A stretch of 64,000 nucleotides of DNA. It comes from Archangium gephyra. GTDB lineage: Bacteria > Myxococcota > Myxococcia > Myxococcales > Myxococcaceae. Shown here piece by piece: positions 1 through 64,000 of the stretch (position 1 is the first letter of the stretch; every line of letters starts with the position of its first letter). The stretch is from assembly GCF_001027285.1 (NCBI RefSeq), contig NZ_CP011509.1, forward strand, positions 484,501 to 548,500, written 5' to 3'. A model generated the notes under the pieces. That model was not told the origin of the DNA and made no database searches. It saw nothing but the letters and a program-made list of their open reading frames with translations. Made by a program: the position numbers and the translations under genes.

Positions 1-1
1 C

Positions 2-535
2 ATGACCCAGCCGGAGCGCTGGCACTTGCGGAGCCCTGTGGATGAACACGGACAGAAAATCGATCCCTGGCAGTTCACCGAAGGCAGAAGGCTCGAGCCC
101 CAGGGAGTCATCCGGTTTCCCGTGAGGCCCGAGGGCGTGGTGCTGGAGTTCACCCTGGACTCGTTCGCCACCCCCGTGGTCCACGGCCGCGTCGTCCAGC
201 TCTTCGAGCGCCTCGGCATCCAGGACGTCCAATTCCTCCCCGTCGAGGTCGAGGGGCACGCTGGGCCCTGGTTCATCCTCAATGCACTGCGAATCCTCCG
301 CTGCATCGACGACGCCCGCTGTGCGGAGGTGCGGTACTTCACGCCCCAGGATGGTCAGCCCGAGAAGGTCGGCGAGTACAAGAACGTGCGGGGAATGCGC
401 ATCGACCCGGCGAGGACAGAAGGCGCCCACCTCTTTCGTCCGTGGGGCTGGTACTTGTCCCTCATCGTCTCCGAGGACCTCAAGCGGGCCCTGGAGCGCG
501 AGGGCCTCACCGGCCCGGTGTTCACCGAGGTGTGA
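2..535 (+). CDS. Imm11-family immunity protein (MXAN_0049 type)
   Basis: Protein of 177 residues if the ATG at base 2 is the true start; the window edge hides any upstream start. The pattern (an RFPV motif near residue 40, a central FNAL-type segment 'FILNALRILRCIDD' and a C-terminal 'LIVSEDLKRALEREGLTG' segment) is that of the Imm11 family, the immunity proteins typified by MXAN_0049 of Myxococcus xanthus. These are cytoplasmic antidotes to polymorphic toxins. The cognate toxin is probably encoded just left of the window; nothing downstream looks like one. The family call rests on recognised sequence patterns, the toxin partner is inference. Confidence 0.7.
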   Translation: MTQPERWHLRSPVDEHGQKIDPWQFTEGRRLEPQGVIRFPVRPEGVVLEFTLDSFATPVVHGRVVQLFERLGIQDVQFLPVEVEGHAGPWFILNALRILRCIDDARCAEVRYFTPQDGQPEKVGEYKNVRGMRIDPARTEGAHLFRPWGWYLSLIVSEDLKRALEREGLTGPVFTEV

Positions 536-544
536 CCGCGCGCC

Positions 545-1510
545 CTACCAGCACCGGGCGGCGAAGGCGGCCAGCTCGCGGTTGAAGCGGCGGGCGTCCT
601 CCCAGAAGGGCGAGTGGCCAACGCCCGAGTACAGGGACAGCTGGGCCCCGGGCACCAGGGAGAGGATGTGGCGGCTGGAGGCGGGCAGCACCACCCGGTC
701 CTCCATCCCGTGGGAGACGAGCACCGGCACGGTGAGCCGGTGCAGCACGTCGTCATAGTCCTCGGAGCGCGAGCCGAGCGCCTCGCGCACGTACGCCGGC
801 ACCATCTCCGTGTAGGCCAACACGCGCTTGCGCGTCTCCTGCGACACCGGCTGGTGGTGCAGCAGCGACACGAAGCGCTCCAGGGTGGCGCGGCTCTGTC
901 CCGACTCCTCGGTGAACAGCCCCGGGATGAGCGCGAGCACCTCGGGCGACAGCAGCCCGAAGGCCTCCTCCGAGCCGCTCTTCACCATGGCGGACACGAA
1001 GTGCACCCCGGCCACGTGCTCCTGCCCGAAGTGCCGCAGGTAGTCGGCCACCACCATGCCGCCGTAGGACCAGCCCACCATCAACGGCCGCTCCAGCTCG
1101 AGCGCGGAGATGACGGCCTGGAGGTCCCGGGCCCACACGCGCCCATCCCCGTAGGCGCCGCGCGGCTTGTCCGACAGCCCATGCCCCCGCAGGTCCATGG
1201 CCACCAGCCGGAAGCCCAGGCCCAGGGCGCTCTGGAACTGGCGCCGCCAGGCCAGGTGGCACTGGGAGAAGCCGTGGACGAAGAAGAGGGGCGGCCCGTA
1301 CACGTCTCCCGCGTCGTACACCCGCAGGTCCACGCCCCCGGCGCCCTCGATGGTGTGGACGCGCACGGGGATGGGCTCGAAGAAGGGCGACTCGTTCTCC
1401 GGATCCCTCCACGCCGTGGGCGGTTCCATCACCGTCACGGCCGGGCCCTGGCGGGTCCGCGCCATCGGAGTAGGCAGCTGCACGGAGGGTGAGAAGAGTT
1501 CGTCCATCAT
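545..1510 (-). CDS. alpha/beta-fold hydrolase
   Basis: Protein of 321 residues with the full alpha/beta hydrolase signature: an oxyanion-hole HG (residues 79-80), the nucleophile elbow GWSYGG with Ser148, a downstream HGMEDRV acid segment and the catalytic His in GHSPFWED (His299). The fold and motif spacing resemble epoxide hydrolases, haloperoxidases and small esterases, but the substrate cannot be read from the sequence. No signal peptide, so probably cytoplasmic. It converges with the Imm11 gene (10-bp gap) and is divergent from sppA. About 55 N-terminal residues precede the core fold, so a shorter start is possible. Confidence 0.85.
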   Translation of the reverse strand: MMDELFSPSVQLPTPMARTRQGPAVTVMEPPTAWRDPENESPFFEPIPVRVHTIEGAGGVDLRVYDAGDVYGPPLFFVHGFSQCHLAWRRQFQSALGLGFRLVAMDLRGHGLSDKPRGAYGDGRVWARDLQAVISALELERPLMVGWSYGGMVVADYLRHFGQEHVAGVHFVSAMVKSGSEEAFGLLSPEVLALIPGLFTEESGQSRATLERFVSLLHHQPVSQETRKRVLAYTEMVPAYVREALGSRSEDYDDVLHRLTVPVLVSHGMEDRVVLPASSRHILSLVPGAQLSLYSGVGHSPFWEDARRFNRELAAFAARCW

Positions 1511-1828
1511 GGCGCGAGGTCCTTCGGGGTCCAGGAGTCGACTCCGCTAGGAATAGGCATCCCCCGCACGAGCGGGAGCCCCCCTTCTCCAGAAGTCCTC
1601 GGGAAGCCCTGCCTCCACCGGATACCCGTCCATCCACGGACAATCCGTATTCCCCGGAGGGAGGCCCCTTGCAGGGGGCGGGCCGGGCGAGTGCGAGGCA
1701 GCAGACGTCTGGCCGCCCTGGGCGCCGGGGGGCACGGGGGGTGAGCGGGCGCGGGCGTCGTCACGCGAGGCGGTTAGTAGTAAGCCCTCGCCGTACACGG
1801 ACACGCAGGTGGAGAGGGAGGCTCGCGC
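1511..1828. other. intergenic region between divergent hydrolase and sppA
   Basis: This 318-bp gap lies between the start of the hydrolase gene and the start of sppA and must carry both promoters. A purine-rich ribosome-binding sequence (GAGAGGGAGG) sits just before the sppA ATG. I see no strong sigma-70 hexamer pair, no repeat element and no credible small gene. Confidence 0.4.
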
Positions 1829-3628
1829 ATGAAACGCTTCTTGGTGGGGTCGCTCGCGGTGGTGGGGGCGCTGAGCATCCTCTTCGTGGGGGCCCTGGTG
1901 GGGCTGCTCTTCCTGGGGGCGTCGAACAAGCCGGGGGTGCCGGGGCAGGTGGTGTTGGAGCTGGAGCTGGACGAGCGGCTGGTGGAGTACGTGCCGGAGG
2001 ACTCGCTGGCGAGCGCGTTCGGCCCGGAGCGGCTGACGGTGCGGGACGTGGTGGACGCGCTGGAGCGGGCGGGAGGGGACGAGCGGGTGAAGGGGCTGGT
2101 GGTGAAGGTGAGCGGGACGCCGGGGAGCACGGCGGTGGTGCAGGAGCTGCGCGACGCGGTGAAGGCCTTCCGGGCGACGGGGAAGAAGGCGGTGGCGTAC
2201 GCGGACACCTTTGGCGAGGGGGACAACTCGACGGGGGGGTACTACCTGGCCTCGGCCTTCGACGAGGTGTACGTGCAGCCCTCGGGGGAGCTGTCGGTGA
2301 CGGGCATCGCCCTGGAGACGCCCTTCGCGCGCGACGCCTTCGCCAAGCTGGGGGTGAAGCCGCGGATGAGCAAGCGCCAGGAGTACAAGGCGGCGGTGAA
2401 CACGTACACGGAGCAGACGTACACGGCGCCGCACCGGGAGGAGACGGAGCGCTTCCTGACGAGTCTCTTCGGGCAGATGGTGAAGGGAATCGCCGAGGGC
2501 CGCAAGCTGAGCGAGGAGCAGGCGCGGGCGGCGATGGACGCGGCGCCGCTGCGGGCGCAGGAGGCGCTGGAGGCGAAGCTGGTGGACGGGCTGCTGTACC
2601 GCGACGAGGTGTACGCGAAGGTGAAGGAGGCGGCGGGCGGGAAGGCGGAGCTGTTGTACCTGGAGAAGTACCTGGAACGGGCGGGGAGGCCGAACCGGAC
2701 GGGGGCGCAGACGGTGGCGCTCATCTACGGGGCGGGGGAGATCGCGCGGGGGAAGAGCGGCTCCAGCCCCATGTCGGGGGACGTGACGATGGGGAGCGAC
2801 ACGGTGGCGGCGGCGTTCCGCAAGGCGGTGGAGGATCCGCAGGTGAAGGCCATCGTCTTCCGGGTGGACAGCCCCGGGGGCAGCTACGTGGCGAGCGACA
2901 CGGTGAGCCGCGAGGTGAAGCGGGCGCGGGAGAAGGGCAAGCCGGTCATCGTGACGATGGGCTCGTACGCGGCGAGCGGCGGGTACTTCGTGGCGATGGA
3001 CGCGGACAAGATCGTGGCGCAGCCGGGGACGCTGACGGGGAGCATCGGCGTGTTCAACGGGAAGATGGTGACGGCGGACTTCTGGGAGAAGCTGGGCGTC
3101 AACTGGGAGCCGTTGGGGGTGGGGAAGAACGCGACGATGTACAGCTCGGACCTGGAGTTCACGCCGGAGCAGCACGCGAAGAACGAGGCCTTCCTGGACC
3201 AGGTGTACGCGGACTTCACGAGCAAGGCGGCGGCGGGCCGGAGGATGCCGGTGGAGAAGCTGCAGGAGGTGGCCAAGGGGCGGGTGTGGACGGGGGAGGA
3301 CGCGAAGGAGCGGGGGCTGGTGGACGAGCTGGGGGGCTTCCCGGTGGCGCTGAAACTGGCGAAGGAGGCGGCGAAGCTGGAGGGCCCGGTGCGGGTGGAG
3401 GTATTCCCGCGCAAGAAGGGGGCGGCGGAGGTGCTCTCGGAGCTGCTGGGGGAGAAGCAGGGGGACAACAGCGACGACGAGGCGGCGGCGGGCGCGCGGG
3501 TGACGGCGCCGTGGCAGCCGGTGCTCGAGCAGACGCGGGCGCTGTACCGGCTGGGCACGCAGCTGGGCGTGGTGGGCGAGCAGCGCCGCCAGGTGCTCTC
3601 CGCGCCGGTGCCCGAGCCCACCTGGTAG
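1829..3628 (+). CDS. sppA: signal peptide peptidase SppA (67-kDa type)
   Basis: Membrane-anchored serine protease of 599 residues that degrades cleaved signal peptides. One N-terminal membrane helix (about residues 5-30) is followed by two S49 peptidase domains in tandem, as in the E. coli 67-kDa enzyme. The Ser/Lys dyad is visible: Lys187 in the first domain (KRQEYKAAVN) and Ser383 in the second (YAASGGYF). The tail (about the last 75 residues) is charged and low in complexity. The last 226 bp of the gene are repeated almost perfectly at 9225-9450, beyond the ATPase/TPR/DUF2381 block. The start is supported by GAGAGGGAGG upstream. Confidence 0.95.
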   Translation: MKRFLVGSLAVVGALSILFVGALVGLLFLGASNKPGVPGQVVLELELDERLVEYVPEDSLASAFGPERLTVRDVVDALERAGGDERVKGLVVKVSGTPGSTAVVQELRDAVKAFRATGKKAVAYADTFGEGDNSTGGYYLASAFDEVYVQPSGELSVTGIALETPFARDAFAKLGVKPRMSKRQEYKAAVNTYTEQTYTAPHREETERFLTSLFGQMVKGIAEGRKLSEEQARAAMDAAPLRAQEALEAKLVDGLLYRDEVYAKVKEAAGGKAELLYLEKYLERAGRPNRTGAQTVALIYGAGEIARGKSGSSPMSGDVTMGSDTVAAAFRKAVEDPQVKAIVFRVDSPGGSYVASDTVSREVKRAREKGKPVIVTMGSYAASGGYFVAMDADKIVAQPGTLTGSIGVFNGKMVTADFWEKLGVNWEPLGVGKNATMYSSDLEFTPEQHAKNEAFLDQVYADFTSKAAAGRRMPVEKLQEVAKGRVWTGEDAKERGLVDELGGFPVALKLAKEAAKLEGPVRVEVFPRKKGAAEVLSELLGEKQGDNSDDEAAAGARVTAPWQPVLEQTRALYRLGTQLGVVGEQRRQVLSAPVPEPTW

Positions 3629-3629
3629 T
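3404..3629 (+). repeat. 226-bp direct repeat, copy 1 (3' end of sppA)
   Basis: The sequence from TTCCCGCGCAAGAAG to the base after the sppA stop is matched at 9225-9450 (constant offset 5821) with one difference seen, an A-to-G that changes Thr to Ala. Here it is the intact end of sppA. The near-identity implies a recent event or ongoing gene conversion. Confidence 0.9.
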
Positions 3630-3697
3630 CCTCTAGCGGAGAGAACGCCTTCCGGTGTGCTCGCCGGAGCCAGGGGCGGGTGATAGAAGCCAGGACC

Positions 3698-5053
3698 ATG
3701 TCACGCCGCGATCTCTGGCGAGAACTCTACGAGCGCTTCGACCCGGAGTTGCCCGCCCCCATGGAATGGCGGGCGCTCCGTACCCACAGCCCGGCGAAGA
3801 AGATGCTGGAGACGCTGGACCGGCCCTTCGGCACGCCGCGCATCCTCCTGACGGGAACGGTGGGCACGGGCAAGACGACGGAGTTGATGCACGTCGCCGA
3901 TGAGCGCGAGAACCGCGAGCTGGTCGTCTTCCTGGACCTCGAGTGGCACTTCACCAACGTGGTGAAGGACCCGAACGCGCTGTATCGGATTCAGGCCTGG
4001 GAGGTGTGCTTCCTCGCGGGCCTGGCGCTGGTGTTCCGCTTCAAGGAGCGGTTGGGGCTCGAGCTCGACCCCGACATGGTGAAGCAACTCGGCGAGGCCT
4101 GGCAGCGGCTGGCCGAGGCCACCAAGACCCCGAATCCCCAATTCGATCTCGGCAGCTTCGCGAAGGAGGCCCTGGAGCTGGGCGCCACCCTCGCCACCTC
4201 GGGGGCGTTGGGTCTGGAGACCTCGGGCGCGTTCAAAGCCGCCAGGGCCGCCGCGGCCGCCGTGCGCTCCTGGACCCTGCCTTTGGGACGCAGTGAGAAG
4301 CCGCTGCCCGACCAGGACCGGCAGGTGCAGGACCTGCTGGGCGCCGTCAACCTGCTGCTGGGAGAGGTGCAGCAGAAGCACCGCAAGGTCCTGCTCGTCA
4401 TCGATGGCCTGGATCGGATCCGGGACTTGCCTCGCGCCAAGGCGCTCTTCGTCGAGTCCCAGCTCCTCTCCCAGCTCAGCTGTCCGCTGGTGGTGTGTGG
4501 CCCCTTCGCGCTGCGGCACGATGTGGCCACGGCGGGAGTGCGTGGCTTCGGGGCCAGCGCGCTGGTGAACGAGCCGGTGCTGGACCATGACGACCCGAGC
4601 CGCCCCGGAGAAGGAGTGGCCTTCTTCCGCGAGCTGTATGCGCAGCGGGTGAAGGACCTGGGAGACGAGGCGCTGGGCCTGGTGGGCCCGGAGTTGCTCG
4701 GTGAGCTAGCCTACCGCTCGGGCGGGCGGGCGAGGGATTTCGTCCGGTTCATCCGTTCTCTCGCCGAGGTAGCGTGGGACCAGGATGCCGCCGCTGCGAC
4801 ACCGGAGCTGGTGAAGCAGGTATTGGATGAATGGCGCCTGAGACAGGAGACGGGATTGAACACGGAGCACATCCGGCTCCTGCAGGATGTGATGAAGGAT
4901 CCGGAGCACCGGCTGCCGCCAGGCGAGGTGGCGCTCAAGCTGCTCGACTATCAGCACCTGTTGCCCTATCCCAACGACTCGGAATGGTACTACCCCCATC
5001 CGCTGCTCACGATGCATCTGGTCCGGCCACCCCCGGCTGGCTCCGCCGGCTGA
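3698..5053 (+). CDS. STAND/AAA-like P-loop ATPase
   Basis: Protein of 451 residues from ATG 3698 (a GTG at 3680 would add six residues). Walker A is GTVGTGKT (residues 53-60) and Walker B is VLLVIDGLDRI (231-241), followed by a CGPFALRH segment and a helical C-terminal part, as in STAND or KAP-like NTPases. No membrane segment or effector nuclease is visible. The stop lies inside the next gene (overlap up to 70 bp), so the ATPase and the TPR protein are probably co-translated and may work together as the switch and sensor halves of one signalling ATPase. A defence role is inference from architecture and from its place in a repeat-bounded block. Confidence 0.7.
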   Translation: MSRRDLWRELYERFDPELPAPMEWRALRTHSPAKKMLETLDRPFGTPRILLTGTVGTGKTTELMHVADERENRELVVFLDLEWHFTNVVKDPNALYRIQAWEVCFLAGLALVFRFKERLGLELDPDMVKQLGEAWQRLAEATKTPNPQFDLGSFAKEALELGATLATSGALGLETSGAFKAARAAAAAVRSWTLPLGRSEKPLPDQDRQVQDLLGAVNLLLGEVQQKHRKVLLVIDGLDRIRDLPRAKALFVESQLLSQLSCPLVVCGPFALRHDVATAGVRGFGASALVNEPVLDHDDPSRPGEGVAFFRELYAQRVKDLGDEALGLVGPELLGELAYRSGGRARDFVRFIRSLAEVAWDQDAAAATPELVKQVLDEWRLRQETGLNTEHIRLLQDVMKDPEHRLPPGEVALKLLDYQHLLPYPNDSEWYYPHPLLTMHLVRPPPAGSAG

Positions 5054-7575
5054 AGGTCTCGCTGGGGTTGTCCAGCGCCGGCTTGCTGGTGCTGGTGGAC
5101 CACGCCCGGCTCGAGCGGCTGGGGGAGTTGGTGCGGGCCCTGCTCCCCATCGCCCCGGAGCTGGAGGTCCACACCGAGGCCTACCGGATGGCGGAGGCCC
5201 GGCCCGGCTCGACGCTGGTGCTGGTGCCTCGCGCGGAGGACGCGGACTGGCTGAACATCAACCGGCCGCTGTTCGCCGCGCGAGCGCTGCGCGTGGTGCT
5301 GTTCTGCACGCGTGAGGTGACCGTGGCCCTGTCACGGGGCGCCGTGGACTTCCTCGACTGGGTGTCACTGCGGTTGGAGTGCCCCACGGGACCGGCTCCC
5401 TACGCGGTGGCGGGGCTGCGCTGCGCACTGGCCGCCCGGGTGCCCGGCATCGTGTGGACGGGGGGCGACCTAGAGGCGAGCTTCGCCGCGGCGAGAAAGG
5501 GCCGGACGCTTCGGCGGATCAGTGCCGCGAGGCCGTACGAGGAACTCGTCGCGGAGGCGAAGGCAGCCGGCCGGAGGGAGTGGCTCGCGTGGACGGACGT
5601 GGATGGAGACTTCCGGCTGCGGCGGGTGCGCTGGGCGCTAGCCGAGGCGAGACGCCGGACGCGGGCCATCCTGGTGGAACCCGCCGTGCGGTCCCCCGGG
5701 TGGTGGGAAGTTCATGCGCGGGTGGCGGAGCCAGCGGAGGCCTGCGAGCGATTGAGGAGCGCAGGGGCGAAGCAGCCGGGCCGGTTAGCAGCGCTGGTGG
5801 ACCTGGAGCCCGAAACCATCCAGTTGCTGGGCGGACTGCTGGAACGAGGCGTCGAAGAGCACTTCCTGGAAGGGGAACTGCTGAAGAGTGCTGCTCCGGG
5901 AACGGCTGTTGGGCGGCTGGCCTCTGAGCAGGGTCTGGTGACGGAGAAGGAGCAGGTTCGTGGAAGGGCGCCCCCGCCCGTGATGCGAGCATTGGGAGTG
6001 GATCGTGACCGGATGCGGCGGCTGTATGAGGCGGAACTGAACGCCATCGAGCAGCAGTTGCACAGCGAAGAGCAGGTAGACGCCGAGGACACGGCTTTCT
6101 GGTCCGCAAACACCCGCTCCACGCGATTCGTACCATCTGGAAACCGAGGCGAGTTGGCTGAAGGATTGCTCCGGAGAACACCTTGGACAAGTGAGCGCTG
6201 GGAGCAGGCCGCCAACATCGCCCTCCTGGCGGGAGACGCGGCTGTAGCCCATCTCTGGGCTAGAAGAGCGTTTGAGACCGACAATGATCAGTGGGAAGTG
6301 CTCACCCAGGTTCTCATCAGACAAGGACGCTTCACCGAAGCCGAATCACTTCTCCGCCGCCAGCTTCAAGCTGAACGAACTCCAGATCTGGCTCGCGGGT
6401 GGATCCTTCACGAACTGGGTCTCGTTCTCGAGAGGCAGGGCAAGTATGCTGAGGCGGAGGCGCTGCTTCGCCAGTCTCTATCCATCAAGAAGCAGGCGCT
6501 CGGCACACACCACCCGGACTACGGCGCTTCGCTCCACGTCCTGGCCATGGTGCTCGACAGGCAGGGCAAGTATGCCGAGGCGGAGGCTCTGCTTCGCCAG
6601 TCTCTCTCCATTGATGAGCAGGCGCTTGGCCCACACCACCCCAACTACGGCGCTTCGCTCCACGTCCTGGCCATGGTGCTCGACAGGCAGGGCAAGTATG
6701 CCGAGGCGGAGGCTCTGCTTCGCCAGTCTCTCTCCATCTATGCGCAGGCGCTCGGCACACACCACCCGCACTACGGCGCTTCGCTTCACGCCCTGGCCGG
6801 GGTGCTCGAAAGGCAGGGCAAGTATGCCGAGGCGGAGGCTCTGCTGCGCCAGTCTCTCTCCATTGATGAGCAGGCGCTCGGCACACACCACCCGGACTAC
6901 GGCGCTTCGCTCCACGTCCTGGCCATGGTGCTCGACAGTCAGGGCAAGTATGCCGAGGCGGAGGCTCTGCTTCGCCAGTCTCTCTCCATCTATGCGCAGG
7001 CGCTCGGCACACACCACCCGCACTACGGCGCTTCGCTCCATGAATTGGCCAGGGTGCTCGGCAATCAGGGCAAGTATGCCGAGACGGAGGCTCTGCTGCG
7101 CCAAGCTCTCTCCATCTATGCGCAGGCGCTCGGCACACACCACCCGGACTACGGCGCTTCGCTCCACGGCCTAGCCCTGGTGCTCCAACAACAAGGCCGA
7201 TACGCCGAAGCAGAGGCGTTACTCCGCCAAGCCCATTCCATCATCGAGCAGGCACTCGGCCCTCGACATCCACAGCTCTGCGCTGTTCTCGCGAGCCTCG
7301 GCTCCAACCTAGCCGCACAGAATCGCCCCCAGGAGGGAGAGACGTTTCTGCTGCGCTCCGCCAACATCGCTAGTGCCGCCCTGGGGCCGAAACAGCCCGA
7401 GAAAGCGCAAGTCCTTACCCTACTCGCAGGAGTCCAGGCCGCATTGAAAAAGCCCGAAGCCGCCACCACGGCCCAGCAGGCCATGGACGCCCTACTCGCA
7501 TCTCTTGGGCCGGAGCACCCCATCACGAAAGAGGCGCTTCCCAGACTCCGACAGATCCTGGCTGGCAACAACTAA
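4984..7575 (+). CDS. TPR-repeat protein with N-terminal STAND-associated-like domain
   Basis: Up to 863 residues if ATG 4984 is used; TTG 5068, preceded by GAAGG, is an alternative that nearly abolishes the overlap with the ATPase gene. The first 230 residues form a globular domain containing 'DWLNINRPLFAARALRVVL' and 'LDWVSLRLECP' segments. The C-terminal half holds at least seven 42-residue TPR units of the kinesin-light-chain/TPR_12 type, each with GKYAEAEALLRQ and an ALG-HHP-YGASLH signature, followed by two more divergent units. Such TPRs usually bind peptides or partners. Together with the overlapping ATPase this gives the parts of a STAND protein on two chains. Function unknown. Confidence 0.75.
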   Translation: MVLPPSAAHDASGPATPGWLRRLKVSLGLSSAGLLVLVDHARLERLGELVRALLPIAPELEVHTEAYRMAEARPGSTLVLVPRAEDADWLNINRPLFAARALRVVLFCTREVTVALSRGAVDFLDWVSLRLECPTGPAPYAVAGLRCALAARVPGIVWTGGDLEASFAAARKGRTLRRISAARPYEELVAEAKAAGRREWLAWTDVDGDFRLRRVRWALAEARRRTRAILVEPAVRSPGWWEVHARVAEPAEACERLRSAGAKQPGRLAALVDLEPETIQLLGGLLERGVEEHFLEGELLKSAAPGTAVGRLASEQGLVTEKEQVRGRAPPPVMRALGVDRDRMRRLYEAELNAIEQQLHSEEQVDAEDTAFWSANTRSTRFVPSGNRGELAEGLLRRTPWTSERWEQAANIALLAGDAAVAHLWARRAFETDNDQWEVLTQVLIRQGRFTEAESLLRRQLQAERTPDLARGWILHELGLVLERQGKYAEAEALLRQSLSIKKQALGTHHPDYGASLHVLAMVLDRQGKYAEAEALLRQSLSIDEQALGPHHPNYGASLHVLAMVLDRQGKYAEAEALLRQSLSIYAQALGTHHPHYGASLHALAGVLERQGKYAEAEALLRQSLSIDEQALGTHHPDYGASLHVLAMVLDSQGKYAEAEALLRQSLSIYAQALGTHHPHYGASLHELARVLGNQGKYAETEALLRQALSIYAQALGTHHPDYGASLHGLALVLQQQGRYAEAEALLRQAHSIIEQALGPRHPQLCAVLASLGSNLAAQNRPQEGETFLLRSANIASAALGPKQPEKAQVLTLLAGVQAALKKPEAATTAQQAMDALLASLGPEHPITKEALPRLRQILAGNN
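6415..7296 (+). repeat. seven-copy 126-bp tandem repeat (TPR units)
   Basis: Repeat units begin at 6415, 6541, 6667, 6793, 6919, 7045 and 7171, exactly 126 bp apart. The central units are almost identical at DNA level (identical runs such as GGCAAGTATGCCGAGGCGGA) and the outer units are more diverged. Each unit encodes one TPR. The period is a multiple of three, so unit gain or loss keeps the frame. Confidence 0.95.
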
Positions 7576-7650
7576 ATCAGCCCCTGGAGAATCCAGGGCG
7601 GTACGCTCCCCGGCGGGCGCTAGGGCAGTGCTATGGATGCGTGCGGCAGC

Positions 7651-8163
7651 TCACCGGAACGCGTCCACGATGAAGACCGCCGCAGAGGGGGACTCCAGGA
7701 TGGCGATCCCTGGCTTGGACTCGGGCCGCTTGCGCAGCTGCCCCTTCCCGAGCCGGGCCACCGCGCAGATGGGCACCTTGTCGCCTTCCAGGGGATGGGC
7801 CTCGTAGTACCGGATGACGATCTGGGCACCTTCCGTCCAGACGCGCCCGTACAGACGGGCCGGAGAGCTGAGCGTCCCCAGTTCCTCCTCCAGGATGCTC
7901 TCGATGGGCCCCTCGTAGAGCGTGATGGGCCTCGTACTCATCTGGTTCGCATCGAGCGAGATCCAGGCCGAATCCCCGACGCTCATTCTCAGATACCTCA
8001 TCACCTCGAGGGCCTTCGCCGGGCACTCTTCCGCCACCGGAGTTCCATCTGCTCGCAGCGCCACGTTACCCGGGAACGGAGATGGAGACGTGGCGCAACC
8101 TGCCGACATCAGAAGCACGAGGGAGGAGAGAAGGAAGGCCTCCGTCCTGGGCATCATGGGCAT
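7651..8163 (-). CDS. putative lipoprotein paired with DUF2381 gene
   Basis: Protein of 170 residues with a signal peptide ending in a lipobox (LLMSAGC, Cys at about residue 23), so probably a lipoprotein. The mature part has no catalytic motif I recognise. It starts 9 bp after the DUF2381 gene ends, in the same orientation, so the two form an operon. In other myxobacteria DUF2381 genes commonly have small lipoproteins and Ser/Thr kinases nearby; no kinase is present here. Lies inside the block bounded by the sppA 3'-end repeats. Confidence 0.65.
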   Translation of the reverse strand: MPMMPRTEAFLLSSLVLLMSAGCATSPSPFPGNVALRADGTPVAEECPAKALEVMRYLRMSVGDSAWISLDANQMSTRPITLYEGPIESILEEELGTLSSPARLYGRVWTEGAQIVIRYYEAHPLEGDKVPICAVARLGKGQLRKRPESKPGIAILESPSAAVFIVDAFR

Positions 8164-8172
8164 TGCTCGCTC

Positions 8173-9105
8173 CTACTCCTGCACCAGCCGGGGATCCAGC
8201 GAAACGGCCAACTGCTGGAGCCCGTCATCGCGGAAGATTTCCAAGACGAGACCCACCATGCCCTTCTCCGAAACGAACGCGCTCCTGTCCACCACGACGG
8301 CGAGACTTCCCGACGCTCCGGAGACGATCTCCGCCCGGTTCATCCGAAGGGCGAACGACCGGGCCGTGCGGGAGGTCGAATCGGAGGACACCCGAGCCTC
8401 CTTGAGTGTCCACGGCTTGTCTCGGTGTGTGTTGGCGAGCTGGACCACGACCGCCGCCTTGCCGTTTCCCTTCCCCGCGAAGATTTCGACCTTGAGGCCC
8501 ATGTCCCCGTCACTGAGCTCGTAGAGATCCTTCCGTTTGAAGGGCACCTGCCGCACCTCACCATTGACCAGCAGCGTGGCGTAGGCGTGGTCGATCGAGT
8601 TCTCCTCCTTCTGGTAGCGCTCGACCTCTTCGCGCAGCTCCCGCTCGCTCTGGAGCGCGCGGTACAGGGAGGCAACCACCGCGTCGTAGTCCTCACGGCT
8701 GGCGAACACGTTGACCTGCTGGTCCACCTCACGGTTGCCATAGAACTGCTCGTGGGACGTCACGATGAATGGCAGCTCCGTCCCATCCACGAGCGTCACC
8801 CGGAGCAAGAACTGGTTGTCGCGGGTGAGGTCGCGCAAGGGATAGAGCAACACCCACCTGCCAGCGCACACCACGGGCTCGAAGTGCCCCTCCCACCCCA
8901 GCATCGCCGTGCGCTCGGGGTCACAGGGCTTCTCCAGGCGCAGGAGGGTGGCGATCCTTCCCCCCACGTACACCCGGGGCGCCTCGCTCCTCGGGTGCTC
9001 CGAGAGGATGAGGGCCCGCTCGATGGGCTCTCGCCCCCTGGCCACGGCCACGGCCGAGGCGAGGACGAGAAGCAGGGTAGACCGCAGAAGTAGCTTTTTA
9101 CGCAT
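8173..9105 (-). CDS. DUF2381 (TIGR02268) family protein
   Basis: Protein of 310 residues with an N-terminal signal peptide (RKKLLLRSTLLLVLASAVAVA). The order of features matches the Myxococcus paralogous family TIGR02268/DUF2381: a short beta-rich N-terminal domain with 'ERALILSE' and a conserved Cys, a central coiled segment (SERELREEVERYQKEENS) and a beta-rich C-terminal domain with a 'WTLKEARV' segment. The family is exported and of unknown function, and its genes are multicopy in myxobacteria. Probable operon with the lipoprotein gene downstream. Confidence 0.75.
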   Translation of the reverse strand: MRKKLLLRSTLLLVLASAVAVARGREPIERALILSEHPRSEAPRVYVGGRIATLLRLEKPCDPERTAMLGWEGHFEPVVCAGRWVLLYPLRDLTRDNQFLLRVTLVDGTELPFIVTSHEQFYGNREVDQQVNVFASREDYDAVVASLYRALQSERELREEVERYQKEENSIDHAYATLLVNGEVRQVPFKRKDLYELSDGDMGLKVEIFAGKGNGKAAVVVQLANTHRDKPWTLKEARVSSDSTSRTARSFALRMNRAEIVSGASGSLAVVVDRSAFVSEKGMVGLVLEIFRDDGLQQLAVSLDPRLVQE

Positions 9106-9224
9106 GCGGAGGGTGAACCTAACACGTCAGGCGGAATGCCGCCAGTCCTCCATTCACGGTCCCGGGTGACCATCGGGAAGCAGGCACCTGGCGCAGGGAG
9201 CCAGGGGCGGTCACGCCACGCATC

Positions 9225-9449
9225 TTCCCGCGCAAGAAGGGGGCGGCGGAGGTGCTCTCGGAGCTGCTGGGGGAGAAGCAGGGGGACAACAGCGACGACG
9301 AGGCGGCGGCGGGCGCGCGGGTGACGGCGCCGTGGCAGCCGGTGCTCGAGCAGACGCGGGCGCTGTACCGGCTGGGCGCGCAGCTGGGCGTGGTGGGCGA
9401 GCAGCGCCGCCAGGTGCTCTCCGCGCCGGTGCCCGAGCCCACCTGGTAG
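9225..9449 (+). pseudogene. duplicated 3' fragment of sppA
   Basis: This copy reproduces the last 75 codons of sppA, including the stop codon, without the catalytic domains. An ATG at 9252 would give a 65-residue peptide ending APVPEPTW, but there is no reason to think it functions. It lies at the right edge of the ATPase/TPR/DUF2381 block and is the second copy of the 226-bp direct repeat. A 14-bp match (GGAGCCAGGGGCGG) is also found at 3666-3679 and 9197-9210, just outside and just inside the repeats. That could be coincidence in GC-rich DNA. Confidence 0.85.
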
Positions 9450-9464
9450 TGCTCCGGCCGTCAG

Positions 9465-9568
9465 GTCAGTGAAATCACGTATTGCTTGTTTTCATTGACC
9501 TGGCGAGGGGAGCCCCAGCATGGTGGCCGGCGGGAGCCTGTCGGCCCTCATCTCGCAAGGAGAGACCC
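9465..9568 (+). promoter_or_regulatory. conserved leader with hairpin, copy 1
   Basis: About 104 bp upstream of the first small secreted protein, repeated upstream of its paralogue. It begins with the shared run GTCAGTGAAATCACGTATTG, contains a candidate -35 TTGACC (9495-9500), and ends in a hairpin at 9525-9546 (arms GGCCGGCGGG and CCTGTCGGCC) followed by the ribosome-binding site AAGGAGA. Two bases of the left arm differ from copy 2 but still pair as G-U in RNA. Confidence 0.55.
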
Positions 9569-10045
9569 ATGCTGAGCAACATGCCGAAGTCTGTCTTCAA
9601 TGGCCTGGCGGTGCTGACGGTGGCCATTCCCGTGGTGGCGTGGAGCACGCTGACGCCGGTGCACAACGTGCGCTCGTCGAACGTGTTCTTGCACGAGTTC
9701 GATTACGCCACGCAGCAGAGCACCAGCCACACGATGGGCTACAGCCGGGCGACGTTCAGCTGGCAGGAAGGCACGCTCCAGGGCTTCGGCAACGTGCAGT
9801 TGAAGACCAAGACGGACACCTTCGAGTTCAAGCTGGTGCGCCTCAGCTCCGCCGACGCCGATGAGCTCAACGGCGAGTGGGATGTCTTCAAGAATGGCAA
9901 TCCCACGTGCGCCGGGTGCAAGGGTTACCTCTACGTGTCGGCGCCGGGGCTGAGCAGCCAGTACCTCAAGTCCTCCATCGACAACGGCAAGGTCGCCTAT
10001 TCCTTCTACGGCGACCTGGACCCCAACACGCGCTACGACTACTGA
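9569..10045 (+). CDS. small secreted protein, tandem paralogue 1
   Basis: Protein of 158 residues from ATG 9569, preceded by AAGGAGA. An N-terminal hydrophobic stretch (FNGLAVLTVAIPVVAW) suggests export or a membrane anchor. The mature part is beta-rich with a SWQEGTLQGFGNVQ segment, a CAGCKGYL motif (two Cys, three apart) and the ending DLDPNTRYDY. Its neighbour at 10162 is a clear duplicate with the same signal region, Cys motif and C-terminus. I recognise no family. The Cys pair may bind a metal or form a disulfide. Confidence 0.75.
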   Translation: MLSNMPKSVFNGLAVLTVAIPVVAWSTLTPVHNVRSSNVFLHEFDYATQQSTSHTMGYSRATFSWQEGTLQGFGNVQLKTKTDTFEFKLVRLSSADADELNGEWDVFKNGNPTCAGCKGYLYVSAPGLSSQYLKSSIDNGKVAYSFYGDLDPNTRYDY

Positions 10046-10058
10046 GCGCGTCCGCCGT

Positions 10059-10161
10059 GTCAGTGAAATCACGTATTGCCCCGATTTCTTGACCCGGTGA
10101 GGGAGCCCCCGCATGGTGGCCGACAGGAGCCTGTCGGCCCTCATCTCGCGAGGAGAACACC
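10059..10161 (+). promoter_or_regulatory. conserved leader with hairpin, copy 2
   Basis: Second copy of the leader before the duplicated small gene. The 20-bp run at the start is identical to copy 1, a TTGACC hexamer follows at 10089-10094, and the hairpin at 10118-10139 is perfect (GGCCGACAGG, AG, CCTGTCGGCC). It ends 22 bp before the ATG, close to the GAGGAGA ribosome-binding site, so the structure could affect translation. Confidence 0.55.
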
Positions 10162-10641
10162 ATGCTGAGCAACATGCCGAAGTCTGTCTTCAATGGCCTG
10201 GCGGCCCTGACGGTGGCCATCCCCGTGGTGGCGTGGAGCACCCTGGCCCCGGTCCACAACGTGCGCTCGTCGTCCATGACCGGCTTCCAGGAGTACAACC
10301 ACACCACGGGGCAGTTCACCCTCTACACGGTGACGTCGGGCAAGGCGACGTTCAGCTGGCAGGAGGGCACGCTCCAGAGCTTCGGCAACGTGCAGGTGAA
10401 GACCCAGACGGACAGCTTCGAATTCAAGCTGGTGCGCACCACCTCGTCCGACTCCATTTCGATCAACGGCGAGTGGGACGTGTTCAAGAATGGCACTCCC
10501 CGGTGCGCCGGGTGCAAGGGTTACATGAACGTGTCGCCGCCGGGGGATAGCTACCCGTACCTCAAGGCCGTCATGGGCGATGACAAGGCCAGCTACACCA
10601 TCTCCGGCGACCTGGACCCCAACACGCGCTACGACTACTGA
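10162..10641 (+). CDS. small secreted protein, tandem paralogue 2
   Basis: Protein of 159 residues, a duplicate of the gene at 9569-10045. The signal region (MLSNMPKSVFNGLA), the SWQEGTLQSFGNVQ segment, the CAGCKGY motif and the C-terminal DLDPNTRYDY are conserved, while the segment after the signal peptide and the middle loop have diverged. This pattern fits a recent tandem duplication that included the leader. Same expected location (exported) and same unknown function as its partner. Good ribosome-binding site (GAGGAGA). Confidence 0.75.
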   Translation: MLSNMPKSVFNGLAALTVAIPVVAWSTLAPVHNVRSSSMTGFQEYNHTTGQFTLYTVTSGKATFSWQEGTLQSFGNVQVKTQTDSFEFKLVRTTSSDSISINGEWDVFKNGTPRCAGCKGYMNVSPPGDSYPYLKAVMGDDKASYTISGDLDPNTRYDY

Positions 10642-10666
10642 GCGCATCCGCGCCGCGCCCCAGCCC

Positions 10667-11506
10667 ATGCCCCAGCGGCCTCCGAGCCTCCCCGACGCCC
10701 GCGCGCTGCGCATCCTCTTCGACACCTTCTGGTCGTCCGAGGGCTGGAAGTCCCGGCCCCACACGCCCGAGGAGGACCTGGCGTACGCGCGCGCCGCCGG
10801 GCTCATGTTCGAGCCGGTGACGCTCGGCCATGATGCGCTCATCGCCCAGTGCGTGGAGCGGGCCGCGCGGCTGGAGCCGCGGCGGGTGTCGGACGCGTTC
10901 CTCGCGAGCCTCTCCACCCGGCGGCTGGAGCTGCGCTCGGCGCTGGGCTCCTACGCGGTGGCCCGCCACCTGCCCCGCCACGGGTTCAGCGCGTCCGGTG
11001 ACCGGGGTATCGGCTGCAACGTGTGCGGGCTGCGCGGGAAGGACGGGGCCCGGGAGCTCGACGTGCTGAACTTCGAGCGCTTCAAGTGGGGCGGGGTCCG
11101 CCACGACGACCCGGAGTACATCGCGTTCGACCTCGGGCAGTTCGAGCGGCTGGAGCCGGTGGAGCCCTCGCAGGAGGATCTCGAGTTGCTGCGCCAGGCG
11201 CTGCGAGCCCTGGTGGCGTTGCCACCGAAGACGACGGCGGCCCAGGCCGAGCGCGCGCTCCGGGTCCTCCCCTCCAACAAGCCGGAGCGCGGGGTGCTGC
11301 TGGGCATTCTCGGCCTGTGTGGGGTGCTCGAGACGCCGGAGCACCCCGGGTATGCCACGGCCTTCGTGCCCCGGGGAGCGAGGGAACATACCGGCAAGCA
11401 CTTCGATGACCAGAGCTACCCGGTGCGCTGGTGGCGGGCGTCCCACGGGGTGAACCGGGAGCACGTGCGGCGGCTCTTCCCCCAGCTCGGACCCGAGCCC
11501 TTCTGA
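10667..11506 (+). CDS. conserved hypothetical protein with CxxC motif
   Basis: Protein of 279 residues from ATG 10667, starting 25 bp after the second small paralogue. No signal peptide or membrane helix. It has one CNVCG motif (about residue 120) followed by a 'NFERFKWGGVRH' segment, and ends with 'YPVRWWRASHGVNREHVRRLFP'. I recognise no family with certainty. The single CxxC is not enough for a zinc ribbon by itself. Codon use and GC content match the neighbours. Confidence 0.7.
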   Translation: MPQRPPSLPDARALRILFDTFWSSEGWKSRPHTPEEDLAYARAAGLMFEPVTLGHDALIAQCVERAARLEPRRVSDAFLASLSTRRLELRSALGSYAVARHLPRHGFSASGDRGIGCNVCGLRGKDGARELDVLNFERFKWGGVRHDDPEYIAFDLGQFERLEPVEPSQEDLELLRQALRALVALPPKTTAAQAERALRVLPSNKPERGVLLGILGLCGVLETPEHPGYATAFVPRGAREHTGKHFDDQSYPVRWWRASHGVNREHVRRLFPQLGPEPF

Positions 11507-11694
11507 GCGCGAGGGCGTCCTCCGCCGCCGTCCGGAAGCGGACACGGGGCCTGTCGCACGCCCCGGATAACCAGACAGCCCCTGAAGACAGACACGAAAT
11601 GGCGCCGGGGGGCCAGCGTGTGACGCGAACAGACAAGACAGCCGCGGTGGAAATGTTCTAGAGAGCCGCCCACGCACGCACGGGGGAGCGGCCA

Positions 11695-12771
11695 ATGCAG
11701 ACGAAGAAGCGGCTGGGCGAAATCCTGGTGGAGCTGGGAGTGCTGGAGGGGTTGCAGTTGCAATCGGCCCTCGCCTACCAGCGCAAGTGGGGCGTGCCCC
11801 TGGGGCAGGTGGTGGTGGACCTGCGCTTCTGCACGGCGGAGCAGGTGCTGGAGGCGCTGGCGAACCAGACGGGCGTGCCGGCGATGAACCTGGACGGGCA
11901 CCGGGTGGACGCGCGGATGGCGGAGCTGGTGCCGAGGCGGCTGGCGGAGATGCACCGGGTGGTGCCGCTGTGGCTGGAGGGCCCGCGGGACATGGTGCTG
12001 GTGGTGGCCATTGCCGCGCCGGCGAGCCTGCAGTCCCTGGACGCGGTGCGCAGCGTGGCGCGCAAGGCCCGGGTGGTGCCGTGGCTGGCGACGGACGCGG
12101 CGATTGGCCGGGCCATCGAGCGGCTGTACCAGGACGGGGCGGAGGCGACGTCCCGGCGCGCGGAGGTGGAGGCCATCACGCTGCCCGAGGCGGACGCGGA
12201 CATGTCCGTCCACCACGACAGCATGGCGGCGCTGACGGAGGGCGGGCCCTTCGACGAGGGGCGCGGCATCCTCCTGCCGGACCTCGATCCCGCGCGCGAG
12301 ACGTTGGACATTCCGCTGCTGGAGCCGCTGGAGATGGAGGAGCTGGCGGGACTGCTGGAGCTGCCGGAGCAGGCGGAGCCTGCGGGCGCGGTGCTCATCT
12401 ACGGGTGGGGCGCGGCGGCGGCGGCGGGACTGGTGCGGGTGTTGGGGGAGGCGGGTTTCCGGGCGAGCGTGGCGAGCACGGAGCAGGTGCTGGCGGCGGA
12501 CGAGCGGGCGGTGGTGCTGGCGCCGTTGCCGTCGCTGGAGGCGATGAGGCGCAAGCCGGTGGCGCAGCTGCTGGTGGCGGGCAAGGTGCCGGAGCTGGAC
12601 GTGTTGAGGGCGCAGACGCTGGGAGCGCGGGGCTTCCTGGCGGCGCCGCTGGACACGGACCTGATGCTGCGGGCGGTGAGGCGGCTGCTGCGCGCGGCGG
12701 GCGAGCGGCCCCGGGTGCCGGCGGCCCAGCTGCTGGCGGCGGAGGCGCCCCGGCTCCGAGTGGCGAGCTGA
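11695..12771 (+). CDS. MshEN / GspE N-terminal domain protein without ATPase domain
   Basis: Protein of 358 residues. The N-terminal 150 residues match the MshEN (GspE N-terminal) domain: RLGEILVELGVL, then ALAYQRKWGVPLGQVV, then a second RxAEMHRVVPL-type segment. This domain forms the N-terminus of type II secretion and type IV pilus assembly ATPases and binds c-di-GMP in several of them. Here no ATPase domain follows; the C-terminal 200 residues hold an acidic linker (LPEADADM) and a Rossmann-like or receiver-like segment ('GAVLIYGWGAAAAAG', 'RAVVLAPLPSLEAM'). Possibly a stand-alone c-di-GMP sensor. Confidence 0.7.
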   Translation: MQTKKRLGEILVELGVLEGLQLQSALAYQRKWGVPLGQVVVDLRFCTAEQVLEALANQTGVPAMNLDGHRVDARMAELVPRRLAEMHRVVPLWLEGPRDMVLVVAIAAPASLQSLDAVRSVARKARVVPWLATDAAIGRAIERLYQDGAEATSRRAEVEAITLPEADADMSVHHDSMAALTEGGPFDEGRGILLPDLDPARETLDIPLLEPLEMEELAGLLELPEQAEPAGAVLIYGWGAAAAAGLVRVLGEAGFRASVASTEQVLAADERAVVLAPLPSLEAMRRKPVAQLLVAGKVPELDVLRAQTLGARGFLAAPLDTDLMLRAVRRLLRAAGERPRVPAAQLLAAEAPRLRVAS

Positions 12772-12784
12772 GGCGCCCCGGGCG

Positions 12785-13378
12785 TCAGCGGACCAGCTCG
12801 AGGAAGCTCTCGGTGGGCATCCAGAGAGAGGAGAGCTCGAGCGGGAGCGAGGAGAAGGGCTCGGTGCGGACGATGGAGTCCCCCTCGTAGGAGTGGACGA
12901 GGAGCCAGCCGCGCTTGACGCGCTGGAAGACCTCGAGCGTGCGGGCGGCGGGGTCGACGAGCCACACGTGGGAGACGCCGGCGCGAGCGTAGGCGGGCAG
13001 CTTGCGGGTGCGGTCCAGCGCGGCGGTGGAGGGCGTGAGGACCTCGCAGATCCAATCCGGCGCGAGCGTGAGGAAGGGCTCATCGGGCGTGGGCGCCTCG
13101 GAGAGCCTGTCGCGGCGCCAGCCGGCGAGATCCGGGACGAGCACATCGCGGCCGAGCCGGAGCTCGGGAGCGCGCAGGAAGCACCAGCGGCCGGAGCCCC
13201 CGCGGCGGGGATCGAGCCTTTCACCGAGTTCCACTCCCAACATGAAAGCGGCGCGGGCCTGACCTGGCGCCGGCCGGGGCGAAGCCACCAGCTCCTCGTC
13301 GACGATCTCCCCAACCCATCCCATGGGCAGCGCCTCGAGAGCCGAGTACGCCGCCTGGCTGTTGCACATCGGAATCAC
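12785..13378 (-). CDS. Uma2-family (DUF820) putative endonuclease
   Basis: Protein of 197 residues. The PD-(D/E)XK-type Uma2 pattern is visible: VPDLAGWRR, then PDWICEVLTPSTAALDRTRK, then YARAGVSHVWLVDPAARTLEVF. The family is widespread in multicopy in cyanobacteria and myxobacteria, and its role is unclear. It converges with the MshEN gene (13-bp gap). Confidence 0.8.
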   Translation of the reverse strand: MIPMCNSQAAYSALEALPMGWVGEIVDEELVASPRPAPGQARAAFMLGVELGERLDPRRGGSGRWCFLRAPELRLGRDVLVPDLAGWRRDRLSEAPTPDEPFLTLAPDWICEVLTPSTAALDRTRKLPAYARAGVSHVWLVDPAARTLEVFQRVKRGWLLVHSYEGDSIVRTEPFSSLPLELSSLWMPTESFLELVR

Positions 13379-13467
13379 CCTGTCCTCCTACGGCCCTGGT
13401 GAGTGGGCCGGGCAGGGGAAGCAGTCTAGGGAGGGGTCTGACATGCGCCGGGCGGCGGGGCGGGTGT

Positions 13468-14991
13468 CTACTTGCCGATACAGAAGCGCTGGAAGATGGC
13501 GTCGAGGAGGGCCTCGGAAGCGGAGGTTCCGGACACTTCGCCGAGGGACTCGAGGGCGAGGGCGATTTCACCGGAGACGACCTCGAGGGTGGAGAAGCGG
13601 CAGGCCGCCTCGGCCCGGGAGAGGGCCTCGGCGGTGCGCCGGAGGGCATCGGCGTGACGTTCGGAGACGAGGGCGACGGCGGAGGGAGCGCCGCCGCCCC
13701 ACAAGCGCGAGAGCATCTGGGAGCGGAGCACCTCCACCCCCTCGCCCGTCAAACCACTGACGGCCAAAGCGGAATCAGCCACCGCCGAATCAGCCACCGC
13801 CAAATCAGCCACCGCCAAATCAGCCACCGCCAAATCAGCCACCGTGGAAACAGATCCGCGGCCAACACCCCTCGCCCTCCGGGAGAGGGACGGGGTGAGG
13901 GTGTCCGCCTCCCGGGTTGAGCCCGAGTCAATCCCCTCTCCCTCTGGGAGAGGGTCAGGGTGAGGGACAACGGGCCCCCGGGCCCCGCGGACATCGCACT
14001 TCCCCGCGACGAGAAGAACAGGAGTGGCCCCGGCGTCACGAATCCACCGCTGAGCCTCCGCGTCACGGGCCTCGGGAGGGAGCACGAGGACGGCGAGATC
14101 AACGGAAGCGAGCACCTCGCGAGTGCGAGCAATGCCCAGGGCCTCGACGCGGCCGGGAGCCTCGCGAAGCCCGGCGGTATCGAGCAGGAGCACCCCGAGC
14201 CCGTCCCATTCGACGCGGGCCTCCAGGACATCGCGAGTCGTCCCCGGCTCCTCATCCACGAGGGCGCGCTGTTCCCCCAGGAGGCGGTTGAACAGGGTGG
14301 ACTTGCCCGCATTCACGGGCCCGTACAGGGCCACACGGGCCCCGCGGCGCACGAGCCGTCCACGGCCCACCTCGGCGAGCAGCGACTCCGCGGTGCCCCT
14401 CAACTCGGAGACACGGGCCTCCATGCCCGCATCGGCGCCCTCGGCCTCCTCGGGAAAATTCAGCACGCCCTCGAGGTCCGCATGGAGCGAGCGAAGCGGC
14501 TCCTCCAGCCCGCGGACACGCGAGGCCAGGGCCCCGGAGAGACCCGCCGCCGCCGCACGCACGGCGGCCTCGGAGTCCGCGGCGACGAGATCGGCAACGG
14601 CCTCGGCGCGGGTGAGATCCATCCGGCCGTGAAGGAAGGCGCGGCGGGTGAACTCCCCGGGGCCGGCATGGCGCACCTCGGGATGCTCCAGGGCCCGGGC
14701 GAGCAACATGCGCAGGAGGCGGGGGCTGCCGTGCGCCTGGAGCTCGACGACATCCTCCCCGGTGAAGGAATGAGGCGCGCGGAAGTACAGGAACAACCCC
14801 TCATCGAGCACGGCGCCCGAGGCATCGACGAAGGAGGCGAGGTAGGCATGCCGGGGAGCCGGCGAGGCAGGCACGCCGGGGGCGAGCATGCGGCCCACCT
14901 CGAGGGAAGCGGGGCCGGAGAGGCGGAGGATGCCGACGGCACCGGCGGTGGGGGCGGTGGCGAGCGCGGCGAGGGTGGCGGGGGAGCTCAT
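13468..14991 (-). CDS. mnmE: tRNA modification GTPase MnmE (TrmE)
   Basis: MnmE acts with MnmG on the wobble uridine (U34) of certain tRNAs to make cmnm5U. Visible features: N-terminal folate-binding domain (residues 1-120), helical domain, G1 GPVNAGKST (224-232), G2 TTRD, G3 DTAG (271-274), a variant G4 GKCD (330-333), G5-like SGLTGEG (412-418) and the C-terminal CIGK, whose Cys is used in catalysis. At 507 residues it is about 50 longer than usual. The excess is an insert at residues about 341-409, between G4 and G5, made of two REP-like elements and a 15-bp tandem repeat read in frame. The gene is expected to be functional because all motifs remain. Confidence 0.93.
   Translation of the reverse strand: MSSPATLAALATAPTAGAVGILRLSGPASLEVGRMLAPGVPASPAPRHAYLASFVDASGAVLDEGLFLYFRAPHSFTGEDVVELQAHGSPRLLRMLLARALEHPEVRHAGPGEFTRRAFLHGRMDLTRAEAVADLVAADSEAAVRAAAAGLSGALASRVRGLEEPLRSLHADLEGVLNFPEEAEGADAGMEARVSELRGTAESLLAEVGRGRLVRRGARVALYGPVNAGKSTLFNRLLGEQRALVDEEPGTTRDVLEARVEWDGLGVLLLDTAGLREAPGRVEALGIARTREVLASVDLAVLVLPPEARDAEAQRWIRDAGATPVLLVAGKCDVRGARGPVVPHPDPLPEGEGIDSGSTREADTLTPSLSRRARGVGRGSVSTVADLAVADLAVADLAVADSAVADSALAVSGLTGEGVEVLRSQMLSRLWGGGAPSAVALVSERHADALRRTAEALSRAEAACRFSTLEVVSGEIALALESLGEVSGTSASEALLDAIFQRFCIGK
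13765..13971 (-). repeat. in-frame repeat insertion inside mnmE
   Basis: This stretch holds two copies of the window's REP-like palindrome (about 13867-13903 and 13933-13966) and five 15-bp units (13772-13846, consensus AAATCAGCCACCGCC). It is translated as low-complexity sequence: PHPDPLPEGEG, then TLTPSLSRRARG, then repeated VADLA/VADSA pentapeptides. The insert has no stop in the mnmE frame. It sits in the loop between the G4 and G5 GTPase motifs. Confidence 0.88.
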
Positions 14992-15048
14992 GAAGGGGAC
15001 ATCGCGCGAAGCCTCACCGCGCCCCCGGGAGGGGGAGGACAGCAGGGA

Positions 15049-16221
15049 CTACGGGAGCGTGAAGGAGGCGGGGGTATTGAAGTTCTCGTCGTAGCAACCG
15101 TTGCAGAACACGATGCCATTGCCATCGGCCTTGCCACCCCGGAGTTGGGAGGAGGCGATGCGGATGGAATAGCCCTCGGCGGAGCGGAGGATCTGTGTAG
15201 CACCGGAGAGGGTGGAGCGCTGCACGTCCACGACCTGGGGAGCGGAGCCGGAGGGCAGCACCTCGAGGGCGCGCGCCTGCAGCCCGGGGGTGGCGGAGCC
15301 CGAGAGGGTGCTGTCGCGCACGGAAGCGGGGGAGGAGGCCAGCCGCACGCCCACGGACACAGCGCCCTCGGTGCCGGAGACCTCGGCGCGCACGAGCACC
15401 AGGCGGGAGCCCTCGGCCTCCACGCCCAGGGCCTCCGAGCCGCTCCGCCCCAGGGCCGAGGAGTCCCACAGCTCCACCGTGCCCCGGTGCACGGAGACGC
15501 CCGCGGCCCGGGCCCCGCCCTGGGCGAGGAACGTGGAACCGGACACCTTCACGGAGCAGCCCTCGCACGAGAAGCCCACGGTGTCGCCCCGGGAGGACAC
15601 GGCGCTCGCCTGCACCCGCTCGAAGCCGCCGGGGCCGGCCGCCGCGGAGGACAGCAGCCCCACGGTGCGCGAGGAGCCCTCGCGGGCCACGGCCACCACG
15701 TCCCGGGCGCGGAACAGGGAGGAGGAGGTGGAGATCGCCACGGCCTCCCCGGAGCCCCCGAGGTGCTCCACGGTGAGCGAGCGCAGCTCGGTATGGTCGG
15801 CGGCCACCACGGTGGGGCCCGGGGCGCGGGAGCGCACGGTGGTGAGCTGCTGCCCGGAGCCCTGCACGTGGATGTACGGGCGCAGCTCGAGCCCCTGGGT
15901 GCCGAGGTCATACACACCGGGCTCGAGGAAGAGGAGCCAGGGCTCCTCGGCGGAGACCTTGATGATGGACCGGAGGGCGTTGCGCAGGTTCTCGCCGCCG
16001 ATGAGGGGGGTGTCGCCCGGGGGCACGATGCGGACGCGGGCGAAGTTGCCAGGAGGCCCCATGGGCCCGGGGTCTCCCTTGGGACCGGGCTCGCCGCGAG
16101 GCCCGGGGACGGACTCGCCCGCGGGGCCGGGGTCTCCCTTGGGACCGGGGTCCCCCTTGCCTCCTCCACAGCCGGAGGCGGAGACGAGCAGGATGGACAG
16201 GGAGAGGACGAGGCGCCACAT
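15049..16221 (-). CDS. lipoprotein with collagen-like repeats and beta-helix domain
   Basis: Protein of 390 residues from the ATG at 16221, which has AGGAGG upstream. A lipobox (SASGC) is followed by about 15 Gly-X-Y triplets (GDPGPKGDPGPAG and similar), then a pectate-lyase-like right-handed beta-helix pattern with DUF1565-like 'IKVSAEEPWLLFLEPGVYDL' and many short 'VSGSTF', 'VRDSTLSGS' rungs. Probably displayed on the cell surface or in the periplasm. Bacterial collagen-like stalks usually trimerise and present a globular domain. Ligand or substrate unknown. Confidence 0.75.
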   Translation of the reverse strand: MWRLVLSLSILLVSASGCGGGKGDPGPKGDPGPAGESVPGPRGEPGPKGDPGPMGPPGNFARVRIVPPGDTPLIGGENLRNALRSIIKVSAEEPWLLFLEPGVYDLGTQGLELRPYIHVQGSGQQLTTVRSRAPGPTVVAADHTELRSLTVEHLGGSGEAVAISTSSSLFRARDVVAVAREGSSRTVGLLSSAAAGPGGFERVQASAVSSRGDTVGFSCEGCSVKVSGSTFLAQGGARAAGVSVHRGTVELWDSSALGRSGSEALGVEAEGSRLVLVRAEVSGTEGAVSVGVRLASSPASVRDSTLSGSATPGLQARALEVLPSGSAPQVVDVQRSTLSGATQILRSAEGYSIRIASSQLRGGKADGNGIVFCNGCYDENFNTPASFTLP

Positions 16222-16450
16222 GGGAGAGGCCTCCTGAGCCCGGACGGGGCAGGGCCCGCTGGAACCGTCCAGCGGGAAGCCTCCAGGAACTACGCGCGCC
16301 TTCCCGCCGAGTCCAGCCGGCCCGAGGCGGGGTGCTGCCAGGAGACGCTCGGAACGTCCACCAGCGGCGCCCCGCGCGGCGCCGAGCCCACCGGATGACA
16401 CCTACCCGGGACCGGGGGACATCGCACCGGGGGACAAGCCCCCGGCCACC

Positions 16451-16681
16451 TCAGCCGCGCGGGCCCTGCGCGGGAGTCGAGCCGCGGGCGGCGCGCTCGA
16501 CGCTCTCGCGGTTCTCCTCGATGTACTTCTCGACCGCGGCGTCCTCCAGCTCCAGGTCGCGGAGCACGCCGGGGTAGACGACCTTGAAGGCCGGGGACTC
16601 CTCGTCCCCGCGCAGCCGGAAGCTCATCTTCATCACGGCGGCGCCGTATAGCTTGTCCTTGAGCGACTTGGCCTTGCCCAT
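16451..16681 (-). CDS. small conserved hypothetical protein
   Basis: Protein of 76 residues, MGKAKSLKDKLYG at the N-terminus, no signal peptide. It follows jag by 33 bp in the same orientation and may be the last gene of the rpmH-rnpA-yidD-yidC-jag operon. No family recognised. Codon use (strong GC at third positions) supports real coding. Confidence 0.55.
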   Translation of the reverse strand: MGKAKSLKDKLYGAAVMKMSFRLRGDEESPAFKVVYPGVLRDLELEDAAVEKYIEENRESVERAARGSTPAQGPRG

Positions 16682-16714
16682 GGAATGCCCTTTCGTCGGT
16701 GGGCCCCGGGGGCC

Positions 16715-17503
16715 TTAGCCCTCGAGGTCATCCTCGTCATCGTCGTCCGGCAGCATGCTCCGCTTGGGAAGCGGGGCGGGCTTCTCCGGAGTGAACACCA
16801 CGCGCCGGTTGCGGCCCTCGCCCTCGCAAGAGACCTTCACCCCCGGCACACCCTCTACTGCTTTCAGGACGCGCGCGCGGTCATCTTGCTTCAGTGTAAC
16901 GAGGGCATAGAAGCGGCCCAGCGAGGCCGACTTCTCGGCCAGCTTGCGAGCCACCTCGCGCAGGGCGGCATCCTCGGCCACCTCCACGGAGCGTTCATCC
17001 GACTCGGACGCCCCCCGGGCCTGGGGCGCTGGAGCCTTGGCCTGGGGAGCAGCCGCCTGGGGTCCCCGGGCGGGCTTGGGCTGCTGCGGCCGGGGCGCGG
17101 GCGCGGCGGCCGGGGGCACGGGCTGCGGCGCGGGCGCGGCGGCGGCGGTGGCCTGGGCGGCGGCCTGCTCGCGCTTCAGCCGCTCGCTGCGGGGCTCCGG
17201 GTGGACGCCGGCGCCCACCAGGAGGAAGCGCCGCTCGTTGCCCGGGCGGTGGAGCATCTTGTTGAGGAGGAACTGCAACGAGTCCACCACCTGGCTGCGC
17301 TTGCCTGGCTCCACACCGGGAGGCGGCTCGCCCTGGAAGTGCAGGGCGACGGAGAGGCTGCCATCGCTGGCGTCCTTGAAGTCGAGCCGGGCGGGGAAGC
17401 CCATCATGCCGAGGATGTCGGTGAGCAGCCGCTCCACGCGGGGGCGGATGTCCGCGCCGCCCGCGGGAGCCGGAGAGGAGCCGGGTGCCTGCACGTCGCT
17501 CAC
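16715..17503 (-). CDS. jag: Jag/KhpB RNA-binding protein (KH and R3H domains)
   Basis: RNA-binding protein of 262 residues that is nearly always encoded next to yidC. The GTG start at 17503 overlaps the yidC stop (GTGA), so the two are translationally coupled. The KH-like domain lies at residues about 20-110 ('RVERLLTDILGMMGFPARL'), followed by an Ala/Pro/Gln-rich linker and an R3H-type domain ('VARKLAEKSASLGRFYALV', then DDRARVLKAVEG, then RNRRVVFTP). The signature R-x3-H appears as R-x3-K, so the key His is missing. The Jag_N domain found in Firmicutes is absent. Confidence 0.85.
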   Translation of the reverse strand: MSDVQAPGSSPAPAGGADIRPRVERLLTDILGMMGFPARLDFKDASDGSLSVALHFQGEPPPGVEPGKRSQVVDSLQFLLNKMLHRPGNERRFLLVGAGVHPEPRSERLKREQAAAQATAAAAPAPQPVPPAAAPAPRPQQPKPARGPQAAAPQAKAPAPQARGASESDERSVEVAEDAALREVARKLAEKSASLGRFYALVTLKQDDRARVLKAVEGVPGVKVSCEGEGRNRRVVFTPEKPAPLPKRSMLPDDDDEDDLEG

Positions 17504-19341
17504 TTGCGCTTGCCTCCCGCCGTGGCCGGGGCCGTGCCCGCCGGCAGTCCGCCATCCCCTCCGCCCTTCTTCTCCAGCCACTTCCTCAGGCCGTACTGCT
17601 GGGCGATGGAGAGGATGTTGTTGGTGAAGATGTAGAGCGCGAGGCCCGCCGGGTAGTTGAGCAGCGTGGCGGTGAAGATGATGGGGACGACCCACGTCAT
17701 GATTTTGGCCTGGGCCGGGTCACCCATCTGCGGCTGCAGCTTCTGGGTGATGATCATGCTGATGCCCAGCGCGAGCGGCAGCAGGTAGGTGGGATCCTTG
17801 AAGGTCAGGTCGCGCCACACCGGGCCGAAGAAGGGCTCCTGGTAGATGTCGTAGCTGTTGCGCAGGGCGGTGAAGAGGGCGATCCACACCGGCATCTGGA
17901 TGAGCATCGGGAGGCAGCCGCCGAGCGGATTCACCTTGGCCTCCTGATAGACCTTCATCATCTCCATGTTCTGGCGCTCGCGGTCGTCCGCGTACTTCTT
18001 GCGCAGCTCCTCGATGCGCGGCTGGAGCTTCTTCATGGCCTCCATGCTCACCATGGAGCGGTGGGTGAGGGGCAGGAGGATCGTCTTCACCAGCACGGTG
18101 AGGAGGATGATGGCCACGCCCCAGTTGCCCACGATGCCGTGGAAGAACTTCATGATGCCCACCAGCAGCTTGGCGATGACGGCCCACATGCCGTAGTCGA
18201 TGGTCTCGGTGAGCTGGGGGTTGTAGGCGGTGGCGGCCAGGCCGGTGGCCTCGCGCAGGGCCTGACCGGGCACGGCGGCGAGCAGCTCGTCCTCCTTGGG
18301 CCCGAAGTAGCCGCCGAAGCGCAGCGTCACCGTCTCGCCCGCGGCGGCGGTGATGGGGAAGCTGGCGGTGATGCCACGCGCCTCGGGGGTGGCCACGAAG
18401 TCGCAGCGGCCCTGCAGGGGCCCGTCCAGCGGGTAGAGCGCGGAGAGGAAGTACTGCTGGTCGATGCCGAAGTAGTGCACGGCGCCGCGCGAGTCCTCGG
18501 CGTCCGGCAGGCTCTGCTCGGGGGCCAGCTTGTGCTTCTCCTCGCCCACGCGGCACGAGGCGTAGCTGAGGTTGCCCACGCCGCCGAAGAAGGACGGGGC
18601 GTGCTCGTTGTTCGGGTCGATGGCGCGGTTGTAGTGCAGCTGCAGCTCACCGGTGGCCGCCTGGGCCGAGGTGTTCTTCACCTGCAGCGTGTAGAGCAGC
18701 TCGAAGCCCTGCCTGGCCCACTGCAGGCTCTTCGTCACCTCCCAGGGGCCCTGGCGCGCGGTGAGGACGGTGCCGTCGGCGGGGGTGCCCGTCTCGGCCA
18801 CGGCGTAGCGCGCGTCGGCCGCCAGGGGCGCGGGGCCGGTGATGGACACGGACAGCGGCAGGGGCTGGCCGGCCACCGGCCGCGCCAGGTTCATCTGCGG
18901 CGGAGGCGGCACGTTGCCCCCGAAGAGCAGCTTGTAGCCCTCGGCGATGGACACCTGGCCCTGCTCGCGCATCTTCGGGCCCTGGAGCTCGGCCGAGACG
19001 AGGCCCGCGCCCTGGGTGGAGAAGGTGTAGTGGGCCCACTCGCGCTGGAAGTCGAGCGTGCGCACCGGCGGGGCGTCGGCGGCGGCCACGGCGGCCTCCG
19101 GGCCGGTGCCCGCCGCCGGCAGCCGGGGGGTGGTGTCCGTACCGGCGGTGGGAGCGGCCGTGCCAGCGTCGCTGCCGGCCACCACCTGCCCCGCGTCCGC
19201 GGCTCCGGCCTGGGGCGGCGGCCCCTGCGGAGCGGCGAAGTAGGTGTAGGCGAAGGTGAGCGCCATGGCGAGGGCGAGCGCCACCATCAGTCGCCGCTGG
19301 GAGTCAGCCGAGTTGGGCGAGAGCGGATCCAGATCGTTCAT
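17500..19341 (-). CDS. yidC: membrane protein insertase YidC
   Basis: YidC/Oxa1 insertase of 613 residues, which helps membrane proteins enter the inner membrane alone or with SecYEG. The Gram-negative layout is clear: an N-terminal helix (about 18-36), a Pro/Ala-rich linker, a large periplasmic beta domain (about 90-380), then the conserved five-helix core with 'WGVAIILLTVLVKTILLPLT', 'NPLGGCLPMLIQMPVWIALF' and a C-terminal helix region ending with basic residues. It sits in the canonical order rpmH-rnpA-yidD-yidC-jag, minus strand. Confidence 0.97.
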   Translation of the reverse strand: MNDLDPLSPNSADSQRRLMVALALAMALTFAYTYFAAPQGPPPQAGAADAGQVVAGSDAGTAAPTAGTDTTPRLPAAGTGPEAAVAAADAPPVRTLDFQREWAHYTFSTQGAGLVSAELQGPKMREQGQVSIAEGYKLLFGGNVPPPPQMNLARPVAGQPLPLSVSITGPAPLAADARYAVAETGTPADGTVLTARQGPWEVTKSLQWARQGFELLYTLQVKNTSAQAATGELQLHYNRAIDPNNEHAPSFFGGVGNLSYASCRVGEEKHKLAPEQSLPDAEDSRGAVHYFGIDQQYFLSALYPLDGPLQGRCDFVATPEARGITASFPITAAAGETVTLRFGGYFGPKEDELLAAVPGQALREATGLAATAYNPQLTETIDYGMWAVIAKLLVGIMKFFHGIVGNWGVAIILLTVLVKTILLPLTHRSMVSMEAMKKLQPRIEELRKKYADDRERQNMEMMKVYQEAKVNPLGGCLPMLIQMPVWIALFTALRNSYDIYQEPFFGPVWRDLTFKDPTYLLPLALGISMIITQKLQPQMGDPAQAKIMTWVVPIIFTATLLNYPAGLALYIFTNNILSIAQQYGLRKWLEKKGGGDGGLPAGTAPATAGGKRK

Positions 19342-19356
19342 AGGGAGAGGGGGCGG

Positions 19357-19575
19357 TCAGGGCACCGGGTCGAAGCCGCCAGGGTGGAAGGGTTGGCAGC
19401 GCAGGAGGCGCCAGACGATGAGACGGGAGCCGCGCAGGGCACCGTGTTTGTGGAGCGCCTGGAGGGCGTACGAGGAACAGGAGGGGTGGAAGCGGCAGGC
19501 CGGGGGCAGCAGGGGCGAGAGGAAGCGCCGGTAGAAGCGGATGGGCAGCGCGAGCAGCCAGGCGAGAGGGCTCAT
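19357..19575 (-). CDS. yidD: membrane protein insertion efficiency factor YidD
   Basis: Small protein of 72 residues with the full YidD signature: '[20 protein letters not shown]', then [11 protein letters not shown], then '[18 protein letters not shown]'. It associates with the inner membrane and helps YidC-dependent insertion. The ATG at 19575 overlaps the end of rnpA by 4 bp and the gene ends 15 bp before yidC, so the cluster is co-transcribed. Confidence 0.95.
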
Positions 19576-19973
19576 CGGGTGGACTCCCGGGGGCCGGACG
19601 GAAACAGCCTCTGCAGCTTGCGGGTGATGCCATCGAAGGCGCGAGACAGGTCCGAGAACGACGCATCCTTGGCGGACTGGCGCACGACCAGGACTACGTC
19701 CACACCGGAGGGCCATTGCCCGCGACGCTTGCGGAAGAGCTCCCTGAGGAGCCTTCGCAGGCGGGCACGCTCCACGGCATTGCCCACCTTGCTGGAGACG
19801 GTCAGGCCCACGCGGCTGAAGGGCCGGGCGTTGGGCCGGGCGAGTCCCAGGAGACAGTCAGAGGGAAGCTTCTGACCCTTCTCCTGGACCTCGAGGAACT
19901 CGCGCCGGGTAAGCAGGCGCAGGGCCTTGGGAAAGCGCTCGTCGCGAGGTGGCGCCTGGCCCTCGGCCTTCAC
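19572..19973 (-). CDS. rnpA: ribonuclease P protein component
   Basis: Protein subunit of RNase P (133 residues), which matures the 5' ends of tRNAs with the catalytic RNA. Typical motifs are present: '[18 protein letters not shown]', '[20 protein letters not shown]' with RRLLRELFR (the RNR-like motif), and [15 protein letters not shown] at 19973 is the chosen start: it lies 13 bp after the rpmH stop and gives the usual length. A longer open frame runs through rpmH antisense-free sequence and is not credible. Confidence 0.93.
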
Positions 19974-19986
19974 GCGAGCGTCCCGA

Positions 19987-20139
19987 CTACTTCTTGTAGG
20001 ACGACACCACCAGGCGCTTACGGCCCTTGGCGCGACGGCTCTTGAGCACGTCCTGACCGCCCTTGGTGGAGTTGCGCTTGCGGAAACCGTGGGTGCGGTT
20101 GCGCCGGATCTTGGAGGGTTGATAGGTGCGCTTGGACAC
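19987..20139 (-). CDS. rpmH: 50S ribosomal protein L34
   Basis: Fifty-residue ribosomal protein with a GTG start at 20139. It begins with [19 protein letters not shown] (first residue read as Met) and ends with [12 protein letters not shown]. This matches L34 over its whole length, with the family's very high Arg/Lys content. It heads the rpmH-rnpA-yidD-yidC-jag operon and is divergent from dnaA. Confidence 0.97.
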
Positions 20140-20187
20140 GGCTGGACTCCTGGGACGACGAGACGCCCGAACGTGAAGTGGGCGCCC

Positions 20188-20196
20188 TTATCCACG
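20188..20196 (+). promoter_or_regulatory. DnaA-box-like site
   Basis: TTATCCACG matches the DnaA box TTATCCACA in eight of nine positions. It lies in the 5' leader of rpmH, between the candidate rpmH promoter and its start. It could serve DnaA autoregulation or be a lone titration site. Confidence 0.5.
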
Positions 20197-20214
20197 AGAC
20201 TGAGGAAGGCGGCG

Positions 20215-20243
20215 CTCGTAACCCGATCTCCCACCCAAGTCAA
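20215..20243 (-). promoter_or_regulatory. candidate rpmH promoter
   Basis: Read on the minus strand, TTGACT (20243-20238) is followed after 17 bp by TACGAG (20220-20215). The -35 is close to consensus, the -10 is poor. Transcription would start about 70 bp before the rpmH GTG. Confidence 0.5.
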
Positions 20244-20434
20244 TGTCGGATCACTCCGGGCTGTCCGGACCTGAAGGGCCGGCGCCCTTTTGCGCCCCAC
20301 ACCCGGGGTGAAACGGGCGGGGGGTGGGAGGACTCGCACCACAACCGGTGGGAGGGGGGTGGGGATTCCGCCCGGGGCTGAGATCGGACGAGCGGGTGTA
20401 GGGGTGCGGAATGTCAGGAGGAGGGGCGGCAAAC

Positions 20435-20463
20435 TTGATCGCCCAGGGGGGGCCTGTTAGCAC
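20435..20463 (+). promoter_or_regulatory. candidate dnaA promoter
   Basis: TTGATC (20435-20440) and TAGCAC (20458-20463) are separated by 17 bp, about 47 bp before the dnaA GTG. The ribosome-binding site GGAGG follows at 20501-20505. Weak -10, so moderate support only. Confidence 0.4.
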
Positions 20464-20510
20464 GGTCGGCCCCCGCCCTGGCGGTCTCGCCGGGGTCCTG
20501 GAGGCCTTTC

Positions 20511-21863
20511 GTGAACGCGCTCGCCCGCTCCCTGCCTGCCCAGCCAAGTGCCGAGAATCTCTGGGAGATGCTGCTGGACCGCCTCAAGCGGGACGGGAAG
20601 GACTACACGCTCAACTGGCTCAACCGGATGCAGCCGCTAGAGGTGCGCGAGGACGTGCTCGTGCTGGCGGTGCCGGACCGCTTCTACCAGGACTGGGTGG
20701 ATGACCATTACCGGGGGCTGCTCGAGTCGACGCTGGCGCTGGTGACGGACTCGCCCACCCGGCTGGGCTACGAGGTGGTGCCGGGCCTGGCGCCTCCGCC
20801 GGAGCTGCAACCCGCACCCGCGGTCAAGACCGATGGGAGCCGGCCGCCCCGGCTCAACGCCCGCTTCACCTTCCAGAACTTCGTGGTGGCCGATAGCAAC
20901 CAGCTGGCGGCCGCGGCGGCCCAGGCGGTGGCCGACACCCCGGGCCGCGCCTACAACCCGCTCTACATCTATGGCGGCACCGGTCTGGGCAAGACGCACC
21001 TGCTGCACGCCATCGGGAACAAGATCTGGGACCGCGACCCCACGCAGCGGGTGGTGTACCTGTCGAGCGAGCAGTTCACCAACGAGTACATTGAGAGCGT
21101 GCGCGAGCAGCGGATGCCCGAGTTCCGGAGGAAGTTCCGGGACGAGTGCGACGTGCTGATGATCGACGACGTGCAGTTCCTGGGACGCAAGGAAGAGACG
21201 CAGCGGGAGTTCTTCCACACGTTCAACACGCTGCACGAGCAGGGCAAGGCCATCATCCTGACGAGCGACATGGTGCCGGCGGAGGTGCCCGGGCTGGAGG
21301 AGCGGCTGCGCAGCCGGTTCAGCATGGGGCTCATCACCGACATCCAGGAGCCGAGCTTCGAGACGCGGGTGGCCATCCTCCAGAAGAAGTCGGTGATGGA
21401 GGGGCTGGAGCTGCCGGACGAGGTGGCGCACTTCATCGCCCGGGCCTTCCAGAAGAACGTGAGGGAGCTGGAGGGGGCGCTGGTGAAGGTGAGCGCCATC
21501 CACTCGCTGTCGAGGCACCCGGTGACGGTGGACTTCGCCTCGCACGTGCTCAAGGACGTGCTGCCGTCGCGGCAGGTGGTGGACGTGGAGAGCATCCAGA
21601 AGGAAGTGGCGCGGTACTACAAGGTGCCGGTGGAGGCGCTGAAGGAGGACCGCCGGCACAAGGCGCTGGCCCACGCACGCCAGGTGGCCATGTACCTGAG
21701 CCGCAAGCTGACGAAGGGCTCGTTCCCGGAGATCGCCGCGCGGTTCAACAAGGACCACTCGACGGTGATTTCCGCGGTGCGCAAGGTGGAGAAGCTGCGC
21801 GAGACGGACACGGCGGTGAAGCGCGAGCTGGACGAGCTGGAAGCGAAGCTGACCGGCGAGTGA
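20511..21863 (+). CDS. dnaA: chromosomal replication initiator DnaA
   Basis: Replication initiator of 450 residues with a GTG start preceded by GGAGG. Domain I covers about residues 10-85, a short Pro-rich domain II follows, then the AAA+ domain with Walker A GGTGLGKTH (155-163), Walker B VLMIDD (215-220) and the arginine-finger region RLRSRF. Domain IV carries the DNA-binding signature around DHSTVISAVRKVEK (Asp415 onward). dnaN does not follow; a coiled-coil gene does. The gene is divergent from the rpmH operon. Confidence 0.98.
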   Translation: MNALARSLPAQPSAENLWEMLLDRLKRDGKDYTLNWLNRMQPLEVREDVLVLAVPDRFYQDWVDDHYRGLLESTLALVTDSPTRLGYEVVPGLAPPPELQPAPAVKTDGSRPPRLNARFTFQNFVVADSNQLAAAAAQAVADTPGRAYNPLYIYGGTGLGKTHLLHAIGNKIWDRDPTQRVVYLSSEQFTNEYIESVREQRMPEFRRKFRDECDVLMIDDVQFLGRKEETQREFFHTFNTLHEQGKAIILTSDMVPAEVPGLEERLRSRFSMGLITDIQEPSFETRVAILQKKSVMEGLELPDEVAHFIARAFQKNVRELEGALVKVSAIHSLSRHPVTVDFASHVLKDVLPSRQVVDVESIQKEVARYYKVPVEALKEDRRHKALAHARQVAMYLSRKLTKGSFPEIAARFNKDHSTVISAVRKVEKLRETDTAVKRELDELEAKLTGE

Positions 21864-21976
21864 GCGGCGCCGCCCCGGGAAGCGGGCCTCCAGACACCTG
21901 ACCCGAGCGGTGACTTGACGGAAGGTGACCTCATGGGTCAACCTACTGGAGAAGTCACCACAGGAGGAGTGCGTCG

Positions 21977-22570
21977 ATGGATCGGTCCACGTCGGTGCCC
22001 AGGGAGATGGGCGAGCAGTCCCTCACGCCAGGCGAGCAGCGCATCCTGGCTTTGATGGAGCAGGGTCAGCAGCGGCTGGACCAGCGCCTGCAATCGCTGG
22101 AAGAGGGTCAGCAGCGCACGGACCAGCGCCTGCAATCGCTGGAGGAGGGTCAGCAGCGCACGGACCAGCGGCTGGCCAGCATGGACCTGCAGCTCAACGC
22201 GTTGACGCTCAAGGTCGACCAGGAGCTCGTCAACAGCAAGATACGAGACCGGCAGTTGGCCGCAGCCATCCAGGAACTCCGAGAGGAACAACAGGAACGG
22301 GGCATCCGATTCCTGGCTCAAATCGAACGTTCACAGCAGATGACCCTCGAGACCCTGCACCAGGAGATGAACAAGCTCCGGTCCGAATTCTTCAAGCGTT
22401 TCGACCAGCACGACACGCGTCTGGGCGTGGTGGAAAAGACGCTCGAGCGGCACGATGAGCGCCTGCACGAGCACGGCCAGGCCCTCCAGGGCTTGCAGCT
22501 GGAGGTGCGGAAGCTGACGGCCGCGGTCGAGCGCCAGACCCAGCCCCCGCGAGGGGCCGCGTCACCTTGA
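21977..22570 (+). CDS. coiled-coil protein with internal 11-residue repeats
   Basis: Protein of 197 residues, almost entirely predicted coiled coil. Near the N-terminus an 11-residue unit (LQSLEEGQQRT plus DQR) is repeated three times, with matching DNA repeats of about 42 bp at 22070-22170. No signal peptide, no catalytic motif. Such proteins are common in myxobacteria as scaffolds or DUF-type repeats; function unknown. The ATG at 21977 is preceded by CAGGAGG. Confidence 0.65.
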   Translation: MDRSTSVPREMGEQSLTPGEQRILALMEQGQQRLDQRLQSLEEGQQRTDQRLQSLEEGQQRTDQRLASMDLQLNALTLKVDQELVNSKIRDRQLAAAIQELREEQQERGIRFLAQIERSQQMTLETLHQEMNKLRSEFFKRFDQHDTRLGVVEKTLERHDERLHEHGQALQGLQLEVRKLTAAVERQTQPPRGAASP

Positions 22571-22674
22571 CGCCACACACCCCGAGTCCCAATCCTGGGG
22601 ACTCGTGGCCCACCCGCTGGCTCTGGACGCCTCGTCCCGTGAACAGCTTGCGGACAAGCATGTGCCGGGGGCGC

Positions 22675-22680
22675 TATACA
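22675..22680 (+). promoter_or_regulatory. candidate -10 element (TATACA)
   Basis: TATACA lies 79 bp before the NAD(P)-binding protein ATG. The upstream region has only a weak -35 (CGGACA at 22651-22656, 18-bp spacing). Suggestive only. Confidence 0.3.
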
Positions 22681-22759
22681 CCCGGAGCCGCGCTCGTCCG
22701 AGCCAGGGCCTGACGGGCCCGGCCCTGCACACGAGACGCGGCACGGAGGAGCAACACCC

Positions 22760-23386
22760 ATGCGGTTGACGGTCTTCGGAGCGACGGGGCGCGTCGGGCA
22801 CACGCTGGTGCACGAGGCGCTGGGGCAGGGGCACGAGGTGACGGCGTATGTGCGCGACCCGAAGCGGCTGGGGCTCAAGCACGGGCGGCTCTTCGTCAAG
22901 AAGGGCAGCCTGGAGGACGGCTCCACCGTGGCCGAGGCCCTCCGCGGCGCCGAGGTCGTCGTCAGTGCCATCGGCGCCCGGGATGCCACCCATGCCGTCA
23001 CCGTGGTGACCCAGGCCACGCGCGCCATCGTCACCGCCATGAAGAGCGAGGGCCTCCAGCGGCTCGTCACCGTGGGCGCCGCGGGCCTGCTGCCCCACCC
23101 CGCCGGGGGACTCACCGGAGAGCACGGCCTGCCCCCCTTCCTGCGCCATGCCTTCGAGGATCACCGGGGCGCGCTCCAGGTCCTCCAGGAGAGCGAGCTC
23201 GACTGGGTGGTGGTGTGCCCGCCCGTCATGCCCAGCGGCGTGAAGACGGGCAAGTACCGCACCGCCGTGGAGGCCCTGCCCACCGGCGGCCGTCAGGTCT
23301 ACGCCGAGGACGTGGCCGACTTCACCCTCAAGGCGGCCCTCGGCACCGAGCACCACCGCGTCCGCGTCGGCATCGTGGGCGACTGA
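22760..23386 (+). CDS. NAD(P)-binding protein, biliverdin-reductase-B/NmrA-like
   Basis: Protein of 208 residues of the atypical short-chain dehydrogenase type. It opens with the dinucleotide-binding motif FGATGRVG (residues 6-13), then VTAYVRDPKR, the VVVSAIGARD segment, and 'DWVVVCPPVMPSG'. This layout resembles flavin/biliverdin reductase B and NAD(P)H-binding PF13460 proteins. Substrate unknown. Shortly after the stop lies the AACTGGTCC palindrome that also follows the other NAD(P)-binding gene at 48094-48948. Confidence 0.8.
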   Translation: MRLTVFGATGRVGHTLVHEALGQGHEVTAYVRDPKRLGLKHGRLFVKKGSLEDGSTVAEALRGAEVVVSAIGARDATHAVTVVTQATRAIVTAMKSEGLQRLVTVGAAGLLPHPAGGLTGEHGLPPFLRHAFEDHRGALQVLQESELDWVVVCPPVMPSGVKTGKYRTAVEALPTGGRQVYAEDVADFTLKAALGTEHHRVRVGIVGD

Positions 23387-23412
23387 GCCACCCGCCGGGA
23401 GCGCTCGTCTCC

Positions 23413-23437
23413 AACTGGTCCAACAATCGGACCAGTT
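23413..23437. repeat. AACTGGTCC palindromic element, copy 1
   Basis: AACTGGTCC, seven bases AACAATC, GGACCAGTT: a perfect 9-bp inverted repeat. The same 25 bp (27 with flanks) occur in opposite orientation at 49015-49039. It lies 26 bp after the NAD(P)-binding gene and could act as a terminator hairpin, although no T-tract follows. Confidence 0.8.
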
Positions 23438-23473
23438 CGCGCCCTTCGTCACCGGAGGGCTCCGCGCCTCCCT

Positions 23474-23509
23474 CCCCTCGCCCTCCGGGAGAGGGTCGGG
23501 GTGAGGGTG
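23474..23509 (+). repeat. REP-like palindromic element
   Basis: Copy of the window's dispersed element: a CCCTC..GGGAGAGGG hairpin followed by CGGGGTGAGGGT. Intergenic, between the NAD(P)-binding gene and the lipoprotein hydrolase. Confidence 0.85.
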
Positions 23510-23596
23510 CCACGGCCCCCGGGTTGCCACTCGCGCTGGCGAACCGCGGACCCGGGCCTTACACAGGCCCCCCGTGAGCCTCCGCGAGTCCCCCGT

Positions 23597-24475
23597 ATGA
23601 AGCCGGTCCCGCTGTCCCTCCTCGTGCTCTGCCTCGCGTGGGCCCTGTCCGGCTGCGCGCTGCCCGCGCCCACCTCGGGCAGGGTGCTGCGCACCGAGCC
23701 CACTCCCGTCTCCGAGGCCCTCTTCCAGGTGCGTGCCCGTCACACGGATCTCGTGTCCGTGCGCGTCCTCTTCCCCTCGGACACCGAGGGCCACCCGGCC
23801 CGGCCCGCCGACGGCGCTCCCCTCCCCGCGCTCGTCCTCGTCCAGGGTGCCCTCGTGCCCCCCGAGGACTACCTCTGGCTCGCCGAGTCCCTCGCCGCGC
23901 GCGGCTACGTCGTCGCGCTGCCCTCGCATCCGCTCGACCTGGCCCTGTCCGCCATCGACAACGGCCACTTCGCCCGCGAGCTCCTCACCACGCCTCCCGA
24001 GGGCTCGCTCCTCGAGGGCCTTGTCCACCCCTCGCGCATCGCCGTCGCCGGCCACTCGCTCGGCGGCGTCGTGTCCGCCAAGCTCGCCCTCGATGGGGGT
24101 TTCGCGGCCCTCGTCCTGCTCGCCAGCTACCCCGACCCGGCCGACGCCGAGCGCATCCCCTCGCTCGCCGTCCCCTCGCTCTCGCTGGCCGGCGAGCTGG
24201 ACTGTCTCTCGGAGCTGCCCCGCGTCCGGGATGATGCCTCCCGTCTCCCCGCGCCCTCGGTGCTCGCCGTCCTCCAGGGCGTCACCCACTTCCAGTTCAC
24301 CGCCAGCGACCGGCGAGACGTGGAGGACGGCTGCGCGCCCACCCTGCCGCTCGACACCGCGCACGAGCGCATCTCCGAGGTCCTCTCGCGCTTCCTCGAC
24401 GCCGCGCTCACCGGACAGGGCACCGGCGCCGAGGACATCCGCCAGGTGCCCGGCACCGAGGTGACCGCGCGATGA
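23597..24475 (+). CDS. lipoprotein alpha/beta hydrolase (PAF-acetylhydrolase/chlorophyllase-like)
   Basis: Protein of 292 residues with a signal peptide and lipobox (WALSGC, Cys about 19). The hydrolase core shows 'ALVLVQGALVPPEDYLWLAE', then the nucleophile elbow GHSLGG, an Asp-containing LSLAGELDCLSE segment and a His in GVTHFQF. This resembles the extracellular dienelactone/PAF-acetylhydrolase-like group. Probably anchored in an envelope membrane; substrate unknown. The stop overlaps the start of the next gene (ATGA), so the two are coupled. Confidence 0.8.
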   Translation: MKPVPLSLLVLCLAWALSGCALPAPTSGRVLRTEPTPVSEALFQVRARHTDLVSVRVLFPSDTEGHPARPADGAPLPALVLVQGALVPPEDYLWLAESLAARGYVVALPSHPLDLALSAIDNGHFARELLTTPPEGSLLEGLVHPSRIAVAGHSLGGVVSAKLALDGGFAALVLLASYPDPADAERIPSLAVPSLSLAGELDCLSELPRVRDDASRLPAPSVLAVLQGVTHFQFTASDRRDVEDGCAPTLPLDTAHERISEVLSRFLDAALTGQGTGAEDIRQVPGTEVTAR

Positions 24476-25110
24476 AGGCCCTCGTCTTCTCCAGTGCGCT
24501 GCTGCTCGCCCCGGTGGCCGCCGCCGAGGCCCCCGTGCTCACCGCCCGGGGCCGCGTGGACGCCTCGCACCTGTCGCTGCTCGCGGGCCCGCAGGGCGTG
24601 GGCCTGGGCTTCCTCCTCGCCGCGCCGCCCGTGCCCGAGTCCCGGCCCACCGCCTTCGGCGGCGAGCTCTTCGTCCTCCCGTCCACCGGCGTGCTGGAAT
24701 TGCGCGGCGCCGGCCAATGGCAGCTCACCTCGGGCGAGGGCGCCTTCCAGGCCTCGGCGCAGCTCGGGCTCACCGCCTACGGCGTGGTGCGAGGCCCCGC
24801 GGACCTGGGTGCCGGACCCCACGCGGGCCTCACCGCGAGCCTCGGGGGCCCCCGCCTCGAGGGCTTCCTCGGCGCGCAGGCCGGACTCGAGGCCTTCCTG
24901 CGCACCGGCGGCCCCCGGGTGCCCCTGCGCGCCCTGCTCGGCGCTCGCGGGCGGCTGGGACCCTGGGGCCTCGCCCTCACCGCTCGCGCCGGGGTGGACC
25001 TCGAGCGCGGCCTGTCCGCCCCCTGGCGTGGCGAGGTGCTGCTCGCCCTGAGCTGGTACGGCCGCGTCGTCGAAGCGCCTACGGAAGCCTCGGCGCCTCC
25101 ACGTCCGTGA
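24472..25110 (+). CDS. putative exported protein, Gly/Leu/Ala rich
   Basis: Protein of 212 residues with a short signal peptide (FSSALLLAPVAAAEA). The mature part has repeated Gly- and Leu-rich amphipathic segments ('GLTASLGGPRLEGFLGAQAG', LTARAGVDLERG), which fits a small outer-membrane beta-barrel. Coupled to the lipoprotein hydrolase (4-bp overlap). Its last 32 bp overlap the end of the convergent secretin-N gene. Family not recognised. Confidence 0.65.
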   Translation: MKALVFSSALLLAPVAAAEAPVLTARGRVDASHLSLLAGPQGVGLGFLLAAPPVPESRPTAFGGELFVLPSTGVLELRGAGQWQLTSGEGAFQASAQLGLTAYGVVRGPADLGAGPHAGLTASLGGPRLEGFLGAQAGLEAFLRTGGPRVPLRALLGARGRLGPWGLALTARAGVDLERGLSAPWRGEVLLALSWYGRVVEAPTEASAPPRP

Positions 25111-25594
25111 CGATGAGCGTGTTGGTGCGCAGGTCCACGCTCACGCTGCCCCTCGGCGACAGCAGGCCCCGCACGTGCGGCAGCAGCTCCGACGCCCGCG
25201 CGTAGTTGACCGGAATCATCCACGTGCGCAGCGGCGCCGCCTGCTCCCTGGCCTCCTTCAGGCGCACGAGCGCCTCGGCCTCGGCCTGCAGCGTCTTCAG
25301 CGACGCCACCCGCAGGATGTTGCCCCGCCGCTCCATGCCCAGCCCGCGCGAGGCCAGCACCACGTCCAGTGCCTCCGTCCACGCCACGTCGCGCAACTTC
25401 AACGTCACCGTGCCCTGCACCTCCTCGGACACCACCAGGTTCAGGCGGCCCTTGTCCGCCAGCATCCTCAGCACGTCGTGCACGTTGGCCCGGGTGACGT
25501 CCAACGAGATGCGCTTCATCTCCTGGGGCGGCTTCGCCACGGCGGGCGCGGCGGCGAGCGTCAACGCGAGGAACACGGCTCGGACAGGCCTCAT
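25079..25594 (-). CDS. orphan secretin N-domain (STN/N0-like) protein
   Basis: Protein of 171 residues with a signal peptide (VRAVFLALTLAAAPAVA). It has the N0/STN pattern of PilQ-type secretins: 'ISLDVTRANVHDVLRMLADK', then GRLNLVVSEEVQGTVTLKL, 'DVAWTEALDVVLASRGLGME', RGNILRVAS. A partial second secretin-N domain follows ('YARASELLPHVRGLLSPRGS', 'VDLRTNTLIVTDVEAPRLP'). It ends where PilQ would continue into further N domains and the secretin barrel, so no pore can form. It may act as a periplasmic partner or be a truncated relic. Confidence 0.75.
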   Translation of the reverse strand: MRPVRAVFLALTLAAAPAVAKPPQEMKRISLDVTRANVHDVLRMLADKGRLNLVVSEEVQGTVTLKLRDVAWTEALDVVLASRGLGMERRGNILRVASLKTLQAEAEALVRLKEAREQAAPLRTWMIPVNYARASELLPHVRGLLSPRGSVSVDLRTNTLIVTDVEAPRLP

Positions 25595-25904
25595 GCGACT
25601 CCTCCAGCGGTGGGGCGGGACGAGCCACTCTAACCCCGCGTCCCCACTCGCTTCAGGTGCCTCCAGGCCTTTTGTCCTCCACGGACTGAAGGGTGGGAGG
25701 AGCCCTGTCCGCGCCCCACATCCCCGGCATGTGGCCGGTGCTCCACCTCCGGGGTCTTTCTTCCAGAAACAACCCGAACCGGTATCCCTGACGCGCAGGC
25801 GCCAGGACCGCCGGTCCGCACACGGTGGGTGCCTCCCACCGCGGCTTCGGGACCAGGCTCCCTCCAGGCCTCCACCCTGGAGGGAGCCGTGCGGACTCCC
25901 TCGG
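25595..25904. other. 310-bp intergenic region
   Basis: Between the secretin-N gene (starting at its left edge on the minus strand) and the end of the zinc-ribbon membrane protein gene. It contains a strong hairpin (annotated separately) and a smaller one near 25826 (GGTGGG / CCCACC). No credible gene seen. Confidence 0.5.
25856..25888 (-). terminator. terminator-like hairpin
   Basis: Perfect 13-bp inverted repeat (GGCTCCCTCCAGG and CCTGGAGGGAGCC) with a 7-nt loop, 17 bp past the stop of the membrane protein gene at 25905. No T-tract follows, as is common in GC-rich myxobacterial DNA. Confidence 0.55.
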
Positions 25905-26705
25905 CTAGCCCGTGCCGAGCAGCTCGCCCAGCAGCACGGTGAAGCGCGGCCAGAGCCACACCCAGAGGACGAGCGCGCCCACGCCCAGTCCCATCGCGGC
26001 CAGGGCCTGTCCCCGGCGGCCGATGGGCGGACGGGCCTCGGGATTCACGCGCCGCAGCGCCGTCAGTCCCAGCCCCAACGCCAGCGGGGCGAAGAGCGGA
26101 AAGAACACCCCGTACAGCCCCAGTTGCAGGCCCACCAGTGCCAGCGGGTTGTTCTCGTGGCGGTTCCACAGCCGCAGCAGGACGCCGTCCGGAAGGGGCA
26201 CCCGGTGGAAGAGCTTGTGCCTCGGGTCCTGGTGGACGGAGGCCCCCATGCCCAGGAGGAACAGGGCGGGCACGAGGAGCAGGGGCTCCCGCAACACCAG
26301 TCCCAGCAGCCCCAGGCCCGCGGGCAGGACGAGCAACCCGGCGCGGGCCCACCGCTGGCCGAAGAAGCACCCCACGCCCACCGCCGAGCAGGCGAGCAGG
26401 AAGGCTCCGGGCAGGGCGTCCCCAGAGGCCAGCAGCGTGAGGCCGGGCGCCAGCGTCAGCAGGGCCCCCAGGCCGAGGAACCAGGCCCACGTGTCGCGCC
26501 GGCCCCACAGCTTCAGCCGGAAGGTCTCCAGGTAGTTGACCTCGGGGAGCGCGGCGCAGGCGGCGCAGTAGACGGCGCCGAGCACCCGACTGGCGCACCC
26601 CGCGCAGAAGAAGCCGCCGCAGCGTCCGCAGATGCCCTCGGCGGGGACGTCCGGGTGCTCGGCACAGCGGGGAAGGGCGGCGCCCGAGGCGTCGGCGGGG
26701 GGCAT
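25905..26705 (-). CDS. membrane protein with N-terminal B-box-like zinc-binding region
   Basis: Protein of 266 residues. The first 55 residues carry a B-box-like Cys/His set: CAEHP, GICGRCGGFFCAGC, VYCAACA. Then come about six membrane helices ('WAWFLGLGALLTLAPGLTLL' onward) and a conserved 'ALRRVNPEARPPIGRRGQAL' loop before the last helix. It is a paralogue of the gene at 41197-42003, which has the same loop (LRRVDPEATPPIGKR) and an RHENNPLA/AREN-NPLA segment. Function unknown. Confidence 0.75.
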   Translation of the reverse strand: MPPADASGAALPRCAEHPDVPAEGICGRCGGFFCAGCASRVLGAVYCAACAALPEVNYLETFRLKLWGRRDTWAWFLGLGALLTLAPGLTLLASGDALPGAFLLACSAVGVGCFFGQRWARAGLLVLPAGLGLLGLVLREPLLLVPALFLLGMGASVHQDPRHKLFHRVPLPDGVLLRLWNRHENNPLALVGLQLGLYGVFFPLFAPLALGLGLTALRRVNPEARPPIGRRGQALAAMGLGVGALVLWVWLWPRFTVLLGELLGTG

Positions 26706-26828
26706 CGCCCCACTATCTCATGAAGCCGCCCGCCCCTTCCTCGAAGGGCGGGGCAGGCGCCGCTTGTTGTCACCCCGTCCCACCCCCACCCTGGAGGGGG
26801 AGGGCCACGACACACCGAGGGAGACACC

Positions 26829-27044
26829 ATGGCGGACCACACCTGGGGCAACTGCAAGGGCTGCCGCTTCTTCAACAGCCACAACGCCCAACCCGATGAC
26901 AGTGAAGTCGCCCAGTGCACGCAACCCGAGCTGGTGGAATTCCAGCTGCAGGTGACGGGCATGAGCGGCTGCAAGGAGTTCGAGGCCCGCACCGGTGTCT
27001 CCAGTGGCGTCTACCAGGAGCCCGAGGCCACCACGATGCACTGA
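26829..27044 (+). CDS. small Cys-containing hypothetical protein
   Basis: Protein of 71 residues, with CKGCRFF near the N-terminus, then C29-type and C46-type single Cys residues (VAQCTQP, GMSGCKEF). Four Cys in a small soluble protein suggest a metal or Fe-S site. ATG 26829 is preceded by GGGAGACACC. No family recognised. Confidence 0.6.
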   Translation: MADHTWGNCKGCRFFNSHNAQPDDSEVAQCTQPELVEFQLQVTGMSGCKEFEARTGVSSGVYQEPEATTMH

Positions 27045-27084
27045 GCACCGAGCCACCGGAAGGCGGACAGCGGGCGGGAGCACG

Positions 27085-27123
27085 GAGGGACGTGTGTCCC
27101 ACCTGCTACAGCCATCAGCGTCC
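27085..27123 (+). repeat. 39-bp hairpin-containing element, copy 1
   Basis: Starts GAGGGACGTG and ends GCGTCC; contains GGGAC..GTCCC as a short hairpin. A copy with 32 of 39 matching bases lies at 33361-33399. This one is about 95 bp upstream of the T6SS cargo operon and the other is upstream of the P450 gene, so it may be a shared promoter or operator, or a boundary repeat. Confidence 0.55.
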
Positions 27124-27217
27124 ATCAGAGCAATGGGTTCCGAGACGGCATTTCCAACCAGGACGAGAGGTATGCTCAGCCTGACTCAGGCTGGTGACAA
27201 TACCGGTTGGCGCGCCC

Positions 27218-28534
27218 ATGGAATCGATCTTGTTGGACGTCTTCGAGGAGCACCTCGATGAAGCAGCCTTCCTCTGGACCCAGTGGGAACAAGCACTGGA
27301 GGCCCCCGACTTCAATCTCGAGGAGACAGCCACTGTTGAAGCCCGGCTCCGCGCACAACTGGACGGTCTTGTCGTGGGAGCAGCGGCTGTCGCCGAGGCA
27401 CTGCTGAAGCCATCCCTGGAGTCAGAAGACCCCTCCACCCTCTTCGCCGCCGCATTCGCGCTGCTGGACGGGTCCGAACGCATGCAGCCATCGGACGTCC
27501 TGGCGCTGCTGGTACCTCGAGCCTCCAAGCTGCGCGCTCCCATCCAGAGAGCGCTGGAATTGAACGAGCGGGAAGAGCTGACCGAAACCCTGCAGCCTCT
27601 CCTGAAAGAGTCCGCACCGGAGATCCTGGCGCTGACGCTAGAGGTTCTGGCATTCCACCACGCCACGCCCAAGGACGTCGCCGTGGACATGCTCCTCCAG
27701 CACGAGGAAGAGCGGCTCCTGGTGGCAACCCTGCGGTGCCTGCAACCCCTGCCACGCCACCTCCTTCGCGGCCACCTGCCCCGCCTCTTGGCGGACCCCC
27801 GTCCCGCGGTCCGTGAGGCGGCCATGGAGGCCGGACTGATATCCGGAGCTCGCGTCGCCTGGGAGCGATGCCTCGATATGGCAGGGCGGCATGCGGCTCC
27901 CAGCCGCCAGCAATTGCTTCTGCTGGGACTCAGTGGCGAGAGACTCGGCACCGAGCGGCTTCTGACCCTGTTGGAGGTGGAGGAGCTGCGCGCTGACGTC
28001 CTCTGGGCGCTTGGCTTCAGCGGGCAGAGCGCAGCCGCGGAGGCATGCTTGGGGTGGTTGGAGCATCAGGAACTCGCGCCCCTGGCAGGCGAGGCGTTCA
28101 GTGCCATCACCGGCCTCACCCTCCAGGATGCCTATGTCCTCGAGAAACGGGAGGAGTCCGCCCAGGAACCCCTTCCCCTGGAAGAGGAGGACCTGGACGC
28201 GGACCTGACCCCCCGGCCCGAGGAGGCCCTACCCATCCCCCACCCGGAGGCGGTTGGCGCCTGGTGGCGCGAAAACCGTGGGAACTTCACGCCCGGCCAG
28301 CGCTACCTGCGCGGTAGATCCTTTTCCATGGAAACCCTCCTGGGGGAGTTGAGGCAAGGTCCCATGCGCCGGCGCCATGCGCATGCATTGGAGCTCGCCT
28401 TGCGCAGCCAGGGCGCTTGCAGGCTCCAGACACGCGCCTTCACCCGGCGGCAGGGCACGGAACTTGCTCGGCTTCGAAACACCGCTCAACGGCTCTCGGT
28501 GCGTCCCTTGTCCGGCATACTTGGAGGCGGGTGA
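27218..28534 (+). CDS. TIGR02270-family protein (T6SS-cargo associated)
   Basis: Protein of 438 residues from ATG 27218 (GTG 27194 is possible). The body is a series of HEAT-like helical repeats ('LTETLQPLLKESAPEILALT', 'LLRGHLPRLLADPRPAVREA'), then a DAYVLEKR segment and a C-terminal 'WWRENRGNFTPGQRYLRGR' block with RTQAFTRRQ-like ending. This is the TIGR02270 pattern, which is found next to DUF2169 and PAAR-like genes in Proteobacteria. Role unknown; adaptor or chaperone for cargo loading is plausible. First gene of a six-gene co-directional operon. Confidence 0.8.
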   Translation: MESILLDVFEEHLDEAAFLWTQWEQALEAPDFNLEETATVEARLRAQLDGLVVGAAAVAEALLKPSLESEDPSTLFAAAFALLDGSERMQPSDVLALLVPRASKLRAPIQRALELNEREELTETLQPLLKESAPEILALTLEVLAFHHATPKDVAVDMLLQHEEERLLVATLRCLQPLPRHLLRGHLPRLLADPRPAVREAAMEAGLISGARVAWERCLDMAGRHAAPSRQQLLLLGLSGERLGTERLLTLLEVEELRADVLWALGFSGQSAAAEACLGWLEHQELAPLAGEAFSAITGLTLQDAYVLEKREESAQEPLPLEEEDLDADLTPRPEEALPIPHPEAVGAWWRENRGNFTPGQRYLRGRSFSMETLLGELRQGPMRRRHAHALELALRSQGACRLQTRAFTRRQGTELARLRNTAQRLSVRPLSGILGGG

Positions 28535-28542
28535 GGGCAACC

Positions 28543-29580
28543 ATGTGGGCAATCGAGAACCGCACTCCTTTCGCAGCCGAGCGAACCTGGGTCGTCGACA
28601 AGGACGGGGCCAAGCGTTGGGTCGTCGCCGTCAAGGGGACCTACGACATCCTGGAGGATCAGCGCACCCGGCTGGCCGATGAACAGTCCGCGCCCCTGCT
28701 CCTGCCCCAGTACCGCGGGGAACAAGGCAGCTCCAGCCTCCTCTATGAAATGGATTTGACCGCGCCCAAGACGTCCACGGATGTCCTGCTCAATGCTCTG
28801 GCCCACGCACCAGGCGGCAAGCCCACCACGACGGTGGATGTCTCGTTTCAGCTCGGGCGTCTCCAGAAACACCTGCGTGTCTTCGGCGATCGTCATTGGA
28901 AGCGCGGCCTGCCGGGCTCGCTGGGAATGACTCCTCCGCGGCCCTTCATCACCATGCCCCTGAGCTACGAACGCGCTTTCGGTGGCCGGGACCACCGCGC
29001 AGATGACCCGGCCGAGCACCGCCTCCATCCCAGCAACCCCGTGGGCACGGGTTTCGTTACCCGGGCCACCCATGCCGAGGAGATGGCCCTGCCCAACGTC
29101 GAGGATCCCCGCCAGCTCATCAGCTCGTGGAAGGATCGGCCCCACCCCGCCGGGTTCGGAGCCATTGCGAGCTACTGGTCACCCCGCCTGGATCTGGCTG
29201 GTACCTACGACGCCCAGTGGAAGCAGACACGCTTCCCCCTGCTCCCCTCGGACTTCGACGAGCAATTCCACCAATGCGCGCCGGCCGACCAGCAGGTCCC
29301 CGGATTCCTCACGGGAGGAGAAGTAGTCGAGCTGGTCAACCTGTGCCGGTGGCCACGGCTTCGCTTCGCGCTGCCCAAGGTCTGGCTGGTCTTCAAGACC
29401 TTCTTCGGGCGCAGGTCCGTGGAACACCGTGCCCGGCTCCACACTGTCATCCTCGAACCAGAAGTCCCCCGGGTCATGTTGGTCTGGCACACCAGCCTCT
29501 CGTGCCACCATGACTCCGACAAGTTGGACGTCACGGTCATCGACCAGAAGGAATACCTCTCCGGAGACAGTCTCCCATGA
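28543..29580 (+). CDS. DUF2169 T6SS adaptor-like protein
   Basis: Protein of 345 residues from ATG 28543 (GGAGGCGGGTGAGGG upstream). DUF2169 hallmarks are present: NRTPFAAERTW at the N-terminus, VVAVKGTYDI, 'PITMPLSYERAFGG'-like segment, NPVGTGF, then 'PAGFGAIASYWSPRLDLAGT' and 'RFPLLPSDFDEQFHQCAPAD'. DUF2169 proteins act as adaptors that help load PAAR-type effectors on the T6SS spike in several bacteria. Starts 8 bp after the TIGR02270 gene and overlaps the next start by 4 bp. Confidence 0.88.
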   Translation: MWAIENRTPFAAERTWVVDKDGAKRWVVAVKGTYDILEDQRTRLADEQSAPLLLPQYRGEQGSSSLLYEMDLTAPKTSTDVLLNALAHAPGGKPTTTVDVSFQLGRLQKHLRVFGDRHWKRGLPGSLGMTPPRPFITMPLSYERAFGGRDHRADDPAEHRLHPSNPVGTGFVTRATHAEEMALPNVEDPRQLISSWKDRPHPAGFGAIASYWSPRLDLAGTYDAQWKQTRFPLLPSDFDEQFHQCAPADQQVPGFLTGGEVVELVNLCRWPRLRFALPKVWLVFKTFFGRRSVEHRARLHTVILEPEVPRVMLVWHTSLSCHHDSDKLDVTVIDQKEYLSGDSLP

Positions 29581-30689
29581 GCGCTCAGGTCGGCATCATC
29601 GGGCTGGGGGCCCGGACTCCCGTCGGGGTGAAGGCACCCCATGCGGCCGCCGCGGTGCGGGCTGGCATCTGCCGTTACGGCGACCACCCCTTCATGATCG
29701 ACAAACGGGGCCAGCCGATGAAGGTGGCGAGGGATGGGTTGCTGCCACCGGAATTGGGGGGCTCGAAGCGATTCCAAGCGCTGGCCTCGAGCGCTCTGGG
29801 AGAGTCGCTGAGTCCGCTGGCGCCCCATGCGAGCGCCAGATGGACCCTCCCCGCCGTGGTGGCACTGCCCGCTTCACGTCCTGGCCTGCCTGCGAGGCTG
29901 GAAGAGGCGCTGGACCGCTGGCTGCGCGAGGAGACATCGCTGCCCATCCGCCTCGCACAGCTCGAATGGCTGCCCCACGGTCACGCGGCTGGGCTCATGG
30001 CCCTCGAGCGCGGCTGGCAGCTCATCCAATCCGGCCGGGCCGAGTTCTGCCTGGCAGGGGGTATCGATTCGTACCTGGAGGCCGAGACCCTGGAGTGGCT
30101 CGATGAGCGGGAGCTGCTGAAATCCGCGGCCAACCGCTCGGGCTTCATCCCAGGAGAGGGCGCGGGTTTCTGCCTGTTGGCCTCCGCGAGGATGATCCGC
30201 CAGCTCGGCCTGTCCCCACTGGCGTGGATCGCTTCCGCGGCGACCCGGCGGGAGGAACACCCCTTCGGCACCCAGGGCATCAACGTGGGACGAGGCCTCT
30301 CCGAGGCCATTGCCAGCGTGACCCGGGTGTTGGGCGAGCCCCCCACCCGGCTGGCGGACACCCTGTACTGCGATCTCAACGGCGAGCCGCATCGTTCCGA
30401 GGAGTTCACCTACGCCAGTCTCCGATGCCAGCTGGCTTTCGCGGATCACGCCGATTACGAGACCCCAAGCGACTGCTGGGGAGATGTCGGGGCCGCCACC
30501 GGGCCCCTTCTCGCATGTCTGGCCACGGCCTCTGGGCGCAGGCGCTATGCTCGGGGACCGCGGCCGCTGTTGTGGGCCAGTTCGTATGGGGGGGAGCGCT
30601 CCGCCGTTCTCCTCCACCTCGACAACATCGCGGAAAGGGAGATGCCAGCATGGGCACGGTCTCGGTCAACCCCCCCAGGACACCCGTGA
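29577..30689 (+). CDS. ketosynthase/thiolase-fold protein lacking the active-site Cys
   Basis: Protein of 370 residues with the fold marks of beta-ketoacyl synthases: VGIIGLGARTPVG at the start, 'RAEFCLAGGIDSYLEAETLE' and GFIPGEGAGFCLL (GEGA 193-196), and a C-terminal SSYGGERSAVLL. At the nucleophile elbow it has LPHGHAAGLMALERG instead of a CACSTG-type motif, and the catalytic HGTGT and GH histidine motifs are not seen. So it is probably not a condensing enzyme. Its place between DUF2169 and the PAAR toxin suggests a structural or accessory role in cargo delivery. Coupled by ATGA to the gene before. Confidence 0.75.
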   Translation: MSAQVGIIGLGARTPVGVKAPHAAAAVRAGICRYGDHPFMIDKRGQPMKVARDGLLPPELGGSKRFQALASSALGESLSPLAPHASARWTLPAVVALPASRPGLPARLEEALDRWLREETSLPIRLAQLEWLPHGHAAGLMALERGWQLIQSGRAEFCLAGGIDSYLEAETLEWLDERELLKSAANRSGFIPGEGAGFCLLASARMIRQLGLSPLAWIASAATRREEHPFGTQGINVGRGLSEAIASVTRVLGEPPTRLADTLYCDLNGEPHRSEEFTYASLRCQLAFADHADYETPSDCWGDVGAATGPLLACLATASGRRRYARGPRPLLWASSYGGERSAVLLHLDNIAEREMPAWARSRSTPPGHP

Positions 30690-31675
30690 CGGAAGGCAGC
30701 GACGGCAAGGCCCCCGCCACGCTGCCCAACATCTGCAAGATGCCGGGGCCCCCAGCGCCCTTCGTCCCCGCGCCACTGCCCAACGTGGGCACCTCTGGAG
30801 ACAAGCTCAACAAGGCCACCAAGAAGGTCTTCATCGAGGGCAAGAAGATCGCCATCAAGGGTTCCTACTTCATGAGTACGGGCGACTTGCCCAGCAAGCC
30901 CCAGGGTGGGGGGCTCATTTCCGGCCAGACCCATGGCAAGACCGAGTGGGTGGCTCCTGGCTCCATGGACACCAAGGCCGAGGGCAAGAACATCCAGTTG
31001 CTGGGCGATGCCATGACCAACAACGGCGGCAGCCCGGCCAACTCGGGGACACTCCCCGGCGAGGTCCAATCCACCGCCACCGCCATCCCCACGGCCGAGG
31101 AAAAGCTGCAGGAGATCGCCTGCAAGTGCGACAAGCAGGTGAAGGCCCACAAGCAGAGCACGTGCATCGAGCTGGGCAACAAGAAGCACGAGTGCTGCGA
31201 GAAGGAGCTGGCCCAGCACAAGAACAGCGGAAAGCCCCCCAGGCTGCGAGGGGAACGCGGCTATGACACGCGGAGCAGCCCGCCCCAGCGGCTCCACACG
31301 ACACGCATGAAGATCGAGCAGCAGATCTCGAGAGATGTCAGGGAGGGGGGCATGTTCGCCGGTGCCTCCGAGCGGACCCTTGGGGGGATCATCTGGAGCA
31401 AGCTGCGGCGGAAGCTGCGGGGCACGTGCTGGCCGGATGCCTGCACCCTGGATGACCAGGGCAACCCCTCCCAATTCTTCGACTTCAAGTTCCAGTGCCC
31501 GGCCGGCACGCGCATCCGCCGCAAGAGAGGTGGCGGGTGGGTCCTATCTGGTGGCACCACTTCCACCGACTGGGGGAAGGGGCAGAGGGAAAAATACGAG
31601 GCCCTCAGCCGAGCACTTGGAATCGACCCGCGTCAGCATCCGCCCACGATCATCAGCAGCGAACTCTGCCCTTGA
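30650..31675 (+). CDS. T6SS effector: PAAR-like (DUF4150) domain plus PD-(D/E)XK-type nuclease toxin
   Basis: Protein of 341 residues from ATG 30650, overlapping the previous gene by 40 bp. Residues 1-135 form a PAAR-like DUF4150 domain ('TLPNICKMPGPPAPFVPAPL', 'KKVFIEGKKIAIKGSYF', SGQTHGKTEW, DAMTNNGGSPAN). A Cys-rich linker follows (CKC, CIELGNKKHECC). The C-terminal 100 residues hold a restriction-endonuclease-type core: WPDACTL (Pro262-Asp263), FFDFKFQCP (Asp278, Lys280) and WGKGQREKYEAL, the PD..DxK pattern of nuclease toxins. Expected to be delivered into neighbouring cells and to cut DNA or RNA. Immunity gene follows directly. Confidence 0.8.
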   Translation: MGTVSVNPPRTPVTEGSDGKAPATLPNICKMPGPPAPFVPAPLPNVGTSGDKLNKATKKVFIEGKKIAIKGSYFMSTGDLPSKPQGGGLISGQTHGKTEWVAPGSMDTKAEGKNIQLLGDAMTNNGGSPANSGTLPGEVQSTATAIPTAEEKLQEIACKCDKQVKAHKQSTCIELGNKKHECCEKELAQHKNSGKPPRLRGERGYDTRSSPPQRLHTTRMKIEQQISRDVREGGMFAGASERTLGGIIWSKLRRKLRGTCWPDACTLDDQGNPSQFFDFKFQCPAGTRIRRKRGGGWVLSGGTTSTDWGKGQREKYEALSRALGIDPRQHPPTIISSELCP

Positions 31676-31678
31676 AGC

Positions 31679-32629
31679 ATGACTCCTCCCATGGATTCCC
31701 TTATCCGAACGATCCGGCTGAAAGGAAAGGACCTCGTCCTCGTCCGCCCCGGTCTGACGCTCACCCTCTACCTGGACACGCCCCTGCACGAGTGCGCTCC
31801 CGGGTGCGCTGATGCCCTGGAGGCGTATCTGGCCCATGTCGGTCCCGATACACTCCGCACCTATGTGGCGGACAACGGCCAGTTCAGGCCCCTGTCCTCC
31901 AAGCAGATCTCGAAAGATCTCCGCAACCTGCGCAAGCTCCCTCCCGATAGCGAGGGTTACCGCATCCTCTACAACCAGGGGGTGGAGAGCGAAGTGGGCA
32001 CCCATGCCATCTTCTTCGAGGGCAGCGCCTTCGCCGAGCCGGAGCCCCTGCCCGACAAGACCCACTTGTTGCGCCTGGAGCTCCCACCTCCTCCCGCTGA
32101 GGACCAGTCCTGGCTCGAGCCCTTCATCGAGTTCGTGTGCCAGATCGCCAACCTCGTCCCCTTCCAGTCCGGCAACGCGGGGTTCGCCTTCAAGCACGTG
32201 GGAGTGTTCGAGAGCCAGATGAGGAAGGAGATCAACCGGCTGCTGCCGAGGTACTACGGCTTCGATCCCTCCTACGACCCCGCCCGGTTCGACATGAAAG
32301 GGCGCTCCTTCGGCGCCCACTGGCTCACCCTGCTGCGCACGGACCTCATCCAGAAGCTGGGGGGAATGGAAGCCCTCCGGGCCGCGCTCCCCCAGGCAGA
32401 GCTGCGCCCGCTCGATCAGGGCGTGCTGATCCGCGCGGCCAGACGCCCCCCGCTCGGAGACGTCAACCGCCAGTGCACGGATATTGGCTGCATGCCAGAG
32501 GTAGCACGGCTGCTGCGCCCCATCCGCTACGAGGCCAAGGGGTTTGGCCAGCCGCAGGAGGTCTTCGACGCACTCGCCTGGCTCGCCCGCTACGACGACA
32601 AGGCCTCCCAGCCCTGGGATGCACCATGA
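31679..32629 (+). CDS. type VI immunity family protein (DUF3396)
   Basis: Protein of 316 residues (ATG 31679; ATG 31691 would be 312). The DUF3396 signature is clear: GNAGFAFK, then 'RYYGFDPSYDPARFDMKGRS', 'GAHWLTLLRTDLIQKLGGME', GVLIRAARRPPLGDVNRQ and a C-terminal VARLLRPIRYE. This family comprises type VI immunity proteins. Placed 3 bp after the PAAR-nuclease stop, it is the likely antidote to that toxin. Soluble, no signal peptide, so it would act in the cytoplasm, in line with a nuclease target. Confidence 0.85.
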   Translation: MTPPMDSLIRTIRLKGKDLVLVRPGLTLTLYLDTPLHECAPGCADALEAYLAHVGPDTLRTYVADNGQFRPLSSKQISKDLRNLRKLPPDSEGYRILYNQGVESEVGTHAIFFEGSAFAEPEPLPDKTHLLRLELPPPPAEDQSWLEPFIEFVCQIANLVPFQSGNAGFAFKHVGVFESQMRKEINRLLPRYYGFDPSYDPARFDMKGRSFGAHWLTLLRTDLIQKLGGMEALRAALPQAELRPLDQGVLIRAARRPPLGDVNRQCTDIGCMPEVARLLRPIRYEAKGFGQPQEVFDALAWLARYDDKASQPWDAP

Positions 32630-33360
32630 TCGAGCGCCCATTCAAGATCTCGCACCGCCCGCTGATTCCCCCCACCCGGCTCGAGCTGGTGGTGGCTTTC
32701 GAGACTCCCGTTCCCGAGCAGGACCACCCGTTCATCCCGCTCGAGTACTTCCAGGAGGTCGCCGCACTCGGGGGCCTCGGAGGAGAGAGCATCCCGCCCA
32801 CGCAGTCCTCCCTCCAGCGCACTGGCCACGGGCAGCTCTCCAACAACACCTGGCAGTGGCGTTACGAGGCGGTCCACCTCCACCCCTCCAGCCTGTTCAT
32901 CCTCGAGAACGTCCTCCACGACCTCCATTTGGAAGGCCACCGCATCCAACACGCCACAATCTCCTCTGGCCTGCTCCCCAGTCAGCGACAGGCTCCCGAG
33001 CAGGTGCTGCCCTTCGCCTATGAGCCCCTCCCCTTCGAATACACGTTCGAGGCAGACAGCACGGAGGCGCTCATCGAGGTCGATTTCGTGAAGGAACAAG
33101 GGCCCGAGTCGCTCCAGAGCTTCGCGGCCGCCTGGTGGTCATGGCTGGGACTCGTCCAACGCGGCGGGTTCGCCGAGGAGCACTTCCCGCCCGGCACGAT
33201 GAAGACCTACCAGGCAAGAGACCCGCTCATCCATCCCCACGGTCTGCAGTTCTTCTTGGAGGACGTGACAGCCGGGGGCGAGGCCTTCGACAGCCTCGTC
33301 AATATCCTCCATGGACTCCACCTTCGTGGAGCACCCATCGATTCCGTGCTCGTCTGTTGA
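32626..33360 (+). CDS. hypothetical protein, last gene of T6SS cargo operon
   Basis: Protein of 244 residues, ATG overlapping the DUF3396 stop (ATGA). No signal peptide, no membrane helix. It contains two related segments (FILENVLHDLHLEGHRIQHATI near residue 95 and FDSLVNILHGLHLRGAPIDSVL at the C-terminus), suggesting two half-domains. It could be a second immunity protein or an accessory factor. I recognise no family. Confidence 0.65.
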   Translation: MIERPFKISHRPLIPPTRLELVVAFETPVPEQDHPFIPLEYFQEVAALGGLGGESIPPTQSSLQRTGHGQLSNNTWQWRYEAVHLHPSSLFILENVLHDLHLEGHRIQHATISSGLLPSQRQAPEQVLPFAYEPLPFEYTFEADSTEALIEVDFVKEQGPESLQSFAAAWWSWLGLVQRGGFAEEHFPPGTMKTYQARDPLIHPHGLQFFLEDVTAGGEAFDSLVNILHGLHLRGAPIDSVLVC

Positions 33361-33399
33361 GAGGGACGTGCGTCCCACCCGGCACAGCCGCTAGCGTCC
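33361..33399 (+). repeat. 39-bp hairpin-containing element, copy 2
   Basis: Matches the element at 27085-27123 in 32 of 39 positions and includes a perfect 6-bp hairpin (GGGACG, TG, CGTCCC). It begins at the base after the stop of the T6SS cargo operon and lies 49 bp before the P450 start. Confidence 0.55.
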
Positions 33400-33448
33400 C
33401 CCCCGTCCGGTCTCCACCCGGGGACCGGCCTCACACGAGGGACGCGCC

Positions 33449-34834
33449 ATGCCGGAAGCACGCACGCTGGGAGAGGCCCCGGGACCCCGGGGCCATTGGT
33501 TCTGGGGCAACATCCAGGAGCGGCGTCACGATCCGCTCCAGCTCTTCCTGCGCGCCCACCAGGAGTATGGCGAGTTCGTCCGGCTGCGCATGGGGCCCAC
33601 CATCAGCCTCATCTCCGTCACCAGCCCCGAGCTCATCAAACACGTCCTCGTCGACCACGCGGACCGGTACGGCAAGCCCTCCAGCCTCGTGCGCGATGCG
33701 TGGCCCGTGCTCGGCAATGGCCTCTTCACCAGCTCGGGCGATTTCTGGAAGCGCCAGCGCCGCCTCATGCAGCCCTCCTTCCACAAGGAGCGCCTCGCCA
33801 CGCTCGCCGGCTCCATGGTGGACGCCACCCGGCAGATGCTCGCCCGCTGGCGCGCCCGCCCCTCGCCTTCCGAGCCCCTCGATGTCGCCGCCGAGATGAT
33901 GCACCTCACCCTGGGCATCGTCGGCCGCGCCCTCTTCTCCACCGACGTCAGCGGCAACGCCAGTCGCGTCGGCCAGGCGCTCACCGTCGCCCTCGCCGAG
34001 ACGAACCGCCGCATCCTCTCGCTCGGCCTCTATGCCCCGGACTTCCTCCCCACCGCGCGCAACCGCGCCTTCCGCCAGGCGCTCGGGACCCTCGACTCCG
34101 TCATCTTCGACATCATCGCCCGCCGCCGCGCCGGCGAGACGCAGGGCGATGACCTCCTCGCCACCCTCATGGCCGCCCAGGACGCCGACACCGGCGAGCG
34201 CATGACGGACGCCCAGCTGCGCGACGAGGCCACCACGCTCTTCCTCGCCGGCCATGAGACCACCGCCAACGCGCTCGCCTGGCTGTGGCACCTGCTCGCC
34301 CAGAATCCCGAGGTGGAGACCCGCGCCCGCGCCGAGGTCCAACGGGTGCTCGGCGGCCGCACGCCCACGGCCCAGGACATCCCCCAGCTGCGCTACCTCA
34401 CCCAGGTCTTCGAGGAGGCCATGCGCCTGTACCCACCGGCGTGGATCATGGCCCGCCAGCCGGTGAAGGAGGACGTGCTCGCCGGGGTGCAGATACCCGC
34501 CAGCCCGCGCGTCATCGTCGTCACGCCGCCCTACGCCATCCACCGCAATCCGCGGCTGTGGCCGGAGCCGGAGCGCTTCGATCCGGAGCGCTTCTCGCCC
34601 GAGCAGACCGCCCAGCGCCCGCGCATGGCGTACCTGCCCTTCGGCGGCGGCCAGCGGCTGTGTATCGGCAACAACTTCGCGCTCATGGAGGCCACGCTCA
34701 TCATCGCCGAGGTGCTGCAACACTTCCGGCTGCGCGCCGTGCCCGGCCACACCGTGGAGCCCGAGCCGCTCGTCACGCTGCGGCCCAAGGGCGGCCTGCC
34801 CATGTTCGTCGAGCCCCTGCACGCGAGCGCCTGA
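33449..34834 (+). CDS. cytochrome P450
   Basis: Heme monooxygenase of 461 residues. All signature motifs are present: the I-helix AGHETT (267-272), ExxR (Glu323-Arg326), a PERFxPERF segment and the heme loop FGGGQRLCIG with the ligand Cys405. No N-terminal membrane anchor, so soluble, as in most bacterial P450s. The motif set resembles the CYP102/CYP110-like unspecialised bacterial group; substrate unknown. It is followed 3 bp later by a methyltransferase gene, with which it may form a small tailoring operon; no ferredoxin partner is nearby. Confidence 0.95.
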   Translation: MPEARTLGEAPGPRGHWFWGNIQERRHDPLQLFLRAHQEYGEFVRLRMGPTISLISVTSPELIKHVLVDHADRYGKPSSLVRDAWPVLGNGLFTSSGDFWKRQRRLMQPSFHKERLATLAGSMVDATRQMLARWRARPSPSEPLDVAAEMMHLTLGIVGRALFSTDVSGNASRVGQALTVALAETNRRILSLGLYAPDFLPTARNRAFRQALGTLDSVIFDIIARRRAGETQGDDLLATLMAAQDADTGERMTDAQLRDEATTLFLAGHETTANALAWLWHLLAQNPEVETRARAEVQRVLGGRTPTAQDIPQLRYLTQVFEEAMRLYPPAWIMARQPVKEDVLAGVQIPASPRVIVVTPPYAIHRNPRLWPEPERFDPERFSPEQTAQRPRMAYLPFGGGQRLCIGNNFALMEATLIIAEVLQHFRLRAVPGHTVEPEPLVTLRPKGGLPMFVEPLHASA

Positions 34835-34837
34835 GCC

Positions 34838-35560
34838 ATGTTCCATCCGAAAGGACCGAGCTTCCTGGAGCTGGTGCGGCAGGGCCTCAGCTCGGTGGAG
34901 CGGGGGTATGACTTGCTGGCGCCGAAGTTCGACTACACGCCCTTCCGCACGCCGGATGACGTGCTGAAGGCGAGCGTGGAGCAGGCGGGGCCGCCGGGGA
35001 GCGTGGCGAGCGCGCTGGACGTGTGCTGCGGCACGGGGGCGGCGATGCGCCCCCTGAGGGCGCTGTGCCGCGAGCGGGTGGTGGGGGTGGACCTGAGCCA
35101 GGGCATGCTGGACGAGGCGCGCCGGAGGCTCGCGGACGCACCGGGGAGCGCGGCGCTGGAGTGGGTACAGGGGGATGCGTTGGAATTGCCGTGGCGCGAG
35201 GAGTTCGAGCTCGTGACGAGCTTCGGCGCTTTCGGTCACATTCCCGAGGAGGACGAGCCACGGCTGGTGGAGGCCATCCACCGGGTTTTGAAACCGGGAG
35301 GCCGCTTCCTCTTCGTGACGGGGGAGGAGCCCTCGCGGCTGAGGCCGGGCTACTGGATGGCGAAGGCCTTCAACGCGGCGATGCGGGTGCGCAACGCGGT
35401 GTGGGACCCGCCCTTCGTCATGTATTACCTGACGTTCCTGCTGCCGCGCGCGCGGGCGCTGCTGGAGGCGCGAGGCTTCCGCGTGGAGGTGCGGCGGGAC
35501 GCGCTGCCAGAGAAGTACGCGCGCTACGGGTTGTGCGTGGTGCTCGCTACCCGGCAGTGA
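34838..35560 (+). CDS. class I SAM-dependent methyltransferase
   Basis: Protein of 240 residues with the Rossmann-type methyltransferase pattern: motif I ALDVCCGTGAAM, 'RVVGVDLSQGMLDEARRRLA' (acidic loop with Asp), then 'FELVTSFGAFGHIPEEDEPR' and LKPGGRFLFVTGEEP. Small-molecule or lipid substrate likely from the ubiE-like layout, but not determined. Starts 3 bp after the P450 stop. Confidence 0.9.
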   Translation: MFHPKGPSFLELVRQGLSSVERGYDLLAPKFDYTPFRTPDDVLKASVEQAGPPGSVASALDVCCGTGAAMRPLRALCRERVVGVDLSQGMLDEARRRLADAPGSAALEWVQGDALELPWREEFELVTSFGAFGHIPEEDEPRLVEAIHRVLKPGGRFLFVTGEEPSRLRPGYWMAKAFNAAMRVRNAVWDPPFVMYYLTFLLPRARALLEARGFRVEVRRDALPEKYARYGLCVVLATRQ

Positions 35561-35637
35561 GGGGAAACCCGGCTGTTCAGGCCCGGCGGGGACCACATAC
35601 CATCGCCAGACACCCTCACGGGAGCCCCGCCGAGCCC

Positions 35638-37017
35638 ATGTCCCCGCTGTTGCCGTCCCCAGACGCCGGGTTGATCACCCGTCACTCCTCTCCCCAGCAG
35701 AGGCAGCGGCGGTGGAGGATGAGCACGGTATTCGCGGCCTCCATCCTCCTGCTCTACCCGCTGGATCTGCTCATGCTGGGGCAGCCGAGCCTCGCGACGC
35801 TGGCGGTGCGGGCCGCCTGGTGCGTGGAGATGCTCCTCTACACGTGGATGTTGATGAACCTGGAGGATCGCTGGCTGCCGTTGATGCTGCGCCTCCACAC
35901 CGGCCTCATGAGCAGCTTGTTCATGGGCATCGTCTATTTCACGGGGGGGACGGGCAGTCCGTACATGACGCTGGTGCCCTCGATGCCGCTGTTGATTTCA
36001 CTCATCCGGCCCGGGGACACGAAGCCGGCCATCGTCTGCGGGGTGACGTGCGCGCTGTGGACGCTGGGCATCGTGTGGCGGGCGGAAGGCCCGGTGCTGA
36101 GCGCGCTGGCGTGGGCGGGGATGGTGGGGGCGTCGACGTTCTTCGGGGTGTATGGCTCGTCGCAGTTCCGCAAGACGCAGGCGGCGGAGGAAGAAGCGCG
36201 GGTGGAGCGCGAGCGCCGCGAGTCGATGGAGACGCTGACGAAGGCCGAGCGCCACCGGGCGCAGTCGGAGAAGCTGGCGACGGTGGGGCGGCTGGCGGCC
36301 AGCGTGATGCATGAGATCAACAACCCGCTGGCCTTCGTGGGCTCCAACCTGGAGTACCTGCGCACGGAGGTGCTGGCGCAGCCCCTGCCCGAGGAGCTGC
36401 GGCGGGAGTTCCAGGAAGTCTTCGACGAGACGCGCACGGGGATGGAGCGCATCCGTCAAATCGTCGCGGACCTGAAGGGCTTCTCGCGGATGGACGCGGA
36501 GGAGCCGAGCGAGTGCGCGCTGGCGGACGTGGTGTCGGACGCGGCGAGGCTGGCGGGAGTGCGGCTCAAGCACGTGGCGAAGCTGACGGTGGAGATACCG
36601 GCGGAGCTGCCGGAGGTGTTCGCGACGAGGCGGAGGCTGGCGCAGGTGCTGTTGAACCTGCTGGTGAACGCGGGGGACGCGCTGGAGGAGGCGAAGGTGC
36701 AGGGAGGGGAGGTGAGGGTGACGGGGGTGGTGCAGGGGGACAAGGTGACGTTGCTGGTGGAGGACAACGGACCGGGCTTCCCCGCGGAGGTGCTGCCGAG
36801 GCTCTTCGAGTCCTTCTTCACGACGAAGGGGCCGGAGAAGGGGACGGGGCTGGGGCTGAGCCTGTCGCGGGAGATGGTGGAGCGGTTTGGAGGAAGACTG
36901 ACGGCGGAGAACCGGCCGGAGGGAGGCGCGAGGCTGCGGCTGGAGCTCCCGGTGCACAAACCCAGGAGCGTCCCTGAAACGGAGAACCCCTCTCCCTCCG
37001 GGAGAGGGACGGGGTGA
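35638..37017 (+). CDS. membrane-bound sensor histidine kinase
   Basis: Protein of 459 residues. Five to six membrane helices cover about residues 30-175, followed by a coiled region, the dimerisation/phosphoacceptor box ATVGRLAASVMHEINNPLAF (His225), the N box 'RRRLAQVLLNLLVNAGDALE', then VEDNGPGF, ESFFTTKGPEKGTGLGLS. No PAS or HAMP domain and no response regulator adjacent, so an orphan kinase. The last residues, ENPSPSGRGTG, and the TGA stop come from a REP-like element inserted at the 3' end, so the original C-terminus has been replaced. Confidence 0.9.
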   Translation: MSPLLPSPDAGLITRHSSPQQRQRRWRMSTVFAASILLLYPLDLLMLGQPSLATLAVRAAWCVEMLLYTWMLMNLEDRWLPLMLRLHTGLMSSLFMGIVYFTGGTGSPYMTLVPSMPLLISLIRPGDTKPAIVCGVTCALWTLGIVWRAEGPVLSALAWAGMVGASTFFGVYGSSQFRKTQAAEEEARVERERRESMETLTKAERHRAQSEKLATVGRLAASVMHEINNPLAFVGSNLEYLRTEVLAQPLPEELRREFQEVFDETRTGMERIRQIVADLKGFSRMDAEEPSECALADVVSDAARLAGVRLKHVAKLTVEIPAELPEVFATRRRLAQVLLNLLVNAGDALEEAKVQGGEVRVTGVVQGDKVTLLVEDNGPGFPAEVLPRLFESFFTTKGPEKGTGLGLSLSREMVERFGGRLTAENRPEGGARLRLELPVHKPRSVPETENPSPSGRGTG

Positions 37018-37022
37018 GGGTG
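36987..37022 (+). repeat. REP-like palindromic element overlapping kinase stop
   Basis: CCCTCTCCCTCCGGGAGAGGG hairpin followed by ACGGGGTGAGGGT. The kinase stop codon (TGA) is the TGA within GGGGTGAGGG. Confidence 0.85.
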
Positions 37023-37059
37023 CCCGAGCCCCCGGGTTGCCTCCGTGGGGCCGGAGCGC

Positions 37060-37458
37060 TCAGTAACAACAGACAACCTGCGTATTACCGTGGGCCCAAT
37101 CGCCCCCATACGTCGTGGGGATCGCCATGGTGTCTCCCCAAGGCCAGGCATTGTGGACCGGCTGCCAACAAGCACCATCCGCGGGAGAATACCTCCCGTA
37201 CTTGTTATCCACGGTCACGAACATGAATCTGACGGCAACACACGCCTTCCAACCATGGTAGTCGGCGGCACAGATGTCGCTGCCGGTCCTGCCTCGAAAG
37301 GCCGTGGGCACATAACTCGCGGCGGATCCCACCGGGCAAACACTGTCGGCGACCGCCTTGGTGATGATGGTGCGGACATTCTCGACTTCTTGCGCCCTGG
37401 CATTTCCGGCCAGGAGAGCCGCCGCCAGCACCACCCCGAACGAAACTGTCTGTCTCAT
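37060..37458 (-). CDS. small secreted protein with Cys residues
   Basis: Protein of 132 residues from ATG 37458, with a signal peptide (FGVVLAAALLAGNARA). The mature part has six Cys (SVCPVG, DICAADY, KACVAV, GACWQP, VVCCY) and a YHGWK segment, which fits a disulfide-bonded exported protein. Divergent from the M16 peptidase pair. Family not recognised. Confidence 0.65.
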   Translation of the reverse strand: MRQTVSFGVVLAAALLAGNARAQEVENVRTIITKAVADSVCPVGSAASYVPTAFRGRTGSDICAADYHGWKACVAVRFMFVTVDNKYGRYSPADGACWQPVHNAWPWGDTMAIPTTYGGDWAHGNTQVVCCY

Positions 37459-37693
37459 TGAGCTCCCTCCATCACCTGCTGGCCCGTAACCTGGAGTGCC
37501 TCGAAAAGGCTTACAACTCCAGGCAAGGAATGGAAGACGAGAAATCGACAGCGAAAGGGGAGGACGGGCCGCATTCGCCGGTTCCGAACCGCCCCCTGCC
37601 CGAAACCCGATTCCCGAGGGGATTCCCACTCCGCGAGAAACGGGGCACGTGCTAAGCGGTTGCCTCCGTACACCGAGGAGGCACTCGCTCCGC

Positions 37694-39100
37694 ATGAAGA
37701 AAGCGCTCATCACCGCCGCCGTCCTCGCCCTGGGCCTACCGGCCTTCGCCCAGCAGCAGCAAGAGGCGAAGCCCCTGGTCCCCGGGCGCGAGGCCCTGGC
37801 CATCCCCTACGAGAAGTACACGCTGCCCAATGGCCTGGAAGTCCTCCTGGCCCAGGACAAGAAGCTGCCCGTGGTGGCCGTGAATGTCTGGTACCACGTG
37901 GGCGCCTACAACGAGCAGCCCGGCCGCACCGGCTTCGCGCACCTCTTCGAGCACATGATGTTCCAGGGCTCCAAGCACGTGCCCGATGACGTGCACATCG
38001 CCATGCTCGAGCAGCTCGGTGCCAATGATCTCAACGGCACGACGAACTTCGACCGGACGAACTACTTCGAGACGGTGCCCACCAACCACCTGGCCACGGC
38101 GCTGTGGCTGGAGAGTGACCGGATGGGCTTCCTGCTGGACGCGCTCGACGAGAAGAAGCTGCGCACCCAGCAGGAGGTGGTGAAGAACGAGCGGCGCCAG
38201 GGCGTGGAGACGCGCCCGTACGGCCTCGCGCAGGAGAAGCTCTGGAAGGCGCTCTTCCCCGCGCCGCACCCGTACCACGGCAAGGTCATCGGCTCGATGG
38301 AGGACCTGGACGCGGCCAACGTGGAGGACGTGAAGGGCTTCTTCCGCACGTGGTACGCGCCGTCCAACGCCACGCTCGCGGTGGTGGGAGACTTCGATCC
38401 CCAGGAGGCCCGCGCCCTCATCGAGAAGTACTTCGGCACGCTGCCGGGCGGCCCCAAGCCGGAGAAGCCGAAGGTAGCCCCGGTGAAGCTCACCGGCGAG
38501 AAGGTCATCCGCCACGACGAGCAGGTGGGCACGCTGCCGCAGGTGACGATGGCGTGGCTCACCCCGCCGTACTTCACCGGGGAGGACGCCACCGCGGACG
38601 TGCTGGCCAACGCGCTGGGCACCGGCAAGTCCAGCCGCCTCTACAAGCGCCTGGTGCTGGAGAAGGGCCTGGCGCAGAGCGTGAGCGCCACCCAGCAGAG
38701 CCTCGGGGCGCAGTCCGTCTTCTTCATCGAGGCGACGGCCCGGCCCGGCGTGTCCAGTGACGCGCTGGCCAAGGAGCTCGACGCCGTGCTGGAGGAGGTG
38801 CGGCGCGGAGGCATGACGCAGCAGGAGCTGGACCGGGCGCGCACGCGCTTCGAGACGCAGATGTTGGCGGGGCTCCAGTCGGTGGGCGGCTTCGGCGGCA
38901 AGGCGGACGCGCTGCAGAGCTACAACCACTACACGGGAGACCCGGGCTACCTCGACGAGGACCTGGAGCGCTACGACTCGGTGACGGCGGACCGGGTGCG
39001 CGACTTCGCCCGCGACTACCTCAAGCCCGATGCCCGCGTGGTGCTGCACGCCGTGCCCGCGCAGAAGGGCCCCATCTCGGCCGCGAAGGAGACCCACTGA
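37694..39100 (+). CDS. M16 zinc peptidase, catalytic subunit
   Basis: Protein of 468 residues with a signal peptide (KKALITAAVLALGLPAFA). The inverted zinc motif is HLFEH (His83, Glu86, His87), with the third ligand in the downstream EVVKNERRQG segment. Two M16 domains follow each other. Paired with the next gene, which lacks the zinc motif: the usual M16B arrangement in which the second subunit shapes the substrate chamber. Periplasmic or secreted; its substrates are likely peptides. Confidence 0.92.
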   Translation: MKKALITAAVLALGLPAFAQQQQEAKPLVPGREALAIPYEKYTLPNGLEVLLAQDKKLPVVAVNVWYHVGAYNEQPGRTGFAHLFEHMMFQGSKHVPDDVHIAMLEQLGANDLNGTTNFDRTNYFETVPTNHLATALWLESDRMGFLLDALDEKKLRTQQEVVKNERRQGVETRPYGLAQEKLWKALFPAPHPYHGKVIGSMEDLDAANVEDVKGFFRTWYAPSNATLAVVGDFDPQEARALIEKYFGTLPGGPKPEKPKVAPVKLTGEKVIRHDEQVGTLPQVTMAWLTPPYFTGEDATADVLANALGTGKSSRLYKRLVLEKGLAQSVSATQQSLGAQSVFFIEATARPGVSSDALAKELDAVLEEVRRGGMTQQELDRARTRFETQMLAGLQSVGGFGGKADALQSYNHYTGDPGYLDEDLERYDSVTADRVRDFARDYLKPDARVVLHAVPAQKGPISAAKETH

Positions 39101-40596
39101 TGCGCCGCTTGTTCCTCGCCCTGTCCGTGCTGGCGCTCGCCGCCGGCTGCAAGACGGCCCCCGAGCCCGTCCCCGAGGCCCCCAAGCCCCCCGAGACGCC
39201 GGCCCCGCCGCCGGAGGATCCCAACGCCTTCCGCCAGCAGCCGCCCAAGCCCGGCGAGCCGCCCGAGCTGGTGCTGCCGAAGTTCGAGCAGGCCAGGCTG
39301 GACAACGGGCTCACCGTGCTGGTGAGCACGCGCAAGGAGTTGCCGCTCGTGTACACGGGGGTGGCGTTCGCGGCGGGAGGCTCGCAGGATCCCAAGGGCA
39401 AGTGGGGCCTGGCGGACGTCTCGTACAAGATGCTGCTGGAGGGCGCGGCCGGGAAGGACACGACGGCGCTGGACCAGGCCTTCCAGGACCTCGGGGTGTC
39501 GCCCTCGGTGAGTGTGAGCCCGGATGGGGCCTTCGTCGGAGCGCGGGTGCTCAAGCGGCACGCGGACGCGGCGCTGGCGCTGCTCTCGGACGTGACGCGC
39601 AAGCCGAACCTGGCGCAGAAGGACTTCGACCGGCGCAAGAAGCTGCAACTGGCCGAGCTCGTGCGCGCCATGGGCAGCCCGGGCTTCCTCGCGCAGCAGG
39701 CGTACCTGGACGCGGTGTTCGGCCCGGAGCACCCGTACGGGCACCCGGTGAGTGGACTGCCGGCCACGGTGGACACGCTGACGCTCCAGGACGTGAAGGC
39801 CTTCTACGGGAAGAGCGTGGGCCCCAAGGCGGCCGCGCTCGTCATGACGGGTGACATCACCCTGGAGGAGGCGGTGGGGCTGGCGAAGAAGTACTTCGGC
39901 GACTGGAAGAGCAACGCCCAGCCGCCGCCGGTGCCGCCCACGCCCGCCGCGACGCCGCGGCAGCAGGTGGTGTTCGTGCCCAAGCCGGGGCTGGACCAGA
40001 CGATGATTGTCGTGGGCCGGCCGGGCATCGCGGTGGGGCACCCGGACGAGTACGCGTTGGACCTGGCGACGACGGTGTTCGGCGGCTTCTTCGGCAGCCG
40101 GCTGAACATGAACCTGCGCGAGGACAAGGGGTACAGCTACGGGGCGGGGGCGAGCGCGGACGCGCGGCTGGGCGTGGGACCGCTGACGGCCTCGTCGGCG
40201 GTGCGCAAGGACGTGACGGGCCCGGCGCTGGGCGAGTTCTTCGGGGAGATGAAGGGGATTCAGGAGCGCCCCATCACGGAGAAGGAGCTGGCGGCGGCGC
40301 GTGAGGGGCTGATCCGGGCGATTCCGGGCGAGTTCGAGTCGGTGGAAGGACTGGGCTCGAGCGCGGCGTCGCTGTTCTTCCTGCGCAGGCCGATGGACGA
40401 GTACGCGCGGACGGTGGAGGGGCTGGAGAAGGCGACGCCTGCCGAGGTGCAGCGGGTGGCGGAGGCGTACCTGGGCCCGGCGGCGATGCAGGTGGTGCTG
40501 GTGGGAGATCCGGCGGTCATCCAGGAGCAGGTGGGTCCGCTGAACCTGGGCAAGCTGGTGGCGAAGGAGCCGGTGGCGCCCCCCTCGAAGAAGTAA
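39100..40596 (+). CDS. M16 peptidase-like lipoprotein, non-catalytic subunit
   Basis: Protein of 498 residues with a lipobox (LALAAGC, Cys18), then a Pro-rich linker and two M16 domains. Where HxxEH should be it has GLADVSYKML, so it cannot bind catalytic zinc. It keeps the R/Y pair region (SRLNMNLREDKGYSYG) that contributes to substrate binding in the partner. ATG overlaps the TGA of the catalytic gene by one base, so the subunits are made together. Membrane-anchored half of the complex. Confidence 0.9.
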   Translation: MRRLFLALSVLALAAGCKTAPEPVPEAPKPPETPAPPPEDPNAFRQQPPKPGEPPELVLPKFEQARLDNGLTVLVSTRKELPLVYTGVAFAAGGSQDPKGKWGLADVSYKMLLEGAAGKDTTALDQAFQDLGVSPSVSVSPDGAFVGARVLKRHADAALALLSDVTRKPNLAQKDFDRRKKLQLAELVRAMGSPGFLAQQAYLDAVFGPEHPYGHPVSGLPATVDTLTLQDVKAFYGKSVGPKAAALVMTGDITLEEAVGLAKKYFGDWKSNAQPPPVPPTPAATPRQQVVFVPKPGLDQTMIVVGRPGIAVGHPDEYALDLATTVFGGFFGSRLNMNLREDKGYSYGAGASADARLGVGPLTASSAVRKDVTGPALGEFFGEMKGIQERPITEKELAAAREGLIRAIPGEFESVEGLGSSAASLFFLRRPMDEYARTVEGLEKATPAEVQRVAEAYLGPAAMQVVLVGDPAVIQEQVGPLNLGKLVAKEPVAPPSKK

Positions 40597-40663
40597 CGGG
40601 GTGACGCGGTAACGCAGCAACAGTGAGGACCGTCACGCCATGACAACCCCTCACGCCGCAACA

Positions 40664-40700
40664 ACCCCTCTCCCCCCGGGAGAGGGACGGGGTGAGGGTA
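40664..40700 (+). repeat. REP-like palindromic element
   Basis: CCCTCTCC..GGGAGAGGG hairpin followed by ACGGGGTGAGGGT, intergenic, 70 bp after the M16 pair. Confidence 0.85.
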
Positions 40701-40747
40701 TCTGTCCCCCGGGTTCCCCACCGTGAGGGAACCCGGGCATCACCGTG

Positions 40748-41038
40748 TCAGTCCTGATCCTTGTCCCGCTCCTCCTGGCCTCTCAGGATGCGGATCTCCT
40801 CATCGGCCTCGTCGATGGGGCTGCGGATGTCCGGGACATACCCACCGACCTCGGCGTCACTGTCGAGGGCGAACTTCTGCTCGCGGGTGCCGTGGATGGA
40901 GTCCGCGGAGTAGAGGGGAAGGGTGTCATCGGCCTCGAGACCGCGCTCGACCCGGTCGGGGGAGAAGGGGGGCTTCTCGTCTTCCCGCTCCTTGGGGTGC
41001 ACGGGGTCGTACTTCCTCCGCTTCTCATTGTCGGCCAT
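40748..41038 (-). CDS. small acidic hydrophilic protein
   Basis: Protein of 96 residues, strongly hydrophilic and acidic (RKYDPVHPKEREDEKPPF, then DEADEEIRIL at the C-terminus), no signal peptide, no hydrophobic segment, so probably disordered. ATG at 41038 is preceded by AGGAGCC on its strand. No family recognised. Confidence 0.55.
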   Translation of the reverse strand: MADNEKRRKYDPVHPKEREDEKPPFSPDRVERGLEADDTLPLYSADSIHGTREQKFALDSDAEVGGYVPDIRSPIDEADEEIRILRGQEERDKDQD

Positions 41039-41196
41039 GGTGAAGGCTCCTCGTGGAATGCGGACGCGCGGGGTTGCGCGACCCTCCTGAGCTCAATGTG
41101 GGGCGCACTCAAGGCGCTCCAAGCTTCCCGGGGAGGGACGGGCGCCCGCTCGACAGGCCGGTGCACGAGGAGCCCGGCCCATGAGAGATTGGGCCC

Positions 41197-42003
41197 ATGA
41201 GTGCCCCTGCCTCCTCGACGGCCCTCCCGACGCCCAGCACCCCGTGCCCCCGCCACCCCGAGCACGCCGCCGTGGGCACGTGCGCGCGCTGTGGCGCCTT
41301 CTTCTGCGAGACCGAGGCCCTCCGCCACGGTGAGCACACCTACTGCGAGGCCTGTGGGGCCCGGCCCGAGGTGGGCCACCTGGAGCGGATGCGGCGGGAG
41401 CTGTGGGGCAAGCGGGACGGGTGGGCGTGGCTGATGCTGGCGAGCGCGCCGCTGCACCTGACCTTCGCGGTGGCCACGGGGATGGACGGGATGTGGGCGT
41501 GGACGGTGCTCGGGGTGGCGAACACGGGGGTGACGGTGGCCTGGTTCCTCGGGGTGCCGCTGGCGAGGCCGGCGCTGCTGGTGTTGCCGCCGCTGTGGCT
41601 CGCGGCCTTCCAGTGGAAAGGGCGGGACCTGTGGGTGCTGGTGCTGCTGGTGCCGGCGATGGGGCTGGCGCTGTGGCTGTACGCGAGCACACGCGTGCGG
41701 CTCTACTTCCGGCAGGAGGTGGACGCCCAGCGCCTGGAGCGGCTGTGGGACGCGCGGGAGAACAATCCCCTGGCGCGCCTCGCCCTGGTGTTCGGACTGG
41801 CCGGACTGGTGCTGCCGGTGGCCGCGCCGCTGGCGATGGGACTGGGCCTCGCGGGCCTGCGCCGGGTGGACCCCGAGGCGACGCCGCCCATCGGCAAACG
41901 GCGGCAGGCGCTGTGGGGCTTGGGGCTCGGAGGACTGAGCCTGGTGTGCTGGACGGGCTGGGTGCTCAGCCGCCTGTCCATGGGCCTGCCCCTGATTCCC
42001 TGA
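41197..42003 (+). CDS. membrane protein with N-terminal B-box-like zinc-binding region (paralogue)
   Basis: Protein of 268 residues, clear paralogue of 25905-26705. The N-terminus has CPRHPEHAAVGTC, ARCGAFFCE, TYCEACGARPE, a B-box-like ligand set. Then about six membrane helices and the shared loop LRRVDPEATPPIGKRRQAL. The third related zinc-ribbon membrane protein in the window is at 43583-44428. Role unknown; the arrangement suggests a cytosolic zinc-binding head on a membrane domain. Confidence 0.75.
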   Translation: MSAPASSTALPTPSTPCPRHPEHAAVGTCARCGAFFCETEALRHGEHTYCEACGARPEVGHLERMRRELWGKRDGWAWLMLASAPLHLTFAVATGMDGMWAWTVLGVANTGVTVAWFLGVPLARPALLVLPPLWLAAFQWKGRDLWVLVLLVPAMGLALWLYASTRVRLYFRQEVDAQRLERLWDARENNPLARLALVFGLAGLVLPVAAPLAMGLGLAGLRRVDPEATPPIGKRRQALWGLGLGGLSLVCWTGWVLSRLSMGLPLIP

Positions 42004-42037
42004 CGAACGGAGCACGGACCCCGAGCCCGGGCGCGGC

Positions 42038-42093
42038 TTGACACCGGCCCGTGCGGCCTTTATTTAACCTCTGGGTTAATTAACCAGAAGGTT
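42038..42093 (+). promoter_or_regulatory. promoter and palindromic operator of the ArsR/SRPBCC operon
   Basis: TTGACA (42038-42043), 17 bp, TATTTA (42061-42066): a near-consensus sigma-70 promoter. It is overlapped downstream by a perfect 12-bp palindrome GGTTAATTAACC (42074-42085) inside a longer imperfect one (42066-42093). This is also the most AT-rich stretch of the region. The operator would overlap the start site, which fits repression by the ArsR-type protein encoded 9 bp further on. Confidence 0.75.
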
Positions 42094-42101
42094 CAATACG
42101 A

Positions 42102-42452
42102 ATGCCGTCCGACCGACTCGATGCCACCTTTACGGCCCTCGCGGATCCCACGCGGCGGGCCATCCTCGCGCGCCTGGCGGAAGGGGAGGCCACGGTGCTG
42201 GAGCTGGCCGAGCCCTTCGCGATGAGCCTCCCGGCCATCTCCAAGCACCTGAAGGTGCTGGAGCGGGCGGGGCTGATCTCCCGGGGGCGGGACGCGCAGC
42301 GCAGGCCGTGCCGGCTGGAGGCGGCGCCGCTCAAGGAGGCCAGCGCGTGGGCGGAGCACCACGTGCGCGTGTGGGAGGAGCGGCTGGACCGTCTGGACGA
42401 CTACCTGCGGGAGCTGCAGGGGGCGGAGAAGAAGCAGGGTCCCAGGAAGTAG
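42102..42452 (+). CDS. ArsR-family winged-helix repressor
   Basis: Protein of 116 residues: 'LADPTRRAILARLAEGEATV', ELAEPFAMSLPAISKHLKVLE (recognition helix), AGLISRGRDAQRRPCRLE. No metal-binding Cys cluster (single Cys), so it belongs to the metal-independent group usually paired with SRPBCC proteins. The next gene is exactly such a partner. Probably represses its own operon at the palindrome just upstream. Confidence 0.9.
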   Translation: MPSDRLDATFTALADPTRRAILARLAEGEATVLELAEPFAMSLPAISKHLKVLERAGLISRGRDAQRRPCRLEAAPLKEASAWAEHHVRVWEERLDRLDDYLRELQGAEKKQGPRK

Positions 42453-42494
42453 CGCGGGCGGACGGACGACGAGGAACCGGAGAGGGAGACGGAC

Positions 42495-42980
42495 ATGATC
42501 GACATGAAGCGGGACGTGAAGAGCACGAGTGACCGGGAGCTCGTCCTGGTGCGGGTGCTGAATGCACCGAGGGAGCTGGTGTTCAAGACGTGGACGGAGC
42601 CGGAGCACGTGGAGAAGTGGTGGGGACCGCGAGGCTACACGACGAAGACGCACAAGATGGACGTGAGGCCGGGAGGCACGTGGCACTACCTGATGACCCA
42701 CGCCGAGCACGGGGAGTTCGACAATCTGATCACCTACCGCGAGGTGGTGCGGCCCGAGCGGCTGGTCTACAGCCACGGCACGAGCGAGGAGCCCGAGCAG
42801 TTCCAGGTGACGGTGACGTTCGCGAACGAGGGCGGGAAGACGCGGCTCACGATGCACAGCGTGTGGCCGTCGGCCGAGGTGCTCGCGGCGATGAAGAAGT
42901 ACGGGGCGGAGGAGGGCGGGAAGCACACCATGGACAAGCTGGAGGAGCACCTGGCGACGCTGGTCCAGCGCGCTACGTGA
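42495..42980 (+). CDS. SRPBCC-domain protein (AHSA1-like)
   Basis: Protein of 161 residues with the AHSA1/SRPBCC pattern: VLNAPRELVFKTWTEPEHVEKWWGP, DVRPGGTWHYLM, 'ITYREVVRPERLVYSHGTSE' and a C-terminal GKHTMDKLEEHLA. The fold has a large hydrophobic cavity for small ligands. Co-transcribed with the ArsR gene (42-bp gap). Its last 8 bp overlap the end of the convergent DUF1080 gene. Confidence 0.88.
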   Translation: MIDMKRDVKSTSDRELVLVRVLNAPRELVFKTWTEPEHVEKWWGPRGYTTKTHKMDVRPGGTWHYLMTHAEHGEFDNLITYREVVRPERLVYSHGTSEEPEQFQVTVTFANEGGKTRLTMHSVWPSAEVLAAMKKYGAEEGGKHTMDKLEEHLATLVQRAT

Positions 42981-43554
42981 GCCGCTGGAGGCGAGGGGCG
43001 CGGAAGCGGACGCGCGAGCCCGCGTGGTGGGCCTGAAGGCCGATGCGCCCGGAGCGGGGCTTGTGCGTGGGCGCGGTGAAGGCGCATACCTCGACACCGT
43101 TGAGCACGACGTGCAGCTCCAGTCCCCGGGCGAGGATGTCGAAGGAGTTCCACTCGCCCAGGGGCCGCGAGGCCTTCACCAGCGCGGGAGCGAGCGTGTA
43201 GAGGGCACCGGTGAGGTGCAGGGGGCTGCCCATGCGGGGACTGCCCAGGGTCTCGTGCTCGGGGTCCACGCCGCGGTCGTCGATCTGCACCTCGAAACCG
43301 GCCTTCCAGTCGGGCTGCTTGCGGGCGAGCTCGGCGGTGGGGAAGCGGAAGAAGACACCGGAGTTGTCCTCGATGGAGTGGGCGAGCCAGTCCACCTGGA
43401 GGCGGAAGTCGGAGAACTCGGAGGGGGTGTACCAGAGGAGGCCGGAGCCGCCTTCGGACTCGAGGAGGCCGGGGCCCACGGGGACGAAGCGGCCCTCGCC
43501 CGCCATGGCCCAGGCGCCGGGAGTGTCGAAGGAGAGGGTGTCGAAGGAGTCCAT
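42973..43554 (-). CDS. DUF1080 / 3-keto-disaccharide hydrolase domain protein
   Basis: Protein of 193 residues, concanavalin-like fold: LLWYTPSEFSDFRLQVDW, NSGVFFRF, 'FEVQIDDRGVDPEHETLGSP', GEWNSFDILARG, LNGVEVCAF, SGRIGLQAHH. These are the DUF1080 marks (family includes glycosidase-like enzymes). No signal peptide, unlike many members. Enzymatic role not established. Confidence 0.85.
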   Translation of the reverse strand: MDSFDTLSFDTPGAWAMAGEGRFVPVGPGLLESEGGSGLLWYTPSEFSDFRLQVDWLAHSIEDNSGVFFRFPTAELARKQPDWKAGFEVQIDDRGVDPEHETLGSPRMGSPLHLTGALYTLAPALVKASRPLGEWNSFDILARGLELHVVLNGVEVCAFTAPTHKPRSGRIGLQAHHAGSRVRFRAPRLQRLT

Positions 43555-43582
43555 GCGCCTCTGGAAGTGAAGGGGAAGAGCC

Positions 43583-44428
43583 TCAAGCCTGCGCCGGAAC
43601 GCGCCCGGTGATGCGCATCCAGGCGAGCACGACGGCGCCGTAGAGGAGGGCCGAGCCGAGGACCTGCCAGAGGGGGAGGAAGAGCTCCATTCCCAACCAG
43701 GAGGGTGCGCCCAGGGAGGAGACGAGGCCCAGGACGAGCTGCCCGGCCAGGGCCAGCACCAGTTGCAGGAGGATCATGACGGCGAAGACCACGAACAGGG
43801 TCAGCCGGTGTCCCTCGGTGAGCTGGTAGGAGTGATTGAGGGCCTCGAGGGGGCCGCGTCCATCGAGCACGACGAGGGCGGGGGCGAGGGACATGCGGAC
43901 GGCGAGGTAGAGGCCGGGAAGGATGAAGCAGAGCATTCCGGCGGCCACGGCGATGCCGAACAGGATGCTCATGAGGAACAGGGAGACGAAGCGGACCAGC
44001 CCCACCTGGAGCGCCGAGAGCAGGGAGGGCTCGGGCTGCTGGAGAAGGTTTTGAGCCGTCCAGGAGAGGAAGACGGCCGTCACGAACGAGGACAGGCAGG
44101 CGGAGACGAGGCCGAGCAGGAACCCGCTTGGGGCCGGGTCCTGGAGGAAGCTGGGCAGGAAGGCCGCGGAGAGGACGGAGCCCGCGAGACTGCCCGCGAG
44201 GAGGAGGCCCACGCCCGAGAGGTTGCGGCTCAGGAGGGAGAAGGAGTCCTGGAGCAGCTCGCCCGCGGAGAGGACGACGGTGGGCGCCACGCGTTGGACA
44301 CACGCCTGGCAGAGGAGTGCCTGGGAAGAACCGCGGCAGTCCTCACATCCGAAGGTTCCACAGCGCTCGCAGGTGAAGACCGCGCCGAGGTCCGGATGAA
44401 TGGCGCAGGCGGCCGACAATGACTGCAT
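43583..44428 (-). CDS. membrane protein with N-terminal zinc ribbon / B-box-like region
   Basis: Protein of 281 residues from ATG 44428; a TTG at 44467 would add 13. The N-terminus has CAIHPDLGAVFTCERCGTFGCEDCRG..LLCQAC, a B-box-like ligand set also seen in the genes at 25905 and 41197. Six membrane helices follow, with the DUF975/glycerophosphoryl-like pattern 'GMLCFILPGLYLAVRMSLAP' and GPLEALNHSYQLTEGH. That segment is typical of YciC/DUF975-type membrane proteins. Function unknown. Confidence 0.75.
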   Translation of the reverse strand: MQSLSAACAIHPDLGAVFTCERCGTFGCEDCRGSSQALLCQACVQRVAPTVVLSAGELLQDSFSLLSRNLSGVGLLLAGSLAGSVLSAAFLPSFLQDPAPSGFLLGLVSACLSSFVTAVFLSWTAQNLLQQPEPSLLSALQVGLVRFVSLFLMSILFGIAVAAGMLCFILPGLYLAVRMSLAPALVVLDGRGPLEALNHSYQLTEGHRLTLFVVFAVMILLQLVLALAGQLVLGLVSSLGAPSWLGMELFLPLWQVLGSALLYGAVVLAWMRITGRVPAQA

Positions 44429-44555
44429 GAAAAACCCCCCGTCTGCTGTGGCCGTACCCTGAAGCAACGGCGGCCGGGGGTAACGGCAAACGACGGGAGC
44501 GAGGAGTGAAGGACACTCCGGGCGTCGGATTCACGGCAGAGCCGGAGGGCTTCGT

Positions 44556-45305
44556 TCACCTGGACGACGGATGGAGCGAGCGGAACTCCACGGCGCACGC
44601 GAGGAGCCGGCGGATGGCCCGTTCCGCGTCTCCCTGACAGGCCTCGAGGAATGGCAGTGTCCAATCCTGTCCCGGCGGGACGCCCTTTTCCTCATGGAGC
44701 CACCGCTCGAAGCGTGGGTACTCCTCGTCGCGAGCGCCCGCGAGGGCCAGGCACAACCGGTAGCCCTCGATGAAGCCGGCCATCCGCTTCACTTCGATGG
44801 GACCGATGAACAGGAAGAGCCGGCCTTGCCTCTCCCCGAGCTCCTGGCGGACCTCCAGCAGCATGTCCAGCGTGGGTTTGGGAGGATGCACGGGCACCAG
44901 GGACGGCACCCGGACCGAGGGATGCTCGCCCCCACCAGTCCATTCGATGGAGGCCAGGAGCTCGGGAGGAAGGGAGCGAAACTCGGCGACGAAGTCCAGG
45001 TACTTGAGCAGGGCGCGCGGGTGATCTCCGTGGAACTCCTCCAGATAGCCGGAGTCCCAACCCTGGGCCGGCCAGGCTTTCTTGATGGAGAACAGCCACT
45101 CACCGAACAAGCGATCCGAGCCTTCGTCGACACCGAAGGCGTGAAGACACGATCCATAGCCCTGGAAGAGGCAGTTCGCCCAACCTACATCGGGCATACC
45201 GACGTAGAGGTACGGCCCCGTGGCGCGGCTGCGCATGTCCTCACGGATGCGCAGTTGCACCTCCTTCAGGGGGACGACAGGCGTTGCTCCAGGCAGAGGG
45301 CTCAT
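44556..45305 (-). CDS. putative immunity protein with internal duplication
   Basis: Protein of 249 residues with two related halves. The first has 'GPYLYVGMPDVGWANCLFQG', YGSCLHAFGVDEGSDRLFGEWL, and an LxFxAEFRSL ending; the second has 'GRLFLFIGPIEVKRMAGFIE', GYRLCLALAGARDEEYPRFERWL and VEFRSLHP. No signal peptide. It starts 4 bp inside the end of the papain-like gene (ATGA overlap), the standard toxin-immunity arrangement. Immunity function is inference from position and small soluble form. Confidence 0.6.
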   Translation of the reverse strand: MSPLPGATPVVPLKEVQLRIREDMRSRATGPYLYVGMPDVGWANCLFQGYGSCLHAFGVDEGSDRLFGEWLFSIKKAWPAQGWDSGYLEEFHGDHPRALLKYLDFVAEFRSLPPELLASIEWTGGGEHPSVRVPSLVPVHPPKPTLDMLLEVRQELGERQGRLFLFIGPIEVKRMAGFIEGYRLCLALAGARDEEYPRFERWLHEEKGVPPGQDWTLPFLEACQGDAERAIRRLLACAVEFRSLHPSSR

Positions 45306-45865
45306 GGCACCTCCGGCAGTGCTTCAATGACCTTCTGGATGATTTCCGAGCGCGCTCCCAGCCGGCTCAGATACTCCGCCCACGGCATGCCCGTCGCTCC
45401 CGTGTAGGCGTCATATGCGCGGCCATTCATTCGCACCAGGACATGGTAGCCAGTCCGCGACACATTCAGGTCCCGGCCGTCCGGCATTTTGAACAGGATG
45501 TATCCAAATATTTCCCGATCCCGGGTGGTCAGCTTCACGAGTTCCGGCTTGCCTCCCAGTTGGGTGAAGGCCGTGTGGATGGACCGCGCCACTCCCTGAC
45601 AGGCCCCCGCTGCCTGCTTGCTCGCATCAAAGGCCGTCTTGAACGCGAACAGCCAGGAGGGTGCGGCTTTACCGGTGGTCACCGCCCAGTAGTCGATGGC
45701 CCCTGTCACGTCTCCTCGCGCCAGGAGGCTGAGCGTATGTGCCCTGAGCGAGTCCGCGCCCATCACCTGCGCGGCCACCGTTTCCCGGACGGGTGTCGCG
45801 CCGTGCGCGGCACCCATGGATGCCATCAAGCACGACACCACCAGCCAGACGCGCAAGAGAGGCAT
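45302..45865 (-). CDS. secreted papain-like (Tox-PL-type) protein, putative toxin
   Basis: Protein of 187 residues with an N-terminal signal peptide (LLRVWLVVSCLMASMGAAHG). A Cys-His-Asp triad is visible: GACQGVARS (Cys89), SRTGYHVLVRMNG (His141) and RAYDAYTGATG (Asp152), spaced as in papain-fold toxins and deamidases of polymorphic toxin systems. Secretion by Sec rather than by T6SS is unusual for this domain. The downstream overlapping gene is the likely immunity protein. Alternative: a periplasmic peptidase or transglutaminase-like enzyme acting on the cell's own substrates. Confidence 0.7.
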   Translation of the reverse strand: MPLLRVWLVVSCLMASMGAAHGATPVRETVAAQVMGADSLRAHTLSLLARGDVTGAIDYWAVTTGKAAPSWLFAFKTAFDASKQAAGACQGVARSIHTAFTQLGGKPELVKLTTRDREIFGYILFKMPDGRDLNVSRTGYHVLVRMNGRAYDAYTGATGMPWAEYLSRLGARSEIIQKVIEALPEVP

Positions 45866-45933
45866 GAAGAACCATTCTCAGCCCTGCACTCCTGAGCGTC
45901 CAGGCGCACCCGGAGTGCGCATTCGCCACCGCT

Positions 45934-46482
45934 TCACAGGGACCAGCCGAGCGACACCTGCGCACGCGGAGCCACCGTCACGGTCCACAGGCTGAAGCCA
46001 GGAATGGGGGGCCGGTAGAGCGCGCCCAGGCCCAGCGAGGCCTGCACGGTGAAGCCCTCGCCGAACCGGAAGCTGTAGCCCGAGAGCACCGCGCCGCCCA
46101 CCTGCCACACCGTCCGCGTGCGCGACTCGGGCCTCGTGCCCACGCCGGTGTCCACCCACGCATGCACCACCTCCAGCCGCGGGCCCACCCACAGCCCCTC
46201 CAGCACCGGGCCCTTCAAATAGAAGCGTGCACCGGGCTCGAGGCCCAGGCGCAGGGAGTCGGGGTCCGCGTCCTCGAAGACGGGAATCCACTTCCCCAGG
46301 TTGAAGGCCACGCGCAGCCCCAGCGTCACGGAGAAGCCGTCGTCCCGCTCCTGCTCGGCCTCCAGCGCGAAACCGTCAGGGGCCAGCGGCACCGCCACGC
46401 CCACGTACATCCGGCCCTCCTCCTCTCCCGCCGGAAGGGCCGTCATCACCAGGGCCGTCAGCACTCCCATCACGCCGGACAT
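45934..46482 (-). CDS. putative outer-membrane beta-barrel protein
   Basis: Protein of 182 residues from the ATG at 46482, with a short signal peptide (MSGVMGVLTALVMTALPAG). The mature part has alternating strand segments (FSVTLGLRVAFNLGKW, ARFYLKGPVLEGLWVG, 'GAVLSGYSFRFGEGFTVQAS') and ends in Trp-Ser-Leu, all features of a small outer-membrane barrel (DUF3575-like). No specific function seen. Confidence 0.65.
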   Translation of the reverse strand: MSGVMGVLTALVMTALPAGEEEGRMYVGVAVPLAPDGFALEAEQERDDGFSVTLGLRVAFNLGKWIPVFEDADPDSLRLGLEPGARFYLKGPVLEGLWVGPRLEVVHAWVDTGVGTRPESRTRTVWQVGGAVLSGYSFRFGEGFTVQASLGLGALYRPPIPGFSLWTVTVAPRAQVSLGWSL

Positions 46483-46679
46483 GGCACCCCCTCGCTGCAA
46501 CCCCCATGCACCGGCCAGCGAGACAAAAAACCCAGGCGGCACGGGCACTTCGCTCCCGCGCCCACGTCACGCCGCGTACGCACCCGCGCGTCCCACTGGC
46601 ACGCGCCGTACGCACACCGCCCGCGCGCACCGACCCACGGAGCGTGGCCCCCCTCCCGGGCCTTCGTTAGGGTGAGGCC

Positions 46680-47501
46680 ATGTCCGCTCCCTCTTCCGAC
46701 TCTCCCTTCCTCAACGCCACCACCTGGAACGCGCTCGGGGAGGGGCGCTACCAGGGACACATCCGCCCCGAGTGGTTCCAGGGACGCGGCGCCTACGGCG
46801 GCATGCTCGGAGGCGCGCTGCTGCGCTCGATGATGCGCGAGCTGAACGAGCCGGCCCGTGCACCGCGCTCGCTCACCGTGCACTTCTGCGCGCCCGTGGC
46901 CGAGGGCGAGGCCTTCCTCGTGGTGCGCACGGAGCGCGCCGGGCGTCAGGTGACGCACCTGTCGGCGAGGATGGAGCAAGCGGGGCAGGTGACGTGCCTG
47001 GCGAGCGCCACCTTCGCCACCTCGCGCGAGACGCCGCTCGTCTACACGGACGCGCGCCCGCCCCGGGTGCCGCCTCCGGACGACGTGCCCCCCGTGCCGA
47101 GCTCCATGCTGCCCACCTTCGGCGCTCAATTCGAGTACCGCTGGTGCGTGGGGGCCGTGCCCTACTCGGGCGCCGCCGAGGCCCGCGTGGGCGGTTGGAT
47201 TCGCCCGAATGTCCCCACGCCGCTCGATGCGCCCCTGGTGGTGGGCCTGCTGGATGCCTTTCCTCCCGCGGCGTTCGCCCGGGTGGACGGCTTCTGCAAC
47301 GGCGCCACCATGGACTACACGGCGCACTTCTACGCGCCGCTGCCGCTCGACGCCGCGCCGGATGCCTTCTACCTGCGCACCGGCCACTCCCGTCACGCCG
47401 CGCACGGCTACGCGGATGACCTGGCGGAGCTGTGGAGCCAGAACGGACAGCTGCTCGCCCAGCTGCGCCAGATGGCGGCCGTGTTCCCCCCGAGCCGCTG
47501 A
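46680..47501 (+). CDS. acyl-CoA thioesterase family protein (double hotdog)
   Basis: Protein of 273 residues. It shows the TesB-like 4HBT_3 pattern: RYQGHIRPEWFQGRGAYGGMLGGALLRSM, then PRSLTVHFCAPVAEGEAFLVV, RQVTHLSARMEQ, and a second hotdog half with 'VGGWIRPNVPTPLDAPLVVG' and 'NGATMDYTAHFYAPLPLDAA'. Probably hydrolyses acyl-CoA thioesters in the cytoplasm. Confidence 0.85.
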   Translation: MSAPSSDSPFLNATTWNALGEGRYQGHIRPEWFQGRGAYGGMLGGALLRSMMRELNEPARAPRSLTVHFCAPVAEGEAFLVVRTERAGRQVTHLSARMEQAGQVTCLASATFATSRETPLVYTDARPPRVPPPDDVPPVPSSMLPTFGAQFEYRWCVGAVPYSGAAEARVGGWIRPNVPTPLDAPLVVGLLDAFPPAAFARVDGFCNGATMDYTAHFYAPLPLDAAPDAFYLRTGHSRHAAHGYADDLAELWSQNGQLLAQLRQMAAVFPPSR

Positions 47502-47519
47502 ACCGGCGCCCGCGTCCCC

Positions 47520-47987
47520 TCAGACGGTGGGCGCGCGCCGCCCGGCCCGGCCCTCCTTCCCGCTCTCGGAAGCGGACTTGCGGGAGGCGTGCTGGGCACG
47601 CGCGGCGAAGATGCGGGGCATGCTGTCCTCAATCCAGTCGGTGAGGGCCTCGATGTGCCCGGCGACCTCCTCGCCCAGGGGGGTGAGGCTGTAGTCCACC
47701 CGGGGAGGGATGACGGGGAAGACCTCGCGGACGACGAAGCCGTCCTCCTCCAGCGCGTGGAGCGTCTGGGCGAGCATCTTCTCGCTCACGCCCGCCACCT
47801 TCCGCCGCAGCTCGCTGAAGCGGTGCGTGCCCTCCAGCAGGGCCACCAGCACCAGCACGCCCCAGCGGCTCGTGACGTGGTCCAGCACACCCCGGGACGG
47901 GCACGCGGCGGCGTAGAGGTCGCCTCGCTGCTCGGCCTGCTTCGCCATCGCCTTGCGCAGGTGCTTCGGCTGCTTGGACGCTGTCAT
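47520..47987 (-). CDS. HxlR-family transcriptional regulator
   Basis: Protein of 155 residues: CPSRGVLDHVTSRWGVLVLVALL, 'RFSELRRKVAGVSEKMLAQT' (winged helix), LEEDGFVVREVFPVIPPRVDYSLTPLG. The Cys at the start of the core (AACPSRG) is the conserved redox-sensing Cys of HypR/YodB/QorR-type members. Divergent from an NAD(P)-binding quinone reductase-like gene, the usual target of such regulators. Confidence 0.9.
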   Translation of the reverse strand: MTASKQPKHLRKAMAKQAEQRGDLYAAACPSRGVLDHVTSRWGVLVLVALLEGTHRFSELRRKVAGVSEKMLAQTLHALEEDGFVVREVFPVIPPRVDYSLTPLGEEVAGHIEALTDWIEDSMPRIFAARAQHASRKSASESGKEGRAGRRAPTV

Positions 47988-47995
47988 GTCAGTAG

Positions 47996-48030
47996 CTTAC
48001 CTCAAGGTAGGTACTTACGAAAAGTAAGTA
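47996..48030. promoter_or_regulatory. HxlR operator region
   Basis: Between the divergent hxlR-type and reductase genes. It has a perfect inverted repeat TACTTAC-GAAAA-GTAAGTA (48012-48030) and, 10 bp to the left, TACCT-CA-AGGTA (47998-48009). Both resemble HxlR/QorR-type operators (TACTTA half sites). The AT-rich centre stands out from the GC-rich surroundings. Confidence 0.75.
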
Positions 48031-48093
48031 TGGCCGTTAGGGTGAGTCCTGCGTCTCGACGAAGTCCTCACGCCACAGGAAAGGAACCCCCCC

Positions 48094-48948
48094 ATGATTC
48101 TCGTCACTGGAGCCACCGGTAAGCTCGGCCGTCTCGTCCTCGAGCAGCTGCTCGAGAAGGTCCCCGCCCACCAGGTCATCGCGGCCGTGCGCAACCCCGA
48201 GAAGGCCGCGGAGCTCGAGGCGCGCGGCATCCAGGTGCGCAAGGCGGACTACGGCCAGCCGGGGACGCTCGGGCCGGCGTTCGCGGGAGTGGAGAAGGTG
48301 CTGCTCATCTCCTCCAACGAAGTCGGACAGCGGGCGGCGCAGCACCAGGCGGTGGTGGAAGCGGCGAAAAAGGCCGGAGTGAAGCTGCTGGTCTACACGA
48401 GCATCCTGCGCGCGGACCGCTCGCGGCTGGCGCTGGCCGCGGAGCACAAGGCCACCGAGGAGATGATCCGGGCCTCGGGCGTGCCGTACGTGCTGCTGCG
48501 CAACGGCTGGTACACGGAGAACTACACGGAGAACCTGGGGCCGGCGCTGGCGCACGGGGCCCTGGTGGGCAGCGCGGGCGAGGGCCGGGTCGCCGCGGCC
48601 ACCCGGGCCGACTACGCGGCGGCGGCGGTGGCGGTGCTGACGGGCTCGGGCCATGAGAACAAGGTGTACGAGCTGGCGGGGGACACCGCGTTCACGATGA
48701 CGGAGCTGGCCGCCGAGGTGTCGCGCAAGGCGGGCAAGGCGATTGTCTACAAGGACCTGCCGCCCGAGCAGTACCAGGGCGTGCTCGTGGGAGCCGGTGT
48801 ACCGGGGCCGTTCGCCGGGGTGCTGGTGGACTCGGACGTTGGCGCTTCCCGGGGCGAGCTGAACGACGCGTCCGGCGACCTGCGCCGCCTCATTGGCCGT
48901 CCCACGACGCCGCTCGCGAACGCGGTGGCCGTGGCCTTCCAGCGCTGA
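48094..48948 (+). CDS. NAD(P)H:quinone oxidoreductase-like protein (QorB type)
   Basis: Protein of 284 residues of the NmrA-like atypical SDR type: LVTGATGKLGRLVLEQLL (dinucleotide site), VEKVLLISSNEVGQRAAQH, VYTSILRADRS, 'RASGVPYVLLRNGWYTENYT' and VYELAGDTAFTMTELAAEV. This matches QorB/YtfG quinone oxidoreductase 2. Divergent from the HxlR regulator with shared operators, so probably induced by quinone or electrophile stress. The AACTGGTCC palindrome follows the gene. Confidence 0.85.
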   Translation: MILVTGATGKLGRLVLEQLLEKVPAHQVIAAVRNPEKAAELEARGIQVRKADYGQPGTLGPAFAGVEKVLLISSNEVGQRAAQHQAVVEAAKKAGVKLLVYTSILRADRSRLALAAEHKATEEMIRASGVPYVLLRNGWYTENYTENLGPALAHGALVGSAGEGRVAAATRADYAAAAVAVLTGSGHENKVYELAGDTAFTMTELAAEVSRKAGKAIVYKDLPPEQYQGVLVGAGVPGPFAGVLVDSDVGASRGELNDASGDLRRLIGRPTTPLANAVAVAFQR

Positions 48949-49250
48949 GTCTCATCTTCCAAGCCAGGAGGATGGAGTCCTGGCAGCGGGGAGGTTCCGG
49001 CCGCGATGGGGAGCAACTGGTCCGATTGTTGGACCAGTTGGCACGCCGCGCGGCCGGAAGGCACCCCGGCGAAGGAAGCCGCGGAAGGGGTTGTGAGGGG
49101 AGGGACGCGGGGATGTATGGGGTGCGAGCCGTGGACGGGGGGTGGAGGGGGTTCGCTGAGGGCCACTTCCGCTCCACGCGGGGCTCGGGTAGTTTGCGCC
49201 GCTCTGCGTTCGGCAGTTCCGCAGTACGCAGCAAACCGAGGACATCAACG
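48949..49250. other. intergenic region with palindrome
   Basis: 302 bp between the quinone reductase gene and the next gene. It holds the AACTGGTCC palindromic element (49015-49039) near its left end and must carry the promoter of the following gene. No small gene is supported. Confidence 0.45.
49015..49039. repeat. AACTGGTCC palindromic element, copy 2
   Basis: AACTGGTCC-GATTGTT-GGACCAGTT, the reverse complement of the element at 23413-23437 over all 25 bp. Both copies lie shortly downstream of NAD(P)-binding (NmrA/biliverdin-reductase-like) genes. Confidence 0.8.
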
Positions 49251-49742
49251 ATGGCACGCATTTCCCAGGACCAGGCGCAGGAGCGCCACGCGTTCCTGCT
49301 CGACCTCTTCCGCAACCAGCCGGACATCAGCCGCAACGAGGCGATGGACGCGTACAAGGACAAGTTCGGGGCCTCGCTGAACGCGAAGACGTTCAACGAG
49401 CTGCGCGAGCAGGCGCTGCGTGATGCGGAGAACGAGGAGAAGGCCGAGGAGAGCGTGAGCGAGGCCGAGGAGACGCCGGTGGAGGAGACGAAGCAGCGGG
49501 TGGTGGCGGCGGCGCTGGACTTGACGAACGGTGCGGGCACGCCCGCGGCGGCGGCGGCGGCGGCGGCGAAGAAGCCGAAGGCGAAGGGGGCGGGGGCGAA
49601 GAACGTGTTCGTGGACGCGACGCAGGAGCAGCTGCAGTTCCTGGAGAAGGTGCTGATCCAGCTGCAGGACTCGGGTGCGAACAACGTGCGCATCGACCAC
49701 GCCACGGACCGCTGGATGGTCCTGACGGTGGACTCGAAGTAG
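49251..49742 (+). CDS. conserved hypothetical protein with Ala/Lys linker
   Basis: Protein of 163 residues from ATG 49251. The N-terminal half is helical ('RHAFLLDLFRNQPDISRNEA', FNELREQALRDAENEEK), then an acidic segment and a run of Ala followed by KKPKAKGAGAK, then a compact C-terminal domain (FVDATQEQLQFLEKVLIQLQDS..NNVRIDHATDRWMVLTVDSK). The basic Ala/Lys linker recalls histone-tail-like or nucleic-acid-binding linkers. Function unknown. Confidence 0.65.
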   Translation: MARISQDQAQERHAFLLDLFRNQPDISRNEAMDAYKDKFGASLNAKTFNELREQALRDAENEEKAEESVSEAEETPVEETKQRVVAAALDLTNGAGTPAAAAAAAAKKPKAKGAGAKNVFVDATQEQLQFLEKVLIQLQDSGANNVRIDHATDRWMVLTVDSK

Positions 49743-49776
49743 TCAGTCGTTTCCCGAAGTCCCTCTGTCAATCCCT

Positions 49777-49811
49777 CCCTCTCCCCCCGGGAGAGGGTCG
49801 GGGTGAGGGTG
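49777..49811 (+). repeat. REP-like palindromic element
   Basis: CCCTCTCC..GGGAGAGGG hairpin followed by TCGGGGTGAGGGT, intergenic, just left of the IS-derived element. Confidence 0.85.
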
Positions 49812-49909
49812 CCCGCCCCCGTGTTCCCCCCGAGAGGGAGAGCGAACCGGGGGCGAAGCGCTAAGAGTGCCTGGCAAAACCTGGCGAGGGATGCGGGCCG
49901 TACAAGGGC

Positions 49910-50410
49910 CTAGTTGCTCACGCTGACGACGGCGCCTTCCAACTCGGCGGGTTCGGGCGCCTCGTAGAGGCCCTCGATGAGGTCGAACATTTCCGGCGTC
50001 ACCTCCATGACGAAGGTCTCGCCCTTGGAGGTGTTGCGGCCGGCGACCCGGGCGCGGCGGACATCCTGCGGCGCGTCAACGAAGTGCCACTGCAGCGACA
50101 GGCCGGCGGCCTCGGCGAACTGGCGGATGCGCTCGCGGTCGGCGCGGCGCATCAGCCCGAGGTCGAGGACCACCGAAGTCCCGGCGGCGACCACAGCGGC
50201 TGCCGTCGACCTGATCAGCGCCGCGCAGCGGCCGGCCCGCTCCAGCATCCACTGGAACTCGATGGGCCCGCGGACGTCGGGGCCGAAGAGGCGCGCGCCC
50301 CATTCGTCGAGGATGAAGGGGACGGCGCCCTCCCGCCGGGCCAAGGCGTGGGCGTAGGTCGTCTTCCCCGCGCCGCAGGGACCGAAGATGACGTTGAGTT
50401 GGGCCGCCAT
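49910..50410 (-). CDS. P-loop kinase-like ATP-binding protein (AAA_33), IS passenger
   Basis: Protein of 166 residues from ATG 50410. Walker A is FGPCGAGKTTYA; further motifs are FILDEWGARLFGP, VVLDLGLMRRADRERIRQFA and 'ARVAGRNTSKGETFVMEVTP'. This fits the AAA_33 group (zeta-toxin, polynucleotide- or small-molecule-kinase-like). Acceptor substrate unknown. The stop lies inside the left terminal repeat of the IS-derived element, and upstream it reads in frame into the transposase remnant. Confidence 0.75.
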   Translation of the reverse strand: MAAQLNVIFGPCGAGKTTYAHALARREGAVPFILDEWGARLFGPDVRGPIEFQWMLERAGRCAALIRSTAAAVVAAGTSVVLDLGLMRRADRERIRQFAEAAGLSLQWHFVDAPQDVRRARVAGRNTSKGETFVMEVTPEMFDLIEGLYEAPEPAELEGAVVSVSN

Positions 50411-50590
50411 GATGACCTCGCCGGGTAAGTCCTCCCAAGGGATGCCGATCTTGAGCACGAAGAGGATGCCTGGCAAGCAGGCGCGATCCTCTGCGGGCGG
50501 ATGCCCCCTTCAGGTGAGGCGGATGCTTCGGGAGAAGTGGCTCGACGCAGGACCAGAGCGCGTCGGAGACAAGCTCGCGGGCCATGCACC
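50411..50590 (-). pseudogene. 5' remnant of an IS5-family transposase
   Basis: Minus-strand translation gives LVSDALWSCVEPLLPKHPPHLKG and, after a one-base frame change, PPAEDRACLPGILFVLKIGIPWEDLP. Both are characteristic of the DUF4096 N-terminus of IS5-family transposases. The catalytic DDE part is absent; the frame continues straight into the P-loop kinase ORF (GEVIMAAQLNV). Confidence 0.8.
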
Positions 50591-50701
50591 CGACCTGTGC
50601 ACGGCCCGCGTCCCTGGCCAGGTTTTGTCAGACACTCTCAGGCAGCGACGTACCGAGCGAGAACGGCGTAGCAGGTAGGCCTCATCAAAAGTCCCCGGAG
50701 C

Positions 50702-51991
50702 TCAGCTCTCGAGGCTGACGGAGGGATTGGGGCTCACCGCGGGCACCAGCTTGGAGGGAGCCTCGGTGGCGTCGAAGGCGCGGGGGCGAAGCAGCCTCAG
50801 GGTGAGCACCAGCGCGAGGAACAGCACCGCGCAACTCGCGGTGACGAAGCGCACGCCGATGCGATCCGCGAGCGCACCCTGGGCCCACACGCCCACGGCG
50901 TAACCCACACCGAGCATCATGCTGTAGAGGCTGTGGATGCGGGCCTGGAGGTCGCGGGGGACGCGCAGCTGGCACAGGGTGTTCAGCCCCGTGAGGGTGG
51001 CCATGTAGAACCAGCCGAGACCGACCATGGCGAGCGCGGCGAGGTGGAGGGTAGGGGCCATCCAGTACAGGGCGGCGACGGCGCCGATGCCGAGCAGACA
51101 GGCCTCGAGGACGCGCTGGCGGCCGAGCCGGGCGACGAGGGGCCCGAGCATGACGGCGGCGAGCACGGCACCGACGCCCTGGGCGGTGACGAGCAGGGAG
51201 GTGGCGGCGGCGCCCTGGTTGAAGACGCGGATGGCGTAGACGGGCACCAGGCCGATGAAGGGGGCCACGAGGGTGCACATGACGAGGGTGCCCATCATGG
51301 CGAGGAAGATGCCGGCGTCATCGCGGGCGACGCGGGCGCCGCGGACGATGCCGGGCCAGAGCTCATCCTGGGAGAGGGTGCTGGCCTTGGCCGAGGGGCG
51401 CACGCGCGACAGGGCGACGAGCACGGCGACGAAGGACAGGGTGTTGACGAGCAGGGCCCAGGCGATGCCGTGGGTGGAGAGCACCACGGCGGCGAGCGCG
51501 GGGCCGATGATGCGGCCGAGGTTGAACTGGGCCGAGTTGAGACTCACGGCGCTGTGCAGGTCCTCGGGCGGGACGAGCTCGGAGACGAGCGCGGTGAAGG
51601 CGGGGTTGGTGAGGGCGCTGACGCAGCCGTTGAGGAAGGAGACGACGGCGACGGCGGGCACGGTGAGGTGGCCGGTGAAGGCGAGCGCGGTGAGGATGCC
51701 GGCCAGCAGCGCGTGCAGCAGGGTGCCCACGGCGACATAGGAGCGCCGGTCGAAGCGGTCCGCCAGCGCCCCGGCGACGGGGGAGAGCACCAGCGCGGGG
51801 ATATAGGTGATGGCGGCGATACCGCCGGTGGCCTCGGCGCGGCCGGTCACGGTGGTGACGAAGACACCGAGCGCGAGGATCTCCATCCACGTGCCGATGT
51901 TGGAGACGAGCGCACCAGACCAGACGTGTACGAAGTTCCGATGCCCGAAAGCACGGAGCGAGGAGAAGCGCGACAGGTGGAGGGCAGTCAC
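50702..51991 (-). CDS. MFS transporter, DHA3/EntS-like
   Basis: Twelve-helix major facilitator of 429 residues from the GTG at 51991 (AAGGG upstream); an ATG at 52087 would add 32 residues without hydrophobicity. The layout (FVHVWSGALVSNIGTWMEILALGVFV, 'LVLSPVAGALADRFDRRSYV' loop 2-3 motif A) is that of the MFS_3/EntS-like exporters. Such proteins export siderophores or drugs; the substrate here is unknown. No linked biosynthetic genes are seen. Confidence 0.88.
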   Translation of the reverse strand: MTALHLSRFSSLRAFGHRNFVHVWSGALVSNIGTWMEILALGVFVTTVTGRAEATGGIAAITYIPALVLSPVAGALADRFDRRSYVAVGTLLHALLAGILTALAFTGHLTVPAVAVVSFLNGCVSALTNPAFTALVSELVPPEDLHSAVSLNSAQFNLGRIIGPALAAVVLSTHGIAWALLVNTLSFVAVLVALSRVRPSAKASTLSQDELWPGIVRGARVARDDAGIFLAMMGTLVMCTLVAPFIGLVPVYAIRVFNQGAAATSLLVTAQGVGAVLAAVMLGPLVARLGRQRVLEACLLGIGAVAALYWMAPTLHLAALAMVGLGWFYMATLTGLNTLCQLRVPRDLQARIHSLYSMMLGVGYAVGVWAQGALADRIGVRFVTASCAVLFLALVLTLRLLRPRAFDATEAPSKLVPAVSPNPSVSLES

Positions 51992-52192
51992 GGCTCGACC
52001 CTTGTAACGCACCTGGGTGACGTGTGCTCGGTGGGCACCTGCGCACACGACGCCGAGTGCATGCTCGCCAACTGGCTTGGCAGACACCCGGCAAGGCTCC
52101 AGTGGCGACGAATTCGTATGAACACAAATAAGAAACGGAAAGAGCCGAGGTGAGGTGGCCCCGAGAGGAGTGACGCGTCAGGCTGACGCGCC

Positions 52193-52906
52193 ATGACACG
52201 CGCGATGAAGGTGTGGCTGTTGATGGGCCTGCTGGCTGCGGGGAGTGCGGGGGCCACGGGGCCCTCGAGGCTGGAGGTGAAGCTCACGCCCCTTGCGGCG
52301 AGGAAGGGGGCGGTGCTCTTCCGGACGCGGTACACGCTCAACCGGGAGGGGGCGCACCGCTTCATGGCGGTCGAGTTCGGCTGGCTGGTGGTGGATGCGC
52401 GCGGGGGGTGGAAGGAGGTGCCGCACCGGACGGTGGCGGAGCCGCCCCTGCACGCGACCGCCGAGGAGGACACACGGGCGTGGGCCGAGCTGGAGCGGGT
52501 GGACGCGGAGTTCAAGGCGCCGCTGGATTGGAAATCGCCGCCGGAGAGCCTGGTGGGGCTGCTGCGCGAGTACGGCTTCACGAAGAAGGACGCGGTGGCG
52601 AAGAACGCGGGGGCGGGCACGGCGACGTGGAGCCCGAAGGCGCTGTGTCAGGGCCAGCGCTGCACGAAGCCCTGCCGCCAGCGCACGCTGCACGAGTGGC
52701 GGAGTGGGGACATCGATCCGGTGGCGGAGCCGCAGAAGCCCATGAAGGCGCTGTTCGTGCACTCGGGGGTGGCCGTCTTCCGCAACGAGTACGACGAGGA
52801 GGACAACCACGGAGCCTTCTTCACCGAGCCCGTGGTGGAGGAAGAGGACAGGAACCCGGGCATCGAGATGCACGACGTGATGGCCATCTGCGTGCTGCCG
52901 CGCTGA
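52193..52906 (+). CDS. exported hypothetical protein
   Basis: Protein of 237 residues with a signal peptide (MKVWLLMGLLAAGSAGA; ATG 52193 or 52205). The mature part has a central Cys cluster CQGQRCTKPCRQ and an acidic C-terminus (YDEEDNHGAFF, VVEEEDRNPG). No family recognised. A good terminator-like hairpin follows the stop. Confidence 0.65.
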   Translation: MTRAMKVWLLMGLLAAGSAGATGPSRLEVKLTPLAARKGAVLFRTRYTLNREGAHRFMAVEFGWLVVDARGGWKEVPHRTVAEPPLHATAEEDTRAWAELERVDAEFKAPLDWKSPPESLVGLLREYGFTKKDAVAKNAGAGTATWSPKALCQGQRCTKPCRQRTLHEWRSGDIDPVAEPQKPMKALFVHSGVAVFRNEYDEEDNHGAFFTEPVVEEEDRNPGIEMHDVMAICVLPR

Positions 52907-52922
52907 GCCCCGGAAAGAACGA

Positions 52923-52953
52923 GAGCGCCCGGGGGAAACCACCCCGGACGCTC
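52923..52953 (+). terminator. terminator-like hairpin
   Basis: GAGCG-C-CCGGGG, loop GAAACCA, CCCCGG-A-CGCTC: eleven pairs with one internal mismatch, 17 bp past the stop of the exported protein gene. Confidence 0.55.
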
Positions 52954-52966
52954 GGAAGAACAAAGG

Positions 52967-53029
52967 CACACAGCCAAGCCACGCAGCCAAGCCACACAGC
53001 CAGGCCACACAGCCAAGCCACACAGCACA
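52967..53029. repeat. 13-bp tandem repeat (CACACAGCCAAGC), about 4.5 copies
   Basis: Units begin at 52967, 52980, 52993, 53006 and 53019 (partial), with one or two changes each. It lies between a terminator hairpin and a REP-like element, in a non-coding gap. A length-variable tract. Confidence 0.85.
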
Positions 53030-53040
53030 CCCGAGCAACA

Positions 53041-53077
53041 TCCCCTCTCCCTTCGGGAGAGGGACGGGGTGAGGGTG
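53041..53077 (+). repeat. REP-like palindromic element
   Basis: CCCTCTCCCTTCGGGAGAGGG hairpin followed by ACGGGGTGAGGGT, in the gap between converging genes. Confidence 0.85.
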
Positions 53078-53119
53078 CCCGTCCCCGTTCTCCTACCCGG
53101 CTGACCCCCCTGTGAGCCG

Positions 53120-54685
53120 CTACTGCGCGCCCGTGGCGATGGGGCCCTTGCGCGAGGAGATGGAGCCATCCGCGCCGATGACGGCGCCGGTCTCGGGGAA
53201 GTCCTCGGAGGTCAGGCGGCGCACGAGGGGAATGACCTCGCCAGCGGAGTCGGGAACGGGGATGCCCCTGCCCTCCTGCTTGGTGGGGAGGATGCGGCCG
53301 GAGCGGAAGCGGCCCTGGGAGTCGAGCTCCACGTCGACGACCATGCCGAGGCCCTGGGGGCCCTTGAGGTTGAAGGAGCCGTAGGTGGCGAAGTTGCCCA
53401 TGGAGTAGACGATGAGGCGGTCCTTGTAGAACTCCATGGCGCGCACGACGTGGGGCCCGTGGCCGAGGACGAGGTCGGCGCCGGCGTCGATGACGGCGTG
53501 GGTGAAGAGCCGCAAGTCACCGCGGTCCTCGCCGAAGAAGAGCTCCCGGCCCTTGGGGATGTTGAGGGCCTTGGCGCCCTCGGCGCCGCCGTGGAAGGAG
53601 ACGAGGACGAGGTCGTGAGTCTGCCGGGCCTGGCGCACGAGGGCGGTGGCGGTGGCGGTGTTGTTGAGGTGGTTGCAGGAGGCCGAGGTGTGGAAGGCGA
53701 CCATGCCGATGCGCAGCCCATTGCGCTGGACGGTGGCGATGGAGCCGGCGGGGCCGCTCCAGGGGATGCCGAGGGCGTCGAGGGTGGCCTCGGTCTCGCG
53801 GCGGCAGAGCTCGCCGAAGTCACCGGAGTGGTTGTTGGCGGTGGAGGCGAGGTCCACGCCGGCCTCGGCGAGGTACTTGCCGTAGCGGGTGGGGGAGCGG
53901 AAGGCGTAGCAGTTGCCACCGCGGCGGCACTTCTTGGTCTCGCCGTTGTCGCAGAGGGGGCCCTCGAGGTTGACGAAGGTGAGGTCGGCGTCGCGCAGGA
54001 GGGGGTAGACGGCGGAGAGGCTGGAGGCGCCGTCATCCGGGGGGAGGAGGCCCTCGGGGAAGTCGGTGCCGAGCATCACATCGCCGACGGCGCGGATGCG
54101 GACGCGGGCGTCCTTGGGAGGAGTGGCGCGGGGGGCGGGCTGGGAGTCAGCGGAAGCGAGCTTCTGCTGGAGGGAGGACTGGCCGCGGGCCTGGGTGAGG
54201 GCGTCCTCGAGGTCCGGGTAGTTGGGATCGAGCTTCTGCACCGAGGTCCACTCGGTGAGGGCCTCGGACCAGCGATTGAGGACGGAGTAGGCCCAGCCGA
54301 GCTCCCAGTGGCAGTCGATGCGGGAGGGGGCGGCCTGGGTGCAGGCGGAGAAGGCGGCGATGGCGGCGGGGGCGTCCTTGGCCTTGAGGGCCTCGACGCC
54401 GCGGGCATAGAGCGAGTCCGCGGACGCTCCCTCTCCCGCTGGGAGAGGGCTGGGGTGAGGGTCAGCGGCCGGAGCGGGAGCCGCCGCCGCCGCCGGAGCG
54501 GGAGCAGCAGCAGTCGCCGGAGCGGAAGCCGGAGCGCTGCCAGCGGAGCCCTCGTCGAGGGGAAGGGAGCGGGAGACGGACTCGGACTCGGCGACGGAGG
54601 GGCCGCGAGCGGTCGCGCAGCCGCCGAGGGCGGAGAGCGCGAGCACGGAGAGCACAAGAGAGCGGGAGCGCATGAGGGGGCGCAT
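53120..54685 (-). CDS. CapA-family lipoprotein (PGA_cap domain) with TPR-like segment
   Basis: Protein of 521 residues from ATG 54685 (ATG 54673 also possible). The lipobox is SALGGC. After an Ala/Pro-rich linker and a short TPR-like helical segment (KAKDAPAAIAAFSAC...WELGWAYSVLNRW) comes the CapA domain: 'VRIRAVGDVMLGTDFPEGLL', VNLEGPLCDN, 'ASTANNHSGDFGELCRRETE' and 'ADLVLGHGPHVVRAMEFYKD'. The family is named for poly-gamma-glutamate capsule synthesis but is now seen as metallophosphatase-like. The linker contains PHPSPLPAGEG, encoded by an in-frame REP-like element (54427-54463). Confidence 0.88.
   Translation of the reverse strand: MRPLMRSRSLVLSVLALSALGGCATARGPSVAESESVSRSLPLDEGSAGSAPASAPATAAAPAPAAAAAPAPAADPHPSPLPAGEGASADSLYARGVEALKAKDAPAAIAAFSACTQAAPSRIDCHWELGWAYSVLNRWSEALTEWTSVQKLDPNYPDLEDALTQARGQSSLQQKLASADSQPAPRATPPKDARVRIRAVGDVMLGTDFPEGLLPPDDGASSLSAVYPLLRDADLTFVNLEGPLCDNGETKKCRRGGNCYAFRSPTRYGKYLAEAGVDLASTANNHSGDFGELCRRETEATLDALGIPWSGPAGSIATVQRNGLRIGMVAFHTSASCNHLNNTATATALVRQARQTHDLVLVSFHGGAEGAKALNIPKGRELFFGEDRGDLRLFTHAVIDAGADLVLGHGPHVVRAMEFYKDRLIVYSMGNFATYGSFNLKGPQGLGMVVDVELDSQGRFRSGRILPTKQEGRGIPVPDSAGEVIPLVRRLTSEDFPETGAVIGADGSISSRKGPIATGAQ
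54427..54463 (-). repeat. REP-like element inside capA-type gene
   Basis: CCCTCTCCC..GGGAGAGGG hairpin and GGGGTGAGGGT within the coding sequence. Read on the minus strand it encodes PHPSPLPAGEG, the same peptide type as the element in mnmE. Confidence 0.85.
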
Positions 54686-54873
54686 CTTAAAGGGGCCCGG
54701 GCCGCATCCCGAGAAATGAGTCCAGGGACGTCCAGCGCTCGACGGCGGAGCAGCCAGGCGGGCTGTGGGGAGTGCGGTAGAGGAAATCTCCGCCGCGAAC
54801 CCTACCGCTTGAGTGGGCCGGGGGTAGCCGGTACACTCCACTTCTGAAGTCCTGTGGACGGGGGTGGAAGGGG

Positions 54874-55377
54874 ATGGGGATGGACATCAACCAGCGCAAG
54901 GAGAAGTTCGGCGAGGCCTACCTGCGCGCCGTGGCCGCCGTGGCGGGCTTCACGCTGTACAAGCCCGAGGTCGACGACGACAGCGTGGACTGGGGCATCG
55001 CGGCACGAGGTACGAAGCTGTTTCGCCGCCGGCCCCGCGTCGAGCTGCAGCTCAAGTGCACCGCCACCGACGTCCTTCGTGACGAGGAGCTCCACTACGA
55101 CTTGAGCGTGCGCAACTACGAGCACCTCCGGGAGAGGAGGCTGCTGGTGCCACGGATTCTCGTCGTGGTCCGCCTTCCCACGGACATCGGACACTGGCTC
55201 GAGCAGACGGAGCGGGAGCTCGCCCTGCGGCACTGTGCCTACTGGGTGTCTCTCCACGGGCGAGAGCCGACGGCCAACACCCGGACCGTCCGGATCGCCC
55301 TCCCGCGGCTCCAGGTACTGAGCGTGGAGGAGCTTCGCATGCTGATGGCCACCATCAACCTCGGGGACAGCCCATGA
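54874..55377 (+). CDS. DUF4365 protein, PD-(D/E)XK-like
   Basis: Protein of 167 residues that matches DUF4365 (PF14280): KEKFGEAYLRAVAAVAGFTL, DDDSVDWGI (Asp39) and RVELQLKCT (Gln59, Lys61), a nuclease-fold pattern in which the central acidic residue is Gln. The C-terminal half (RNYEHLRERRLLVPRILVVVRLP..HCAYWVSLHG) is also typical. Members occur in defence- and toxin-type contexts. The ATG start overlaps nothing upstream, the stop overlaps the next gene (ATGA). Confidence 0.8.
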   Translation: MGMDINQRKEKFGEAYLRAVAAVAGFTLYKPEVDDDSVDWGIAARGTKLFRRRPRVELQLKCTATDVLRDEELHYDLSVRNYEHLRERRLLVPRILVVVRLPTDIGHWLEQTERELALRHCAYWVSLHGREPTANTRTVRIALPRLQVLSVEELRMLMATINLGDSP

Positions 55378-56507
55378 GGATCGATCGGGAACTGCTGACC
55401 GCCCTGCGCCCGCTGGAACTGGCCACCTACTTGAGAAGCCGCGGATGGCAGGAGGTCGAGCGTCTGGGCGAGCGGGGCTCTGTCTGGTTGGCACAACGGG
55501 GTGGAGAGGAGTTCGAGCTCCTCCTGCCGCTGGATTCCTCGCTCGGGGACTATGTCCTCCGGATGGCGGAAGTGGTTTCGACACTCGAGGCCTTCGAGCA
55601 TCGCCCGGCGGTGGAGCTGCTCGAGGAGGTGGCCGCGGTGATGGCCGATACCCTGCGCATCCGCTTCCCCGGGTCGATGTTCAGCCCCCGCATCCTCACC
55701 GTGGAGCACGGGGTCCGCGTCTACGAGCACGTGCGGGAGCTGCTGCTCGCCGCGGCCTGTGCGGCCGTCAATCCGCGCCCGGTGTTTTCCGCTCGAAAAC
55801 CGGCACAAGCCCTCGAGTATCTCGACACCGTCCGCTTCGGCCCTCCGGCGAGGGGGAAGCACGAGGTCATCGTGCGCTCTCCCGTGCCACCGGCCCTGGC
55901 GAGCGACGGCGCTTTTCTCGCGGAAGGAGATGAGCCTTTCGAGCGCCGGGTTCTCTCGACCCTGGCCACCTCGCTGGCGGGCGCGCTCCGGGCCGTCATC
56001 GAGGCGGCGTCGACCTCGAGCTTCCAGCCCTTCCATGAAGAGGTGGGAGCCGGTGTCAGTGCGAACCTCTGCGAGGCCATCTCCGGACTGGTGGCACACA
56101 GCGGGGCGCACACGTGCGAGCTGACGGTGTCGGGGGCGCCGAGCCGTCCGGGATTCACGGAACAGACCGTGGCCTTCCCGGCGGAGAGCGCGCCCGTGCT
56201 GCAGGAGGCGGCACGCGTCTTTCGCGCACGCACGCCCCGCGAGGACTTCAAGCTGGAAGGAATCGTCACCGGGCTCAGGCCGCACGAAAGAACCTCCGCG
56301 GGCAGTGTGACCATCGCGGCGGTCGTGGATTCAGCGCTTCACGAGGTCCGGCTGGTCCTGGGGAGTGGGGACTACAAGACCGCCTCCCGGGCACATCGCA
56401 CCCGGCAATGGGTCCGTTGCGCGGGAGAGCTGGTCCGCCAGGGTGACACCTACGTCCTGCGCCACCCCCGCCAGTTCGCCCTGAGGCCGGAGGAGCGGGA
56501 GGGCTGA
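55374..56507 (+). CDS. hypothetical partner of the DUF4365 protein
   Basis: Protein of 377 residues, translationally coupled to the DUF4365 gene by a 4-bp overlap. The N-terminal 110 residues ('ALRPLELATYLRSRGWQEVE', 'GEEFELLLPLDSSLGDYVLR', 'RMAEVVSTLEAFEHRPAVEL') and the C-terminal OB-like segment ('DFKLEGIVTGLRPHERTSAG', VTIAAVVDSALHEVRLVLG) are the most structured parts. No catalytic motif, membrane helix or signal peptide. I recognise no family. Coupling suggests a sensor or regulator subunit for the nuclease-like partner. Confidence 0.65.
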   Translation: MRIDRELLTALRPLELATYLRSRGWQEVERLGERGSVWLAQRGGEEFELLLPLDSSLGDYVLRMAEVVSTLEAFEHRPAVELLEEVAAVMADTLRIRFPGSMFSPRILTVEHGVRVYEHVRELLLAAACAAVNPRPVFSARKPAQALEYLDTVRFGPPARGKHEVIVRSPVPPALASDGAFLAEGDEPFERRVLSTLATSLAGALRAVIEAASTSSFQPFHEEVGAGVSANLCEAISGLVAHSGAHTCELTVSGAPSRPGFTEQTVAFPAESAPVLQEAARVFRARTPREDFKLEGIVTGLRPHERTSAGSVTIAAVVDSALHEVRLVLGSGDYKTASRAHRTRQWVRCAGELVRQGDTYVLRHPRQFALRPEEREG

Positions 56508-56556
56508 GCCTGCCCGCCGAGGCGCTCCGGCGGCCTGGGCCTATAATGGGCGAGGC

Positions 56557-57726
56557 ATGTCCCAACCCGCTCCCGCACTCGCTCCCCCGGCGGCACCGTC
56601 CGCCAGCGCCGTCCGCTTCGACGGCCTGTGGCTGTTCTCCCCGCGGGTGGACGTGAGCCTGCTGCTGATGCCGGCGCTGCTGACGCTCTTCTCGGCGTGG
56701 CTGGCGGGCACCACGGGCGAGGGCGTGGACGGGTACTCGCGGGCCCTGGGCCGGTGGGCCTCGCAATACGTGCTCTTCAATGGCACGCACGTCATCCTCA
56801 CCTTCCTGCTGGTGGGCGTGCGGCGCGAGCTGCTGCACACCACGCCCACGCAGGCGAGGCTGCTGGTGGGGGGCTCGGCGGGGGTGTTCGCGGTGTGCTT
56901 CGCGCTGCTCTGGTACGCGAGCCAGCACGCGCCGCAGCTCAACCTGATGGTGGCGGCGGGCATCCACCTGCTGGCGGCGCACCACACGCTGTCGCAGGTG
57001 AAGGGCCTGTGGGCGCTGCACGGGCTGAAGGCGCGAGTGGCTGGAGTGGCCTCGCTGTCGGAGGGCGAGCGGCGGCTGCAGCGGGTGTTCGTGCCGCTGG
57101 CGCTGGTGCTGATGATGGTGCGCACGCTGGCGGTGCCGATGACGAGCCGGGCGGGGGACTTCCCGCTGGTGAACGTGGGCCAGGCGGAGGGAGGCGCGCT
57201 GCCGTACGGGACCACGTGGGTGCTGCTGGCGGTGTGGGGAGTGTTCGCGGGCCTGCTGGTGGGGGCGCTGCGAGGGCAGGCGGGGCCGAGCGGTCCGAGG
57301 CGGCTGTACGTGCTGGGGCACGCGGCGGTGGTGGGGGTGTACCTGGCGTGGCCGGCGTGGGGCGTCATCCTGAGCGCGGGCATCCACGGGCTGGAGTACT
57401 TCTTCCTCACGGGGCGGATGCTGGAGCCCACGGCGAGGGAGGCGGAGTCGAAGCTGCGAGGGAGGGCGGTATGGGGGGCGATGGTGGGGGTGATGCTGCC
57501 GCTCATCGTGGTGGGGGTGGCGCAGAGTCCCTTCGTGCTGTTGGTGGACGCGAGCACGGGAGGGTCGGCGACGAACTTCCTGCTGAGGCAGGAGCCGCTG
57601 TGGACGTTGGGGGTGACGGTGACGAACGCGATCGTGCTGGCGCACTACTTCGCGGACGCGTTCCTCTACCGTTTCAGGATCCAGAAGGTGCGCGAGGTGA
57701 CGCTGGGAAGACTGGGCCTGGCGTAG
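56557..57726 (+). CDS. polytopic membrane protein of unknown function
   Basis: Protein of 389 residues with about nine membrane helices (first at FSPRVDVSLLLMPALLTLFSAWLAG). His- and Trp-containing segments such as 'FNGTHVILTFLLVGVRRELL', GIHLLAAHHTLSQVKG, GIHGLEYFF and ALAHYFADAFLYRF recall membrane-embedded di-metal or heme-binding enzymes, but no family can be named. A TATAAT hexamer (56542-56547) lies only 9 bp before the ATG. Confidence 0.75.
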   Translation: MSQPAPALAPPAAPSASAVRFDGLWLFSPRVDVSLLLMPALLTLFSAWLAGTTGEGVDGYSRALGRWASQYVLFNGTHVILTFLLVGVRRELLHTTPTQARLLVGGSAGVFAVCFALLWYASQHAPQLNLMVAAGIHLLAAHHTLSQVKGLWALHGLKARVAGVASLSEGERRLQRVFVPLALVLMMVRTLAVPMTSRAGDFPLVNVGQAEGGALPYGTTWVLLAVWGVFAGLLVGALRGQAGPSGPRRLYVLGHAAVVGVYLAWPAWGVILSAGIHGLEYFFLTGRMLEPTAREAESKLRGRAVWGAMVGVMLPLIVVGVAQSPFVLLVDASTGGSATNFLLRQEPLWTLGVTVTNAIVLAHYFADAFLYRFRIQKVREVTLGRLGLA

Positions 57727-57759
57727 GTCCGTGCCTATATCCCCTCTCCGCGCCTATAT

Positions 57760-57795
57760 CCCCTCTCCCCTCGGGAGAGGGACGGGGTGAGGGTA
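57760..57795 (+). repeat. REP-like palindromic element
   Basis: CCCTCTCCCCTCGGGAGAGGG hairpin followed by ACGGGGTGAGGGT, between the membrane protein and the small lipoprotein gene. A partial CCTATATCCCCTCTCC tract precedes it. Confidence 0.85.
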
Positions 57796-57816
57796 TCCGG
57801 ACCCCAGAGGAGTGCC

Positions 57817-58188
57817 ATGCGCATCGCATCCGTGCTCGCCGTGTCCACCATGCTGTCCGCCTGTGCTCTTCCCAGTGAGGGCTTCTGCACGCTCGAGGCG
57901 CGCGCCTCGGTGCAAGTGAGTGTGGTGGACGCGCGAGGCAACCCACAACGGGACGCCCGCGTCACCTTCACGCTGAATGGAAGCCCCGAGCAGCAGGCGC
58001 TGTGCGATGGCAGCCAGCAGACGCAGGGCCACTGCGACACATGGGTGACGGGGTACGAGCAGCCGGGCGAGTACATCATCACGGCCACGAGCGCGGATGG
58101 CCAGCGCACGGCGCGGCAATCGGTCTCGGTGGGCGAGGACGAGTGCCACGTGCAATCCCAGACAGTGACACTCACGCTGCCGGATTAG
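57817..58188 (+). CDS. small lipoprotein with carboxypeptidase-regulatory-like domain
   Basis: Protein of 123 residues from ATG 57817 (AGAGGAG upstream). Lipobox STMLSAC (Cys14), then a beta-sandwich pattern VQVSVVDARGNPQRDARVTFTLNG and EQPGEYIITATSADG that fits CarboxypepD_reg/Big-type domains. Five further Cys (GFC, ALC, HCD, DECH) suggest disulfides. It converges with the next lipoprotein gene (4-bp overlap at the ends). Confidence 0.7.
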   Translation: MRIASVLAVSTMLSACALPSEGFCTLEARASVQVSVVDARGNPQRDARVTFTLNGSPEQQALCDGSQQTQGHCDTWVTGYEQPGEYIITATSADGQRTARQSVSVGEDECHVQSQTVTLTLPD

Positions 58189-58985
58189 GGCTCCTGGACA
58201 CAGTCCCCCGTGACGGACAGGTGGTAGCCCGGGGAGCACGAGCCCGGCTCGACGCACCAACCATCACCGCCGTCGTGCCGGCCGGGCCCGCAGGCCGAGG
58301 AATCAAAACACCGCCCATTCGCGTCGCCCGTACTGAGCAGCCGTCCATTGAGCTCCAGGCCCTCGAGGTTCACCGCCAGCTCGGCGGGAGAAGGGCTCGA
58401 GCGATAGAGACGGATGACGCGGTCCGGAAAACCCAGCCGCACCGGCTCGAGACACACGGAGGGGGCCTGGGGCTCGGAGACCTCCTGGGGCCCGAGGTAG
58501 CTCCAGGGAGCGAAGCCCGCGGGGGAGCTGTACACCCCCTCCACCGCGTCCAGGAAGCCCGGGCACGCCGAGTCCGCCGTGAGCTGCACCTCGGTGAGGC
58601 CACCGAAGGAGCCGTTGCCCGCGCCGAACACGAGCCGCAAGGGACAGGCGCCCCGGGCCAGCGACACGGTGAGCTCGAGCCGGCTGACACACCGGTCCTC
58701 GATGGCGTCCACGTCCACCTTGTGTACGGAGCGCACGGTCACCTGGCCCCCGCCGTAGTCGATGGAAACGGGGCCCGTCTGGACGGAGCCTGCGGGCACC
58801 AGCCGGGAGGCACAGGCACCCGCTGGCGGATCGTCCTCGGACGGGTAGTAGCCGGGATCCACCTCGATGCCGGGGTCGAGCACCCAACATCCCCCCGTCA
58901 TCACTCCCAACAGAACGGACACGGGCAGCAGCCCCTGGAGACCCGAGCGCACGATTCCTCCCAGACTACGGACATGACTTCTCAT
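58185..58985 (-). CDS. putative lipoprotein
   Basis: Protein of 266 residues from ATG 58985, with a hydrophobic signal and lipobox (GVMTGGC, Cys about 33). The mature part is rich in Cys and beta segments ('GPVSIDYGGGQVTVRSVHKV', ACPLRLVFGAGNG), and the C-terminus has EGF-like spacing (GRCFDSSACGPGRHDGGDGWCVEPGSCSPGYHLS). Surface or periplasmic, function unknown. The start lies only 33 bp from the start of the divergent metallophosphatase gene, so the two share a very short promoter region or one uses a later start. Confidence 0.7.
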   Translation of the reverse strand: MRSHVRSLGGIVRSGLQGLLPVSVLLGVMTGGCWVLDPGIEVDPGYYPSEDDPPAGACASRLVPAGSVQTGPVSIDYGGGQVTVRSVHKVDVDAIEDRCVSRLELTVSLARGACPLRLVFGAGNGSFGGLTEVQLTADSACPGFLDAVEGVYSSPAGFAPWSYLGPQEVSEPQAPSVCLEPVRLGFPDRVIRLYRSSPSPAELAVNLEGLELNGRLLSTGDANGRCFDSSACGPGRHDGGDGWCVEPGSCSPGYHLSVTGDCVQEP

Positions 58986-59018
58986 TGGATTGCGAGAACG
59001 ACCCCGGAGTGGATCCCC

Positions 59019-59921
59019 ATGAGCCTGACACATCCGCTGCGCCGCGCGGGGAGCGTGGCGCTGTTGCTGAGCCTCGGCGCCTGCCAGACACCGGGAGCGG
59101 CGTCCGGAACGGGCCCGGGAGAGGAGACACGGGTGGGCGAGCCGCGGGTGCTGGTGGGGGCGGGAGACATCGCGAGCTGCGAGTCGGACCAGGACGAGGC
59201 GACGGCGGCGATGCTGGATGGAATCGAGGGGACGGTGATGACCCTGGGAGACAACGCCTACCCGGACGGGACGGCGGAGGACTTCCAGCGGTGCTACGCG
59301 CCGTCGTGGGGGAGGCACAAGCAGCGGACGAGGCCGGTGCCGGGCAACCACGAGTACCACTCGGCGCGAGCGGGCCCGTACTTCGAGTACTTCGGCGAGG
59401 CGGCGGGAGAGCCGGGCAAGGGCTACTACAGCTACGAGCTGGGGGAGTGGCACGTGGTGGCGCTCAACACGGAGCTGCCGGAGAGGGCGCGAGCGGAGCA
59501 GGAGCGGTGGCTGCGCGAGGATCTGGAGGCGCATCCGGCGCGGTGCACGCTGGCGTACATGCACCGGCCGCTGTTCAGCTCGGGGGTGGGGCGGGACAAC
59601 GCGTGGGTGAAGCCGCTGTGGGAGGCGCTGTACGAAGCGGGAGCGGACGTGGTGGTGGCGGGGCACGATCATTTCTACGAGCGCTTCGCCCCGCAGACGC
59701 CCGAGGGCCAGGCGGACCCGGAGCGGGGCCTGCGGCAGTTCGTGGTGGGGACGGGGGGAATGAACGCCTACGCCTTCAGCGCGACACTGCCGAACAGCGA
59801 GGTGCGCGAGGCGGGCACGTTCGGGTTGATGAAGCTGACGCTGGAGGAGGGCGCGTACACGTGGGAGTTCCTCCCGGTGGGAGGCGGCGTGCGGGACCAG
59901 GGGCGAGGCACCTGCCACTGA
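59019..59921 (+). CDS. metallophosphatase lipoprotein (purple acid phosphatase-like)
   Basis: Protein of 300 residues with lipobox SLGAC. The calcineurin-like metal motifs are all present: AGDIASC, TLGDNAYPDGT, VPGNHEYHS, YMHRPLFSS and GHDHFYERF. The family includes PAP-like and alkaline phosphatases that bind two metals. Probably envelope-bound, hydrolysing phosphate esters. Ribosome-binding site is weak (CCCCGGAGTGG). Confidence 0.88.
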   Translation: MSLTHPLRRAGSVALLLSLGACQTPGAASGTGPGEETRVGEPRVLVGAGDIASCESDQDEATAAMLDGIEGTVMTLGDNAYPDGTAEDFQRCYAPSWGRHKQRTRPVPGNHEYHSARAGPYFEYFGEAAGEPGKGYYSYELGEWHVVALNTELPERARAEQERWLREDLEAHPARCTLAYMHRPLFSSGVGRDNAWVKPLWEALYEAGADVVVAGHDHFYERFAPQTPEGQADPERGLRQFVVGTGGMNAYAFSATLPNSEVREAGTFGLMKLTLEEGAYTWEFLPVGGGVRDQGRGTCH

Positions 59922-59929
59922 GCGCACGC

Positions 59930-60097
59930 GAGTGGCTCTTCTGGGTGGCCTACCCGAAGCAGTCCTCGAAGGTGGAGACGGACCTCAACCGGGACAAAGG
60001 CTGGGAGTCCGTCGAGCGGCTCGGTTGGGAAGGGATTGCGCAGGTGGCGGTGGACGCCACGTGGGCGGCGACGCGCTTCCGTCCCTCGGGGAGCTGA
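59930..60097 (+). pseudogene. 3' fragment of a DUF3052-family gene
   Basis: Right after the metallophosphatase stop, one frame gives EWLFWVAYPKQSSKVETDLN and KGWESVERLGWEGIAQVAVDATWAATRFRP, a close match to the C-terminal part of DUF3052 proteins. No start or N-terminal half is present, so this is a remnant that was probably truncated when the phosphatase gene or the REP-like element arrived. Confidence 0.65.
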
Positions 60098-60103
60098 CCC
60101 ATT

Positions 60104-60140
60104 TCCCCTCTCCCCTCGGGAGAGGGACGGGGTGAGGGTG
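60104..60140 (+). repeat. REP-like palindromic element
   Basis: CCCTCTCCCCTCGGGAGAGGG hairpin followed by ACGGGGTGAGGGT, six bases past the end of the DUF3052 remnant. Confidence 0.85.
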
Positions 60141-60296
60141 CCTGAGCCATCAGGTTGGCTCCGTGAATCCCCCCGTGCCCCCGATTGTCCGCTGGACGTC
60201 TGGGCGAGGGACCCCGGGAAGGAGTGGGGTTGGAGCCAGTTTCCAGATGAATACCCTGGGCTCCCCTCACCCTGACTCCACACCGGGAGCCTCCTC

Positions 60297-61553
60297 ATGC
60301 TGGAAACCTCCTCGCGCGCGCCACACCGGGCGCGCCTCGTCACCGTGCTGCTGCTGAGTGCCCTGCTGTCCGCGCCCCCCGCGCGCGCCGCGGAAGGCGC
60401 CACCCCGCTGGAGGACAACCGCCGCATCACCGAGGGCTACATCCAGCTCGCGAATGCCTTCCAGGCGCTGCTCGACGCGGACTTCCAGCCCGGGGGCACG
60501 AGCGGCCTGCGCCCCAACTGGTTCGCCTTCGCACCGCACGCCTCGCAGGCCGCGGGCAAGGGCATGCTCAACGCGGCGCTCGCGCTGCGCATCCTCGACG
60601 CGGCCCGGGGACGGCCCTCGCTGTCCGTGCTGGAGGCGCTCGAGCGGGTGGGCCTCACGGGCACGCTGCGCCTGTCGGTGGAGCAGCTCGCGCTGGAGCT
60701 GGTGGTGCGGGGGCTGCCCACGGATGTGGCCTCGGCGCTCGGCGCGCTCACCACGGGGATGAACGGCGAGGCCCTGGCGGATCCCCGCACGCTCGCCACC
60801 ACCGCGTCGCGCTTCGCCGCGCTGTACTGGGGCGCACCGGGGCTGATGCCGCTCGACAAGGCGGAGGCGGTGGTGCTCACGCTGGAGCGGACGCTGCACG
60901 GGGGCAACGTGGCCATCTTCGCGGACATTGGCGGCGCGGCGAACGCGTACCTCGCGTGGCGCCAGTCGGCCGGAGAGGTGAGGCCCGAGCGCGTGCTGTC
61001 GGAGTTTCCGCTGGCGGGCGCGAGGCCCGAGGAGGCGCGGCTCGCCTACGACTACGCGCGGGCGCACGCGCAGGACACCCCGAGGCCGTATGCCTTCGAC
61101 GCGCTCTTCCCGGGGATGGAGGGGCGAAGCTTGGTGGTGGCGGCGTTCGCGCTGTACGAGCGGGCGCGGCTCACGGAGGAGCGCACGGAGCGCGAGGCGC
61201 TCATCGCGGTGGCCAACAACTACCTGGCCTGGCGCGAGCAGCACGAGGCGGTGCAGGGAGCCTTCACGCCGGCGGAAGCGTCCACGGACGAGGTGTCACG
61301 CCCCGAGGTGATGCGGACGATGACGCCGATGCTCGTGGTGCACTTCGGCACGTTGAAGTGGACGCTGGCGGATTACGCGTATGCCCATGCGGACCGGGAC
61401 GGCAATCCCATGACATCGCAGCCGACGGACTATGGCTGGGCGACGTTCTGGGATCGCTGGCCGCCGATCCTCGATTCCTTCGAGAAGGGTTACGCGGAGC
61501 CCACGGCGCCGTGGGTGATGCCGGAGCCGCTGGAGGACCCGACGGCGGGATGA
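60297..61553 (+). CDS. exported hypothetical protein
   Basis: Protein of 418 residues with a signal peptide (RARLVTVLLLSALLSAPPARAA). The mature protein is mainly helical, with 'NAFQALLDADFQPGGTSGLR', PNWFAFAPHASQAAGKGMLNAAL and a 'LVVHFGTLKWTLADYAYAHA' segment. No catalytic motif or known family. ATG 60297 lacks a strong ribosome-binding site. Confidence 0.65.
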   Translation: MLETSSRAPHRARLVTVLLLSALLSAPPARAAEGATPLEDNRRITEGYIQLANAFQALLDADFQPGGTSGLRPNWFAFAPHASQAAGKGMLNAALALRILDAARGRPSLSVLEALERVGLTGTLRLSVEQLALELVVRGLPTDVASALGALTTGMNGEALADPRTLATTASRFAALYWGAPGLMPLDKAEAVVLTLERTLHGGNVAIFADIGGAANAYLAWRQSAGEVRPERVLSEFPLAGARPEEARLAYDYARAHAQDTPRPYAFDALFPGMEGRSLVVAAFALYERARLTEERTEREALIAVANNYLAWREQHEAVQGAFTPAEASTDEVSRPEVMRTMTPMLVVHFGTLKWTLADYAYAHADRDGNPMTSQPTDYGWATFWDRWPPILDSFEKGYAEPTAPWVMPEPLEDPTAG

Positions 61554-61804
61554 AAGGAATTCATGAGCCGCTCTCGATTTTCGAATCCATCCCACTCAAA
61601 CGGAAATGCAGGGGGTGATGGGAAGCGGACTGGAGGGTTGAGGGGCATGAAAGCGTTCGTCTACCCTGGGAGCCGTTCAGCGCGTTCGCTTCGGCGGATG
61701 CTCTCTCCCACACGCGCTCCCTGCTGACGGAGGCGGGCCACCCGCCGCGGGTGATGGAGGAGACGAGGAGTTCCACGTCGGCCCGGACGCGCTGGGAGGA
61801 ACCG

Positions 61805-63115
61805 ATGACGGTGCGGAAGAACGCGGTGGAGCGGCGGCTGGAGCTGCTACACGACCAGTGGATGGAGTTCGCCCAACTGCCCGAGGCGCGCCTGCTGCGC
61901 TGGGTGGTGGAGCCGGACGAGGTGCGGATGGTGGAGGCCTTCCTGGAGAAGGAGGGCGATGAGCGGATGGGGGAGTGCCCGGACCTCTTCCTGCGCCTGG
62001 ACGAGCCCTTCGACGAGCCGGCGCGCTACGGGTACGCGCTGCGCGAGGCACTGGTGCGCATGGAGGAGGAGAGCCACGCCGGGCTGGAGGAGGAGGGGCT
62101 GTCGGGCTGGAGCTGCCCTCCAGTGAAGGAGGGGGCAACGGACGTGGAGGCCTTCCTGGCGGCGTGCGACTCGCTGCGAAGCCACTACGAGCGCCTGTGC
62201 GAGCACCTGGCGGTGGTGCTGCTGCCGGTGCGGGGAGACGATGCGAGCGCCTGGCTGAAATGGCTGGGGAGCGCGGTGGAGAAGGCGCGGTCCGCCCAGG
62301 TGCGCCTGGTGGTGCTGGACGACGTGAGGACGCTGGTGTTGGAGCCGTTGGCGGAGACACAGCCCGACAAGGTGGTGACGATACCGGCGAAGCTGGAGAT
62401 GGGACGGGCGCTGGAGGAGCTGTCACAGGAGGCCGGCAACCTGGACAGTCCCGGAGGCCAGTTCCGCGAGCTCTTCGTGCGCCTGGGCAACGCGGCGGCG
62501 AAGCGGGACGTGGAGAGGGCGCGGACGTTGGGGGCCCAGGCGGTGGCCGTGGCGGCCGGGCAGGGGCTGTACGAGCTGGTGGTGGCGGCGCACTTCGCGG
62601 TGGGGGGAGCGCTGCTGGGGGCGGGGCGGCCCCGGGAGGCGCTCGAGCAGTACCAACAGGCGGAGGCGGCGGCCGGGGAGTCCGCGGCGAAAGGACAGCC
62701 CCAGGGCGCGCAGCTCCGGCTGAGCTCGCGCATGGCACAGGGAGCCGCGCGGGTGACGGCCCAGGAGTACCCCCAGGCGGCGGCGCTGTACGAGGAGACG
62801 GCGCCCCTGGCGCGCGAGCTGAAGGACGCGCGCATGGAGCTGGAGTGCTGGCGGATGGCGAGCTGGTGCCGCGAGGTGACGAAGGAGCTGGAGCGGGCGT
62901 GGGAGCACGGCCAGCGCGCGTGGGAGGTGGGCCGGGCCATGGAGGCGGGAATGAGGGAGACCTCGACGCTGCCCTACGTGGCGGAGGCGCTGGTGCGGCT
63001 GAGCCACGAGCGGCAGGGGGAGCGGGCGGCGCGGGCCATGGAGTCGGAGGTGGAGTCGCTCCTGGGAAGTGCTTGGCGGCCGGAGGCTCCGGCCGCGGGA
63101 GGGCAGCCGCGATGA
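61805..63115 (+). CDS. TPR-like protein upstream of PAAR-RHS toxin
   Basis: Protein of 436 residues from ATG 61805 (GGGAGGA upstream; ATG 61751 is possible). The N-terminal half begins 'KNAVERRLELLHDQWMEFAQ' and contains FLRLDEPFDEPARYGYALREAL; this matches proteins that accompany DUF2169/PAAR modules. The C-terminal half has TPR-like helices (FRELFVRLGNAAAKRDVERART, AHFAVGGALLGAGRPREALEQY, YPQAAALYEETAPLARELKDAR). Its stop overlaps the start of the PAAR-RHS gene by 4 bp, so it is probably a dedicated chaperone or adaptor for that toxin. Confidence 0.75.
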   Translation: MTVRKNAVERRLELLHDQWMEFAQLPEARLLRWVVEPDEVRMVEAFLEKEGDERMGECPDLFLRLDEPFDEPARYGYALREALVRMEEESHAGLEEEGLSGWSCPPVKEGATDVEAFLAACDSLRSHYERLCEHLAVVLLPVRGDDASAWLKWLGSAVEKARSAQVRLVVLDDVRTLVLEPLAETQPDKVVTIPAKLEMGRALEELSQEAGNLDSPGGQFRELFVRLGNAAAKRDVERARTLGAQAVAVAAGQGLYELVVAAHFAVGGALLGAGRPREALEQYQQAEAAAGESAAKGQPQGAQLRLSSRMAQGAARVTAQEYPQAAALYEETAPLARELKDARMELECWRMASWCREVTKELERAWEHGQRAWEVGRAMEAGMRETSTLPYVAEALVRLSHERQGERAARAMESEVESLLGSAWRPEAPAAGGQPR

Positions 63116-64000
63116 TGCCAGCGGTGAAGCACCTGGATCCGGTGTTGGGCGTGGACATCCACTTCATCATCACTCCGCCCGGGCCGGTGGTGCCCATCCC
63201 CCACCCGCATATCGGAATCGTGTTCGATCCGTTCGACTACCTGCCCATCATCGGGGCGACGGTGGTGGTGAACGGGCTGCCGCGGGCGCAGGCGGGCACG
63301 GGCGGGCGCACGCTGCCGCCGCACTTCCCGATTGGAGGCGTCTTCGCCAAGCCCCCGGGCAACGAGAACGAGACGTTCATGGGCAGTTCCACCGTGGTGG
63401 TGGAGGACGAGCCCTTCACCTACATGCTGCTGCCGGTGCTCAGCTGTCAGGACATCGGCATGCCCTCGCCGCCGCGCAAGAAGGGGCCGAGCGCGAAGAC
63501 GCTGCAGCTGCCCACCTCCATCGCGCTGTCCATTCCCGCGGGAGCGCCCGTCATCGTGGGAGGTCCGCCCACCATCTCCATGTCGGGCTTGATGGGGAAG
63601 CTGGCGATGGCGGGCCTGCTCAAGGGCCTGAAGAAGCTGCGCAAGCTGCAGAAGGCCAGCCGGAAGATGAAGGCCCTGTCCCATCGCATCCACCGCAAGG
63701 CGGCACGGGTGATGAAAAAGGCGGGGCTGGGCCCTCGCGCTCGCGACAGGGTCCACAAGGCCATCTGCACGCTGACGGGCCATCCGGTGGACGTGGTGAC
63801 GGGGCGGGTGGTGACGGAGGTGACGGACTGGGAGTTGCCGGGGCCCATTCCGCTGCGCTTCACGCGCCACTACTCCTCCAGCCTGGGGTGGCGGGACACG
63901 GCGATGGGGTACGGGTGGAATCACTCGCTGGAGCTCGCCGTCTGGGAGGAAGCGGGGCGGGTGGTGTACCGGGCGGAGGATGGGCGGGAGATTGAGTTCG
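63112..64000 (+). CDS. PAAR-RHS polymorphic toxin (partial, runs off window)
   Basis: Open from ATG 63112 to the window end (296 residues seen). Residues 1-120 form a PAAR-like spike domain (KHLDPVLGVDIHFIITPPGP, FDYLPIIGATVVVNG, 'LPPHFPIGGVFAKPPGNENE', 'LLPVLSCQDIGMPSPPR'). A hydrophobic/basic segment (MSGLMGKLAMAGLLKGLKKL) may be a membrane-crossing region. Then comes the DUF6531/RHS entry 'GHPVDVVTGRVVTEVTDWEL', LRFTRHYSSSLGWRDTAMGYGWNHSLEL. The variable C-terminal toxin and its immunity gene lie outside the window. Confidence 0.88.
   Translation, partial: MMPAVKHLDPVLGVDIHFIITPPGPVVPIPHPHIGIVFDPFDYLPIIGATVVVNGLPRAQAGTGGRTLPPHFPIGGVFAKPPGNENETFMGSSTVVVEDEPFTYMLLPVLSCQDIGMPSPPRKKGPSAKTLQLPTSIALSIPAGAPVIVGGPPTISMSGLMGKLAMAGLLKGLKKLRKLQKASRKMKALSHRIHRKAARVMKKAGLGPRARDRVHKAICTLTGHPVDVVTGRVVTEVTDWELPGPIPLRFTRHYSSSLGWRDTAMGYGWNHSLELAVWEEAGRVVYRAEDGREIEF

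Follow-up and report, generated by a model that had tools for sequence, protein, structure and literature searches.

A probable mobile-insertion-cassette-like element with IS5-type ends carries a small-kinase gene in a myxobacterial chromosome

Layout of the element

The window analysed here, a stretch of 64,000 nucleotides corresponding to positions 484501-548500 of a 12,489,432-bp myxobacterial chromosome, contains a compact element with inverted ends. It lies between two convergent genes, one on the plus strand, whose end is at 49742, and one on the minus strand at 50702-52087, which codes for an MFS transporter. Its features, in window coordinates, are as follows.

49865..50637, minus (the strand of the transposase remnant and the kinase): whole element, 773 bp, with inverted ends, missing from the syntenic site in five congeners, one genomic copy
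49865..49904, plus: terminal inverted repeat on the kinase-stop side, starting GAGTGCCTGGCAAAACCTGGC, 35/40 identical to the opposite end, of the end type of alphaproteobacterial IS5-family ISs
50598..50637, minus: terminal inverted repeat on the transposase-start side, starting GAGTGTCTGACAAAACCTGGC
49862..49864, no strand: flank TAA, a TNA-type target, different from the TCA flank opposite
50638..50640, no strand: flank TCA, read from the sequence
50415..50585, minus: 5' fragment of an IS5-family transposase gene (DUF4096), about 57 codons, with a frameshift near 50500-50509
49910..50410, minus: complete P-loop kinase gene (AAA_33), 166 aa, stop codon at 49910-49912
50416..50422, minus: Shine-Dalgarno-like GGCGAGG, 5 nt 5' of the kinase ATG, read from the sequence

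Read on the minus strand, about 57 transposase codons are followed by an intact kinase gene of 166 codons, after which the opposite end begins immediately. An initial annotation of this DNA had placed the element at 49864-50638, which is correct to 1 bp, and had described matching terminal repeats of about 40 bp, an IS5-type transposase start and a P-loop kinase ORF, all of which our analysis bears out (35 of 40 positions, a DUF4096-like N-terminus and an AAA_33 match, respectively). Its description of the transposase start as joined in frame to the kinase holds for the transposase piece 3' of the frameshift and fails for the transposase ATG: this codon (50585) and the kinase ATG (50410) are 175 nt apart and therefore in different frames. 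Nor does the kinase read on from the transposase start codon, as had been suggested, since the frameshift intervenes and the kinase has an ATG and a Shine-Dalgarno-like sequence of its own. Inspection of the ORF list revealed no antitoxin or other gene-like ORF within the 773 bp, and scans of the element for sigma-70-type promoters, terminators and Rfam families gave no matches. The suggestion that an IS promoter drives the passenger is thus not supported.

Terminal repeats and transposase remnant

The inverted repeats are identical at 38 of 44 positions when four flanking bases are included, and when the region was resampled 20 times with a first-order Markov model, the best value was 30/44; the inverted ends are thus far above chance. 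The element ends in TGAGAGTGTCTGACAAAAC, IS5-family ISs of alphaproteobacterial plasmids end in TTAGAGYGYCTAACAAAAC or nearly so, and related myxobacterial ISs carry a different end, GACTTCCTTTCATAACC. In the alphaproteobacterial and myxobacterial ISs that we inspected, the two ends match over only ~15-17 bp, as opposed to 40 bp in the element. This difference suggests that an inverted copy of the IS 5' end, rather than the original 3' end, forms the far end. The flanks, TAA on the left and TCA on the right, are both of the form T-N-A and non-identical, so that the target duplication whose presence was to be checked is not a perfect one. Among four inspected copies of the alphaproteobacterial plasmid ISs, the T-N-A flanks are identical in two (TTA/TTA) and TTA/TAA in the other two.

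The transposase remnant can be read as MARELVSDALWSCVEPLLPKHPP and GILFVLKIGIPWEDLPGEV on either side of the frameshift. It begins at the expected distance from the IS end and breaks off after codon ~57, the point at which the kinase homology sets in, and no C-terminal part of the transposase is left within the element. Its match to DUF4096 is weak and below the cut-off because the reading frame is broken. A protein query made of the two pieces joined across the frameshift is 62-67% identical over 58 aa to IS5-family transposases from alphaproteobacterial plasmids of Lichenicola, Azospirillum (ISAzba7-like), Roseomonas and Microvirga. The DUF4096-type N-terminus (below the cut-off on its own) and the matching ends together place the element in the IS427/IS1031-like part of the IS5 family, an assignment made by comparison with four plasmid copies rather than with ISfinder. 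Judged in this way, the IS fits the description of the IS427 group (e.g. ISPaes1 and ISPbe2), whose members are 832-865 bp long with ends of 13-21 bp (PMC3281130). The element resembles this group, and the ISAzba7-like copies on Azospirillum plasmids, in its end type, in the position and sequence of the transposase start and in overall length (773 bp), but differs from IS427-group ISs in its replaced transposase and its inverted repeat of 40 bp.

The initial annotation had advised a search for the same ends and cargo elsewhere in the genome and in relatives. The genome holds a single copy, and the one other close kinase, found in 1 further genome of 144 relatives, is without these ends. A full parent IS with these ends was found neither in the genome itself nor in 144 Myxococcota-side relatives, 390 Phenylobacterium-family genomes, plasmids or viral contigs, and searches with the transposase start across the 144 relatives, 195 genomes of the phylum, the 390 Phenylobacterium-family genomes and plasmids returned nothing above ~70% identity. 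The DUF4096 genes of the genome itself were considered as the parent IS and rejected, being other sequences with no matching ends. Separately, a lone near-match to the element end, with 2 mismatches, lies beside a tRNA gene cluster (G000:C1:11517888-11517908), and another occurs at G032:9912429; no partner end or IS gene was found near either, and both may be chance matches or solo IS ends.

The kinase protein

The cargo gene encodes what its sequence identifies as an AAA_33 small-kinase-like protein (PF13671; 74.1 bits against a cut-off of 27, E 1.9e-20). Like other AAA_33 kinases, it has a Walker A motif (GPCGAGKTT), a catalytic Asp35 and basic lid residues; the catalytic residues K16, T18, D35, R118, R119, R121 and R125 are conserved, with K16, T18 and D35 invariant. 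Unlike the other family copies, it carries W67R, a change private to the window kinase at an otherwise nearly invariant position, which could signal early decay. The ORF is open, with a pairwise dN/dS of 0.26-0.36 to the second-copy clade of Phenylobacterium described below; values among Phenylobacterium copies are similar, at 0.25-0.42 for second copies and 0.16-0.17 for native ones. For the most part, these values reflect the time before capture. In an AlphaFold model (pLDDT 85, pTM 0.82), the closest fold among the 50 best matches is a putative small kinase (2rhm), followed by adenylate, APS and gluconate kinases and PFK-2. A sequence-profile search brought up adenylate kinases and polynucleotide kinases, including a sequence relation to T4-type polynucleotide kinase.

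The kinase had been thought to be zeta-toxin-like, in which case it might act as a selfish or addictive cargo that stabilises the element. Weak similarity to the Zeta_toxin profile does exist, at 16.2 bits in the window kinase and up to E 3e-9 in other members of its family. However, the score lies below the curated gathering cut-off of 22.3, zeta toxins are absent from the 50 best fold matches, the unit holds no antitoxin ORF and thus no epsilon-type antitoxin gene beside the kinase, and nearly all sampled Phenylobacterium genomes carry the family as a chromosomal gene. We therefore rejected the zeta-toxin identity and regard toxin cargo as extremely improbable. An identity as a defence gene was also rejected, the best PADLOC match (E 0.013) covering the P-loop stretch alone.

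Lineage and distribution of the kinase

The kinase family is encoded in 56 of 60 sampled Phenylobacterium genomes, and in the Caulobacteraceae examined a native copy lies directly 3' of an SDR gene. Several Phenylobacterium genomes have a second, locus-variable copy. In six of them, and in one alphaproteobacterial MAG (G197), this copy sits at differing sites within a common stretch of ~640 bp, which includes a hairpin leader of ~90 bp, GGAACGAAGATCAAGCTNNGCCGTT. The leader is conserved and contains two hairpins (GGAACGAAGATCAAGCTNNGCCGTT ... GGGAGCAT ... GCTCCC) and lies ~90 bp upstream of the kinase at loci L111, L112, L107, L114, L115, L116 and L109. Its pattern occurs in 5 of the 60 Phenylobacterium genomes, once in each and exclusively before the second-copy kinase; it has no match in Rfam, and it is possibly a kinase-specific regulatory element.

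The window kinase falls into this second-copy clade with UFBoot 99 and splits off ahead of its remaining members (support 92), a placement from which we take it to be foreign and of a Phenylobacterium-type lineage. Copies above 75% identity are found in only 2 of the 144 relatives' genomes: the window copy and that of a member of another myxobacterial genus (G080:C1:6236115-6236622, or L110 3616-4123), a close sister with 84% DNA identity that nests among the Phenylobacterium copies with weak support. Both myxobacterial kinases lack the leader and the C-terminal tail of the Phenylobacterium copies. A broken IS630-type transposase gene stands 12 bp away from the G080 gene, whose stop codon is formed at the edge of that fragment; neither IS5 ends nor IS630-type inverted ends were found around it. 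Since the two myxobacterial kinases branch at different places in the clade, two separate acquisitions in Myxococcota are likely, though not proven. Kinase copies were not found on phages or viral contigs, and the plasmid-borne relatives are all less than 50% identical.

The insertion site in congeners

All five congeners examined (G001-G005) keep both neighbouring genes, and in none of them are the kinase or the ends present at the syntenic site. Two have nothing between the neighbours (G002 and G005), one has an intergenic repeat alone (G003), one a TPR/SPRY-like gene (G004) and one a discoidin-like gene (G001), the last two named from sequence reading. As the congeners hold different inserts or none there, the slot between the convergent genes is variable and amounts to a minor hot spot of integration. 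On the right of the element, about 48 bp are without a counterpart in the relatives, and the empty site therefore does not match to the base at that border.

Because five congeners keep both neighbours without the kinase and the ends, the unit is an insertion; the case of an IS arriving next to a gene already in place does not apply. An IS5 element that inserted next to a resident kinase and then decayed would fit a frameshifted transposase piece, as found in decaying ISs, and a direct repeat that is not intact. However, the ends flank the kinase on both sides, the C-terminal transposase is gone, the kinase is phylogenetically foreign, and its presence at the site in none of the five congeners already contradicts this explanation, which we consider very unlikely. 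According to the initial annotation, relatives that have the kinase at this locus but not the ends would speak for such a decayed neighbour; this was looked for in the five congeners and not found. Its main proposal, capture of a cargo gene into an IS5-type element without its transposase, remains the best reading, given the foreign kinase and the five sites that lack both kinase and ends.

Two intergenic repeats lie nearby. A palindromic repeat of ~110 bp at 48958-49070, with arms at 48995-49023 and 49031-49059, belongs to a MITE-like family, of which this genome and its congeners contain dozens of copies at 75-97% identity. The second, at 49770-49850 (CCCTCTCCC...GGGAGAGGGTCGGGGTGAGGG), has dozens of copies genus-wide and adjoins the cassette.

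Proposed origin and relation to known elements

Our analysis makes it quite probable that an IS5-family (IS427/IS1031-like) IS gave rise to the element, as a cargo-bearing, non-autonomous derivative of the mobile-insertion-cassette kind. A foreign AAA_33 kinase gene, from the second-copy clade of Phenylobacterium, would have taken the place of nearly the whole transposase gene, bringing along neither the leader conserved in Phenylobacterium nor the C-terminal tail. The unit could then have been mobilised in trans by a transposase that accepted its ends, and would have come to lie between two convergent genes of the myxobacterial chromosome. Translation of the kinase presumably starts at its own ATG, served by its own Shine-Dalgarno sequence, and its transcription may come from the IS end or from read-through.

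Alternatively, the kinase could have arrived by general horizontal transfer and later been bracketed by two inverted IS copies, each of which was then deleted, leaving a scar that was never mobile. The 40-bp repeat, longer than the ends of related ISs, would be expected if both ends were the 5' end of two IS copies, and the IS630-type fragment 12 bp from the sister gene in G080 indicates that ISs gather beside this gene. Yet for such a scar two ISs must have inserted, and two deletions must have ended at the start and stop of the kinase, and no kinase-flanking DNA of a donor is left between the kinase and the ends. We find it unlikely, and favour the cargo-bearing derivative.

Mobile insertion cassettes (MICs), originally reported from Bacillus cereus, have the inverted ends of an IS on either side of a passenger gene and no functional transposase (as cited in PMC3281130, PMC3129680 and PMC4133298). 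In the present element, likewise, IS ends stand at both borders (35/40), the transposase has been replaced by a passenger gene with no functional transposase left, and the unit is an insertion relative to the relatives. It differs from MICs in general in that its ends are of the IS5 family (IS427/IS1031-like) and its passenger is an AAA_33 kinase, and also in that it retains the first ~57 transposase codons, occurs in single copy and has no helper IS that we could find. It is best filed as a single-copy MIC-like element, and it illustrates clearly a type of gene hitch-hiking that is already known. A transporter IS (tIS) retains its transposase, whereas this element has no functional one; the likeness lies in the combination of IS ends with a gene unrelated to transposition. 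Such tIS elements are ISs with passenger genes (PMC3129680).

There is no sign that the element still moves. We infer its past mobility from the way it is built and from the sites that are unoccupied in relatives, because it exists in a single copy with no matching autonomous IS and an imperfect flank duplication. As no matching transposase is present, it is probably stranded today unless another transposase accepts its ends. The element leaves the knowledge of mobile elements and of toxin kinases unchanged; its value is that of a compact, well-bounded case in which an IS exchanged its transposase for a foreign gene whose donor lineage can be traced to another phylum. Since that lineage can be inferred and the sites in relatives are unoccupied, it helps to show how a single gene can pass between Alphaproteobacteria and myxobacteria without plasmid or phage.

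We tentatively suggest that the cassette was built in an alphaproteobacterium, to which both the kinase and the IS end type point, from two inverted copies of one IS 5' end around the kinase, and that it crossed the phylum boundary ready-made. IS capture might then be one of several routes by which this kinase spreads, given that its clade behaves like a gene that has shifted position repeatedly: the ~640-bp stretch with its leader stands at differing sites in seven alphaproteobacterial genomes, in addition to the two likely myxobacterial acquisitions.
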